Assembly (NCBI GenBank): GCA_016647705.1
Contig: CM028333.1
Coordinates: 12,483,616-12,547,615, forward strand
Direction: 5' to 3'
Length of the DNA stretch: 64,000 nt
Origin: Eucommia ulmoides
Taxonomy: Eukaryota; Streptophyta; Magnoliopsida; Garryales; Eucommiaceae
Below are positions 1 to 64,000 of the stretch, piece by piece (position 1 is the stretch's first letter; each line of letters begins with the position of its first letter). A program made the translations under genes and the position numbers. Under the pieces are notes generated by a model. That model was not told the DNA's origin. It saw nothing but the letters and a program-made list of their open reading frames with translations, and did no database searches.

Positions 1-98
1 GTGAGGTTGCTGCCCAAAGGTAAAGTCGCTTCACCGATGTGGAAACGATTATCCACCAATTATAGGGCACGAGTGGAGCGACGGGACTCCCTACCGAG

Positions 99-645
99 GT
101 GAGTCCCCTTTCAGAGAGGACATCCTGGATGAGGTGGTGCCTTACATATTCACCCACCCCCCAGATGACTTCTTATGACAGGACCTTAAACCCGGTAGAT
201 CATCTCTCCATCTTCAAGTCCCATATGTACATGCACACCGTATCCGTGGCTCTGAGGTGTAAGTCATTTTCGCTCACAAGTTTTCCAATCATGGTTTAAA
301 GACTTGGCCCTAGCCTCAATCTCCACTTTCTTTTAGCTCGAGTAACTTTTCCTTGCTCAGTTCAGCCGCTCTCGACGAAGGCTGAAGACCATAACACATA
401 TCCTCGCTCTCCAGTAGGAGCTCGAAGAGAACCTTGGTGACTACGTGGATAGATTTGAGAGAGAGTCAATTGCATGCAAGGACCTCTTAAACGTTGTAGC
501 CTTGAACGCCTTCATCAATGGACTTAGGCATAGAAGGTTGTCCTATGACCTCTGCTCGAACCTTGCCCCCAATCTCCGTGCAGTTCTGGACCACGATACC
601 CACTTCTACAATACCGACCTGAGGATCGCAGCCAGAAGAAAGTGA
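99..645 (+). pseudogene. gag capsid fossil of Tat-like element, copy 1
   Basis: Broken remnant of the retrotransposon gag (capsid) domain. Visible family signatures are the 'PVDHLSIFKSHMYMH' opening and, further on, 'VALNAFINGLRHRRLSYDL', which match in order the gag of the second copy at 41872-42327 ('PIDHLSMFKSHMDMQ', 'VALNAFVDGLRHQKLSYDL'). Such proteins package the element RNA in the cytoplasm. It is a fossil with a few breaks and is not expected to make protein. Confidence 0.7.
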
Positions 646-1009
646 GAAGGGGTTATGAGTAAAGAAAAAAGAACATAAGGGCCCTGGCAAGGCATGGAGC
701 TCGAAGAGGTTCCAAGAAGATAAGTCATGGAGCCCTGCCAAGCTCCACTTTTTGAGACGTCTTTGCTCGAATATCTCCAGAGAATAACACACTTAAAGCT
801 CATCCGAGCTCAACTCCCAAATTGCTCGGTTATTCCCTGCTCGGCCATCCCCTGTTCGATAATCCCCTACTTGATCCGGACTCCCGAGTAGATCCTAGAG
901 TCATTACCAATGGGAGACCTCTAGGCTTCATTCGAGCTCAAGCTTGAGTTCTACCACAACTGAAGACATGCTATAGAAGAGTGCTTCAAGTCAAGGATCG
1001 AGCACAGCA

Positions 1010-1586
1010 CAGAGACGGAGCCAAGCAGTCATCTATCCCACCATGGATGGAGACGAGTAGCTTTCTAGCTTATCTACAAATGCGGTACAGAGACGAAGCT
1101 GAGCAGCCCTCCGTCCCACCATGGACTGAGTTGAGCAACCCTTCAGCTGTTCTACAAGCGAAGCTCAAAGGAGGATCCGAGCGGCCCTTCATCCCACCAT
1201 GGATGGAGACAAGCAGCCCTTCAGCCTATCTACAAATGCGACACAGAGGTAAAACCGAGCAACCCTTATTCCTACAATGGATAAAGTGGGACAGAGATGA
1301 GCAACCTTCTAGCCTATCTACAAGTGAAGCGCAGAGGCGAAGTCGAGAAACCATTCATCATTTCTACAAGTGTGGCACAGAGGTGGAGCCAAGAAACCCT
1401 CCATCCCACCACAAGCAAGGTCGAGCATCCCTCCAGTCGATCTACAAGTAAAGCTCTGGGGCGGAGCCGAGCAGCCCTCTGTCCCGCCATAGACGAGAAC
1501 AATCAACCCTCTAGTCGATCTACGAGTAAAGTATAGAGGTGGAGCCAAGCAGCCCTTCATCCTACCATAGATGAGAACGAGCTACC
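1010..1586. repeat. 78-bp minisatellite inside Tat-like copy 1
   Basis: A tandem array whose unit begins around 'cagagacggagcc' and contains a 'catcccaccatgg' core. The first four units start at 1010, 1088, 1166 and 1244, exactly 78 bp apart (26 codons, so reading frame is kept between units). Later units are more degenerate. The array resumes after the solo LTR, up to about 3425. Internal tandem repeats are a known trait of Tat/Ogre-type elements and can seed satellites; this array looks private to copy 1, since copy 2 has a different 60-bp array. Confidence 0.8.
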
Positions 1587-1784
1587 TGATAGGTGTAGAA
1601 TACCTATCTAATTCTAAACCGAATTTTTTAGTTTTCCAGTATTTTATTTAAGTTTGAATATCTTTTTAGCTGTTTTTATTAGTCAGAAGTAGGGACATAA
1701 ACAATCGGCAAACTGAGTGAAATGGTGGAAAAAGCGGTAGCCAAAAGATAAAAAAAATGTGGTTTCAAAGAACAGCGCAAATCT

Positions 1785-2365
1785 GCCTAGGCGAAGTTTT
1801 CACCGCCTAGGCGAAAATCCATCAGAAAGTTACAAATGTTGAAATGTTGAAATCCGCCTAGGCGAAGTTTCCACCGCCTAGGCGGAAATCCGTCAGAACG
1901 TTAAAAGCGCTGAGAAGTTGAAATCCGCCTAGGCGAAGTTTCCACCGCCTAGGCAGAAATCCATTAGAAAGTTGCAACGGCTGAAATGTTGAAATCCACC
2001 TAGGCGAAGTTTCCACCGCCTAGGTGAAAATCCGTCAGAAGGTTGAAAGCGCTGAGAAGTTGAAATCCGCCTAGGCGAAGTTTCCACCGCCTAGGCAGAA
2101 ATCCATCAGAAAGTTGTAAGGGCTGAAATGTTAAAATCCGCCTAGGCTAAGTTTCCATCGCCTAGGCGGAAATCCGTCAGAACGCTGGAAGTGCTGAACT
2201 GCTGAAATCCGCCTAGGCAAAGTTTCTACCGCCTAGGCAAAAATCCATCAGAAAGAAAGAAGACCAAGAAGTTAGTCCTCTGCCTAGGCGAATAAACCAT
2301 CGCCTAGGCGAATTTCTAACAGACTAAAACTCCGCCTAGGCGAAGTTTCTACCGCCTAGGCACAT
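1785..2365. repeat. 71-bp tandem array of CCTAGG palindromes
   Basis: Eight units start at 1785, 1856, 1927, 1998, 2069, 2140, 2211 and 2282, each 71 bp apart, then a shorter end unit at 2334. Each unit has two copies of the self-complementary word CGCCTAGGCG, separated by about ten bases ('aagtttccac' type spacer). The pair can also fold on itself as a hairpin with an 11-bp stem (CCGCCTAGGCG against CGCCTAGGCGG). The array sits 50 to 630 bp upstream of a TATA-like box inside the LTR, where a U3 enhancer would be. The palindromes are better kept than the spacers between units. Confidence 0.9.
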
Positions 2366-2416
2366 TTCGCAGAACAGTCTAAAATATCTGTTTAGATATT
2401 TTTGAACCCCTAGGCC

Positions 2417-2424
2417 TATTTATA
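2417..2424 (+). promoter_or_regulatory. TATA-like box of solo LTR copy 1
   Basis: TATTTATA followed by CCCC, about 50 bp after the palindrome array, is the best core-promoter candidate in this LTR. A telo-box-like AAACCCTAACCC lies about 35 bp downstream, where transcription would start. Promoter activity is inferred from position only. Confidence 0.45.
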
Positions 2425-4090
2425 CCCCTTTCCCATGTCTGAAAAAGGTTGTTGATAAACCCTAACCCTAGTAGAGAGTTCTTAAGCTATATTTTGAAGA
2501 TCAAGAAGGAGATTCATCATTCGGGTAAAAAAGAATCACTTGTAGACCGATCATTAGCGACAGTGACCCGTTTCACTTTCAGATTTTATCGTTCTTCTCT
2601 TGTTTTTATCTTTGTAATTACTTTTTCATATCTAAGAATGTTGAATCCCTCTTATTTTGTATGGCATATGGCTAAAATCTTATAGTATTAGTTAAATGTT
2701 ACTTAGGTGTAGTTGAAATCATGTAATTATTTAGTTGAATGAATTAATATTACTTTAATGTGTTGTTTGTCTAAATCCGATTGTGTTTACCATTATTCTT
2801 GATATTATGCTTGTGTTGATAAACCGAGAATACAGGGTTTGACACTCGGGAGAGGTAACCCTGGATTCGGACTAGGGTAAATACAACGTAACGTTCTAAT
2901 GACCGGGAGGGCGTTAAAACGTATGCAATCTATGACGTTGGCTAAAGACTCACGCGACCTAGAGTCGCAAAGGCGTTGAAGGGGAATTCTTCGTTGACAC
3001 GAAATCATCTAATCCGCCGTCTTACACTCGGGAGAGGTAGCGAAGAAGTTATCGATACAGAGATTGTCGGAATAGATAGAAAACTATTATAGCTAACTAA
3101 ATGACGTCGATTATGTATTATGTGAAAGAAATCAATACCTAAGTAATTAGTGTAATTAGAACTAACCTAATAGTTGTCGTTTATCTTAGTATATTAAATA
3201 GAAAACAAACAAATTTTGATTAGTCAAGATAATATGAAAATATTTAAATCAAAATACTCAACCGAATTACATGTCATTCCCAGTGGAACGATATCCGATC
3301 TTACAAGATCTATTATATTAAAACTAGACCTCGTATACTTGCGAGTAGTCAATACCGCGAGGACGATGGTGTGAATCCTTGCGCGTACACTACCCTCCAA
3401 TATATCTACAAGAAGAAGTGGTATCCCGGCGTAAAGCATTAAGGGTGATAACCGGACCCCCTACATAGGTCGATAGTTCGTACCCGGAGCCAGACCAAGG
3501 TCATCCACCAAGGGTGGGGCATCGATCAGGTCTGAGGACCTATGGTTGAGCATCAAACACTTAACAGCCAAGCTGAGCTTAGGCGACATAAAGGAACGAT
3601 GCCCCTGTAAGGGCCAAATTGGGATAACCCGAAAAGGCTCAAGGATGAGCCCCACTAAGGAGAACCCACCTGTGACCAGCCATAGGGGACCAACCACAGT
3701 GTTGCACCTCTAGGGAATACAAGGGCTAGATGCCATGCGAGTACTACCCTCGGCACAACCTACCAACCGAGCTCGCCTTCCTCAACTCAGGTACTAGGCT
3801 GGGGGGGCACGAAAGTCATAAATATGGTAAGAGAACACCTATTTAGGGAGAAATGGGAGTTTAAGAACGTAAAGCTATAAAAAAATTTGGCAAAAACAAC
3901 ACCACATCCTCGAAAATGACTGAACAAAAACCTAGTCTTGTCAAGCTCTGAGACTGAGCAGAGTCTGGCCAGGAAAAAGAAAACGAGACATTAAGATGCC
4001 AAGTTGAGCACAGGAAAACCAACCAAGATCGGTTGGTTGAACTGAGCTTAGGAACCCTTCCGTAGTTGAGCGCAAATCATGCGGTGTCAA

Positions 4091-4700
4091 AGCAGAGAGA
4101 AAACCTCTAAGGAATGCACCTATGCTAAAACAAGAAGGGAATTCTAAAAATCTCTCAAGTTATGGGATTCATCCGGTCAGAACTCAATAATGTCGAGATC
4201 TAAAACCGGGCAGAATTCATGCAGGAAAATTACGGGACAAGAACTCGATCTTTCGAGCTAGTTTAAGACTCACCGGGCTCGGGTACCAAGCAGAACCCAA
4301 CAATACAAGATGAAAGTGTGGCCCTCTCCTCTCCTAAAGTTCTACCATGCTGAGCTTAGGCACTGTGCCTAACTCAAGTTCCAAATCGAGCTCACACAAC
4401 CTGTGGAGCTCAGGACAACTAACAACTTTCGGGCGGCATTGACATAAAAGGAGACCCTTAACGACACATCTAACCCTAAACAGGAAGAGAAATAAAAATC
4501 TACAAGTCATGGGAGTTGGCCGGTCAGAGCTCCATACCGTCGAGCTCCGAGATTGGGCAGAGTTCAGATATGAAGGCCGTGGGACAAGAATTCAATCCGT
4601 CGATCTAGGCTAACTCTCACAGTTCTCGGGTACCGAATAGACCCCGATAGTATAAAGTAAAGTGATGGTCCTTTCCTAGAGATTCTACCAAATGAAAGAC
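4091..4700. repeat. Tandem duplication, about 347-bp unit
   Basis: Two diverged units, about 4091-4437 and 4438-4700. Matching landmarks are 'catccggtcagaactc' (about 4170) and 'ggccggtcagagctcc' (about 4517), and the 'gggacaagaa' plus 'tctcgggtacc' motifs that follow in both. The second unit is incomplete. Confidence 0.6.
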
Positions 4701-6121
4701 AAAAATGGCCAAAAATGGTTCAAGTCCGTGAGAAAGCTCGAGTTGAATTGGAAGATCATCCTGAGCCAAAGGCCCGTGCTGGGCTCAAGGACTGTGCCGA
4801 TCTCAGAAATAGAACCTATTAAGAACTTCTAATCTTAGATCGTTCAAGATTGTTCTCCGATTTGACCCTGTTCGGCCATATAAAAAAGGGTAATCAATGA
4901 AGACTTCCTGAGCTCAGATCGTTCGAGCCCAGCCTCTGATCTGGACCTATTCAGCCGTGTCAAAAAAGGTAACCTCTAAAAGCCAACCGAGCTCAACTCT
5001 CCCACCAGGTACCATAACGAACCCGAAGCCTAACCCCTCGACACTAACTCACCAATATTAACTCGTGCTTGGGATTGAGGGGTAGGAGAGCCATGGCTGT
5101 AGAAGAGTCGATCTATCCGACAGAGCGATAGGAATGAATGGCAACATCAAAACGTAAAATATGCACACCGCCTTACCGCGCTATCCTTGTCCAGCAGGTT
5201 TTACATGGTGATCCTTCCCAAAGGCGTCGTCCAACGGTTCAGACTCTACGCCCCTTGGCTAGGATCATTAAGTTTTGCAGGTACTACTTTTTCGTGCTAC
5301 TCCTAGCCGGTAGGGTTCAGAAGCGCCTTCCAAAAAGTACCAAGCAGAACCTCTCCCTTATAGGATCAACTTTTTGATGACTCAGAACGTTCCAAGCAGG
5401 GTCTTCTTCTAAACGGTTAATTGACCCAAAGAGGACATTACAATTCATTGAAGAATCTCGACCTCATGATTCGAGCTCCGACCTCCGAGTACCCTTTATT
5501 TGGTAAATGCCAAATGGTAGACCCCTCAGGTAAGCTCCGACCAAAGTTCGCCGACCAGAGGTCAGGGGATTTCTCAAAGCATATCTGTCTGTTTTTCAAG
5601 CAAGACTACCATCATCTGCTCAGGATTTACCGGACAAAGCTAGAGATCAAGCAAAGGTATGGAAAAATAATTAAAGAAAAACATTCAACACTAGGAGTTC
5701 CCCGACCAAAGTTCACTGCCCAGAAGATTGTTGATCAGAGCTCCTCGAAAGACATTTGAGCCTTCGTCATGTGATCTCCGATAAGGGCTCTTACCCCTCC
5801 GACCAGAGAACGAGGAAATGCTCCGCCTCAGCTCGATCATCGTCAAAATAGGTAAAATGAAAAAAAAAAATTGAAAAAAAATTAAAAAAATTGCTAAAAC
5901 AAAAGAATTTCGACCAACTCACCAAAAATGACCAACCTGAGCTCAGTCTCTAATCTGACTCTAATAGAGCACCTCAAAAAAAGAGAGAACCTTTAAAGAC
6001 CTCATGAGCTCAAATCATCTTAGCTCAATTTTCGATCTAACCCTGCTCGATTGTCATCGCCAAGGGGAAAATCACTGGGCTTTGCCCGAGCTCGAGCTTT
6101 TGATCCACTTATGCTCATATG

Positions 6122-6145
6122 TATATATATATATATATATATATA
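6122..6145. repeat. (TA)n microsatellite
   Basis: A pure TA run of about 12 repeats inside the 3' part of Tat-like copy 1. Confidence 0.9.
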
Positions 6146-6355
6146 AAATTGAGCTAACCATAGCAAAGATTTTCGATCAGAGCTCTGCCCACTACCTAGG
6201 GGAGGATGGTACAGGTAACAAGTGTTTTGAAATTGTACAAGTCTGAGTTTTGTGCCAACCTAGGACCACCGACCTCCGGTCTGGCATCAGCGCCAAACAC
6301 AACTACCACTACTCTCCAGTACCTCGTACCTTACTACTAAGGAGTCGGGGGCAAC

Positions 6356-7155
6356 TGATAATGGTAAAATTTGGTCACCCCTAAATCACCCATTGAAGGC
6401 CTACATGTGGACTGACGTTCTGACCAAGTTAGGCTGAATGGACAACCAGGGGACGACCGACCAGGGGGTGGCCGACCAAAGGATGGTTAAAGAGGAATGG
6501 CCGAGCTCAGACCTTAAGACCTGAATGAGCTCAGACCTCAACCCTTTGCCAAGCTCAAACATCATAACCTGGCCGATCTCAAACCCAAAGACTTGGTTGA
6601 GCTCAAACCTCGGACTTAGCCGAGCTTGAACCTCATGATCTGAGCTCCAAACAAATGATAGAAGATGACCAAGCAGACCCATCTGAGGGGTTTTTGCATA
6701 GTGCTAACCAAAGCATGCTGACCAGAGGTCACTAACCAGAATCTTCCGACCAGAGTTCTCTGGACAAATCTCCATGGGCTCTCCTAATGGGGAAAAAAGA
6801 CCAAGCCCATCAATGTGAACTCTCCATTTGTATAAATACTATATTATTTCAATGCCAGAAAAAAATACTAAAGTACTGCTCAACCTCTAATTTGAAGTAT
6901 ATCAACGCTTCTCCCCCGAGCACTTACTCTTATGCCAGAGAAACTTTACCAGGCCAAGCCCCAATGGGTTCTTGTGCAGATACATCTTGGAGCTCAGCTT
7001 AGGTTAGACAGACAGAGACCTTAGATCTCGGACATCTCTGAATGGATTGACCAAAAAGGATAGAACTTAGGACTTCTCCTCTCCACCTCAGAATGGAAAA
7101 GACACGTGTTCTCCAACTGGACCATAACGTTAGTGCGCACCAATTTTTGACATCA
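6356..7155 (+). repeat. 3' LTR of Tat-like copy 1
   Basis: An 800-bp segment starting TGATAATGG right after a purine-rich tract and a GGCAAC, and ending GACATCA. Length and 5' sequence agree with the 790-bp LTRs of copy 2 (which start 'taatgagggtaatttgggc' after the same ggcaac). A TATA-like 'tataaata' lies near 6831. Confidence 0.65.
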
Positions 7156-7174
7156 ATAGCCATTATTCAAAAAT

Positions 7175-7250
7175 TAAAATGATACCATATGAAGCGTTGT
7201 ATAGACGAAGATGCAGAACTCCATATGTTGGACTAAAGTTAGAGAACAAA
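7175..7250 (+). pseudogene. Chromovirus integrase scrap
   Basis: A 24-residue stretch including 'PYEALYRRRCRTP', the well-known C-terminal integrase motif of Ty3/gypsy chromoviruses. Nothing else of the element remains next to it, so it is an isolated scrap wedged between the Tat-like 3' LTR and a Mutator-like end. Confidence 0.65.
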
Positions 7251-7261
7251 AATTGTTGATG

Positions 7262-7515
7262 ATAACCTCGAGTTTTATTCAAATTTTACTTTAAACCCGA
7301 GGTAGCCAACCCCGGGTTTGCTTGGAACCCCCACAACCACTTTTATTCTTTTCTCCTTCCTTTCTGCAGAACATTTATCTCCTCTCTTCCTCTTCTCCTC
7401 CATTTCTTCTTCTTCTCCATCATCTCTTTCTCCTCGTCTCCATTTTCTTCTTTCCCATTTCTCTACTCTTCCCATTCAAGAAAAAATTAAATTATCAACA
7501 TTATAATTTATAATT
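7262..7515. mobile_element. Mutator-like element end fragment
   Basis: Contains 'aaccccgggtttgc' (7308-7321) and a related block at 7290-7307, followed by a CT-rich stretch (7340-7480). In reverse complement this is the same arrangement as 31690-32040 (GA-rich stretch, then aaccccgggttt blocks). I infer it is an end of the same Mutator-like family, carrying the terminal repeat and 5' leader only. No transposase is attached. Confidence 0.45.
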
Positions 7516-7594
7516 ATAAATAAAATTTCAAAATTAATATATTTATCATATATAATCATTGTTTTAAAAATATATTTAAAGAATAAAATATTTA

Positions 7595-8410
7595 AGGGCC
7601 ACTTACATTTTAAACCCTCTAACTATTGACAGATTTCTAAGTAGTTCTCCTAAGTTTTTGCAATTAATTTTAAACCCTCTACGTATGAACACAATCTTAA
7701 AAGGTCCTTCATTTAGATTTTTCATCCAAACTAACAGAATTAAGAGGCAAAATAGTAATTTTATGTTTTTTCATTTTTAATCATTTTTCTCTTCTTCTTT
7801 TTTTTTTTTTTTTCTCTTTTTCTCTCATTGTTTTCCTTTTTTCTTCCTCCTTCTTCATGTGACCAACCTCTGTCTCTCTCCACCACCTTTTTTTGCCACC
7901 ACTGCCTCCATCGACAAAGCTACCACCCCGCCACCACTAATGCCACCAAACACCTAAACCACCATCCCCCATATAATAGGGGTGAACTACCCCCTATTGT
8001 AGGGGTGGTTCAGGTGGTTGGAGGCATTGGTGGAAATGGGGTAGTGGCTTCATCGGTGGCAATGGAGGCGAAAGAAGTTGGTAGAGAGAGAGATGTTGAT
8101 GACAAGAAGAAAAAATAAAAAGAGAAAATAAAAGAAAAAAGAGAAAAATGATTAAAAAATGAAAAAAAAAATAGAAAACTACTATTTTGTCATTTGATTA
8201 TGTTAGTTTGGAGGGAAAATCTAACAGAAGGACTTTTAAAACTGTGTTCATACGAGACGGTTTAAAATAAAACGCAGATTAAACGAGTATTCATAAATAT
8301 CATATTGTAATCATAAATAACTTAAAACAAGTATTCATAAATATCATATTGTAATAGAAGGACCTTTTAAAACTGTGTTCATACGTAGAGGGTTTATGAA
8401 TACTCTTTTA
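7595..8410. mobile_element. Inverted-repeat (MITE/foldback-like) element
   Basis: Long terminal inverted repeats face each other: 7655-7790 ('taaaccctctacgtatgaac', 'ccaaactaacagaatt') against 8125-8275 ('ttagtttggagggaaaatc', 'actgtgttcatacgagacgg'). The centre (7800-8110) is a T-rich then GC-richer spacer with no recognisable protein. A second partial copy of the right end, with a direct repeat of 'gtattcataaatatcat', follows at 8282-8410. Superfamily not decided; Mutator-type is most likely from the long inverted repeats. Confidence 0.6.
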
Positions 8411-9638
8411 AAACTATAATTACATAAACGAGTATTCGACATAATCTTAAAGTGAAACAACTTAAATTAATCATAAATATTTGTTGGCCTAGTGAGCTAC
8501 CCAAGAGGGGGTGAATTAGGTAGTATTAAGTAATTATCAGAATATAATACTTCAAAAATTAAATAATTAATTCTATCATAAAATTAATTATTATCTTTTA
8601 TAGCAGCGGATATGTGTTATCTACTAGGTTCACACCCAAATAACAAAATATAAACAATATAAATAGTACAGCATACAAAAATTTATACTGGTTCATCAAG
8701 CTACTCTTGGTTAATCCAGTCCCCCGAGCTCCGCAGAGAGTCGTACCCACTAAACTCAAGATTCTTTTAAAGGTAGGAACCAAACCCTCACAAAGATTCT
8801 TTTCGCAGGCTCATAATCAACATTTATAATTCTTTTTCACAAGCTAAGGAATAACCTCTATATTTTTATCAGGTGGAAGATTAACCTAATTTTATTACAG
8901 GGAGAATCACGACCTAATTCTTTTTATACCTTAGGCTCAAGAATTAAACCTCACACAAACACGCTCCAAATATCATTTTACCTGGAAATGATTAAACTGT
9001 TACAATTCACTTACAAATTCAATCAATGAAGAATTAACACCTAATCGGTAGTAGCAATATTCCACAATAAATATTTCTCGAGAACAAATCTCAAGAAAGA
9101 TTTCACAATGCACTCAGCATGATTACTCTTAGAAAGCACGAAAACTGAATAACTCAGAATGATTTGGATTATCTTGATCTTATATCCATTAACATGAGAA
9201 ATTCGTAGGTCTGTTTAAAGCCACTTGAAACAAGCTCTATAACGGCTAGTTCTTATAAATCATGACATTTAATTACACCAATAGACCCTCTATATCATAA
9301 TGATTCATTCCTGATATAATTCACTTAAAATATCTCTTAAAATATTCAATTAAGTCTCTCAAACTTTTACTCAAATTCAATTAGATAAGATTGAAACAAT
9401 TTCATGTACCAAATTAAGAAATATCAAAACTACTTAAACCATATCTATAGCGATATTTAAATATTAATTAAATAGCTCAAAACCATTCTGATCCCTAAGA
9501 TATCTCGCATATCTTAACCATAAAACGGCTAGTAACTGCTATTTTTTGAATAAAATCCAAAATTTCATAAATCCTGAAACAGCTCTATTTGTCGACCGAC
9601 TAAAGCCCATCTGTCGACTGCCGAATTCAGGATTTAGC

Positions 9639-10940
9639 TGATAGGTATAATTTATCTATTTATTTCCTAGCTGGTTTTGATAGTTTTCGAGTACTTTTAT
9701 AGCATTTTATTATATTTTAATACGTTTTTATTTATTTTGTTATAAATTAGCTATTTGGGGTGAAAAGGGACTAAAATGGTCCATAAACGAGCAAGTTGGT
9801 AGAAAAACGGTGAAGAAAAATAATAAAAAATCCAAATTTTGAACCTACATCCTCCGCTACAGCGGTGAAAATATAGAGAGTTGCTGAATGCTCCACCGCT
9901 GCAGCGGTCACCCGCCAGAATCCTACCGACCTATCCACCGCTGTAGCGGTCAACACCAAATTTTTTAGGATATTTTGAGATATTTTGAATATTATAAATA
10001 TCATCCCACTTTTCCCCAAACAAAGGTTGAACTTTTCGGGAGTCTTAAGAGCTCCAAGGCCATTTGACCAATAGAAGATCACAACGCAAAGAAAGAAGAA
10101 TTGTTCTCGAAGCGATTTTAGCGACGGATCTTCGGATAATGGCTAGTCTCCTTGTTTCTCTCTTTCTCTCTTAGATTTGGTTGAATGTTTATATATGTTC
10201 AACTCGTTTCTAGTTGTATATAGGGCTACATCCATGTGTGGCTAAACATATATTGTCGAGGGACGATGTACTTCACAAAAACTCTGTTAATATAAAATCG
10301 ATGTTTTGTTAATGGTTGTTTATGTTTATCTAATTGTGTTTGCCGTTATTCCACGTTTATATGTTTGTTATGATATACTGAGAATACGGGGTTTGACACT
10401 CGGGAGAGGTAACCCCGGATTCGAACTAGGATTTAAACAGAGCAATGATCTAATAACCTGGGAGGAAGTTAGAAAGTGTGCAATCCGTGACGTTGGGACA
10501 AGACTCATGTGGCCAAGTGTCATATAGACGCTCGATAGGGACTTCGGCGTTGATGCAAAATCATATATTTATTCATTTTACACTCAGGAGAGATAGTGAA
10601 TGAGATTTCGATACCGAGATTGTCGGATAGGATGAACGCCGTTAATGTAAACTAGATTGAAACGAACACGTTTAAATGAATGAAGTTAATCCCTAGGAAA
10701 TAATTTCCCATAAACGTCGTACCACTATATTAGTATAATTAGTTTAATTAACTTAGTTTAGTATATTTTAATATAAAACTGCATTTTATCGCCTAAATAA
10801 AATTAGGTTATGATAATCGCAGTACTCAACGACCGTCTACACCAATCTCTGTGGATACGACAACCCTTACTCTTCCCAATCTATACTAAATTTGACCCGT
10901 ACACTTGCGGTGAAAGTAGCGACGTATTCATGCTCTACTA
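9639..10940 (+). mobile_element. Solo LTR, TGATAGG family, copy 2
   Basis: About 1302 bp starting TGATAGG, with the family block 'gaatacggggtttgacact' near 10382 and 'cgtacacttgcg' near the end, as in copy 1 (1587-3390). Copy C of the host LTR shows the uninterrupted site near 19275. Flanks TTAGC and GTAGC agree at four of five bases. It is shorter than copy 1 because it has three spaced palindromes (9854-9950) in place of the 71-bp array. TATA-like TATAAATA at 9993-10000. It landed within the GTCGAC-palindrome region of the host LTR. Confidence 0.75.
9854..9950. repeat. Three CCGCTNNAGCGG palindromes
   Basis: Self-complementary words at 9854-9865 (CCGCTACAGCGG), 9895-9908 (ACCGCTGCAGCGGT, perfect) and 9937-9950 (ACCGCTGTAGCGGT), spaced about 42 bp apart. 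They occupy the same relative place in the LTR as the CCTAGG array does in copy 1, ahead of the TATA-like box at 9993-10000, although the sequences are unrelated. Confidence 0.85.
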
Positions 10941-10954
10941 GTAGCTAAGCCAAA

Positions 10955-11215
10955 AATCCTTCGCCAATCGGTCGACCGCCCATATTTCATCTGTCAACCA
11001 GACGATTCAGGATGTTTCATAGGTCGACTCACCTGTCGACCAGAAGATTCAAAAACTTCTTCTTTTAGCCATAGATCGACCTACCTGTCGACCGACCAAT
11101 TCAAAAAGTTCACCATTTAAGTACAGGTCGACTTACCTGTCGACCGAATGATCCAAAGAGTTTACCTTATAACCACAGGTCGACTTACCTGTCAACCGAC
11201 CACTTCTAGAACATC
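10955..11215. repeat. GTCGAC palindrome array of LTR copy A
   Basis: Repeated 'aggtcgac-ttacct-gtcgaccg' modules, spaced about 55 bp, separated by 'attcaaaaagttcacc' type spacers. Each module contains two GTCGAC words and an ACAGGT/ACCTGT inverted repeat, so it can form a hairpin. Part of the same array lies on the left of the solo LTR (9588-9622). Confidence 0.8.
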
Positions 11216-11964
11216 TCTCTCAATCCGATTTTTATTAAATTTCTTCGACGTTTTCGCCCCCTTTAACCGATTTCTTTTCTCGGTTAGCTCCACTAAATCT
11301 TAAATTTAATTTTAATCAATTATCTTTTGTATTTTTCAATTACACATAGGAGCAAATAATTTAACTAATTAGGATCCTATAAAAACCCACATAATTTTGA
11401 AAAATATTTTGTGTCGTGTGTGATAATAACTGGGATACATTTAGAGTTAGAATTTAACCTGAGTTGTTTTTCTTAGATTCTTTAATTTCTTCAAACTCTT
11501 TATCTTCCATCATCTTTGTTATTATCTTTAGCATTGTCACAATATCTTCATAATCATTTTCATCACTAGAACTAATAAACTGAAACACTCAATAAAACCA
11601 CTAGTTCCACCAAAAATATCAACATTTAATTGTCCATCAAAATCTTAGGATCAACAATCTCCCTCTTTTTGATGATGACAATTAACTTTGATGTTTTCTT
11701 CAAAACAAAAATTTAACCACACTCCCCCTAAATCTGAAGACGGGTTATTTAACTCGTTAAAGCAAAATAATGAAGATAATCATAAGATTTTCAACAAAGA
11801 ACAAATTTTAATATATAATAAACTCCCCCTTAAGATATTCAACAAGATAATTCAAGCTCTCCCTTCAAACATTCATTAAAACATCAACTAATTCTCCCCC
11901 TTTTGTCATCTCAAAAAAAATTGGGGAGGGGAACCACAAAGAAACACTATCATGTAGTAATTAT

Positions 11965-12232
11965 TCAGGATATTAATTGAGTATATTCGTATTGAAGTGG
12001 TAGACGCTCCTTGTGTGAAGAAACTCATAGTTTTTGTATTTGTGAGTTTGAGTGGATTAGACTTGTTTAGGACGGTATCTAGTCAAGGTAGTTAGGTTTC
12101 GATTTTTTTTCTATAAAAAAATATTAGGGTTTGATCTTTGTCATGGTGAAAAGATTAGGTTATTTTTTTCTTTGAAAAAAATTAGGTTTTGATTCATCCT
12201 GCAATTGAAATTATTCTTGATTGATTTGTAAA
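11965..12232 (+). repeat. Diverged LTR fragment, plus orientation
   Basis: The stretch 'ggatattaattgagt...gtagttaggtttcgatttt' resembles the middle of LTR copy B around 13650-13800 ('ggaatattaattgagt', 'ggtagctaggtttcagtc'). It is an older or degraded piece of a related LTR just upstream of copy B. Confidence 0.5.
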
Positions 12233-14350
12233 TATTGATCCTAAGATTTTGATGAACAATTAAGTATTGATGTTTTTATGGAACTAATGTTTAATTGAGT
12301 ATTTCAGAGATTTAAAGTTCCAGTTATGAAGATGTCAAATTGCATGGATTCTAAATGACGTCAAATTGAATGGATACTAAATGAAGATATCAAGATGATG
12401 AAGAAGTATTAAGAATTTGAAGAACTTAGAAAAAGCAACCCAGGTGAATCTTAACTCTTAATATCTCATTTAGGAACACACACATGGCATAAAATGTATT
12501 TTATCATTTATGTGTGTTTTGGTTAGGTGAAATTATTTGCTCCAATGTGAATTGAAAAGAAATAATTTTGAACGACTAAAATAAAATATAAGAATATTAG
12601 TAGAGATTATTTAAGAGAGAAAATGGATAAAGGGGCGAAATCGTTAAAGAAAATGGGTTAAAAACAAATTTAGAGAAGAGATCTAGTGACAGCAGTCGAC
12701 TGGTAAGTCAACCGAACGTAGAAGCTGAAAGGTCTTGTATCTCTTAGTCGACCGACAGGTCGACCGGCCATTTGGGCTTAACTCTCTGAATCGAGTAGTC
12801 AACTGACAGGTCAACCGGTGAAAGCAAGATGAACTCTCTGAATTGAATAGTCGATCGAGCGGTGGACCAATGAACTCCATTAACTACAACCTGAAATGGA
12901 CAGTCGACTGAATGCGTAATTTCAGGATACTGTTTGATCCGAGTTTAAATTCAAAAGTAGCCATTTTTTATTAGGATTTGAGAGAGATTTCGGGGATATT
13001 CTCTATATTTAAGATATGGTTCATATTCTAATTAAATTCTTTTAATATGATTCATTAAATATTAATGTTTCTCAATTTGGTACTTGAAATAGATTCTATA
13101 CTTATTTATTTAGATTGAGAAATACTTTGGGGGTTTAATTGAGAGTTTTGAAATATGTTTTTAAGTGGAATTGAATCTAAATGAAGTCCTTATGATATAA
13201 GGGATCTATAAGAGTCTTTAATTGTCATGACACTTGTAAACTAGTCATTAGAAGGCTGATTACATGTTCCTTTAAATAGACCTACGAATTTCATTAGCAA
13301 TGTTAATCATTCTAAGAGAAAAAATCATTCATTGAGAGAGATTTTATAAGAGTTATCATTTTACGATATTGTGAGTCTTTTTAAGAGTAATTCTAAGCAT
13401 CAATTGCGATTAATTTTTGTTGATACCGGATTTGAAGGTACATTATTGTAATCATTATTTCTGTGGATTCCGGGTGAGATCTTTCCATATTGCTTATTAT
13501 TTGTTTATTATTCTATATTTAGAAATTGTTTATGATTTTCTAAGAAAATATTTTTTCCAAACAATTTCTTGAATATGATTACGTGCTCCAATTTGCTACC
13601 CATATTCTTGTTGAAATCAGATTTTTGTATCTCGTGTATTTTTATCACTAGTTGGAATATTAATTGAGTTATTGTTTATCTGGGGTGGTCGAAGTTCCGA
13701 GTGAGTTTTACTTCTTGTAAATTTATGTATTGGTGAGTTGTGACGGATTAAATACTGTTGGGGGTATTTAATCAGGGGTAGCTAGGTTTCAGTCTCTTCC
13801 TGTAAAGAGATTGAGGTAGTGATTCTTTATAAATAAGAATTGTAGTGTGAGTATTTTTGTAAAGGTTCCATCCTTACTTGTGAAAAGGATAGTTAGAGTA
13901 TTTTTGTAAGGTTTTGATTCTTGAGCCTTAGTGTTAAAAAGAATTATGTTATTCTTTAGCTTGTAAAAAGTAAAGGTTCCTCCTTAGCTTGAGAAAAATA
14001 AATTGTAAAGGTTGATTCTGAGCCTGTAAAAGAATCGATCTGCGGGTTTGGTTTCTACCTTTAAAGGGATTTTGATTTTAGTGGGTGCGACCTCCGTGGA
14101 GCTCAGGAGACTGGATTAGCCAAGAGTAGCTTGGTGAACCAGTATAAATCTTTTGTGTGTTGCATTATTATTTTGCTATTTTTGTTATTTGGGTGTACAC
14201 TTAGATTGATCATATTATTCCGCTGTGTTATAAAGATAATAATTAATTTAGACTTAAAATTAATTATTTAACTTATCGAGTTTTATTCTGATTATTTTTT
14301 AATTACCCAATTCATCCCCCCCCCCTCTTGGGTATTCTACTGAGCCAACA
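12233..14350 (+). mobile_element. LTR copy B (copia, plus orientation), probably solo
   Basis: A 2118-bp LTR that starts tattgatcctaagattttga and ends 'gtattctactgagccaaca', the reverse of copies A and C. It carries the GTCGAC array (about 12690-12900) and a TATA-like TTTAAATA at 13271-13278. No interior of its own follows, so it is probably a solo LTR. No clear target duplication was found, so rearrangement is an alternative. A C-rich run (14318-14330) and 'cttgggta' mark its end. Confidence 0.7.
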
Positions 14351-14419
14351 ACCTAGATTAGCTATTACAGACCAAAATACTAGTCGTAGGGCTTATCCAA
14401 ATGACACATTCAAAGAGAG

Positions 14420-15720
14420 AATAAAAGATATAGTCTAATGAGAGCCCTGTCCAGTAAACTGATAATACAGTCCCATTGGACTGGTGGTTGGCTGTTGAGG
14501 ATACTGAACCCCTGGTTGAACACTTGATCCTGGAGTTATTTGATGGTATGGCGTAGATGGTCCTGCCCTAGATGGTCCTGCTCCAGATGGCCCTGCAAAG
14601 GACTGTTGTGTTCTAAACATAGGTTGGCCTGTAAAGTGTGATTGAGAACTATACTAATGTTGGTATCCATGATGTGATGATTACATAAAATGGAACATTT
14701 GTTCCAAACTTCCCCTGATTTTTCCAAATTCAGCTTCCATATTCATATTCATTCTTTTCATATTATTTTCTAGCCCGGTCATCTATCAAATCTGCATGTA
14801 TCCTTAGATCATCAACCTGATCATGAAGAAAATTCATCTTCCGATCAATACTCATTCCTTCTTCATTATCTTCTTCTTCATTTATAGCCTGCACACTTTG
14901 CCTTCGCTAATTTCTCTTCTTCACCCATCTGTTTCCTCTTAACTCATATCTCATTAACGCAGAATTACCCACATTAATCCATCCAGGTGTGATTGTCATA
15001 AATTTTCTTCATCAAGATCAGTTTCAACTCTAAAATGATCAAATAATTTTTGAAGTGCATCAGCATAGGGTAACACTCCGAAAGGTTTTTGAACATGATA
15101 TCTCATATGATCCATCATGATATGTTCCAAATCTAATTTTCTACCTTCAACAACCTCATTCATCAAATAAATATCAAAATCATTCACATTAGCATGGCTT
15201 CCCCCTCTAGGCACAATCGTATAGGTTAGCACCAAATGAAGAAATCGATGCTCAATTGCTAGTGATCCTGCTTTGTAACCCTCCAGGTCAAACTTTTATG
15301 CAATTTTTATGCTATTAAAATTTGTTGAAAGCCAATGGAGGGTATTGTACACAAATACGTCGCCTCTAGGTAATTATAAAATATCACATAGTAATTCCCT
15401 ATAGAATTGAATCTCTTTTCCTTTAACGTAGGATGTCATCTCAACATTATTGTAAGTGAGATACTACAGAACATTCTCACCCATATCGGCATCCATTCAT
15501 TTCTTTGGGTGACAAAATCGGTCCATCCCAAATTTATAAAATACCCCTCAACATTAATATTTTTCTCCTTCAAATTAACAAAGTCTATAGGTTTGCAACC
15601 TAGAACATTTCGGTTGACAAACCCCTCATTATATCTAGCATTTTCCTCCTTCTTTCAAAAATATTCATTGTCACACATAACTCTTTGAGCACGCTTCTTG
15701 ATTTAAGGCATTTTACACAA
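14420..15720 (-). pseudogene. Plant-transposon-type ORF (PF20167-like) fossil in copia interior
   Basis: Remnants of a protein widely found in plant genomes as a 'putative plant transposon protein'. Visible stretches are 'RNVLGCKPIDF' near 15600, 'VPRGGSHANVNDFDIYLMNE' at 15125-15210 and, near the C-end, a Pro/Gln/Gly-rich tail (14435-14620). Function is unknown in general. It is broken, with several breaks. It has its own promoter-like leader (15720-16150), so it may be a gene the element picked up. The family name is from memory of the motif and needs a profile search. Confidence 0.55.
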
Positions 15721-16150
15721 ACTGGAAACAAATCAACCAAGAAAACTTAAGAAATTTAGCCTAAACAGAGAACCAATCGAAACCCTAGAGAATAGAGAGA
15801 GAACTAACCTTTTTGTGAAGCAAGGAGTCACCAAATCTCAAATCCAAGCCCTATACCTTTAGATTCGTCCCAAAGATCTTCAAATCTAAGCCAAATCGAA
15901 CTGATTTCGTGAAGTTTATGATTGAACGGACTTGGGAGAGGAAGAGTTTTAGAGAGAAAAAGGTTTTAGATTTGGATGAAATGAAATGAACGAGCACAGG
16001 GTATTTAAATCCCGTAATGATTGGTCGACAGCTTACTTATAGTCGGTCGACAGATGAATGCAACGCTTCTTTCTCTTTTCCAGCTTGCTTCTGTCGGTCG
16101 ACTAATTATCCACTATCAGTCGACTGACCATTCTGAACTGTTTGACTTTT
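15720..16150 (-). promoter_or_regulatory. Promoter-like leader with GTCGAC palindromes
   Basis: Read on the minus strand: four GTCGAC words within 16020-16130, then a TATA-like 'tttaaatacc' (16002-16011), then a CT-rich leader with a plausible short intron (donor 'aaaggttag' near 15812, acceptor 'ttccag' near 15722) ahead of the first ATG of the ORF. The order palindromes, TATA box, leader is the same as in the LTRs. Confidence 0.4.
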
Positions 16151-16359
16151 AGTAAATTTAAGCCTTAATTTGATCAATTTAGCTCAATTTTTACCCCTTA
16201 TTTTGATCCACATATTTTTAATTTTAATTTTTTTATTAAAAAAATATTTTAATTACTCTCATACACACACATATCACACATGTCTAAGTTTCAAAATGAA
16301 CAGGCTCAATATTCCTAACGAAATTAATAAACTTAAACTTTTAAAAATTTGACATACCT

Positions 16360-17545
16360 AGATCATCCTTGGGAGCAATTGGTGTGTATACCTTTGGTGG
16401 ATTACTAATTTCTGACTTGGTATCCTTTGATTCCACCAATACTTGATTTGTCCCCTTATTTTCTTCCTTCTTAGTAGTGGTAATTTTCTGAATTGATTCG
16501 TCAAGAATTTCTTTACCTTTGTTTGGTGCTTCAGGTTACTTTTTCTCATTCTGCTTTCGCACAACTTTGTAAATAAACTTTTTCTTGTACTGGTATCTTG
16601 CCGTTTGTTGTGGATAAGCTTTGTCAGCTCTCACATATTGAGTTTGTTGCTTCTGTAGTCTTCTATTTGGCACGTGCTAATTCTTCTTATTAGGTACATT
16701 GAACCTCGGTTCCCTCGTCGGCATGGAATATTCATTATACCTTTGTGTCTGTTCAAATCTCCTTGTTGGCACATAATATTCATTGTATTTTTATCTAAAT
16801 CTCCTATTGGTATCTGCACCAAAATTTTCTCTTTTCAGTATCCAGTTGTTTCTAGATCTGACAGGATAACCATGTAATAAATAATAAGATTTTTCATAAT
16901 GACCAAATTTACCACAATAAAAACACTTAATACTGTTAACACGCCTCTTCGGATAGTTAGTGTTTCGTACGAGAGCATAAAATTGTTTGTGATTTTGAGA
17001 AGCAGCTTTAGTAACTATTGGTTTTTCAACAGGTTTTGCACTCTCAACATCCTTGAATTTATCCATTACTTCTTTAAGTTCCTTTTGAGTCTTTTCAAGT
17101 AACCGCTTATTGGTGCTAATATTTACCTGTAGATCATAATTCTTTTTATGCATAAATTCAAGATCATTCTTAAAAATTTGACACTTATTTTCAACATAAT
17201 GGATTTTCACACGAGCTCTATCAAGCTCACACCTTTTATTATCCAATTCAATGCTCAAAGCCTCATTCAAGGTTTCAAGATTTTTCCTTCTAAATTCATT
17301 TTGTTGAAGACCATAAAAATCCTTTTTCAAAACCTCAGTCTCATCCTCAAGAGACTCAATTTTCTCACACAACTTACTAATTTCAGATAAAGTATTTTTA
17401 AACTCAACGGTTTCAAAATATTTGTCCAAATTCTTTTTCTTAAGAGTTTGACAGTACTAAATTTTTTATTTTCAAGAGTTGTAATTTTTTTATCTAGTTT
17501 AAAATTCTCTTTTCCAAAAACGTACGTAAGAGCAATAAGCATCTA
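16360..17545 (-). pseudogene. gag fossil of SIRE-like copia element
   Basis: The best open part (16791-17429) has a long charged, heptad-like coiled coil ('LCEKIESLEDETEVLKKD', 'TNKRLLEKTQKELKEVMD') and then a zinc-knuckle-like 'CFYCGKFGHYEK'. Long coiled-coil gag proteins with one knuckle are typical of the SIRE/Maximus branch. It lies directly downstream of the primer-binding site, where gag is expected. Broken, with a few breaks. Confidence 0.7.
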
Positions 17546-17702
17546 AATAACCTTATCTGCATTCTCATCATTGCAAATTATATCAGTCTCATGTGCAAAA
17601 CAATGACTATTAGAAGAAGTAGAATAAACAGTAGTACACATAACTTCAGAATCAAGACACTCCATGTGATCTTGTTTAGCTATATTGTGAAGTATATCGA
17701 GC

Positions 17703-17724
17703 TAAAATCAACTCTGATGTCAAT
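17703..17724 (-). promoter_or_regulatory. Primer-binding site of copia element
   Basis: Immediately inside the 5' LTR the minus strand reads attgacatcagagttga, a diverged form of the TGGTATCAGAGC site that pairs with initiator tRNA-Met in copia elements. It fixes the element's direction. Confidence 0.65.
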
Positions 17725-19981
17725 TGTTGGCCTAGTGAGCTACCCAAGAAGGGGGTGAATTGGGTATTATTAAGTAATTATCAGAATATTTTATAGCAGC
17801 GGATATGTGTTATCAATTAGGTGCACACCAAAACCATAAAAATATAAACAATATAAATAATGCAGCACACAAAAATTTATACTGATTCACCAAGTTACTC
17901 TTGACTAATCCAGTCTCCTGAGCTCCGCAGAGAGTCGCACCCACTAAACTGAAGATTCCTTTAAAGGTAAGAACCAAACCCTCACAAAGATTCTTTTCGC
18001 AAGCTCATAATCAACATTTACAATTCTTTTTCACAAGCTAAGGAATAACTTCTATCTTTTTACCAGGCGGAAGGTTAACTTAATTCTATTACACGGAGAA
18101 TCACGACCTAATTCTTTTTATACCGTAGTCTCAAGAATTAAATCTCACACAAACACGCTCCAAATATTCTTTTACCCGGTAAGGATTGAACTGTTACAAT
18201 TCACTCACAAATTCAATTAAAGAAGAATTAACACCTAATCTTTTTATACTCTAGGCAAAGATCAAAATCTCAATCTCTTTACCGGAAGAGATTGAAACCA
18301 GCTACTCTTGATTAGACACTCCCAGTAGTATCTAATCCGACACTCAACTCACCAATTAAAAATAATTAATAAGTGATTTTTTCACTCGGAGCTTCTACCA
18401 CCCCAGATAAATTCAAATTCAATTAATGTCCTGATACTAGTAATAGAAAAGTGAGAATTTCAAAATCTAATAAATAAAGATGGATATCAAGCAATTAAGC
18501 ACGTAATCAGATTTTTTTAAGAAATTATTTCAAAAATAATTTTCAATAAAAAATTCAAAAAATAATTTCAAAGATCAAACTCCAATAATAAATAATAGAA
18601 TTAATCAACAATTAATAGTAAGTAATTTGGAATGATCTCACCAGGATTTCACCGAAATAATAATGATTAGAATAGTAATGACACTTAAGATCAGTAGTAG
18701 CAATAATCCACAGTAAATATTTCTCAAGAACAAATCTCAAGAAAGATCTCACAATGCACTCAATATGATTACTCTTAGAAAGCACAAGAGCTGAATAACT
18801 CAGAATGATTTAGGTTATCTTGATCTTATGTCCATTAACATGTGAAATTCGCAGGTCTATTTAAAGGCAATTGAAACAAGCCATATAACAACTAGTTTCT
18901 ATAAATCATGACATTTAATTACACCAATAGACCCTCTATATCATAATGATTCATTCTTGGTATAATTCACTTAAAATATCTCTTAAAATATTCAATTAAG
19001 TCCCTCAAACTTTTACTTAAACTCAATTAGATAAAATTGAAACAATTTCATATACTAAATTGAGAAATATCAAAACTACTTGAACCATATCTGTAGAGAT
19101 ATTTAATATTAATTAAATAGCTCAAAACATATCTGATCCCTAAGATATCTCGCATATCTTAACTATAAAACGGCTAATAATGGCTACGTTTTGAATAAAA
19201 TCTGAAATTTCATAAATCCTGAAATAGCTCCATCTATCGACCGACTAAGGCCCATCTATCAACCGCCCAATTCAGGATGTAGTCAATCCAAAAATCATTC
19301 ACCCATCGGTCGACCACCCATATTTCATCTATCAACCGGACGATTCAGGATCTTTCATAGGTCAACTCACCTGTCGACCGAATGATTCAGAAACTTTCTC
19401 TTTTAGCCATAGGTCGACTGACGGATTCAGAGAGTTCACCATATAAGCACAGGTCAACTTACCTGTCGACCGAATGATCCAGAGAGTTCAACTTATAGCT
19501 ACAGGTTAACTTACCTGTCGACCGACCACTTCTAGAACACCTCTCTGAATCCGATTTTCATTCAATTTTTTGACGTTTTCGCTCCTTTAACTGATTTCTT
19601 TTATTGGTTAGCTCCACTAAATCTTAAACTCAATTTTAATCAATTATCTTTATTTCTTTTTCAATTACATATAGGAGCAAATAATTTAACTAATTAGAAT
19701 CCTATAAAAACACAAATAATTTGGAAAAACATTTTGTGTCATGTGTGATCCTAACCGGGATACATTAAGAGTTAGAATTTAACCTGAGTTATTTTTCCTA
19801 TGTTCTTCAATTTCTTCAAACTCTTAATTTTCCATCATCTTTGTCATCATCTTTAATATTGTCATAATATCTTCATGATCATTTCCATCACTGGAATTAA
19901 TAAACTGAAACATTCAATAAAATTGTTAGTTCCACCAAAAATATCAACATTTAATTGTCCATCAAAATCTTAAAATGAACA
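17725..19981 (-). repeat. 5' LTR (copy C) of the copia element
   Basis: A 2257-bp LTR, plus direction TGTTGGCC...ATGAACA, the most complete of the three copies. TATA-like box at 18858-18865 (reverse strand tttaaata) and the GTCGAC array at 19228-19535 upstream of it. Confidence 0.8.
19228..19535. repeat. GTCGAC palindrome array of LTR copy C
   Basis: About six modules of the form 'aggtcgacttacctgtcgac' plus 'cgaatgattcagagagtt', spaced near 55 bp. It lies about 360-670 bp upstream of the TATA-like box in element orientation. Some CpG sites have decayed to TpG/CpA (gtcaac), as expected for methylated repeats. Confidence 0.8.
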
Positions 19982-20724
19982 ATATAATATTTAAATTAAA
20001 CGTGATAAAAAATACAAGTAATCATAAAAAGAGAAAAAAAAAAACATTGCATAAATTAGAAAATACTACCCATCATTGAAATTTTCTAGTATCAATAACT
20101 ACTTCGTTTTATCAAATTGTTCGTAGTGAAAAACTCTATCTTCGTAATCGGACAGTTCTGAGTCATCCGTATATCTGGAATCGATAAAGAATCTGGATTT
20201 CATACCGTATACCTATCTCATCTTGCTACTAAGCATAGTCCCTTATCCCTAAACTCTCACCAGTGCAATGGATCTTCATTGGTTCCTTGCCTTTGTCCTT
20301 ACCCTTATTGTTTCCTGACTCGCTTACCATTTAAACTGATTTTTTGAGTAACAACAATGGAGAAAAGAAATTAATGTAGTGTGAATGATAATTCTGCAAG
20401 TATAAATGTATATATAGGCAAATTTTTGTACCAAAATAATATTTCGTCAGTCACTTTCCCGCCAACAACTTTCCAATTACAAAGATAAATAAATGAATCT
20501 CTCCAATTTCTTCACCAATTTTTCGCCAACTATTTCTCTCCAATTTTATGTATTTTTTCCCCTTCATTTTCTTCTCCATTTCCCTCCAATTTCCTGCCCA
20601 TTTCCCCCCCTAAATTTTCTATAAATAGTAGAAGTCTCAGTTCTCAATTTAATTACCTGAGGTACTCTATTTTGTTTCTGAAGAGAATGAATAAAATATA
20701 TAAAGAAAACTACGGTGAATGTTT

Positions 20725-20727
<3 letters not shown>
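19982..20727. other. AT-rich spacer, no gene recognised
   Basis: No convincing gene. The minus strand has a short Lys-rich start (MVSESGNNKGKDKGKEP, from about 20330) without any known domain. Confidence 0.5.

Positions 20728-20802
<75 letters not shown>
20728..20802. repeat. (TA)n microsatellite
   Basis: About 37 uninterrupted TA repeats. Confidence 0.95.
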
Positions 20803-20803
<1 letters not shown>

Positions 20804-20851
20804 CTCTATTTTTATTTTTATTCCTAATTTGATTTTTTTTTGTTTTGTAGA

Positions 20852-21408
20852 CAAGTATTTGGTGAATGTTAGTGACCAAATAACTGGTTAGCATGTCACC
20901 GCATTAGGAGGGATAATTAAAGCAAGATCAGGCAACTGGTATAGTAGTTTTGCAGGGACAAAATTGTGTTGCGGCGACACTTTACTGGAGCATCAAGTAG
21001 ATGCTCGTATACGAAGTATTCACCAAGGCCTTTATATGTTGCAGGAAATAATTTTCATAAATTGCGTAGTTTACTATGACCATAAGGCTTCTGTTGAGGA
21101 TGTGATAAACATTGGTAAGTTTGCAAAAATCTTAAATGAGATAGGTAGCACGATGAAATACTTACCGAAATCAATGAATAACTTGGCAGTTAGGATGGCT
21201 TCAAAGGGTTGGGACTATTTATTTGAATTTAGCAAGTTTATAAAATTTCCTGATGGTATATTTAGGGATTACATGACTGCCCTTGAAGATATCGGATCGG
21301 AGCACAAAGGTTTGTTAATCCGCCCGTCTAATAAACTTTATTTTAAAGTCGTATTTGCTAGTAGGTATATTTGTAATAGACTATGTGTTTCTTTCTACGT
21401 ATTGTCCT
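20852..21408 (+). pseudogene. RNase H-like (RVT_3) remnant
   Basis: The open part at 20964-21410, and the same frame upstream of it, reads 'GGIIKARSGNWYSSFAGTK', then 'IRSIHQGLYMLQEI', 'CVVYYDHKASVEDV' and 'PKSMNNLAVRMASKG'. This is the usual order of the plant RNase H-like domain (first strand with GG..R...G.W, the E/QG-L helix, the D of the 'SKAAVE' strand, and a late N..AD.LA motif). Usual acidic residues are partly replaced (H in 'EHQVDARIRSIHQG', A for D in 'NNLAVRMA'), and a stop lies upstream of the ATG, so it is probably non-functional. It could be the tail of a LINE ORF2 or of a host RNase H-domain gene. Confidence 0.45.
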
Positions 21409-21818
21409 AGTATCGTAAACCTGTTTTATTGTATGTGTTTTTGGAATGCAAATAAAGAGAAAAAGTATATTATTTGGTAGAAGTAGCATGACTATAATTT
21501 AGCATAGAAATGACATATTAGACTTGAAAATAAATACTTAGTTAAACTGCAATGCACCGACCCAAGAACATAATACATTAATTTCATCATCCGTCATTTC
21601 AATATATGATTGATATTAAGGTTCCCTTAAGCATCTTATGTAAATACACGTTTCACCAACCAAACTTTCTTGGAGATGTTCATGTACCGTCATTTGAAGC
21701 TCGTGCCGATGAATTCAAATTTGTATTCAGATATTTTTTTGCGGTAGCGATACAACGTCATATGAAAATCATGTAGTGTGTCCATTGGCATTGTTCTAAC
21801 CAATTGACGCACTATTGG
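21409..21818. other. Spacer, nothing recognised
   Basis: AT-rich DNA between the RNase H-like remnant and the truncated Tekay LTR. I see no gene or repeat here. Confidence 0.5.
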
Positions 21819-22753
21819 TATTTTGTCATATACGATAAACCGGTTGGATATATATATATTACTTTACCCTGGATTGGTGCATCCCTATATATATTGGTGT
21901 ATTTATTATTCTAGTTGATTTCACTGCTTGGATGGAAGGTTATAAATATATGAGTGTATTTTTGTGATGACTGGAAAATCGAGTTTCCGTGTGATATGTG
22001 ATTTTTATATTATTTTGGTTGACTAGTGGGATATTTTATCAGGTGATGAGATATTGAACTGGTGGGTCTAAAATACTTGGACAGGTCGACTTAAAATATT
22101 TTGAACTTACTGTTTTAAAATATCTGGATTAATTAATCTAAAATAATTGGGTTGATTGAATTATAATGTTTGGATTGGATATTTTCAATGTATATATCTA
22201 TTGGTTTATTTCATTAGGAACAGGGAAACTGAATTTCCGTACGGTGTTTTATTTTATTTATATTGGGTATTTTAAATACATTATTTCTTTACATTGTGGA
22301 CAGAAGGAAAATTGGTTCCGAATGTGATGTGCGATGTATGGTATTATCGTTATATTATTTCTTTTCATTGGCGGGAGTGGAACCAAATATGTGATTATAT
22401 TATTTTATATTTCGAAGTATGGTGTTTATTATTTATACGTGATCCATGAAATGTTATTTTTTTTATTATGAAGATAGTACACCGATAAAAGTTTTGGGGT
22501 GCAGATACCGCGGCTAGGAGTGATCCACTATTGGCACTAAGGAGAGTCCGGAGGTAGTGGTGTGTTGGAGGTGAGTCGGTCGGATATGAACCGTGGAAAG
22601 TTCAGGTATATATATATTCTATAAGGAAAATTTACAAGTAGACGAGTGTGTTTGTATATGTGTTTGTTTGGATGTGTGTGTGGGTTGGTTCGGTAATGTC
22701 AGGTTAACATCACGCCTGGCCTCAGGTGACGAGCGCCCGGGTGGAGTGTGACA
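21819..22753 (+). repeat. Truncated 5' LTR of Tekay element
   Basis: Aligns with the last 935 bp or so of the 3' LTR (28175-29112); both share 'ttttgtcatatacgat', 'ggatggaaggttataaat' and the 'gtgtgtgggtt' stretch near the end. It ends GTGTGACA, directly before the primer-binding site. The first two thirds of the LTR are missing. Confidence 0.8.
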
Positions 22754-22757
22754 TTTG

Positions 22758-22769
22758 TGGTATCAGAGC
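22758..22769 (+). promoter_or_regulatory. Primer-binding site (initiator tRNA-Met type)
   Basis: TGGTATCAGAGC, the exact plant retrotransposon consensus complementary to the 3' end of initiator tRNA-Met, four bases after the LTR end. Confidence 0.9.
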
Positions 22770-23639
22770 CTAAGTTATAGGTTCTGTAGACATGTCAGTT
22801 GTCGAGCCTGTGGTGGACCATGAGATAGGGTGTCGATAAGTGGTATCGAGCTAGTGGTGGACCATGAGATAGGGTGTCGATAGGTGGTGTCGAGCCAGTG
22901 GTAGACCATGAGAGAGGGTGTTGATAGGTGAGTTCAGCACGTGTGTGATGGTATTACATTGCATTAGATAGTACATTGGCATCAAGCATTGTTATTTGTT
23001 TTGTTGGCAATTAGTGGGTACGACAAAGTTGGGATACTGTCAGTTGGTGATTCGGGTGGTGTTGTTGGTAGGGGTAATGGGTGGATCACGATTATGGGAG
23101 TGTTAGTGGTTGGGAATATTAGATTATAACTGATAAACAATCATATTCGTATTACTTGACGTTAGGATTCACTCTCAGTAGCACCTAATATTTTAGTTGT
23201 TAAAACAATAGATAGTATGACAAAGCAAACTTAAGTGGGATTATTAAACGACATCCAATGTGTGTATAAAACTGTCTTTTAAGCAATACTAAGGAAATCT
23301 TGTAATTCTATTGAAGGGGGGGTTCATATTATTAGAATAGGGGAAGATGATTGTTCTGTAGTATAAAAGTAAAAAATTCAATGTTTAGTTTCGATTTGCT
23401 CCTAATTTGGTAAAAACGAAAGAGACAAGATGTAGACTAATCTGGAAAAGATTTAATTAGAAATACGTTTTAGGTTGACAAGCAATGCGGAATAGGAAAA
23501 CACAACGAAATTAATAGAGAATGATGTGTAGGAGGTAGTCTAGAACTGTCAGTCCGTGTTGATAGTTAGTGCGTGTAATTTTGGTCCGCTTCGTATGGGT
23601 GATAGGAAGTTGTCGATGGATCTACTACCCTTATTCACG

Positions 23640-26440
23640 ATTTTGATGTGATACTGGGCATGGATTTGCTATCCGGATATCATGCCACAGTAGATTGTTT
23701 TAAGAAGGAAGTGATCTTTCGAATCTCAGGTAAGCCAGAGGTTGTATTTTTGGGGAACAGAATTATCACTCCTGTCAGTTTGATTTTAGCCCTAGAAGCC
23801 AGAAAATTATTGAAGAAAGGATGTTAGGGATACCTCGCGCACGTGATTAACACCAGTCAAAAAGAAGTTCAGATAGCAGATATTCTAGTGGTCAGAGATT
23901 TTCCCGACGTGTTTCAGGACGAATTGCCAGGGTTGCCAGTAGATAGGGAGATGGAATTCACTATCGAGTTACTTCTAGGAACTGCTCCTATATCGATTCC
24001 ACCTTATTGTACGGCTCCTACCGAGTTGAAGAAATTGAAAGATCTGTTAACCCGCAATTATATTAGGCCTGGTATTTTTCTCCGTGAAGATCCGATGTTA
24101 TTTGTAAAGAAAAAAGAAGACACGTTAAGGATGAGTATTGGTGACCGACAATTGAATAAAGTGACGGGTTGTAGTAAATACCCGTCATCTAGGATTGATG
24201 ATTGGTTCGACCGACTGCCGAAGATCAGGGGGGGTTTTTTCAAAATAAATTTTTGATTAGAGTATCACCAGTTGGAGGTTAGAGACGGTGTTGTGGCCAA
24301 AATGGTATTCCTATCGAGAGTAGAGAAGAGCATGTAGAGCATCTCCAGTTTGTGTTGCAGACGTTGCAAGAGAAACAATTGTATGCCAAATTCAATAAAT
24401 GTGATTTTTGGTTGAATCGAGTTGTAATTTTGGGACATGTGATATTAGGAAATAGTATTCAAGTGGATCCAAATAAAGTCGAAGTTGTAGTTCAATGGGA
24501 AAGGCCGAAAAGTGTGACTGAAGTTCGAAACTTTTTAGGATTGGTGGGTTACTATTGTCGATTTGTGCAGGAATTCTCTGTTATAGCTGCCACATTGACC
24601 CGATTAACCCGCAAGAAAATCTAAATTTGAGAAGACTGAAAAATGTGAGCATCATTCCCGATGCATGAATTGGAGTTGGCCGCGATTGTGGTTGCCTTAA
24701 AAATTTGGAGACATTACCTGTAATAGCGAGACTTGTGAGATATACACTGACCACCAGAGTTTGAAGTATTTGTTTACTCAAAAGGAGCTAAATCTGAAGT
24801 AGAGGCGTTGGATAGAATTGATCAAATACTATGATTGCACCATCCACTATTATCTAGGGAAGGCTAATGTTGTAGCGGATGCGTTGAGTCAGAAATCGGC
24901 GGGTTCGATCGCACACATTAAAGTTGTTCATACTAATCTGTATGCCGAGTTGAGATCGTTGCGAGTTCAGTTAGCAGCTAATCAGACAACAGCGTTGCTT
25001 GCAACTTTGACTTTGAGGCCAATGTTGATTGACCGTATTATTGAAGCACAGAAGTCAGACGTTTAATTAGAGAGGATTCGGGATGAAGTGAAGAATGGTC
25101 GTAGAACTGATTATCATGTCAGAGAGAGAGATGAAGCTTTGATGATTGAAAATAGACTGTGTGTGCCTGATGGCGTCAATTTAAAAAGGAATATCTTAGA
25201 GGAAGTGCATAGTTCAGCGTACGCGATGCATCCGGCCAGTACTAATATGTATCGAGATTTGTGTGAGCATTATTCGTGGATCGAAATAAAACAAAAAATT
25301 GCAGAATTTGTTGCCAAGTGTCTAGTTTGTCAGCAAGTTAAGATTGAGCACTAACATCCAAGTGGGTTACTGCAGCCTTTACTTATTCCAGAGTGGAAAA
25401 GAGAGCATATCACGATGGATTTCGTTTCAGGATTACCCCGTACTAAAAAGGGGGCATAATTCCATCTGGGTGATCGTTGATAGGTTTACTGAGTCTGCTC
25501 ATTTTCTGGCCGTGAAGACGACGTATTCTCTTGTCAAGTATACCCAACTGTATATTGATGAAATTGTTAGGTTGCATGGCGCACCGATTTCCACAAGATT
25601 TACATCGAAGTTTTGACCGACTCTCTAAACTGAAATTTAATACAAGTTTTCATCCTCAGACTGATAGTCAATTAGAGCGTACGATTCAGACGTCGGATGA
25701 TATGTTGGGAGGTTGTGTTCTGGGATTTTCCTAATAGTTGGGATGATCATTCGACGTTGATGAAATTCACCTACAATAACAGCTACCATTTAGCAATTAA
25801 GGTGACACCATAAGAAGCGTTGTATGACAAGGGATGTATGATTCCAGTCCAATAGACTGAACTGAAGTGAGAGAAATGAAATTGTTTATGCCGGATATCG
25901 CCCAAATGACAACAGACAAAGTAAAGATGATTCGGAAAAAAAAAATGATGATTGAAAATTGCTCAGAGTCGACAAAAGTGTTATGCTAACAAGCATAAGC
26001 GAAAGTTGGAATTGGAAGTGGGCGATTATGTATTTTGTGTATTTCTCCGTGAAAAGGCATAATGAGGTTCAGGAAGAAAGGGAAGTTAAGTCCAAGGTCC
26101 ATCGGACCATATGAAATTTTAGATCAGGTTAGCACGACAGCTTATAGACTTGCTTTACCGCCAGAGTTATCTCAATGACACGACATTTTCCATGTGGCGA
26201 TACTCCAAAAATATGTGACAGACCCTTCGCATATGTTGACTTCACAGCCAATTAAACTGGAAGAAGTTTTGACATACGTTGAGGAGTCAGTTCAAATCCT
26301 AAGCCGTAAGGACCAGGTGTTGTGGACGAAAATGATTCCATTAGTAAAAGTGTTGTGACGCAGTCGTACCGTAGAGGAAACGACGTGGGAGCGAGAAGAC
26401 GAGATGAGAAACAGATATCCACATTTGTTCAACTAAGGTA
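23640..26440 (+). pseudogene. pol fossil of Tekay element (PR-RT-RH-IN-chromodomain)
   Basis: Pieces occur in normal order: protease end ('VILGMDLLSGYHATVDC', about 23650), reverse transcriptase start ('DFPDVFQDELPGLPVDREME', 23900) and thumb region ('LGHVILGNSIQVDPNKVE', 24440; 'VRNFLGLVGYYCRF'), RNase H end ('YYLGKANVVADALS', 24850), integrase zinc-binding part ('HPASTNMYRDLCEHYSW', 25230), core ('VIVDRFTESAHFLAV', 25475) and a chromodomain-type tail (about 26200-26430). The piece between 24256 and 24352 lacks the catalytic-palm motif I would expect. It is not functional. Confidence 0.8.
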
Positions 26441-26759
26441 ATAAAATTTCGAGACAAAATTTCTTTTAGGAGAGAAGGGTTGTAAGACCCCAATTTCAGC
26501 CTGTACGTCATTTTAATTTCATTTTAGAGCATTTAGAAAAAATTGCAGAGTAGAATTGTATTAATCAATATTCAAATTAAAAATTATGGGTCAAATTGCA
26601 AATTTAGAAACCTTGATTCTAAACTTGGGATCTAAATTGTCACTCAAGTTATAAAAATTTAAAAGTTAGGAGTGAATTTAAGAAAATCCAAAAAGGTTGA
26701 ATTGGACTAAAAAGGAGATTTAAAGAAATTGGGGGGAGAAAATAGTAATTAAAACAAAG

Positions 26760-26763
<4 letters not shown>

Positions 26764-26823
<60 letters not shown>
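26764..26823. repeat. (TA)n microsatellite in Tekay LTR
   Basis: About 30 TA repeats near the LTR start. Confidence 0.95.
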
Positions 26824-26826
<3 letters not shown>

Positions 26827-27075
26827 GACTCATTCACGCAAGAAGGATCGGGAAGCTTAAGAAGAAGAAATTCAGAAAATCTAGAGAGAGAAAGAGAGGA
26901 TCGGAGAGGGTTCGTCGGGCTATTCGTGATCGCCGGTGGTGATATGTTCCGACGTGGGTGTGATCGTCGCCGTCTTGCTCGACAGTGTGGGTATGTTTGT
27001 CGTCATTGGGTAAGTGCGTGTGTTTTTGTTCATCGATCGTGTATGTGCTCTGTTTTTCTACCGACTATGTGATTG

Positions 27076-27078
<3 letters not shown>

Positions 27079-27111
<33 letters not shown>
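27079..27111. repeat. (GT)n microsatellite in Tekay LTR
   Basis: About 16 GT repeats within a longer GT-rich leader. Confidence 0.95.
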
Positions 27112-27114
<3 letters not shown>

Positions 27115-29112
27115 TGTATGTGTGTGTCGTTGTCGATTTCAGGTGGGTGAGAATGATCAGCCGTCGTCCGATCTGTGTGTGTGATTTATGACGATTACGT
27201 GTGTATTTCGTTCGTTGTGTATGTGTGTTGCTGCTGTCAATTTTGTGAACATATGTGTGTCGTCGTCAATTGACCGGTGAGGGTGTGGGGTATTGTTTTG
27301 CCGGCAGTGAGTGGGTGATCGGTGTAGAGTTGGTCGACAATAAGGAACCCAACAAAAAGAACAAGAAACAGAAAAAGAAAGAAGAAGAGAAGAAGAAGAA
27401 AAGAAAAAAAAAATATTACATAAACAACCCCAATAAAAATCCAAAATCTATCTCACGGCCCATTAACGATTCGGAACAAGTAATATTTTCATCGGATATT
27501 ATTATCGATTAAATTAAATTGTTAAGCATTAAGATTTTTTGCATTCGTAATAATAATTGTTGTTGTGATCGTAATAATATTTTTATAATCATTAATCTAA
27601 ATAAACCGGTACAGTGAATATTAACGGAGCGAAATTAACTGAATAATAATTTATTTTCATAATAAAATGTGGGGACAGGAAAATCGTGAAATTTAGGGTC
27701 TGCATTGCATGATTAAGCCATGTTGAATAAAATATTAATTTAGGCCCTATCACTTTTAGGTTCGCAGGCACAGGCATACCGATAGAGTGTGGTCAGTAGA
27801 AATTTTGCAGAACGGATATCGAGGTGAGTGTACTATCTTCTACGTAAATTACAAATTATATTTTTGTATATATTATGGAAAATTGTGTTTATTTAAAATG
27901 GACAAATTTGTAACTTATATGGATCAAGCTGTTTTGGGTGTTTGGGAAAAATGATTTGTTGAATCTACTTGATTTCTAAAAAGGGTAAAAAATGATTGTA
28001 GACCGAGTCGTTTGTTGTTGAGGTGGAAATTGAAGTCCTGCAGAGCGTTAATTATCTGCTACGGCAGAGCATTGTTTTGACTCGCTAGGAAGGCAAATCC
28101 TACGGGTAGTACGGTACCGTTTCAACTTCCGATCATGAGATTAAAACGATCATATGGCTAGTCGGAGGGTGGTGTAGTGTTTTGTCATATACGATGAACT
28201 AATTGGGTATATATATATATATATATATTACTTTACTCCGGATTGGTGCATCCCTATATATATTGGTGTATTTATTATTCTCATTGATTTTCACTGCTTG
28301 GATGGAAGGTTATAAATAGATGAGTTTATTTATGTGATGACTGGAAAATCGAGCTTCCGTGTAGTATGTGATTTTTATATTATTTTGGTTGACTGGTGGG
28401 ATATTTTATCAGGTGATAAAATATTGGACTGGTAGGTCTAAAATACTTGGACAGGTCGACATAAAATATTTTGAATTGGTTGTTTTAAAATATCTGGATT
28501 AGTTAATCTAAAATAATCGGGTTGATTGAATTATAATGTTTGAATTGTATATTTTCAATGTATATATATATTGGTTTATTTCATTGGGGATAGGGAAACT
28601 GGATTTTCGTACGACGTTTTATTTTATTTATATTGAGTGTTTTAAATACATTATTTATTTACATTGTGGACAGAAGGGAAATTGGTTCCGAATGTGGTGT
28701 GTGATATGTGGTATTATCGTTATATTATTTCTTTTCATTGGTGGCAGTGGAACCGGGTATGTGATTATACTATTTTATATTTCGAAGTATGGTGTTTATT
28801 ATTTATACGTGATCCATGAAATATTTTATTATTATTATAAAGACAGTACACAGATAAAAGTTTTGGGGTGCAGGTACCGCGGCTAGGAGTGGTCCATTAC
28901 TAGCACTAGGAAGAGTCCGAAGGTAGTATCGTGTTGGAGGTGAGTCGGTCGAACGCGAACTGTGGAAGGTTCAGGTATATATATATTCTATAAGGAAAAT
29001 TTACAAGTAGGCGAGTGTGTTTGTTTGGATGTGTGTGTGGGTTAGTCCGGTAACGTCAGGTTGACGTCACGTCCGGCCTCGGGTAACGAGTACCCGGGGT
29101 GGGGTGTGACCA

Positions 29113-30188
29113 TTGGAACATTGCATTGCATGTATCCATCCACCATAACTTATGTTTGGTTCACATGATAAGTTTATTCATCCCGCATCTTTACAACTCA
29201 CCGTGGAGAGTAACGAACTCTTGAATCTAAAGAATATGAGAATTCGTCTTCCAAAAGCAAGTGACGTCTCATTAAACGATACAGATCTTTTACCATGTAC
29301 ATTTGTTTTTGTTGAAACAAGATATTAAAATTTTAAACTTCAATTTAAGGTGTGTTTAGAGTGATTGCAATGGATTTAAATGATAACCAATGATATGAAT
29401 GATCCAATCCATCGTAGTAACGTTGATTTGTCATTTAGTACTGACAACATTGATAAAGGTTGAACTGATTTGTTAAATCAACTCTGCTAATGGTTGTACC
29501 GATAACAAAGGCTGATATAGGCTGAAAAATGCTAGAAAAGGCTGAAAATGTTGAAAAAGGCTAGAGAATGCTGGAAAATGCTGATAAAGGCTAGAAAAGA
29601 CTAACAAAGACTAAAGAAGGTTGACGACACATGAGCCGAAACGTCAATCAACACTGAAAAAAGGTTGTAAAGGTATTTCTGAAATCTTGGTCAACGATGT
29701 CAGTCCATACTGAAAAAGCTTGACACGAAATGTCAATTAACACTGGAAAAGCTTATTCTAAAATGCTAATTAACCATCACAAAAGGTTGAGACTTGTCAA
29801 TCATTCACCATACATGCTACTATAAAAGCTAAGTTTTGTATATTCACCATACATGATACTATAAAAGATAAGTTTTGTATAGAAACTTTGAAATTCTATA
29901 ATTTTCGTGATATGTCTTCAAATATTAATTCTAATGGGGAAAACTCATATAGTATTTCAGGTAAGAAAAACTCATATGGTATTTAAGGTTCGCCTGGACC
30001 TTGGGATCACTATTGATGATTGGTTCTACAATCATATTATGATGACTACTAAAGCGATCAAGACATCAATCCAATAGAGTATCGTGTCGGTCTACACCAA
30101 GAGTAGAAATACAGGGTGATTAAGTCTAACAACCTTGTATCTTCTTTGAGAGCTCTTAATGCACCAGTTCCACATCTAGATCTTCGTC
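29113..30188. other. Spacer with short degenerate repeats
   Basis: 29500-29640 is a degenerate short tandem repeat around 'ggctgaaaaatgct'. 29800-29880 has a direct repeat of 'attcaccatacatg...actataaaag...aagttttgtata'. No gene was recognised. It may be the decayed interior of the Mutator-like remnant to the right. Confidence 0.5.
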
Positions 30189-30927
30189 TTAATCCCCATC
30201 ATTCTCCTCTAGCTCCAACACAACATCCCCATCTAACTCTGCCTCTAACACATCGTGATGACTATCAATTGTATTTAACTTACCCTCCACATCTCTATCA
30301 TACATATCACAATAATTACTTGTGTTGTCGTGCGGTGGACTACTTGGCGAATGATGGTGATGTGGAGCGGTAGAACTAGTGTCATGATCACGGTCAATCA
30401 TACCATGGGAATGATATTGTTCTAGAATGTAGGGAGATGGGGCAATGTAATTAGATTGAACTACTTGGGGGTGCGACATGGGAATACTATAGCCAAAAAA
30501 TTATCGATCACATTCGGTACTATATGGATTAAAACTTTGAGTCATTAATTGGGTAAAATAACCACGTTAGGGGAAAAATTGGACAATGATCTCATTCTAC
30601 CTCTACATACACCTCAATAGTAAGAAGCGAGGATATACAAAGTGGTAACTCAAACACTTGGTCTAATGCTGAGTCATCCCCGATAGAAAATATTGTATAT
30701 TTAAAATCTCCCCCCATAAGATCCATCGGCATCCTACACTTTAATTTCATATTTCCATTTTCCCCATCCTCAAGGACACATGGCCTTAACATCTCAATCA
30801 ATTCATTTAATGTTCTTCCCCTATAGACAACCAAAGATTTTATTGCAGAGATACTGTAAGACACTCCAAACTCGATTCCTTCCAATATTCTACCACCGTA
30901 ATAGAATAACAACCTAACGTTCTGCAT
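30189..30927 (-). pseudogene. Mutator-like transposase N-terminal remnant
   Basis: The minus-strand frame 30592-30927 ('MQNVRLLFYYGGRILEGIEF', 'LNELIEMLRPCVLEDGE', 'IFSIGDDSALDQVFEL') resembles the N-terminal PB1-like domain ahead of plant MuDR-type transposases (basic start with 'YNGR', later 'i.dD.dv..m'). A second frame (30189-30479) is His/Ser/Asp-rich, like the linker after that domain. No catalytic DDE or SWIM zinc-finger region follows, so the transposase is truncated. Identification rests on pattern memory only. Confidence 0.45.
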
Positions 30928-32087
30928 TTCAAACGGCTATCATTTCACAAGTCAAAACAAAACATAAAAATATTATCGTCAATTAAAACTCAATCACAAC
31001 AAAATTATCTCTCGTCTATCAAATTTCAAATTAAACCGTCAATTTACTATAAATATAAAGAGTTATAAAATGTAGATTTTCAAAGTGGAGGAAATAAAAT
31101 TATACAAGACAAAACAAAATTGCACTTTTTACTCCTTAAGTTTTTTTAATTAAACATAAATTAGAAATACATTATATAATCTTAACAAACTTTCAAAATT
31201 GTATTGAATAATTAAATAATTAATTATAACTATAACTAAATCTCTATAACTAATTAACAAAATATATATATCACTACATTATCATCACTAATTAACACAT
31301 ATACATAACTAAATATCACACAAAATATATAATTATAATTAGTTAACACAATACATAACTAAATATCACACAAAATATTACTAATTAACACATATACATA
31401 ACTAAATATCACAAAAAAAACAAATAATTATAACTAAAATCTACTACCAACAATTAACAACATTTTTAAAAATTAAGTAAAACAAAAAACCTAAACCACC
31501 TAACAACCACAAACAAATTATATAAATAAAAACTAAAACAATTAAACTATAAACAAACACTAAACAAACAAATAAACTACAAACAACCTAACAAATAAAC
31601 AAACTACAAACAACCTAATAAACAAATAAATTACAAAGTAAAAAAACTAAAACAAATAAAAGAAATAACCTCAAATATTATGTAGGTGGCGACGCACTGG
31701 CGGCGGCTAGATGCTGGAAGACGGAAGAAGAGAGAAATGGAAGAAGGAAGAAGAAGAGAGAAATAGAAGAAGAAGAAAGAAGAAGGGAAGAAGGGAGCTT
31801 GCGGCTCGGAGAAAACAAATGGGGAGAAAAGAAAAGAAGGGGGCTTGGTGCTAGGGTTTCCAGTCAAACCAGGGGTTCTCAACCCCGGGTTTGGCGCAAC
31901 TCTCCCAATGAATCTGGGCTTGACAACCCCGGATTTAAAAAAAAATAAAAAATGGAGCGTATAACTGGGGTTGGTAACCCCGGGTTTTAATACCCGGGGT
32001 TACCAACTCCAAGTTTTATTAATTTTGTGAAAAGTTTATTATAGCTATTTTTTCCAAAAAAAAAAAAAATTAATAAAAAACAATGTC
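30928..32087 (-). mobile_element. Mutator-like 5' leader and terminal region
   Basis: A very A-rich spacer with repeated 'aactaaatatcacacaaaatat' (31300-31440), then a GA-rich leader (31700-31850), then three blocks of 'aaccccgggttt' type sequence (31884-31898, 31932-31942, 31970-32008), one of them the near-palindrome 'ggttggtaaccccggg'. The same order occurs inverted at 7262-7515. The outer edge lies close to the TATA box of the ankyrin gene. Confidence 0.45.
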
Positions 32088-32095
32088 TATATAAA
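32088..32095 (+). promoter_or_regulatory. TATA box of ankyrin gene
   Basis: TATATAAA, about 380 bp before the ATG. It would place the start of transcription near 32120 and give a 5' UTR of about 350 nt with GAGAGA and CTCTCTC runs (32330-32380). It is the only good TATA motif between the Mutator-like end and the coding region. Confidence 0.5.
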
Positions 32096-32475
32096 CAACT
32101 CGTAATTTTCATGGTGCCTGTAACAGTTGGGCAGCTGATTGAGAGAGCTTAACAGTTATATTCGTTTAATTTAGACAAAAGAAATCATCTTCCCACAGTC
32201 AACCTCAAAAACCCACAAAAGAAAAATCATCAAAATGCAGAATTCAAAGACAGATCAGCCCCATATCTTGTCCACCTGGTGTCCCTACCATTGAATTTCT
32301 TGGCCTAATGTTCATAGATATACTTATAGAGATAGAAAGTAGGAGAGAGAAGCTCACTCTCTCAAACCCTTTTTCTCTCTCCCCCCATTAAAGCGTCACC
32401 GATATAGAGAGCAAAGTGAATTTACAGAGGGAAAAGAACCCTGAATTTCTCCTTTTCCCGATTCGATCGAAGTAG

Positions 32476-35400
32476 ATGGACACCAAGTCACTGAGATTCA
32501 TTACCCACCAATCATTCTTCGCCGCCGTCCGATCTGGTGATCTCCCGTCGCTGAAATCGATCGTCGAGAATGAAGGGTCTGATCCTGGTCTGCTGATGTC
32601 GCTGCAGAACGATGCTGGAGAGACGGCCCTGTACGTGGCTGCGGAGAATAATTTGGGCGAGGTGTTCAGTTACTTGCTCAAGTTCTGTGATCTACAGACG
32701 GTGAAGATCAGGTCTAAGGGCGATTTGAACGCCTTTCATGCTGCTGCTAAGCGTGGGCACTTGGGTATATTGCTCTTTTCCTTGCTTGCTCTCAGTTCTA
32801 GTTCAGTTTCTTATGATCATGTTCTTATTGATGTTTATCAGAACTCTCGATATGGTGTTACTGGGCAATTGGGTATATTGATGCCCCATTTTGGTGTTGT
32901 GATAAGAATTAGGTTGTGTTTAGTTGCAAGTATTTTGAAGCTCGAGAATTGGCGATGATATCAGTTGGAATATTTAGGCCCCGTTTGGTTAGTGTTTCCA
33001 TTCCAACCCACCCCAACCCAACCTAACCCAAAAATTCTGAGCTTGATTTTTTAGAACGCGTTTGGCAAACACAAAACCCAACCCAATATTCAAAATTCTG
33101 AGCTTGAGAATTGTTTCTTGAAAAGCTAAAGAAAATGGAAACAAAAAATAGTAGTTGTTTTTTTTGCCCAACCCATTCCTTCCCAAAATAAGGACACGCT
33201 CGGTATTAACATGATTTTTAATGAGAGAATTCATTTTGCTTTTCTATGTACCCATCCCCAATCATTTTCCTTCTCCTCCATCATTTCGTCGTTGCTCTTC
33301 TTCTTCCCTAGCTAGTGTTCGTTGTTGCTATTCTTCTTCCCAAGCGTCGGTATTTGTCGAAGTCGGTGTTCCGCCGTCAGTGTTCGTCGCTGCTCTTCAC
33401 CGAAATCAGTGTTCGAATCTTCTCTCTCTCTCTCTTTCTCTCCCCTCTGTTGCTGTTTCTGTACCGAAATCAAAACCCTAGGGCTGAAATCAATGTTCAA
33501 ATCTTCACGAAATCGAACAACAGGTTCGATTGAAGCACTGTGTGTTTGGCGATGGTAGTAGGGTTCGATTTCCAAATCTAAACCCTTCCTTCAGAACGAA
33601 CAGTTCTTCGTCGTTCTTCGTCATGTCTTCATCGTCGTTTTTAGGCTTTTTCGTTGTTCTTCGATCGCGTCTTTGTCGTTCTTGGGTTTATTTGATTCTG
33701 ATTAGGGTTCGTCGTTCGTCGTTGATGTTCTTCGTTGTCGAATTTGGGAATTTGGTCGCCGTTCGTCATCGATTTGGGGTCGCCGTTCGTCGTCCTTTCT
33801 CTGTTTGGCTCTTTGTTTTCCTTTTTTTTTTTTTTAAAAAACTATATTCTCAATAGTAGATCAGAAAGAAAAAAAAAATGAACAAACAAACGAAACAAAC
33901 TATGGCTACATTTGTGTGTTGTTTGTGGTTTGTGTTTTAGTTCCAATAAGATTATTCTAATAATTTTATTTTGTTCATAAATTTGTTGTTGAAATTTGGG
34001 ATTAAAAGAAATTTGTCTTGAAGGAAATTATTAGTAAAATCATGGGATTTATCGACTGATATATATATATATATATACACACCAACTCGTAGAAGAATTG
34101 ATATAATTATATATATCCCAACAAACAAACAAACAAAAAAAAAAAAAAAAAAGAGTTTTAAATTCTTAATTAATATAACCTTGTGGAAGAATTGAGGAAA
34201 CAATTCCAGAATTACTCAATACCAAACGCAATTTTGTTCCCAGAAGGAAACAGAATTATGCGTTACCAAACGCGATTCTGCTCCCAGCACAAAACAAAAT
34301 TTTGTTGTTACCAAATGCAATTCTGTTCTCAGAAAGAAACAGAATTCTCAACTCAACCCAACCCAACCCAACCTATCCGAGTTGGGTTGAGAAAAGTGGG
34401 AACACTAACCAAACGCCACCTTAGTCTTTTCATTAATGCATTATTTCTTATTTAGTATTTCAGGTTATATTTCTTATTTAAATCACGTTGACAAATTTAT
34501 TAGCTTCTTTTATTCCATCAATTAGGTTATTTATTAGGGCGATATGCTTCCTAATTTAGTTATTTCTGAATAAATTAACTAAAATGGAGAGCAGAATGGG
34601 CGAAAATGGGAGTGTTGATTCTCGGGTATCAGACAGGAGCTAAGTTTCTTCCTCTTGCCTAAATTTGTAATCATCATTAGGCCAAATAGGCGGTTATTCT
34701 TTTTTATTTTATTTTCATCACAGAACAATTTTCACCTCATACCACTTCGAATTTGGCTGGGGAAAAAAAAAATGTCCACCATTATGGCTTTATAACTGAG
34801 TATGGAGTCTTATTTTATAGAATATATGACATAGTTACAAAACATTCTCTTCCTCTCCAAAATCTGTTTTGCTATCAGAGCCTAAAAGAGAGAAATAATG
34901 GGAGGCACAAGGGAGGAGGAAAACCCTAGCATGCCTGCGTCTCACCTCCTTTTGGTCACCGCCTTCCCATGGCACCAAACCGCCTTCCAACCACCGCCTT
35001 CCCTCGGCATTGTAACTCATTTGGGCCATTAACTTCCCTCGGCATTGAACCACTTTCTAGCCACAGCCTTCCCCCCGCACCTCACCACCTTCTCGTTGCC
35101 TCAAACCATCTTCCATCCACTTTCGTTGATGCACCCCCTGTCTCGCAGGAGAACTACCTTCTCCTTCACCTCAGTTTGGCCCTTTTATCTAACCATCTCT
35201 CTTATGAAGGTCGTCCGACGTTCCAGTTATGGTTGTTGGTTGCGCAACTTTCCATTTGTCATCGTTGGTCTTCTGGCATTTCAGTTGTCATTGTTGATCG
35301 CTCAATGTTCCAGTTGCCGTTGGATTTCCAACATTCCAGTTGTTGTCATTGGTTGTCTAATGTTCTAGTTATCGTCATTGGTTCTCCAGCGTTCCAGCTC

Positions 35401-37832
35401 AACATTGGTTGCCTAACATTCCAGTTGTCGTCATTGGTCTTCCAATATTCCAGTTGTCTCCGTTGGTCTTCCGACGTTCTACTTGTTTCCGTTAGTCTTC
35501 AGATGATCCAATTGTCGCGCTCAACACCCATCAGTCACGCGCAACATTACGATCATCTATCTTCGATGTCTAGGTAACCGAGTGTCCAACTGCCCTTGAT
35601 TTATCTTTGCCATTATTTGCGGCAACAACAGTTCCTCTCTTTTTTTTCTGTAGTATCATCCATTTTTGTGGCGATCGGGAAGGTAGAAGATCTTCAATCA
35701 ACCCTTGTCAAATTGGGACTTCAAAACTTCTTCGCCCCAGCGTGAGGGCGAGGTATTGGAATATTTAATATTTCTTATTAAATGTTTCCGCTAATTGAAT
35801 AGTTCTATTAATGCATTATTTCTTATTTAATATTTAGCTCATATTTCTTATTTAGATCATGTTGACCAATTTGGTAGTTTCATTTATTCTATTAATTAGC
35901 CTGTTTATGAGGTTTATATTCTTCCTAATTTAGCTCACCGTTATGGCTATATATAATAGGGAGTGTTGGAATCTTATTGTATAGGATATATTATATAATA
36001 ATAAAATATTTTCTTCCTCAAGCTGAAAAGCAAGCATTCATTTCTAATTCCAATTCGGTAAAACCAGGCACTTCCTTCATATCATGGAGTTGGATTCAAT
36101 TTGTTGTTTAACTATGATATCAAATACAAATTCAACATAATGTCATCTAGACATTAAGCTAGTTGATATTAATTGCATGACTAACTACTTATTCGAATAA
36201 AGAAAAAAATGATAAGGGAATTATTTTAAGGATACTATAATAGTCTTCCCTACATCGAATATATATTTTCCAAAAATGGGTCGTTATTTGGATGTAATTT
36301 AGGCTATTTATCGTGTGATATCAATATTGCCTTGTTTGATGTCAAAGGTATCGTGAAGCAACTCTTGAACCTTTGGCCCGAGCTTTGCAAAATTTGCGAC
36401 TCCTCGAATACTAGCCCCTTTTATTCGGCTTGCGAACAACAACAACTAGACGTGGTCAATGCGATATTAGATTCGGATGTGAGTTCGATAAGAATAGTGA
36501 GGAAGAATGGAAAAACCGCATTGCACACGGCCGTCAGGTATGGTCGTATTCAAATTGTGAAAACACTTCTTGAGCGGGACCCCGGAATCGTTTCCATTAA
36601 AGATAAGAAGGGTCAAACCGCTTTACACATGGCCGTGAAGGGTCAAGATACTTGTGTTGTGGAAGAAATTTTGATGGCGGACCACTCTATACTTAACGAG
36701 CGCGACAAGAAGGGGAGTACGGCTCTGCATATGGCCACGAGGAAATGCCGCTCACAGGTATTTTTTATTGCTTTGATTATTATTTTTTTCTAAGAACTTC
36801 GATTATGTTTTAGTGTCTAGTTCCTGATGTTTATGCTCATCCATAAAAATCGTAATTCTCAGAACAGAACAAAGACAAATTTCCCTTGAACTTGTCACTT
36901 TGTTTCGTGTTCCGATAAAATCCGTTCTTATTTTTCTTTCATTTCAGATAGTGAGCCTTTTGTTGTCTTACACATCAATCGGCATAAACGCGATAAATAA
37001 CCAACACGAAACCGCCATGGATTTGGCCGATAAACTCCAATATGGAGTTCCAGCTTTGGCTATCAAAGAATCCCTATCCGAGGCAGGCGCCAAACACGCC
37101 AGCCAAATTGGCCAAAATGACGAAACCAATGAACTCAAAAGAACCGTCAGCGACATAAAACACGAGGTCCACTCCCAACTCCTACAGAATGAGAAAACCC
37201 AACGCCGTGTCTCCGGCATTGCCAAAGAACTCAAGAAAATCCACCGCGAAGCCGTTCAAAACACGGTCAACTCTTTGACTGTTGTGGCTGTTCTCTTCGC
37301 GTCAATAGCCTTTTTGGCTATTTTCAATTTGCCCGGCCAGTATGTAACCGACGGGCCAGAGGTGGGGACGGCCAAAATAGCTAGAGGCAGCGGGGTGGCG
37401 TTTCAGGTATTTTGCCTGTTGAATGCGACTTCGCTGTTCATATCGCTGGCTGTGGTGGTGGTTCAGATCACGCTGGTGGCTTGGGACACCAGGGCACAGC
37501 GGCAGGTCGTTTCGGTTGTGAATAAGCTGATGTGGACGGCATGTATCAGCACTTGCGGCGCATTTTTCTCGATGGGTTTCGTGATTGTTGGACAGAAAGA
37601 CTCGTGGATGGCAATCTCGATCACCATTTTGGGTGCTCCGATTCTCGCCGGAACTCTTGTTGGGCTGTGTTATTTTGTTTTCCGGCAGCATTTTGGGGGG
37701 CTTGGAGGTGATTCTAGGCGGCGTATCGGGAGGGCTACAGGAAGTAAGTCTTTTTCGTGGACATATTCCATTAATGTTTCAGACACTGATGAGTATGATT
37801 CCGACCATGAGAAGAAGATATATGCTCTGTGA
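32476..37832 (+). CDS. Ankyrin-repeat PGG-domain membrane protein (At2g01680-like)
   Basis: Three exons: 32476-32764, 36348-36757 and 36948-37832, with GT-AG borders and matching phases (1, then 0), giving 527 aa. The start MDTKSLRFITHQSFFAAVRS is almost identical in pattern to Arabidopsis At2g01680. Residues 11-265 form about eight ankyrin repeats ('GKTALHTAVRYGRIQIV', 'GQTALHMAVKG', 'GSTALHMATRK'). Residues 333-450 are a PGG domain ('VAVLFASIAFLAIFNLPGQY'), with four membrane segments near 340-361, 385-409, 424-448 and 453-478, and an acidic, Ser-rich tail ('SKSFSWTYSINVSDTDEYD'). The family (ACD6/ITN1 kin) acts at the plasma membrane or endomembranes in stress and defence signalling; the exact role of this member is not established. 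All features look intact. Intron 1 is 3583 bp and filled with transposons; reading through its donor would add about 64 unrelated residues. Confidence 0.93.
32977..34420. mobile_element. Tourist-like (PIF/Harbinger) element in ankyrin intron 1
   Basis: Terminal inverted repeats GGCCCCGTTTGGTTAGTGTT (left) and, reverse-complemented, GGTGGCGTTTGGTTAGTGTT (right), flanked by TTA on both sides (32974-32976, 34421-34423), the usual PIF/Harbinger target. It is 1444 bp long and has no transposase. The centre is CT-rich leader-like DNA (33240-33830), a TA run (34060-34076) and, near the right end, three 'accaaacgcaatt' type repeats (34221-34330). Confidence 0.75.
34424..36030 (+). mobile_element. Small non-autonomous copia-type element in ankyrin intron 1
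   Basis: Two direct terminal repeats, 34424-34865 and 35756-36030, share 'cattaatgcattatttctt', 'ttcctaatttag', 'gttatggct' and 'ttcttcctc'. The left one has an extra stretch near 34590-34780. A primer-binding-site-like TATCAGAGCCTAAAAGA follows the left repeat (34873), and a purine tract (gcgtgagggcgaggta) precedes the right one. The interior is a short tandem repeat of 'ttccagttgtcgtcattggt' type (about 35 bp units, 35215-35510) with no retroviral protein. It is a fossil that looks structurally fairly complete but codes for nothing recognisable. Confidence 0.65.
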
Positions 37833-37852
37833 TGTTTGAAGATACTTGGGTG

Positions 37853-38046
37853 GCGTTTGTTCGCTGTTTCTGTTCTCCTAATTCTGTTTTTGTTCTGGGA
37901 AGTTTGGAACGGAAATAGAAATCTGAAAACAAAAAGAGTATGTTTCTGTTCTGTTCCCAGACATTTGGAGCAGAATTTGTTACCGGTTTGTGTTTTTGTT
38001 CTCTGTTTTTTTGGAAACAGAAGCAGAAACACTAAACAAACGCCCT
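37853..38046. mobile_element. MITE in 3' flank of ankyrin gene
   Basis: About 195 bp bounded by inverted repeats 'ggtggcgtttgttcgctgtttctg' type (left) and 'agaaacactaaacaaacgccct' type (right), related to but distinct from the intron 1 element. It begins 20 bp after the stop codon, so it is probably part of the 3' UTR. The target duplication is unclear. Confidence 0.6.
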
Positions 38047-38213
38047 ATGTGTGGCACTTAAATAATAGTTTGTGTAGATTTATGTAAATTGAATGTAAAG
38101 ATACCACTAAGATGTAATGCTTTTATTCCTAGTAATAGTTGAGAGTATTTTTTAGCACTTAGATGGTATTATGTATTTATTATTTTAAGGCAGTGTTTGG
38201 TACATCAGAATTG

Positions 38214-38219
38214 AATAAA
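38214..38219 (+). terminator. Possible polyadenylation signal of ankyrin gene
   Basis: AATAAA, 382 bp after the stop and just before the LINE tail. It is a candidate only; plant signals are loose and nearer sites are possible. Confidence 0.25.
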
Positions 38220-38238
38220 AGTTAATTACACTCTGTCT

Positions 38239-40252
38239 CTTTTTTTCTTTTTTTTTTTTTTTTTTTTCTTTTTGCTCCAAGACCATAAAGTATAGAAACT
38301 AGGGACAGCGATCAAACACTTTCAGTTTCATTCAAGTTTTCCATATATTTTGGACGGTTCTCCGTTGTCTTCATCCCGACCCCACTCTCAATTGTTCTCT
38401 TGACAAGATGGTCAGCGCATTTAGTATTCTCTTTGGGGATGAGTAGTAGGATGTAATTGTTTATTGCAAGAATCGCTTCCGGTCCTCAACCCAGCACTTG
38501 AAACGATGAGTTTCCGGGCAACCATCAAGGATTAAGGTCATGAGTTCCGCACAGTCAGATTCCATGACCACTCTCGAGAAGTTTCAACTTGACGCGATAC
38601 GGATGCCAACATAGATGCTTCTCAACTCAACTTCAAGCCTTGTGCAAGAAATGATGTGTCCCAAATAACCCACCTTCCAAGCTCTCAGGTGGTCTCTAAC
38701 CAAACCTCCTATTCTAATGCATTAATTTCCTCTAGCATTTCCATTCGTATTTAGCTTACGAAGACCTGCCATAGGAGGAGACCAGTTAGTGGAAATACCA
38801 GAGGTAGCACTATCAGGGCAGTGTTGAGGCCTAAAACCTTCCAGGAACTCTATAGCGAACCGAGCAATTTTGGAGGCTAAAGCAAATTTATCTTGGAGCA
38901 TACCCTCAATAACCTCTTGGTTCCTACCTTTCCACATTTTCCAGATAGTGGCAATAAATAGGATGTCCATGTTAAGCTCCTGCTCTTTCTGAAATAAATC
39001 ATGTTCAATAAAAAGCTCCAAAACATACAAAGATTTAGTGAATTTACTTAGAGCATGGTCAATATCCTCAATGCAATCACAACAATTTTGACAAATAGGT
39101 GAATTATCATTGGACCTAGTGGCTCTAAAGAGATTGGTCTCCAACCTCTTGTGAAAAATTGTCCACTGAAAAAATTTGGTATTTTGGGAAATTTTAGCTT
39201 CCACATTCAATTCCAATTGGAAATTTCATGTTCCTAGAAATTTCATAGATCGATTTTGCATTAGATGTGCTATTATTTTCATGAAGTCAGATGACAACAT
39301 ATTCCCTGTGAATTACTGAATTTCAGGAGGGCCCTTGTCGAGAATAATTTTCTCCTACTCTTTAGATAAAACACGAAGAATATGCACAAGAAACCAATTT
39401 TCTCTTTCATCAATAATATCAAAAGACTTGCATATCATAAATTTTTTGGGAAAGTTAGTACCCTAAGGGCCTTCCCCACACCACCAATTAATCCATAATT
39501 TATATTTCTACCATTTTTAATTTTCTATTTTATACCACTAATAAGAATGTATTTAGCCCTAAGCTCCTCTCCAAATATTAGATATGCTATTCTTATTTTT
39601 CCAAGAAGTAGGATTTTTGGCCAGGTCATATTTACTCCAAAGAACTTGAGTCCGAAGGTTACTATTGTTGGTGACTATTCCATTCTAATTTAGCAAAGAA
39701 TGTCAAGTTTCTTCTCTTAGTAATTTTTAAGCCCACGTCCCCTAAATCCCTTTGCTTACAAATAGTTTCTCATTTGACCAAGTGGAATTTTTTTTCATGT
39801 AGTCCGTTTCTCCCCATAGAAACTTCCTCTTTAATTTGTCAATATTATCACAAAATTTAAGGGGGTAAAGGATGCATGGTGTAGTTGGGTATGGTGGAAA
39901 TGACAGCTTTAATCAGGATCGTTCTCCCCTCTATGGATAACATTTTAGATTTTTAATTAGATAATATTTTTCCAACACGTAATTTTATAGACTCCTGTAG
40001 TATATTCCATGAATGATATGAACTCCAAAATATCTTCCTAGATTCTCCGTGATGCTAATATCTAATTTTTACTCAGGTTCCTAGCGTGCAACTTAGGAAT
40101 ATTAGGAGAAACAAAGCATTTTGACTTGCTAAGATTAACTCTCTGTCCCGATAAGTCAGTGAAGACATTAAGCACCTCAAGATCAAGAATTGTCTCACGG
40201 TATCTATCAACGTCTTTAGAAAACAGGATTAAATCATCAGCGAAATAAATAG
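38239..40252 (-). mobile_element. L1 LINE, 3' part: RT end, zf-RVT, RNase H, poly-A tail
   Basis: Minus strand. From the right: reverse transcriptase catalytic motif 'FADDLILF' (about 40225-40250) and the 'LSGQRVNLSKSKCFVSP' strand after it; a zinc-binding zf-RVT-like region ('TIFHKRLETNLFRATR', 'CQNC', about 39080-39180); an RNase H start ('WSPPMAGLRKLNTNG', 38740) and remnants of its core ('VVMESDCAELMTLI', about 38530); then a poly-A tail seen as T runs at 38239-38272. Several frame breaks between 39230 and 40060 show it is dead. The 5' part of the same element continues at 51153, beyond the inserted Tat-like element. Confidence 0.8.
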
Positions 40253-41045
40253 AAATGAAGGTATTTTTGGACACCTCTGAACCAGCACTTGGAACCCAGT
40301 CACGTGTCCGTCTTTGTAGTGATAGGGACGCATTCCGGAATCCACAACGTCACGCTGGAGCATACGCCGACTACGGCTCCTCCTTGGAATCTCATTTGTA
40401 CTCGGGGAGGAGCGAGGAGCCCCGCAGAGACGTACTGCTCTAAACTCTGCATCGTGCCCTGGACAATCAATTTCAGGGACTCAACCGTTCACTTCGACAA
40501 GCTCCCCATTCCAACTTATTTCTTCTTCAGGATTCCACGAATCTCCGTTCTCCTCCACCAGCTTACCATCACAGGTCTGGCAAAGGCCCGTGGGCTTCGC
40601 CAAATGGGCCCAAAAGCCCAAGCTCAGCGGTTATCTCCTAAATGTCCCGGATTATCGACTAAACACAGGGCTTCGACTAATTAACCGTGTTTAGGCCCAA
40701 CTAATCATCTCCAACTCCTATATATATCGGGGGCTATGCAAGCCTGAGGGACGCTTTACAATACGTGCGAGTTCATTTGTTTACTTGCTGCATTATTATG
40801 TCTTTTCTCTCTGAGAACTGATTACCACGCCGAAAAGAGGCTTCACTGGGACAAATCTCAGTCTGAGCCTTCTACAGGTACACTCTCTAAGGAGCAAGAC
40901 TCTTAAATATAGCAAGTTAGTCCTCCCAATACCTAGCACAGCTCATGTGAAGGATTTTCAACCGACGACTCCACCTCAGCAAGAGGACTCACTTGTCATC
41001 CGACTGAACTATATTCGAGGTGTGTACCAGTTTTTTACACCAACA
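40253..41045 (+). repeat. 5' LTR of Tat-like copy 2
   Basis: About 790 bp ending TTTACACCAACA. The exact first base is uncertain by about three bases (aaatgaagg here, taatgaggg in the right LTR). TATA-like 'ctatatatatcgg' at about 40718-40730. Confidence 0.8.
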
Positions 41046-41068
41046 GTTTGCCACCGTCTGGGGAACCA
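41046..41068 (+). promoter_or_regulatory. Primer-binding site region of Tat-like copy 2
   Basis: GTTTGCCACCGTCTGGGGAA directly after the LTR is a diverged form of the TTTGGCGCCGTCTGTGGGA block that follows the 5' LTR in many plant Ty3/gypsy elements. Confidence 0.65.
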
Positions 41069-41279
41069 TGCGAAAAGCCTTCCCCTGATCACTGCTCTCT
41101 GCTGAGCTGAGCCTGGATGATTATAAGGTCCGGTCAGACGGACGGACCCAAAACTGAAAAAAGAGAAGACATGTCGAGAACTCCAAGGGAGCACCCCTTA
41201 GCTCCCACCAACGAGAATAACTGCCCCCTCCAGGACTAGGCAGGATCGTCAACTTTGTCACCTGAGGCTACGGGACAGA

Positions 41280-42928
41280 CCTTGGGGGCCATGGAGGCAT
41301 CCCAGGTTGATCTTCTTGAACGCCAAATAGGCGAGTTCAAGTCGTGTGTTCAGCTCATCTTCGCGTGCTTGCCACTGCCCCTACTCTGAGAGGACCAGCT
41401 CTCCAGACCTCAGCACCCGAGAAGCCACCTCAAGACTGCGACATTCTCATGACCACTTCGAATGGACATGTGCCCTAGGGTAGCTCTCCGCCTTGCGACC
41501 CTGAGCTTATGGGTTAGGAGAGGACTCCCCCGGCGATGCTGAGATCTCCACTCTCTCCACCGCTCAAATTTGTGCCAAGGGACCTGTCAGTGTCCCCTAA
41601 TGGTCGAGCTCTTCATCGGCCAGCCAGGTCCAATCACATAAGCCAGCATGAACGAGAAGTTGGTTCCTACTCGGCATGAACGAGAAGTTGGTTCCTACTC
41701 TCCTCCCTCCTATCACACTGCAACCCGAGCTACGGGAAGTCGTGTGCAGGGTGAGCCCCTAGCAAGGGAGGCTGTGGAGCGGAAATTCTAGGGAAAGTGG
41801 CGTCGTGACACTTCACTCACCCCCAGAAGAATCCTTATGATGGGGCGTAAGATCCCATTGACCACCTGTCCATGTTCAAGTCTCATATGGACATGCAAGT
41901 GGCCTCTATAGCTCTGCGGTACAAAGTCTTTCTTATCACTCTCACAGGTGCAGTGAGGTCCTGGTTCCAGGGTCCGAGGCCAACATCCATCTCTACCTTC
42001 AGAGAGCTCAAGCAGTTGTTCCTGACTCATTTCAGCAGCTCCCGGCAAAGGTCGAAGACTATGGCTCACATCCTCACTCTTCGACAGGAGCCCTCTGAAT
42101 TTTTGGGAGACTATGTTGAGCGCTTCAACCAAGAAGCATATGCGTGTGACGACCTCCCTAAGAGTGTAGCACTAAATGCCTTTGTTGACGGGCTCCGGCA
42201 TCAGAAGTTGTCCTATGACCTCTACTCCAACCCTATTCCCACCCTCGATCAAGCTCTAGACCGTGGGGCTAGATTCCATGGAGCTGACCTCCGTACTGCA
42301 GCCAAGAGAGAGAGAATAGGTAAATAAGCCGAGGGAACCGAGGAATGGAGGTTCGAATCAAACACAAGGCTCGAGAAGATTACAAACTAGAGGGAGGTTC
42401 AGAGCCCTACCCGGAGACAGGAGGCCACTTCCACCTCCAGGGCGTCACCGACCAGAGTTCACTCCGCTCACGGCCTCGGTGGTCTCCATCTTCACAGAAA
42501 ACTGAGGGCAAGACTTCTTCCCTCCTCTGTCGCCCCTGAGAGAAAGGTTGGTCGGGAGGTCGATAACCAAGTACTGTGAGTTCCACCAAGATCGCGGCCA
42601 CTTTACAAAGGACTACTCCAGATCCGGCAAGAGATTGAAGCTCTCATCCGAAGAGGTTATCTCGGGAACTATGTCCGGAAAGAAAATCAGGAATAGCCTA
42701 ACGGGGGTAAAGCACAGGGAGAGCCTCATGCCTAGAGAAAAAGGGAAAACTGCAATCGTCCACCGCCCTAGAGGGTTGAGGCCGGGGATGATCACCAGTG
42801 TGTGGATCGTGAAATCAACCTCATCCATGGTGGATATAGCTCCGGAGACGTACAGAGTCACTAGGGTCACATGTCCGAGCACATACAATTTTGAAACAGA
42901 GAAGGGTGTGCCGCTCAAGCACCCGTGG
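41280..42928 (+). pseudogene. gag fossil of Tat-like copy 2
   Basis: The capsid core lies at 41872-42327: 'FRELKQLFLTHFSSSRQ', 'EPSEFLGDYVERFNQEAY' and 'VALNAFVDGLRHQKLSYDL' are classic retrotransposon gag motifs. A second piece (42548-42928) has 'KYCEFHQDRGHFTKDY', the zinc-knuckle-like region that Tat-type gag proteins carry. It resembles 99-645. A solo LTR cuts it at its 3' end. Broken, few breaks. Confidence 0.8.
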
Positions 42929-44682
42929 TGTCACACCCCACCCCGGACACCCGTCACCATGGGGCCGGCGTGACATCTACACGATCTCATCTTAACGTCA
43001 AACCCACTAGTAAACAACAAAGTGCATACAAAAATATACAACCATAAATTCTGACTATATACAACATCCCTAACTAGGGACGCACCCGTCCCCGAATTAT
43101 AATATCAACAAAAGTATAACAACAGTGAAACTCTCACAGGTTCGCCTCAGACAGCTCCTCCAAAAATATTCCCACACTATACCATCACCGGACGCTACCT
43201 AGTGCCAATAAGGGACCGACTCCTAGCCGTTGTACTGTCTTCTTAGTAAACATTCTTAAAATAACAATACATTCTAGATATTACCATGATTAAATATGGA
43301 TCGAGCATAAGAATATAAGCAGAGGAAATTAAGTGATATAGATAAATTTCATCCAAATTCGTTTAGTAATAAATCATACCCATAACCATAATAAATAATA
43401 AATCACTCAATATAAGTAAAACACCACATCTCAAACACATACCTCAAACACACCACTCTACCACAACACACACTGACTAGCCATAGTGATCATTTTAACC
43501 TCACGATCAGGAGTTTGCAACGGTACCATACCATCCGTAGGATATGCCTTTCTACAAACACTCATCACTCCGCCGAAGCGGATAATCACTGCGCAGTATA
43601 AACGTCTAACATCACTCTATCGAAGCAGATAAACATCACTCCGCCGAAGCGGATAAATACTATGGCATCATCAAATCAAATACAGTATCATCGAATCACA
43701 ACTCAATAAATATCGTCTAATCACCACGTCTATCTCTTTTTCTCAAAACCAACTTTTAAATCCAAAAATCATATTTCACACTTTCTTTTAAAGAAATCGT
43801 CTGATTTTATTAAAACCACTTTTCCACCCTTTATTTTTAGAAAACCAGGCATTTTTAGAAAAACTGATGTTTTCTATTCTCTTTTAAAAACACCGTCTGA
43901 TTTCATCAAATCCAACAAAAATTCATTTTCAACTTCATTTCGAAAACCACCGAAATCTTTCGAAAATCCAGTTTACCAACTCACCCAAATCCTACTTGAT
44001 CCATATCATTTATAAATTCATACAGTTTAAGTAAATACATATTTCATCATGTATATACAGAAAAATAGTTTGGCAAGAAGACAGTACACTCACCTGGCTA
44101 CTCGTTTTGAATAGTTTTTACTGACTATCTTCTACCGATACTCCAGTGTCTACGAGCCTAATAATGACAGGGCCTAAATTAATATTTTATGTAAATAACC
44201 GAATCATGCAATACAGGCCCTAAATTCCATAATTTTTCCCGTACCCACTTTTTATTATGAAAAATTGTTATTCGGTAAATTTCATTTCGTTAATAACTAC
44301 GGTACGCATCTGTTAGTATGGACGGTGACAAAAATTATTAGAATTAACGATTCCAAATTATAATCTCATTCGCTAATAATTCAATTTAGCAACAATGGTA
44401 ATCGATTTAGATTTTTACCTACCCCGAATCGTCCATCGGCCGCAAGATAAATTTTTGGATTTTTATTGGGGGGTTTGTGTAATTTTTTCCCTTTATTTTT
44501 TTTTTTTTTTTCTCCCTTTTCTCCTTTTTCTGGTTTTGCGTTTCTGTTGTCTGTTCCGCAGTTTCTTCGCCGCCAACGAGATCTCGCCGCCGTTCAAACC
44601 CCGCCGTCCCACCAACCGAACCCACGCACTTCCACGTCTACCCCCATGCATTGTCGATCGTCCACACACACCCACACTTACT

Positions 44683-44716
<34 letters not shown>

Positions 44717-45518
44717 ACTTCCTGGCGACAGCTCCAGCGACCCCCACACACCACCATGCACACTAATGACGATAAACACACCCACTCCGTCGAGCAAGGC
44801 TGCGAAGATCACACCCTCGTCGGAACCCACCGCCTCCGGATGACCAAAACACCCACACACACTCACGACAACTAAAATAGAGAAACGACCTCCCGTCCGG
44901 TCACACGCACACCCTCACCCAAAGCCTGCGCACAGTAGTGATGATCGCACCCTCTCACATTCCCACAATCTCCGGCCGATCAAACAGAAATCACACCTAC
45001 CGGAGGTCACGAACAGTCCGACGACGTCCAACTCCCGTCCTCCCTTTCTCTTCTCTGAATTTTTCCTGATTTTGTTTTGATATTTCAGATTTGATGAGAG
45101 GTTTTGATCATTACACCTATATATTGCATGTACTTAGTGGGTTCAATTCCTCCAAGCGTGCCACATCGCTGCTCTCTGTATTTCCTGCCGGCGGTTTGCT
45201 CGTCCGATCACCCATATATATATATAATAAATTTTTTAATTAATTACTCTTTCCTCCCCCAACTTCCTTTAAACCTTAATTTTTAATCAATTTCAATTTT
45301 TAAAAGTTTCTAAGATTTGCAATTTCACCCCTTTAGGTTTCAATTAAAAGTTAAATGTCAATTTATCCCCCCAAAATTTGGATTTAATGTTTCTAAATTT
45401 GCGAATTGACCCCTAGATTTTTAATTTGAATTTTTATTAACCCAATTTCACCCCGAATTTTCCCAGTTACTCTAAAATGCAACTAAAATTATGTACATGC
45501 TACAATTGAGGTCTTACA
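42929..45518 (-). mobile_element. Solo Tekay LTR, minus orientation, TSD CGTGG
   Basis: A 2590-bp LTR reading, in plus direction, TGTCACACCCCACCCC to GAGGTCTTACA, the reverse complement of the 26481-29112 LTR ends. Perfect 5-bp duplications CGTGG flank it (42924-42928, 45519-45523). No interior is present, so it arose by LTR-LTR recombination. Contains (CT)n at 44685-44715 and a short (TA)n near 45213. Conserved blocks with the other copy include the 'tagtgccaataa...gactcctagccg' region (43199-43229, reverse of 28884-28920). Confidence 0.9.
44685..44715. repeat. (CT)n microsatellite in solo Tekay LTR
   Basis: About 15 CT repeats. The open frames across it are low-complexity artefacts. Confidence 0.95.
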
Positions 45519-45659
45519 CGTGGAGTGTTGACCATCTGAAGCGTTACTACTATAGGGAAGATCCACTTTTGTGAACAACTTGTAGTTTGTACAAAGTGTT
45601 GCAGTTTTGCTTATCAAAATAAAGAATGTGTTTTGTGCAACGTGCCTTGTGCTCTCCGG

Positions 45660-46200
45660 TAAAAGGCATTCTGACCCCTTGAGTCGCGAATGATTCTCCA
45701 TATCAGCATCCCGACTCTTGGCATCGCAAATGATTCTCCTCAATAACATTCTGACCCCCTAAGCCATATCCCGGCTCTCAGCGTTACGAGTGATTCTCCA
45801 CGGTTGCATTCTGACCCCTTGGGTAGTATCCCGACTCTCGGCGTCACGAGAGATTCTCTACGACTGCATTCTGACCCCTTGAGACGTATCCCGGATCCCG
45901 ACTCCTGGTGTCGCGAGTGATTCTCAACTACATTCTGACCCCCTGAGCCGTATTCCGGCTCTCGACATCGCGAGTGATTCTCCACGGTTGCATTCTAACC
46001 CCCTGAGTCACGGATAATTCTCCAGATCAACATCTAGGCTCCCGACATCGCAGATAATTCTCCTCAACGACATTTCGATCTCCTGAGTCGCAGATGATTC
46101 TCCACCCAACATACCAACTCTCGGCGTCGTGAGTAACTCTCCACAAGCCTCATCCCGGCACTTAGAGTCGATAGTGAGAACCAGACCCTCCCCGGAAGTT
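45660..46200. repeat. 60-bp minisatellite inside Tat-like copy 2
   Basis: Landmark 'cattctgaccccctgag' occurs at 45667, 45747, 45807, 45867, 45931 and 45991, mostly 60 bp apart (one 80, one 64), each followed by 'atcccggctctcggcgtcgcgagtgattctcca' type sequence. 'Tgattctcc' is the best-kept core. Units right of 46000 are more diverged. A different array (78 bp) is found in copy 1. Confidence 0.85.
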
Positions 46201-46228
46201 AATAGTCCGTACCCAGGAAAAGACCAAG

Positions 46229-47097
46229 CAATGTTTTAAAAATCGGACCGAACCAGTTCAACCGTCGACCGGTCGTGTTTCTGGTCCAGAAAACCCCTAA
46301 AACCCGGTTACCCCTAAAAATCGGTGAACTGGCCAGTTCGAATCAGTTCAACCGCGAACTGGTGAACCGGCCCGATTTTCGTAAAACCGGTCGGGTTTTT
46401 AACATTTCCCATCCATAGAAAAAAAAAAAAAAAAAAAAAAAAAAAAGCCTAAATCCTCAAAGACATGCAGTCGCTGCCTTGCCGCCTCCGTCTGCTTGTT
46501 GCCTCCGATGACGTCAAGCTTTGCCTCCAACGACATCTCCAGTCTCCCCTGCAGCCTCCGATAGTCCGACGACGGCAGACGATGAATACGAACGGCACTG
46601 GAACGATCTGTTACTTAGGGTGGTTTTGACGATCAGTGCAAACGGTGAGGATTTAAGAAGATACACGATGAGTGCAGATGGCTTTTGACTAGCAAAGAGG
46701 AAATAGAGAGAGAAGGGGAGCGAGGGGGGTGACTAATTTCTAGATGTGACAACTCTTTTGAGACAATAGTTGGTGGCCACTCTTTTAGTCTTTTGATAAT
46801 ATTAGGTTCATCAATTAATATTAAAATAAATAAAATAATATGTTTTTTAAATTTTTTTTTTTTTTTAAAAAAAAAAAAAAGTAAAGGGCTGGGGGACTTT
46901 AACTTAGCAAGTTTCGGATAGGTGGTAGTCTATTAAAGTCTAGGAAAACAAAGGGTGTGTGTGTATATATATAATAATAATCAATGACGTAATTATGACG
47001 TCACCGGTTCAACCATGGTTCGCCTACCGGTTGAACCGGTGACCCGTGACCTGGAGACCTTTCCGGTTCGATGTCCGATCCAGTTTTAAAAACATTG
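46229..47097. mobile_element. Non-autonomous hAT element 1, TSD AGACCAAG
   Basis: Starts CAATGTTTTAAAAATCGG and ends, reverse-complemented, CAATGTTTTTAAAACTGG; the inner ends are rich in GAACCGGT words. Perfect 8-bp duplications AGACCAAG flank it (46221-46228, 47098-47105), the hallmark of hAT. The related Tat-like copy 1 shows the empty site at 3492-3499. 869 bp, an A tract and a CT/GA-rich centre, no transposase. Confidence 0.9.
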
Positions 47098-47104
47098 AGA
47101 CCAA

Positions 47105-48086
47105 GGTCATCCGCCAAGGGCAGAACATTGATCGGGTCTGAGAGCCTGCAGTCAAGTACCTCTCCCCACCAGTTAACTATAAGTCTGGCGTTCTAAAAGG
47201 GAAGGTACTCATGCACGGACTAAATGGAGATAACCTGAAAGGGTTCTTGAATGAGCCTGACTACGGAAAACTCCCTAATGACCTGCCACAGGGGTCCAAC
47301 CGTCGCGTTGCGCCCCTACGGACCGAGAGGACCAAGTACCCTGAGAAACCCTCCTCCTAAGTCCACGACATGATTTTCTCACCATCAACTCGTGTCCCAA
47401 ACAGGGGGGCTAGTGGTCCATGGTCCTGGGTAGAGACGAGAAATTTTACAACTCTGAAAACCAACCAACCAGAAAGCGACAGCAAAAACATCGAGAGGAA
47501 AGAGTAGACTCTGAAGTACCCTGTCTATGCCGCTCAGAAGCTTACACACTCGCGCGGAGAAAAACAGGAATAAGTGAAAAGGAGTTTACAAAATCCTAAG
47601 TTCTGAAAAAGTGACGGTCCGAGCTTAATTTTCTCTGCCCTCGTTGTGAGGGGCGTCTGTGTGAGGGAAAGTGGCGTCGATATCGCCCTCCTCAAGGGCC
47701 CCCTCATCAGCACTGTCCTCCTTGGCATCCCTCTGCTCAACGCCATTGTGCGTGGCACCGTCCAGGGCATCAGCCTCAATGCCCCGTAACTGGAACCATC
47801 AGGTTTGATAGGCACCACCTTGCCGCGCTACCCCTAGCAGGCAGCGCCCAAGTGGCGACAGACATTGTCCTGCCACGCTACTCCTAGCCGGCAAGGTCTA
47901 GGTGACAATTTTCTCCAAAAAAGGTCGTCCAGGAGTTCCGTCCAAAAACTTCGCCTCGTCTCCCCTAGCTGACATCATCTTATCATTTACCCACCGTCCT
48001 GCCGCATTACTCCTAGCCGGCAAGACGTAGATGGCGACGGGCACCGCCCTATCATGCTACTTCTAGCTGGCAGAGCACAGATGGGG
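47105..48086 (+). other. 3' part of Tat-like copy 2 between the hAT insertions
   Basis: Matches the 3' part of copy 1 in blocks. 47817-48080 has three to four repeats of a 'cctgccgcgctactcctagccggcaa' type module, about 60 to 130 bp apart. No coding region recognised. Confidence 0.5.
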
Positions 48087-48094
48087 GTCTTCTC

Positions 48095-49297
48095 TAGGGA
48101 TGGTCATGGGCTTGGGGGCCCGTCTGGCCCGAACAGCCCGGCCCTAATTTTTTAGGGTTTGGGCTTTGGCTTTAAGCCCATGGGCAGGGCTCGGGCTCAA
48201 GTTTTAGGGCCCGATCAATTATAAGGCCGGGCTTGGGCGAGGCCAAAATATTTTAGGGCCAGCCCGGCCCGGCCCGAAGACTAAATAAAAAATAAAATAT
48301 ATATATATAATAATGCTATATTTTTTGTCTTCCCAAGTCCCAAGTCCACTTGACATTTGCAAGCCAAACACTCAAACAAAGCATTATTATTTTTTTAATT
48401 TATATATATATATATATACAAAAACTAGGGTTCAGGTCCAATTCCCAGCCGCCTTTCACAATTTCTCTAACCCCTCACGATTTCCTCTCTCTCACACTCC
48501 CTAATCCTTTCCTCTGTCTCCCTCACTGAGACACTAACGATGCGGCGACTTATCCCCCTTCGTCTCTCCCTCTCGATGATGCGGCGGGACGACAACGAGG
48601 CAACGGCTTATCCCTCACCGGAAAAGATGGTGGCTTATCACTCACGACGACGGCGGCGACCCTCCCCTCTCTCTCTCTCTTTTTCTCTTCGTCGCTTTCC
48701 TCCCTCCCAGCCTTTGCCATCGCGTCGCCGCTGCCGTGAATCTCTGTCTAGCTTGGTTACACCGTCGATCGCTATCTGCAGTGCAGGGCAAACACTAAAC
48801 ACCGTCAATCGCAGCCGATGAAGCTTAGTTCGCACACCCAGCCACTAGATCTACTATTGCCAACCCCTCAGCCATTTGATCTGTACCCGACGTCGCTGTA
48901 ACGCTGTTGATTGCCGTCGCAATGGAATTTAGGTAATAAACTAGTTTGATTTATGTTGATGCTTCGATGATTTCTGTTCATGACTCGTTGCTTAGTGTTT
49001 TGTTATTCTGATTTTTCGGGGAAATTAGGTAGATGTTTTGGTGAAATTACTTCTGATTTTCAATTCATGCTTGATTGTTAGCATATTGTTCATGTGTGAA
49101 ATTGTTGGAAAAAATTATAGGGTCGGGCTGGCCTTAGGGCCAGGCTTGGGTTTGAATTTTTTGCTTAGGGCCGGGCTTGGGAATGGTAATAGGGCCCGAG
49201 CTTAGGGCCGGGCCGGGCTCGGGCCTAGCACTTTCTTGTAATACCTTAGGCCAAGCCCGGCCCGAACCCGGCCCAGCCCGGCCCATGACCATCCCTA
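48095..49297. mobile_element. Non-autonomous hAT element 2, TSD GTCTTCTC
   Basis: Terminal repeats start TAGGGATGGTCATGGGC at both ends and continue into subterminal arrays of GGCCCGGCCC words (48110-48280 and 49120-49290). Perfect 8-bp duplications GTCTTCTC flank it (48087-48094, 49298-49305). 1203 bp. The centre is leader-like (CT-rich, then a non-conserved open frame 48540-48821 with no domain). No transposase. Confidence 0.9.
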
Positions 49298-49305
49298 GTC
49301 TTCTC

Positions 49306-49885
49306 TATATATATCGACCAAGTCCAGGCGAGTAGTGCCCTAGCGTGCTCAAAGTACTCCCTTCTCAAGCCTCGCCCGTTGAGGAGGTCACGACAGAAAA
49401 AGCCGTCAGAGTAGAGAGTACTCTAAGGTGCAAGGTGCCAGAGAAAAAATAAGATTAAAAATCAAGGGGACAAAGTTGCCCTCTAAATAAAAAAGAATGG
49501 AAGGGGGGCGTTGCACCCTCATGCCATTAAAAAAGAAAAAAACAAGGGGGGCAAAGTTGCCCCCTAAAAAAAAGAAAAAAATGCAAGGAATGGAGGGGCT
49601 ACCCCCCGTGCTGGCCCTAAGTAGGCCAGCAGCCCTAGCCCCAAGAGGGGCTTCAAGAGGGCCAGTAGCCCCCTTGGGGCAGCACCCCAAGGAGGCCAGC
49701 GTGCCAGGTCCAGTGGCGACCGGCGCACTCTCGGCCGAGCAGTCAACCAACATAAGTACCAGGCACCCCTGAGGCGGGGCCTAGCTCGACCCCCCGTCAG
49801 TTCGCGACGCGCACCCCCCTGGGGCGTGCCTTTATTTTCTCCACGATAAAAGTCAGTCCGTGCTCAAGGCTTATTCACAGTAAAC
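49306..49885 (+). other. Tat-like copy 2 3' region, no gene
   Basis: GC-rich sequence with short direct repeats ('ggggggcaaagttgccccctaa' type at 49470 and 49550; 'gaggccagc' type at 49620-49700). Open frames here overlap on both strands and look like composition artefacts. Confidence 0.5.
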
Positions 49886-50250
49886 ATGTGTCGCCCTGAA
49901 AATCGAAGAAATTCGGGGTCGCCCTGCCATGTTACCTGACCCCGGACCCTGGCCGTATGAAAGCTTATTTCAAATTAGCTCCTCTAAAAAATTCTAACCA
50001 TGGGAAAAGTGAAGCCCTAAAATCGAAGAAATTCGGGGTCACCCTGCCGTGCTACCTAACCTCAGACCCCGACCATATGGGGGCCTATTTCAAATTTGCT
50101 CCCCAGAAAAAGTCAACTTTTATAAAATTATCGTTCTGAAAATCTAAAAAATTCGGTGTCGCCATGCCGTGCTGCCTAACCCCGAACCCCGACCATATGG
50201 AGGCCAATTTCGAATTAGCTCCTCAGGGAAAATCTAACTCTTGGAAAAAA
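49886..50250. repeat. 120-bp tandem repeat, three units
   Basis: Landmark 'aaaatcgaagaaattcgg' recurs at 49899, 50019 and 50139, exactly 120 bp apart, with 'ccctgccgtgctacctaacc' and 'ccgaccatatggaggcc' following in each. Lies about 100 bp before the 3' LTR. Confidence 0.9.
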
Positions 50251-50363
50251 TATCGATCAGAGGTTTTTCTCACGCTTTGAAGTCTTCAGGACACCCGTCC
50301 CAGCCAGGAATTGATATCCTTGATCGTCTCGCTTTCCTCGCCGCACAGGGCTAGGAGGGCAAC

Positions 50364-51152
50364 TAATGAGGGTAATTTGGGCACCTCTGAGTCAGCACTT
50401 GGGACTCAGTCACGTGTCTGTCCTCGTAGTGACAAAGATGCATTCCAGAATTCACAACGCCACGCTGGAGCATACGCCGACTACGACTCCTCCTTGGAAT
50501 CTCATTTGCACTCAAGGAGGAGCGAGGAGTCCCACAGGGACGTGCTGCTCTAAGCTCTGCGTCGTGCCCTGGACGATCAATTTCAGGAACTCAACCGTTC
50601 ACCTCGACCAGCTCCCTCTTCCAGTTTGTTTCTTCTCCAGGATTCCACGGATCTCCGCTCTCCTCCTCCAGCTTACCATCATAGGCCTGGTAAAGGCCCG
50701 TGGGCTTCGCCAAATGAGCCCAAAAGCCCAAGTCTAGCGGTTATCTCCTCAACACACCGGATTGTCAGCTAAACACAAGGTTTCGACTAATTAACCGTGT
50801 TTAGATCCGACTAATCATCTTCAACTTCTATATATATCTGGGGTTGTGCACGCCCAAGAGACGTTTTACAGTACACGCAAGTTCATTTGTTTACTTGCTG
50901 CAATATTGTGTCTTTTCTCTCTAAGCACTGATTACCACGCCAGAGGTGTTTCACTAGGACAAATCTTGGTCTGAGCCTTTTGCAGGTACACTCCCTGAGG
51001 AGCAGAACTCTAGATATAGCAGGCTAGTCCTCCCAGGACCCAGCACAGCTCACGTGAAATATTTTTAACCGACGACTCTAGATCAGCAAAAGGACCTACC
51101 TGTCATCTAACTGGATCATACTCGAGGTGTATACCAATTTTATACACCAACA
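50364..51152 (+). repeat. 3' LTR of Tat-like copy 2
   Basis: About 789 bp, preceded by the purine tract 'gctaggagggcaac' and ending TTATACACCAACA. Aligns along its whole length with 40253-41045. Confidence 0.85.
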
Positions 51153-52160
51153 GAAGATAGTCAGACCCTTTCTTCCCGGTTTTAGGCCTTTATATTTTTT
51201 GTTTTTTATGATATCAAAAATCTGATGTGATTCTATGTATAACACAAACAAATAAGATAGAGTTTTCAACACAGCTCATGGTCAATTTGACCCAATCCTG
51301 AGGAATATTAAAGAAAACTCGAGTATCTTTTAGGAAGCCGTAATTAATTTATGGCGACTACTTTGTTGTTTCCTTAGTCTTCTTTAGCAAATCTCTGTAC
51401 GAGCAGAAGTCTACCATGTGATACACTCTTCCACAGCTATAGCAATAGATCATGGAGACTCTCATACTCCGCATTATAGATTTGACCTCTAATTTTGTAT
51501 CAAGGAATGAAGGGCCTATCTAGGTCGATCCCCACTCATATCCTAGCTAACTTTCCTTTGATTGAAAGCCGCAATATTTCTGTCCATTTTTAGAGATCTA
51601 TCTAGGGATTTTCCTATACTAAATAAGACCGGTGGATCATAATAATCACTGACAAATCAGGCAAGCATATCCACGCTGTCATTTAAGACTCTTCGGCTTC
51701 AGTCAGGTGGAACTTCGTCTCTCATTTACGAACAGTTAAATAATATGATATAAGATTACCAAAGGTCCTTTGGTAAGAACCTTGTGTGCATCCAATTGGC
51801 GGTCAAATTTTAGAAGTCGTGGTTGAGATCAATTAGTTCAAAATCATTGTGTATCTTCCATAACATCCTAGCTCTAGGATATAGAGTTATACATTCAATA
51901 GGTATTCCTATTAATATAATTATTAGGTTCCCGCCACCTCTCTAATTTAGTCTAAAATTTGTTGTGGAATAACAAGGGAAACATGGTTGACTTGGGTATC
52001 AAGGTTTCTAGAACAAATTCCTCCTCACCATTACTTATGTTATGCCCCCTTCTTCGTGAAGCAAAACCTTCGCAGTTTCCAATTACTGGTCTCTTCGGAA
52101 CCAATCAGTACTTCCTCAAACGATTTAACTATCAACAATTTTTTTAAAAGTTCCTCCATA
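51153..52160 (-). mobile_element. L1 LINE, 5' part: ORF1 and RT start, internally deleted
   Basis: Minus strand. About 51520-51800 reads as the plant L1 ORF1 nucleic-acid-binding domain (DUF4283-like; 'WICLPDLSVIYYDP' and 'GPW' preceding it), then a CCHC knuckle 'CYSCGRVYHMVDFC' (about 51395-51440). Only about 100 bp further on comes reverse transcriptase ('IPQDWVKLTMSCVENS', about 51255-51310), so the endonuclease and first part of RT are deleted, more than 2 kb relative to a full L1. It continues at 40252 beyond the Tat-like insertion. The 5' end is unclear. Confidence 0.7.
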
Positions 52161-52465
52161 CATCGTCGATTCCTCCTAGAATTTGTTAAGTCCTTCCGCA
52201 CGTAGCAAACCATTTTCTACCTAAAATTTGTTTTTTATACCCCATTTTTACCCTTCTTCACATTATGTACTAAAATATAATAAAAATAATAATATAATTA
52301 AAATTTTATTAACAGTAATCCATTCAAAATTTAATTTTGTTCCAGCAAAATTTAAATTCACCAGCTCACACCAAACAACATATGTCTGAAATGAGTTCAT
52401 ACAATTGTATTAGCATATATGCTCATCCCAATTACAACCAGAAAAAAAAAAAAAAAAAAAAAAGT
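52161..52465. other. AT-rich spacer with poly-A run
   Basis: Nothing recognised, apart from an A run at 52442-52464 that directly precedes the plastid fragment. Confidence 0.5.
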
Positions 52466-52760
52466 GAAGTGTCAAATCCCAAGGCTCAACCCTAGACAGG
52501 CGGTGGAAACTACTAAACTGGAGTAGAATATGGGCAAAGGGAATTTCCGGTGGAACAGTAAAATGTGTCGAGCTCAGAAAGAACCCAACGACGAAAGCAC
52601 TCTATTGGACCAACACCGGCACTGAAAGACGAAAGCTAAGGGAGCGAATAGGATTAAATACCCCAATAGTCCGAGCCGTAAACGATGATACTAGGTGTTG
52701 TGCATATCGACCCATGTAATGTTGTAGCTAATGCGTTAAATACCCCGCAAGAGGTACATA
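52466..52760 (+). pseudogene. rrn16: Plastid 16S rRNA (rrn16) fragment in nuclear DNA (NUPT)
   Basis: About 295 bp corresponds to the middle of plastid 16S rRNA: 'aaatcccaaggctcaaccct', 'acaggcggtggaaactac', 'gggaatttccggtgga', 'acgaaagcactct', 'ggattaaataccccaatagt', 'gccgtaaacgatg', 'gtgtatcgaccc'-type and 'gtagctaatgcgttaa'. It differs from the conserved plastid form mainly by C-to-T and G-to-A changes, as expected for a methylated nuclear copy, and has small deletions. The 'acaggcggtggaaactac' stretch fits plastid, not mitochondrial, small-subunit RNA. It is plainly a dead fragment. It lies 338 bp beyond the stop codon of VAC14. Confidence 0.9.
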
Positions 52761-53097
52761 AATGAGGCTGGATATTTCTCATTAATAATATTCTTATAAT
52801 TTCTATTGTCAAACATGAGAACGTTGCACAGGGAACTGCACTTTTCAAAACTAAATACCTATATTCCTAGCTCATGTGGTTTTCAATAAAAAATAACAGA
52901 ACCGCATGAGCAAATATATCAGTTCTAAAAAAAACAAAAAAAAAGGGATTTGGGAACAGATCGATCACCTCTAATTCCTGCCATTCCGGCTTTTTATAAG
53001 CTTAACAAAAGAAGTCCGCTACAATATACAATTTACAGACTACACCAGATCATAACAAGAAGACTAATACCACCTGAATTGGCGGAGGGCAAAACGG
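52761..53097 (-). other. Probable 3' UTR and flank of VAC14
   Basis: AT-rich DNA after the VAC14 stop codon. No gene recognised. Poly-A site not determined. Confidence 0.4.
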
Positions 53098-56000
53098 TCA
53101 CTGTTGCAATTGTCCGGGACCTCCTCTTGATGATCTCGAGGGAGGCCTAACAAAGTCGGGCAAAGATGAAGGTCGACTTGATTCTTCTGGTTGTTGTAGA
53201 TCCTGCATGACCAAAAAAAAAAGGAAAATTATTATAGCATCCTTGAAATAAGTCGCTTATTTCAGTCCTTATTTAGCCATTAAAAAAATGTCTTATCTTT
53301 ATTTCTTTTTTTTAATCATTAGAATAAGTTTCAGTTTTTTGTTCCATTTTTTTTGTGGGGGAACAGAAACACAAACCTTGACTGATGAAGAACGTGAATT
53401 GTAACGAGAGCGTGTTGGTGATTTGGAATGCAAGCGATGCTGCTGCTGAATATGCTCAAAGTGCTGCAGCCTCGAAGCAAAGTTTATCGCACTCTGCGGA
53501 TTATGAGAGTCGTCTTCCTTAACCCCATTATCACCAGATATTTGTTGTGATCCGCCCTGAATGTAACTGGTAAGTGAATAGGGGTTCCCAGACAATGTAC
53601 GTTGGAGTTGCTCCGTGCCTAGGGAGTGTGAAGGTACAGCTTTCAATCGGGTTCTTAAAATCTTGAATGCTGAACTTTGCTGCATCATTGAGAAATAAAT
53701 CACATCAAAACAAGGAGTTTCAAGGGCCAATTGGTTAAGAATCCAGATGCATATTCTCTAAGCCAGATACATTTTCAATCCGTCAATCACATCAATCGTC
53801 TGATCATCTCTCTCCTTCCATTTATTCAAAAAATTTAATCAAAATAATATCATATCTCTAACTCTTATTTTTAAACACGTTATTAGAGCAACTACAAATC
53901 TATTCCATGTAACATCTTATTTTTTGGCCATTTTGAAGCCAAAATGCGCTCCAATGGGTGTACTATCATTTGTGCTATTTTGGCACAAATGCTCTGCCAG
54001 CCTATCTCACAGCTAAAATGACCGTTGGAGTAGCCGTTGCTCCAACGGTCATATAAAATCACACCTATCTCAGAAAACAGAGGACAGTAGAATCTACAAA
54101 ATTAAACAACTAAAACTATAAATTAAAAAAAAATCAAAATTTTCTTTAATCAACCAAACCAAGTTTTCAAATTAAAAAAAAATATTAAAATTATTTTTGA
54201 ACTTCTCGAGAAACTATTTTTCAATTCTAAACCAAACATGTATGCGGAGGTACCTGGGGAAGAAGCATTAGAAGACCATACAGGGCTTGTAACAGCCATG
54301 TGCATCTTCCAGGATCAAGAAGCTGCAAAAAGCCGCAGATAAACTCGGTATAAACCCTAAATAGACTGCAAAACTACAGAATTTAAAGGAAAAAAAGGGA
54401 AAAGAAAACAGGAAAATTGATGGGGAAAAAGTCAAAGCACCTGCAATCGAAGATATGCAAAGCTTGGAGTCTCAAGTAGGTGGATAAATTTGTTCAGCTG
54501 AACCAGGAATTTAACATTAATATCCTCCTCCACCAGGGAGTGAATAAGAGAGCTTGCGTGCTCGTAACTCTGCAAAAAAAAATATGGGGGCGGCGGGATG
54601 GAGAGAGATTAAGGGATTGTTTGGTTAACAACTGGAGTATGTATTTGTTTTTAAAAAATATCAAAACCCAAACCAATCAAGTTTTCACAATTTTTAAAAA
54701 TTGTTTTCAAACTTTCCAGAAAACCGTTTTCAACTTCTAAACCAAACAGGCCCTTAAAATAAAATGGGCTACCATAAGGGGTTTTCTGAGCTCTGACCTG
54801 GGATAACAAGCAAAGACTTATTATCGCCATGGGTGAATGGCACCATGAGGAGTACAAAGAAAGAAACAAATTTTTTGCAGCAGCGTTGACCAGAGATTGT
54901 TTTAAAAGATTTCGAAGGTCAGACAGCTCTCGGGAAGTCATCAGAATCAAGTTCAAAGCCTGTAATAGAAAACAGAAAAAAGAGAAATAAGAACCGTATA
55001 GCTTAAAGAAACACAAATTGTGGCTTAGAAATAACGCTTTGGGTCTTATACAAAAAGGTTTCTGACATTGAACTGTCAATTTAATTAAAAAATGTTAAAA
55101 AAAAAAAAATCTCTTGAAGTACTCATGTAGATGAGAAAACCTGAATCATAATAGAAGCAAAATCTAGGTCAGACTCCCCCTCAAGTATTGTGGAGAGTTC
55201 ACGATAGACTCTTTCAGCGTCTAGAAGTAGACAAAGTCGGCGGATAATCAAAGAACCACGCCTGAAAGGATTAAATTAAAGAAAAATTATATTACTTAGA
55301 GCATCATAAATGCATTAAACCATTAAAAAAAAAAAAATGGGTTCAACTTCTAAAACAAGGAAACCCACTTGTCCAAGAGAGAGTTGTCAACCCTGAAGTT
55401 ATGCACTAGGAAAACAATGAGCTGACGGAAATGCTGTGGGTCCTTAGCTATGCACGCATGCACCTCAAGCACTAGCAGAACCACCTGCGCCCAAAAAAAT
55501 GAAACACTAGGAATCGACAGGAGACATATATTTATTTGGAATCAACATTGTTAATTATTTAACGTTTTCATGTAATCCGGCCAAGTTCTAATTTAACCAA
55601 AAGCGGAAAGTAGCAGAAGGTTTATTAAGATAATGGAAAACAAAATTGCAACGATCTGAAGCAGACAAAAGAAACAACAATAACCAGGACTGGACCAGGA
55701 GATAGAGATAGATTACCTCATCAGAAGGATCTGAAAGTGCCTTAAGAAGTGTGTCAAAAATATCCTCAAGATAAGACAGAACCTGTTTCAAACAAATGAG
55801 AACTAAAATTTGGTCCCAAAAAAATGGAAACAACAACCAATAACCAACTTTGGCCAATGTCCATTTAAAAAAAATGAACGAAAAGTAGTAAAAAAGAATA
55901 AAAGGAAATGACAACAAGGAACATCATTTTAGAACAAGCTACTCTACTTAAACATTAGATATTTCCATGAAGTATAAAATTGCTTTTTTCTGTACTTGAT

Positions 56001-59000
56001 ACCACACTGCTTGCTTGGCCCAAAAAAAAAAGAGGAAGATGAAAGTCCGATGGTAGACAAAGCGCGAGACCAGTAAATGGTGTCATTATTCCTGATTACC
56101 TCCTTACGATGTCTATTTAGAAGAGTTAAAATCCAGTTCAATGCTTCAATACGGGTAGCCTCATATTGACTATACAATTGCCTGAAAGAAACAGAGGAAG
56201 ACTCTTAACCAAATTACCAACAGAACTTCAGCAGCAAAGGTATTTCATGACTAGCCTACATGCCTAATGACAATAACCTTTAAACCTAGCTTTTTCTTTC
56301 CACGAAAAAAAATACACACATATATATACATATATATGTGTGTGTGTGTGTGTGTGTGTATACACACACCTCCTAGCAATAGAGAGGATAGCTCGAACAT
56401 CAAATTCTTCAGCTGGAATAGCCCTGATTGCACGAAGTTCCTCATTCGTCTCACAAGCAACCTTGTTGTCAGAGAAAAAAGTACCAGTTAGAGACATGTG
56501 AAATCGCCAAAGGCGATTTGAAGGTCATCCACTTATATTATGGGTGTGTGCGAGGAGTGTGCACACCTATGACAGAAAACTCATAATTCAAAGAAAGAGA
56601 GATCTTATCAACTTACAACTCTAATTTTCTCCTCCTTATCAGATATGTGAGGCAAAATGGCTTCTAAAATTGCAGCATAATATGGAACAATTTGATCCCC
56701 ACCAAGTTTTACAAACTCATTTGTCTGTAGTCAAATAGTACGTTGAAAATGTAAACTTTTTGCACGGGTAATATATTTTACAACATCAAATAAGGGGTAA
56801 AACAACAATAAATTACCCAAGTCATAGCAGTCAACCGAGTCAACTCATCAGGCGAAGCTGCCCTTTGCAAAATTATATCGAACATGCAACCATAATCTAC
56901 GAACTTCAAGAGTAGTTCTTACGAAGTCAGAAAAATACAAATGAATGATAAAAAGAGCTTGCACTAAAAAAAATCATAGTATACAATGATATTAACGTTT
57001 AGCACATCGATCATCATTTCTGTAGAAAACGAAAAAAGGATGGTGATGCCAATATGTCTTTCAAAAGTACGGCACCCTACCAGGCACCAGATAACTACAA
57101 AAAATCAAAGATTTTTAAAGTCCATAACAGAAGAAATCTCACAGGGGAGCTGCTCTTGATCTCCTGAAGAAAATCTGAAAGTGCTGAATCAGCTTGTTGC
57201 CGTATTTCACGGCTAGTATCGCTCAACATATTAAATAAACCTGATTTTTTTTTTTATCATGTCAGTTCATATGCTTCTGCAACTAACCAACTGAATAACA
57301 GCAGGAAATAACATTTACCATCAAGAAAATCAGGAAGAAAACCCAGCATATCAATATCTGGAACGCTGTCTAAGACAGTAATCCACCCAACCAGAAATTG
57401 GCGTACAAAAGGGTTGAGGAGATTCATGCGCTCTCTCAACAATGGAATAAATTCTTCAATGCTAACAAAGGGGGGAAGAGAAAAAAATAAGGCAATGAAC
57501 GATAATCTCGAACTAGAACAAGAAGACAAAAAGTACCTGAATTGATCACTCTCCGTGACAATGTCCTGTTCCCCGCACCAATGAAGGCATAATGTAAACG
57601 TTTAATAATGTGCATGAACCAGAATCCAAAGGACAGCCCCACTTCCTAGTAAAAAGGAGGGGAAAGAAAAAAGTGTAAATACTCACCTTCACAAGTCTAT
57701 CTAAAAGATGAGCAGCATTCTGTACATTGGGAGCCGAATCTGCTGAAAGCTTACATAAGGCATCAAAAATGTCGTTGAAGAACACGATAAAATCTCCTCT
57801 CACTACCTGCCAAGAAGGGATTGATAAGCCCATAGCATAGATTCCCAAACTAGCCATAAAATACAGGGGGGAAATTATTGTATTGTTGTTGAAATAACTC
57901 AATTTTAATTTTTTTATCCCTGTTTTTTCTCTCTTTAGTTTTTAAGACATTAGTCTGTGGGTGTTTTATGCTTTATTCTTTACACAGCTGGTCCCAAGCG
58001 GGCAAAGGAGGAGGGTTGCGTTAGATAACTGACAGCCAGCGTAAAATTTTGTCAGAACTTTTATGATATGAACCTGAATACATTACATTATGGCATAAAC
58101 AGATCCGTGTAGCCGACCCTCCTTAAGTGGGACAAAAGCTTAGTTGTTGTTCTTGTTGTTCGAATAAATTTTTAGTTTTTCAAATAATATCAACTAGATT
58201 GAATCCATCTAATTGATATCGACTCGATGTTAAATTTGTATTTGATACCATAGTTAAAATAAACCAAAATATTGATAGAATGAACATTAAGTGGTTAAGG
58301 ACTAAAAATAAATTCCTCTACAAACAAGATTGAAAAAAGAAGGAAAATTATAAGATTGTCCTTCAAATACGTCACTTGTAATAGTTTGTCCATGTTTTTT
58401 ATTCTCTTTATTTCTTAGTCATTTAGTTAACATCAACTAGATTGAATCTATCAAGTTGATGTTAACTAATGTTGAATTTGTATTTGATATCATAGTTAAC
58501 GTTAACTTGAATTTGTATTTGATATCACAATTAACGTTAACTAAAAGACCAGTAAGGATTAAAAAATAAATTCTCTATAAATAGGATAAAAAACCCTTAT
58601 AACCAAATATAGATGACTTTATAATAGGAAACCCATAAAAAATAGAAAAATCAAAGATAGATGACTATATAACAAGAATCCCGAATACTAGTCCATAGTG
58701 AATTCTCACCTTTGCAATGTTATATAATGCTTCGCAAGCATAATAACGAACTACGCTATCTTGGTCTGAAAAGGACTTTAGCACCGGTGGAACAATTTTC
58801 TGATTGATTCCATCAAAAATAGAAGTTAGGAAAAGAAAATAGACTTGAACACAATATACTGGGACAGAAAGTAACACAAAGAAGAATATTAAGTAAATGC
58901 CATGGACCTTAGGTATGTTGTGGAACAGATAAAGAAAATAGAAACATGAACCTTGTACCATGTTTTTAAGCTTTAAATCCTAGTCAAAAGCAAATCCATT

Positions 59001-59092
59001 CAAGACTTGTATCAGGAAGTTGAAGTTTTAAAAGGCATAAACAAAAGAAACATATAACATATGCGGAGATTATCAAAAGCATTCCATGACTA

Positions 59093-59167
<75 letters not shown>

Positions 59168-60951
59168 TCATGAAATTGTAAATTAACAGTATTAGCCGAA
59201 TTTCAAATTTGAGGGGCGTTGAGAACATCTAGTCAAGCTCTAAAGAGTTAATCTAACCAAGTTAGGGTCACCATAACAAGTTCAATTTATAAAACATAAA
59301 AGACCTGGAAGAGGTGATTGATGCACCTTCAAAATTCATAGAAACTCAATAGATGGATCAGCTAACACGTCGATTTTTGTAACCAAGGGGAAACAAAAGG
59401 ATAAAACAATTGTGGGAACTTCAAAGATGATGAAATCCCATCCTACTCAAGCTTGAGTATATAGTATATACTATAATGTGATAAGATAAATGGTTATTCA
59501 ATGCACCAAAATCTCCCTACAGCCTAGGTGCTTGCCACGCGGGCATGGCACAAGGTGATAACACCAACTCCAACCTAACTCTTTTGACTACTTACTAAAA
59601 AAAAATCAACGGGTTCATTTATGTCATAGATGGGTAACATAGCGAACGGTAAGTACTTATTTGCAAGACTAATTTTTGAAAATAACTCTCCATGGCTATC
59701 ATTGATTAATGGGCATCTCTAACTCCAAGAGCTAACTAATGAGGTGAGATTTTCCCTCACACTTATAACTTAACCACCAGTCCCTTCCACGCCTTTCACA
59801 CTAGATGTGGGATAAATCCAACAATCTCCCCCTCACACATCGAGCCCTTGGTCCGCTAACCCTTAACCAGTCTCTCCCTTTGTGACTGTTAGGAGGTTCC
59901 AACTTAAAACCATATGGTTCTAAGTAGAGTAACTCTTTTGATTTATATAGTGGCTTGAGAACTCTTAGATGAGCGATGTGGGACGGAAATCTAACACCCG
60001 TCCTTGAGTGCAACCACTGGTTTGCACGAATGATTTGACTACGAAAGAATGATGAGAAATGTACAACTCTGGCTTGCACGGATGATTTGACTACGAGGGA
60101 ATGAGAGACCCATAACCTTGGCTCTGATACCATGTTAGGAGGTTCCAACTTAAAACCATATGGCTCTAAGTGGAGTAACTCATTTAATTTATATAGTGGC
60201 TTGTAAACTCTCATATGAGCGATGTGGGACAGGAATTTAACAGTGACTATCAGGTTAGAGTTGTTATAATCTAAGCTATGATACTAGGGTGATCTTAAGC
60301 CTCTCTCAACCCCAAAACCCCAAGAGCTAATTCATGAGGTACTCATGAGACTTTCCCTATAAACCCAATAACATGAGATTGTAAAGAGTCCCATAGTTTG
60401 CTTACTTCAAGATGCTGAGCTGCTTCTGAAGTCAAACCAACAGTTACCGCAGCCAATCCTATCAATCCGCCCTAGGCAAAATCACCACAAGCAAATCAAA
60501 ACTCGATTAATCAACACAAAAAACCACTGTAGAACACAAGAAAATAGTATAAAAATTAAAGTAACTTTGACATTATTGAAGTGATGAATGCATAGTGCCG
60601 CATCCATCTTCTCTTATCAATTCAACTCACCATCCGGTGATTAACCTGCGGAGATTTCGTGAACTCAGTGGTCAACAAATTGATCACAGCTGTAATCTTA
60701 TCGTGATCTCCGGCCGCCGCCAGCTGCTTCACAATCCCCTCGACCTGTACAAAGAAAAAATACCCAACAAAATTCAACATCCAAAACATACGATCCTCTC
60801 GCACAGAGATATAGAATTCACAACCCTAGCGAGAGAGAGAGAGAGAGAGAGAGAGAAACACCTCAATGGCGGCATTCTTCCGCCTCTCATATAGCTTGTC
60901 GGAGAGGTTTCGTAGAACGGAAGTCGACACTACAGAGGACACGTCGGCCAT
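53098..60951 (-). CDS. VAC14: VAC14, scaffold of the PI(3,5)P2 complex
   Basis: Twenty exons on the minus strand, 5' to 3': 60862-60951, 60631-60744, 60406-60471, 58710-58799, 57687-57806, 57537-57565, 57319-57461, 57143-57240, 56817-56903, 56617-56724, 56370-56461, 56100-56181, 55717-55782, 55369-55484, 55141-55261, 54798-54959, 54441-54569, 54254-54322, 53377-53679, 53098-53202. All borders are GT-AG, phases agree, and the 2190 nt give 729 aa without a stop. The product is a HEAT/ARM solenoid that holds the FAB1/PIKfyve kinase and a FIG4-type phosphatase on endosomes and vacuole. '[13 protein letters not shown]' and '[21 protein letters not shown]' (residues 69-120) are the FAB1-binding region; '[11 protein letters not shown]' to '[16 protein letters not shown]' (about 450-528) the FIG4-binding part; 595-729 is a variable Ser/Gln-rich tail ending GGPGQLQQ. 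The match to Arabidopsis At2g01690 runs the full length. Looks functional. Confidence 0.95.
53884..54070. repeat. Possible MITE in VAC14 intron 18
   Basis: Opens 'agagcaactacaaatc' and closes 'gttgctccaacggtc', with internal 'gctccaatggg'. It resembles the short elements with AGAGCA/GCTCCAAC ends common in plants. Ends are too diverged to fix. Confidence 0.35.
54612..54753. mobile_element. Tourist-like MITE in VAC14 intron 17
   Basis: About 142 bp with inverted ends AGGGATTGTTTGGTTA and, reverse-complemented, GGGCCTGTTTGGTTTA, flanked by TTA on both sides (54609-54611, 54754-54756). The body is a T/A-rich inverted-repeat hairpin ('attttttaaaaattg'). Confidence 0.7.
58180..58560. repeat. Duplicated short element in VAC14 intron 4
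   Basis: 'atcaactagattgaatc' plus 'aatttgtatttgatacc' appears at 58188-58253 and again at 58432-58495, with a third partial unit at 58507. The second unit holds a hairpin (ttaacatcaactagatt...aagttgatgttaa). Probably a decayed MITE pair. Confidence 0.5.
59098..59164. repeat. (AT)n microsatellite in VAC14 intron 3
   Basis: About 33 AT repeats without interruption. Confidence 0.95.
59640..60370 (-). mobile_element. Older small LTR element in VAC14 intron 3
   Basis: Minus strand. The right-hand LTR (about 60289-60370) and left-hand LTR (about 59640-59823) share 'aagagctaa..catgaggt' and 'gactttccct' type blocks. A primer-site-like 'ctagtatcatagct' is at 60272-60288 and a purine tract (gatgtgtgagggggagat) at 59824-59841. 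No protein is encoded. A younger TRIM sits in its short interior. Fossil, ends partly decayed. Confidence 0.55.
59887..60242 (-). mobile_element. Complete TRIM (356 bp) with TSD GTGAC
   Basis: Two 110-bp LTRs (59887-59996 and 60133-60242), plus direction TGTTAGGAGGTTCC to TAACA, with a TATA-like 'tatataaat' on the minus strand. Directly inside the right LTR the minus strand reads catGGTATCAGAGCCAAGG, the initiator tRNA-Met primer site. Perfect 5-bp duplications GTGAC (59882-59886, 60243-60247). The interior is about 136 bp and non-coding. By eye the LTRs differ at about nine sites. It looks whole in structure. Confidence 0.9.
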
Positions 60952-61300
60952 AGTAAACTCTAGAGTTCTCTCTCACACTCGATCAACGAAACAATTAAAG
61001 CTGCTTCATTGTCTACTATTGCTCGAACTGAATCGTCTTCCTACCGATTATGTGTAGATGCATATGTATGGCTGATGCATACGATCTAAATCGAAAAATT
61101 AAAGAGAAACGATCGAGCTGAGTTGATGCAGAGAACAATTTCTTCTCTCTCTCTTTCTCTCTCTCCCCCCAAGAAAATGGGTTTCTTTGTCAGGGAGAGT
61201 TTGTCTTTGGTTGAAAAACTCCATTGTGATGTTCTTGTTAATTAGTATATTTCCTGTGTTGAATTTTCTTTTCCATCCCTTGATAAATTCTTCGGCTTTT
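60952..61300 (-). promoter_or_regulatory. VAC14: 5' flank of VAC14
   Basis: Region upstream of the VAC14 ATG. It contains a CT/GA-rich block (61137-61168) of the kind found near plant promoters, and no clear TATA box. The inverted-repeat element at about 61302 sets its outer edge. Confidence 0.4.
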
Positions 61301-61301
61301 T

Positions 61302-61612
61302 TGCACTTCACACCCCTAATGTTTAAGAGAAAATTTTCACTTTAGCACCTAACATATTAAACTCAATAATATTCAAATCGTATCAAGTTAGTCATTCTGT
61401 TATTTTTTATGACAAAATTCACTCATATGGGTGATTCTATGTCTGACACGTGATTTATTTCTATCATAAAAATTAATTGAACAACCGATTTAAACTGACT
61501 TGACACGATTTGGATACTTCAGGCTTTAATATGTTCAAATTGAAAGTTTAAGGACTAAAATAAAACTTTTCCAAAACTTCAGGGGGTAAAAAGTGAAAAA
61601 AACTCTCAAAAA
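61302..61612. mobile_element. Inverted-repeat MITE, copy 1
   Basis: Ends 'gcacttcacacccctaatgttt' (left) and 'aaaacttcagggggtaaaaag' (right) face each other as diverged inverted repeats, with inner blocks 'tatcaagttagtcattctg' and 'gtgattctatgtctgacac'. Family members recur at 61870-62155, 63020-63200 and 63235-63475. Confidence 0.6.
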
Positions 61613-61869
61613 AATTTTGACTTTTATAATTCATTTTTTATTTATTAATTATTAGGGATTAGTCCAACTAAATAATTATGGATAACTCAATGCGATAAAT
61701 CTATCAATTATCAAGCAAGATTGCTAATTTTTCATAGTTTTTTACTTCTAATTACTTTTTATTAAACTTTTTAAAAAATAAATACATAAATATTCAATTT
61801 CCAACATATTTTCTTGTGTTTTTTTCCTTTGCATTTTACCAACCCACAAAAAAACCCAATTCAACTTTA

Positions 61870-62155
61870 AATCTTCTATATTGATTTGAGGCTTCGTACC
61901 TCTAAATTTCACTATAATTTTTCTATTTTTAATTTGAAACTATCAAAATCGTGTTAATTGAGTTTAAATTATTAACCAAATTATTTTTTTACGAAAATCA
62001 TTCATGTGGATGATTTTCGTCAAAAACAATAACTATGTTTACAATTTGGATTAACTTTGATACGATTAGAATACTTTAAAATCTAATATGTTCAAATTAT
62101 AAGTACAAAGACTAAAGTGGGATTCATCCAAAACTTAAGAGATGCAGAGTGCAAA
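61870..62155. mobile_element. Inverted-repeat MITE, diverged copy 2
   Basis: Shares 'gtggatgattttcgtc', 'taatatgttcaaatt' and the end 'ccaaaacttaagagatgcagagtgcaaaaac' type with copies 1 and 4, but is more diverged. 62170-62290 then has repeated 'ttgcactttgtcc' words that may be the end of another element. Confidence 0.5.
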
Positions 62156-62299
62156 AACTTCTATTGTATTTTATTTTAGGGTTAATCACACGTTATCACC
62201 TGTTGTTTGCACCTGTCGCACTTTGTCCCCTGTAATTTGGACCTTTTGCACTTTGTCCTCCTGTGATCTTGGACTAAAGTGTAAAAGTAACATTTTTCA

Positions 62300-62683
62300 T
62301 CCATTTTGAAGTTCACACGCAGTTTTTTAAGCTGGGATATGTTTTGTGTGATTTTCTTCCAAAATACACAATTATTATTCTTATTTTACCCTTTGATATG
62401 TTTCTAGTGATTAATTCGAAATTAAAACATGACTTTGAGGGGTGATAGTGTAATTTATTTTTCTTTCTGGGTGTTTATCATTGTTATAGTTGTTTCATTA
62501 ATTTTATGTTTTTCATATACCCATTAAGCTTTTCTGGAACAATTTGTTGGTATGGTTTACGATCCGTTTATAATCCCCCAAAAAATCATTGATCTATGAA
62601 TTTGAGGCTTTGAAAATGATGAATTTGTGAATTTTTCCGAACAATTTATTGATTAATTTTTTATTTTTCAACATAAAAATTCA
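62300..62683. other. AT-rich spacer before the 6PGDH pseudogene
   Basis: No gene seen. The last 30 bases may be old 5' UTR of the pseudogene. Confidence 0.4.
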
Positions 62684-63003
62684 ATGGCTCCTCCAACGAG
62701 AATCAGACTTGCAGGCCTCGCGGTCATGGGCCAAAACCTCGCTCTGAACATCGTTGAGAAAGGCTTCCCCATCTTCGTCTACAATCAGACAACCTCATAA
62801 GTCGACGAGACGGTTGAACGAGCCAAAAATTAAGGAAATCTTCCCCTGTTTGGCTTCCATGATCCTGAATCCTTCGTTAATTCGATCCAGAAACCCATAG
62901 TCATAATCAAGGTAAGTCCTCCCGTTGAACAAGCCATCAAAACGCTCTCCGTTTATCGAGAGAAAGGAGACCGCATAATCGACGGCGATAATGAATTGTT
63001 TAA
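62684..63003 (+). pseudogene. 6-phosphogluconate dehydrogenase pseudogene, N-terminal fragment
   Basis: Reads [18 protein letters not shown], the typical start of plant cytosolic 6PGDH with the GLAVMGQN dinucleotide-binding loop, then '[11 protein letters not shown]', 'VDETVERAK', 'FGFHDPESFVNSIQKP', 'IKTLSVYREKGD', and ends near 'IIDGDNE'. A full enzyme of the oxidative pentose phosphate pathway has about 480-490 residues; here only about 105 remain. There are two in-frame stops (after 'NQTTS' and after 'ERAKN'), the 'LVKAGAPVD' segment is shortened to 'KVSPPVE', and the reading ends at a MITE (about 63005). No intron is present, but plant 6PGDH genes are often intronless, so a retrocopy cannot be told from a duplicate. 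Dead. Confidence 0.92.
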
Positions 63004-63019
63004 CACATGCGATTAACCC

Positions 63020-63200
63020 TTATTTTATGTAGGTGATTCTATGTCTGACACGTGCTTGATTTCTATCATAAAAATTGACAAAATTATCGATTTGGACTGA
63101 CGTAACACGATTTCGATACTTCAATATTTAATGTGTTAAAAATTAAAAATACAAGCGCTAAAATAAGATTTTTCCAAAACTTCATGGGGTGCAAAGTTAA
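63020..63200. mobile_element. Inverted-repeat MITE, partial copy 3
   Basis: The right half of the family ('gtgattctatgtctgacac' to 'caaaacttcatggggtgcaaag'). It truncates the 6PGDH pseudogene. Confidence 0.6.
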
Positions 63201-63234
63201 AAAATCTCTAAATTCTTTTTTGCTTTTATACTCT

Positions 63235-63475
63235 AAAATATCCAAATTGTATCAAGTCAGTCATTTCGTCATTTTTTTATTACGGAATTCACCCAAGTGG
63301 ATGATTCTATGTCTGACATGTGACTGATTTCCATCATAAAAATTGACGAAATTGTCGATTTGGACTGACTTAAAACGATTTAAATATTTTAGGGATTGTT
63401 GCGTTCAAATTAAAAGTACACGTGCTAAAAATATAATTTTTCCAAAACTTCAGGGGTGCAAAGTGCAAAAACATC
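63235..63475. mobile_element. Inverted-repeat MITE, copy 4
   Basis: Begins 'atatccaaattgtatcaag' and ends 'aaaacttcaggggtgcaaagt'; very like copy 3, so the two may be a tandem duplication. Confidence 0.6.
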
Positions 63476-63500
63476 AAAAAAAAATTACTTTTATAATTCA

Positions 63501-64000
63501 TGTTGATTCTAAGATTTTAATGGATAATTAAATGTTGATATTTTTTGTGGAACTAATAATTTTATTGAGTATTTCAGTTTATTAGTTCTAATGAAAAAAT
63601 TATCATGAAGATATTGAGAAAAAATGTTAAATGAATGCTAAAGACATTGACAAAGATGATGCATGTTAAGAGATCAAAGAATTTGAAAGTTAAATTTTTA
63701 CTCTTAATGTCTCCCGATTAGGATCACACATGACACAAAATATTTTTACAATTATGTGTGTTTTTTATAAGATCCTAATTAACTAACATATTTGCTCCTA
63801 TGTGTAATTGAAGAAGAAACAATTGATTTAAGAAACATAATTAATTAAAATTGAATTTAAGAATTTAGTAGAGTTAACTGAGAAAAGAAATCGGTTAAAG
63901 AAGCAAAAATATTGAAGAAATTTAGTAGAAAAATAATTAAGGAGAAGTGTTCCAGTTCAATCGGTCAACCTACACAAATTGATCGGTCAACCGATGGAAT
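63501..64000 (+). repeat. Start of another SIRE-like copia LTR (runs off window)
   Basis: TGTTGATTCTAAGATTTTAATGG followed by 'gttgatattttttgtggaac' and 'attgagtatttcag' matches the start of copy B (12233) and the reverse of copies A and C. The last bases already show the palindrome array ('atcggtcaac...gatcggtcaaccgat', 63969-63996). It has landed next to a MITE, with no polypurine tract before it, so it is a 5' or solo LTR. Confidence 0.75.

Follow-up and report, generated by a model that had tools for sequence, protein, structure and literature searches.

Palindromic word arrays in LTRs of Eucommia ulmoides as putative dyad-symmetric sites of a dimeric host factor

The LTRs of the TGATAGG retrotransposon family of Eucommia ulmoides carry in their U3 region arrays of palindromic words that are real and far above chance. 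We consider it reasonably probable (about two chances in three), judging by sequence, that these words are dyad-symmetric sites of a homodimeric host transcription factor, the array serving as a homotypic enhancer upstream of the TATA box. This reading draws on the anatomy and enrichment of the words, the base preference of their half-sites, their spacing, their pattern of decay and the repeated change of their centre, as read in the DNA, and from these we infer protein binding, dimerisation, enhancer activity, factor identity and the methylation that enters the model. The window, that is, the whole stretch of 64,000 nucleotides analysed, lies on contig C9, and the genome survey was conducted on its own assembly (G000, 947 Mb).

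Anatomy and enrichment of the words

The window contains two copies of the family (Table 1), both of which are single LTRs with identical short strings on either side; moreover, the copia LTR interrupted by copy 2 matches an uninterrupted relative at 18690-19983. The two copies align at the LTR start and in a shared downstream part, and poorly in between. The 18 CCTAGG-type words of copy 1 form nine pairs, and the first eight pair starts lie exactly 71 bp apart; the eight exact 71-bp units proposed earlier are exact in spacing only, since the units match at 84%. The three words of copy 2 were found where they had been placed, and so were TATA-like strings at 2417, 9993, 13271, 18858 (reverse) and 16002 (reverse). 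The supposition that the words of the two copies are unrelated palindromes is ruled out, since both have CCGC..GCGG arms 4 bp apart, their common form being a 14-bp site, ACCGC-NNNN-GCGGT, with CTAG, TGCA or CGCG at its centre. Immediately upstream of copy 1, several tandem repeats with a 78-bp period (69-73% matches) occupy 1007-1578.

Table 1. Features of the window (positions counted from its first nucleotide)
Feature	Position	Strand	Remarks
TGATAGG-family LTR copy 1 (solo LTR, TG...CA)	1587..3389	+	CTACC at 1582-1586 and 3390-3394; genome-wide relatives
Copy 1 U3 array, 18 CTAG-centred words	1779..2365	+	spacing 20/51 repeated, then 32/20
AACAGACTAA, copy 1	2318..2327	+	position-equivalent (by eye) of relatives' ACCGAC core 5' of last word
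TATA-like TATTTATA, copy 1	2417..2424	+	
Downstream LTR part common to copies 1 and 2	2755..3075	+	75%; copy 2 counterpart 10309-10630
Two GTCGAC words, copia LTR B	9591..9618	-	22 bp apart
TGATAGG-family LTR copy 2 (solo LTR)	9639..10941	+	within copia LTR; TAGC on both sides
Three TGCA-type words CCGCTNNAGCGG, copy 2	9854..9949	+	at 9854, 9896, 9938 (42 bp apart)
ACCGAC core 5' of last word, copy 2	9925..9930	+	
TATA-like TATAAAT, copy 2	9993..9999	+	
GTCGAC words, copia LTR B	10971..11196	-	spacing 22/30 then 12/40
Three AGGGGGAG polypurine strings	11722..11901	-	just outside copia LTR B: 11722, 11823, 11894
GTCGAC words, copia LTR C	12695..12908	+	spacing 12/40, last 53
Four GTCGAC words	16024..16124	-	spacing 22/51/22; upstream of TATA-like string
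GTCGAC words, copia LTR A	19236..19522	-	partly decayed
Two decayed words GTCAAC, further copia LTR	63964..63991	+	22 bp apart

Within the window, the array of copy 1 is strongly enriched, with 8 GC-rich palindromes that reach 10 bp where shuffled sequence gives 0.29. Copy 2 alone shows no enrichment in 6-bp palindromes (1 against 1.23), since only one of its three words is perfect. The family at large gives a clearer picture. Its core, TTTGACACTCGGGAGAGGTAAC, occurs 6731 times genome-wide and its reversed pattern never, and the first 90 of 100 places listed among these occurrences (L029-L118, all on contig C1) were taken as a sample unselected for U3 content, with TGATAGG located exactly in 63 LTRs and with one mismatch in 24, and the last 1000 bp used for the other 3. 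The U3 regions of these 90 LTRs contain 143 palindromes that are 10 bp or longer and have a GC content of 50% or more, compared with 8.6 in shuffles, and 38 of at least 14 bp, compared with 0.5; the 430 bp downstream of U3 contain 5 of at least 10 bp, compared with 3.25. Of the 90 LTRs, 61 possess such GC-rich palindromes (10 bp or longer), and 72 carry three to six words, which for the most part are scattered and do not form tandem units. The outcomes that would have spoken against the initial annotation, most members lacking arrays or shuffled sequences yielding as many palindromes, were not observed in this sample. Up to seven words were counted in 88 of the 90 LTRs, with a threshold that undercounts arrays with changed arms, and at least eight CCTAGG sites were found in the stretch examined of 19 of 20 relatives of copy 1 (L009-L028, fetched among the 40 nearest scored, copy 1 included), counts that mostly include one or two sites beyond the array; the exception, L021, has two.

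Among the 90 LTRs, the arms CCGC and GCGG stand 4 bp apart 70 times and 1 bp apart 30 times, the latter probably being overlaps within CGCG-type words; the remaining distances between 0 and 12 bp are absent. When centres are left free and at least 7 of the 8 arm letters are required, palindromes make up 157 of 298 centres, with 115 CTAG, 27 TGCA, 11 CGCG, 2 CATG and one each of TTAA and TATA. These features bear on the notion that the words arose as satellites, by slippage from a founder whose palindromic form was accidental. The 71-bp tandem of copy 1 and the varying word number of its relatives would fit such neutral amplification, and array growth by tandem duplication forms part of our own model; nonetheless, the prevalence of three to six dispersed words, the existence of several palindromic centre types and the similar layout in copia elements make a purely neutral origin highly improbable.

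A second motif, CCGAC, turns up in the 35 bp preceding the last word of 37 among 86 LTRs, compared with 45 of 1720 random 35-mers; we take this CCGAC/ACCGAC core to be DRE-like. The family presumably resembles the Athila lineage. An internal stretch between two LTRs of the CTAG clade (L119, between L077 and L078) encodes RVT_1 and, downstream of it, Integrase_H2C2 and rve, and this order of reverse transcriptase before integrase makes the element a Ty3/gypsy retrotransposon, an assignment that covers this one element of the CTAG clade.

Half-sites, helical spacing and the putative factor

Next to the dyad, 303 of 674 half-sites have A, 288 have C, 74 have T and 9 have G, so that A or C accounts for 591. 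This preference indicates that specific bases are conserved, and not self-complementarity alone. Read outward from the dyad, the putative half-site would be [A/C][G/A]GCGGT, two of which would face each other with no gap. Adjacent words are, in turn, regularly spaced: their distances cluster at 19-21, 32, 41-43, 50-52, 62-63 and 70-71 bp, with other values less frequent (45 bp accounts for 8 of 325). Scanning periods from 6 to 20 bp, we obtained a best fit at 10.3 bp for 316 spacings (R 0.61), a period noticed in this first sample rather than planned beforehand, and the same best period emerged from 32 spacings in eight LTRs on contig C2 (R 0.83), picked from flank-anchored places of one subfamily. 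Because spacings and centres are inherited, such counts exaggerate how independent the data are; when the set is reduced to its 14 distinct modal spacings, the fit is equalled by 9 of 5000 random sets. The CTAG relatives L009-L028 score slightly higher at 6.3 bp than at 10.0 bp, with 0.70 at 10.5 bp, and the copia words of the window fit best at 9.8 bp, with 0.61 at 10.5 bp.

A period of about 10.3 bp corresponds to the helical repeat and speaks for sites at which dimeric proteins bind along a single face of the DNA, rather than for a hairpin in RNA, the dyads lying mostly some 2, 3, 4, 5, 6 or 7 helical turns apart, such that bound dimers would share that face. Of the two functions that the initial annotation had suggested, a dimeric transcription factor site or a hairpin, the former is therefore the better supported. 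The latter holds that the palindromes fold U3, which the genomic RNA carries near its 3' terminus, acting in packaging or as a small-RNA trigger, as has been proposed for maize Sireviruses, whose palindrome clusters have mapped small RNAs (PMC10760457, PMC5311732). Folding was predicted for 110-nt pieces and gave -48.3 kcal/mol (z -6.1) for the array of copy 1, -39.0 (z -4.9) for that of copy 2 and -34.8 for copia LTR B, the last with a z of -2.9; the z values of two controls are -1.2 and -0.3, but a second piece of copy 1 (z -1.6) and one of copia LTR C (z 0.07) do not follow suit. A hairpin, moreover, needs a loop, so a palindromic centre flanked by A or C at the dyad would bring it no advantage, and it leaves the 10.3-bp period unexplained. 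We thus regard hairpins as a decidedly unlikely explanation of the words, although the folding of dense arrays makes a second role in small-RNA production possible.

Under the dimeric-site model, a single family of dimeric factors would bind several of ACCGCCTAGGCGGT, ACCGCCGCGGCGGT, ACCGCTGCAGCGGT, the CGAG hybrid and GGTCGACC in a centre-dependent manner. ERF/DREB, LBD, trihelix and ARF proteins are the classes that we assume to be eligible and have weighed, settling on none. A defined motif whose core is found 6731 times in one genome offers a concrete handle for finding the host factor, and the switched sites described below form a natural series for testing how retrotransposons change their factor dependence.

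Decay and switching of the dyad centre

The initial annotation envisaged that unrelated palindromes are regenerated or swapped in U3, arguing that different palindromes at a homologous position are hard to explain by descent. Mechanistically, modules would be regenerated or exchanged through gene conversion, the repair of hairpins or template switches during reverse transcription, and no protein site would be under selection. A search for the last word anchored on its flanks, with all 14 letters left free, returned 868 places (5 for the reversed control), 100 of which were read: 72 are nearer to ACCGCCGCGGCGGT, a set that takes in a few TGCA-like words, and 28 to ACCGCCTAGGCGGT. All except one, which is counted among the 72 and resembles no word, are near one of these two related palindromes, and regeneration or swapping of unrelated palindromes accordingly finds no support. 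Deviations are mostly C-to-T decay; transitions number 160 among the 72 words of the first set and 23 among the 28 of the second. Seventeen words have any transversion, which is single in 14 of them, a point that also speaks against hairpins, and a symmetric pair of transversions is seen in L057 only. With nearly all words near two palindromes and deviating mostly by such decay, the palindromes appear not to be rebuilt after insertion; they would be left unmaintained and decay mainly by transitions, as deamination of methylated C predicts. L057 and L056, which lie 4.1 kb apart on the same strand of contig C1 and are 91% alike, differ at 5 of the 14 positions of the last word, three of the differences being transversions, with at least 25 bp identical on either side.

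Complementarity within the last word points the same way. From the outermost pair inwards, 97, 79, 66, 71, 73, 79 and 76 of the 100 words have complementary bases, compared with shuffled means of 97, 77.9, 61.8, 65.7, 73.2, 73.6 and 43.3, so that a large excess is confined to the centre pair. Compensatory repair after insertion is thus unsupported. The covariation score of the last word (2803 against a shuffle maximum of 1871), which could be taken in favour of regeneration, is driven by this centre pair. A corresponding search for the first word returned 297 places (control 0), and the 50 tallied of the 100 listed have GC in 30 cases, GT in 9, AC in 6, AT in 4, GA in 1 and TA in none at the centre, with transversions in 10. 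With ACC and GGT fixed, a third search, again at the last place, found 198 places, among whose 100 listed centres GC (40) and TA (27) prevail over AC (17), GT (11), AT (2) and others (3). Taken together, the flank-anchored searches suggest that palindromes belong to replicating lineages and decay later in the manner expected of methylated C.

The centre has nonetheless changed, and more than once. Across the genome, the pattern ACCGCCNNGGCGGT has 7866 occurrences, its reversed form 4, and the first 50 have TA (17), GC (14), GA/TC (9), AC/GT (7), AT (2) or AA (1) at the centre, CG being absent. A GA/TC centre, as in CGAG, is a step between GC and TA, so that a change of centre can, as far as sequence tells, pass through such asymmetric forms, and their existence weakens the contention that the differences are hard to explain by descent. 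In our model, the dyad centres of subfamilies (TA, GC, TGCA) would differ because half-sites change singly through an asymmetric form and parts of LTRs may recombine. One observation counts against a plain half-site model, which does not predict the excess of palindromic centres unless descent explains it: 33 of the 50 are palindromic where half-sites varying independently would give 20.1 (binomial p 2e-4, with no correction for descent), and the centre pair is complementary in the 76 of 100 last words given above, compared with 43 in shuffles.

On a tree built from the 430 bp downstream of U3 in 86 LTRs, after dropping four long-branch rows, the 34 TA-only and 38 GC-type-only LTRs (72 unambiguous ones) require at least five changes of centre, and a single TA clade is rejected (p-AU 1.1e-7). 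Repeated change of the centre within the family is therefore established at the level of sequence, and the difference between copies 1 and 2 does not reduce to one event. Two LTRs in which all or most words are TA-centred, L114 and L106, have masked U3 flanks nearest to GC-centred LTRs, and the flank of the all-TA L097 is nearest to the unclassed L072 and then to the GC-type L101 and L029, while those of other, mixed LTRs (e.g. L053, L066) are nearest to TA-bearing LTRs. Recombination between LTRs can produce such mismatches of flank and centre, as can mutation. The several origins of TA centres and the foreign flanks could equally be cited in support of regeneration, together with the agreement among words of the same LTR, since mixed centres are found in 7 of 29 LTRs against 14.5 with shuffled labels (from 33 LTRs hand-picked from the tree) and in 7 of 79 against 62.8 when all are taken, a contrast inflated by tandem arrays. 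This agreement is incomplete, however: TA is found in 0 of 50 first words and 28 of 100 last words, and two of the eight LTRs from contig C2 are mixed, with TA in the last word and other centres elsewhere, so that a fully concerted change of words within an LTR is partly supported at most. As the 100 last words lack any sign of repair after insertion, and helical spacing is not something that regeneration predicts, we deem it very unlikely as an account of the arrays.

The copia words and known systems

The second set of words noted initially, the GTCGAC arrays of the copia LTRs, is likewise real, with 30 GTCGAC in the window against 5.6 in shuffles and spacings mainly of 12, 22, 40 and 52 bp; the array proposed at 63960-64000 proved to contain GTCAAC twice and no GTCGAC. 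Enrichment of 6-bp palindromes is strong in LTRs B and C and at 16010-16130, where 0 of 500 shuffles match the observed count (7 against 1.18 in 10971..11196 of LTR B), and weaker in LTR A, matched by 7 of 500. The word of the copia family is fixed: a flank-anchored search found 196 hexamers genome-wide, and among the 100 listed 43 are exact, 94 differ by transitions at most and 6 have a transversion.

Palindromic repeated motifs are known from the LTRs of Sireviruses (Bousios et al. 2010, PMC2829016), where each element has 8-32 boxes, nearly all with a CGG-CCG signature and among them CGGTCGACCG (Vitis) and AGCGGTASTACCGCT. The boxes cluster upstream of the TATA box, in the LTR's upper half, the word differing per element in an unchanging layout. 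They were described as Sirevirus-specific among Ty1/copia elements and with no known reader, the authors having found no common binding factor. The GTCGAC elements of the window look like this kind: their words conform to the signature in many copies upstream of the LTR TATA box, the Vitis motif equals the word at 10969-10978, and LTR B is adjoined by clustered polypurine strings, of which the whole window has 5 against 1.68 by chance. The Sirevirus primer binding site, TATCAGAGC, occurs at 22761, 34873 and 60121 of the window, and at none of the ends of LTRs A-C. Between LTRs A and C, an open frame of 221 aa on the minus strand (16791-17456) with a zinc-knuckle-like CFYCGKFGHYEKSYY appears gag-like by eye; the GTCGAC words at 16024-16124 come after it in element direction, as Sirevirus boxes before env would. 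Copy 2 splits the word array of the Sirevirus-like LTR in which it sits.

Hence, palindrome arrays in copia are already known in kind. In maize, too, the cis-regions of Sirevirus LTRs have fast-evolving palindrome clusters that are small-RNA hotspots (Bousios et al. 2016, as related in PMC10760457 and PMC5311732); such clustering in the LTR's regulatory part is shared with the family studied here, but the maize elements are copia. The TGATAGG element tested is Ty3/gypsy, whereas the data set of PMC2829016 is Ty1/copia; TGATAGG words read CCG..CGG (ACCGC....GCGGT) rather than CGG..CCG, and three to six of them are present in 72 of the 90 LTRs sampled. The portions of PMC2829016 consulted describe neither helical spacing nor switching of centres within a family. 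U3 also varies between subfamilies of the Tnt1 superfamily, the rest being kept, in a process of modular evolution that resembles the change of U3 seen here (PMC1838419); the strings 'palindrom' and 'tandem' are absent from the main text of that paper. Openly available literature on palindromic or tandem motifs in Athila and gypsy elements, at the level of titles and the beginnings of abstracts (including PMC2829016, PMC11302176 and PMC8282616), yielded no description of palindromic words in a Ty3/gypsy LTR. As far as these searches show, the occurrence of this layout in a Ty3/gypsy family is new, and so are the rule for the half-sites, their helical phasing and the repeated switching of centres.

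A broader reading would be that Sireviruses and the TGATAGG Ty3/gypsy family converged on dyads of CGGT-type half-sites on one helix face, driven by one conserved class of dimeric plant factors, with the centre dinucleotide acting as a specificity switch flipped repeatedly to follow members of that class. The order of half-sites differs, CGGT..ACCG in Sireviruses and ACCG..CGGT in the TGATAGG family, and we hold such convergence to be a speculative and rather unlikely scenario.

Further repeats were observed in the window. Two pairs of direct repeats of about 0.8-0.9 kb, at 21848-22755 and 28217-29114 (89% identity) and at 40254-41046 and 50365-51153 (85%), are perhaps LTR pairs, and a tandem repeat with a 120-bp period and 2.9 copies spans 49893-50238.
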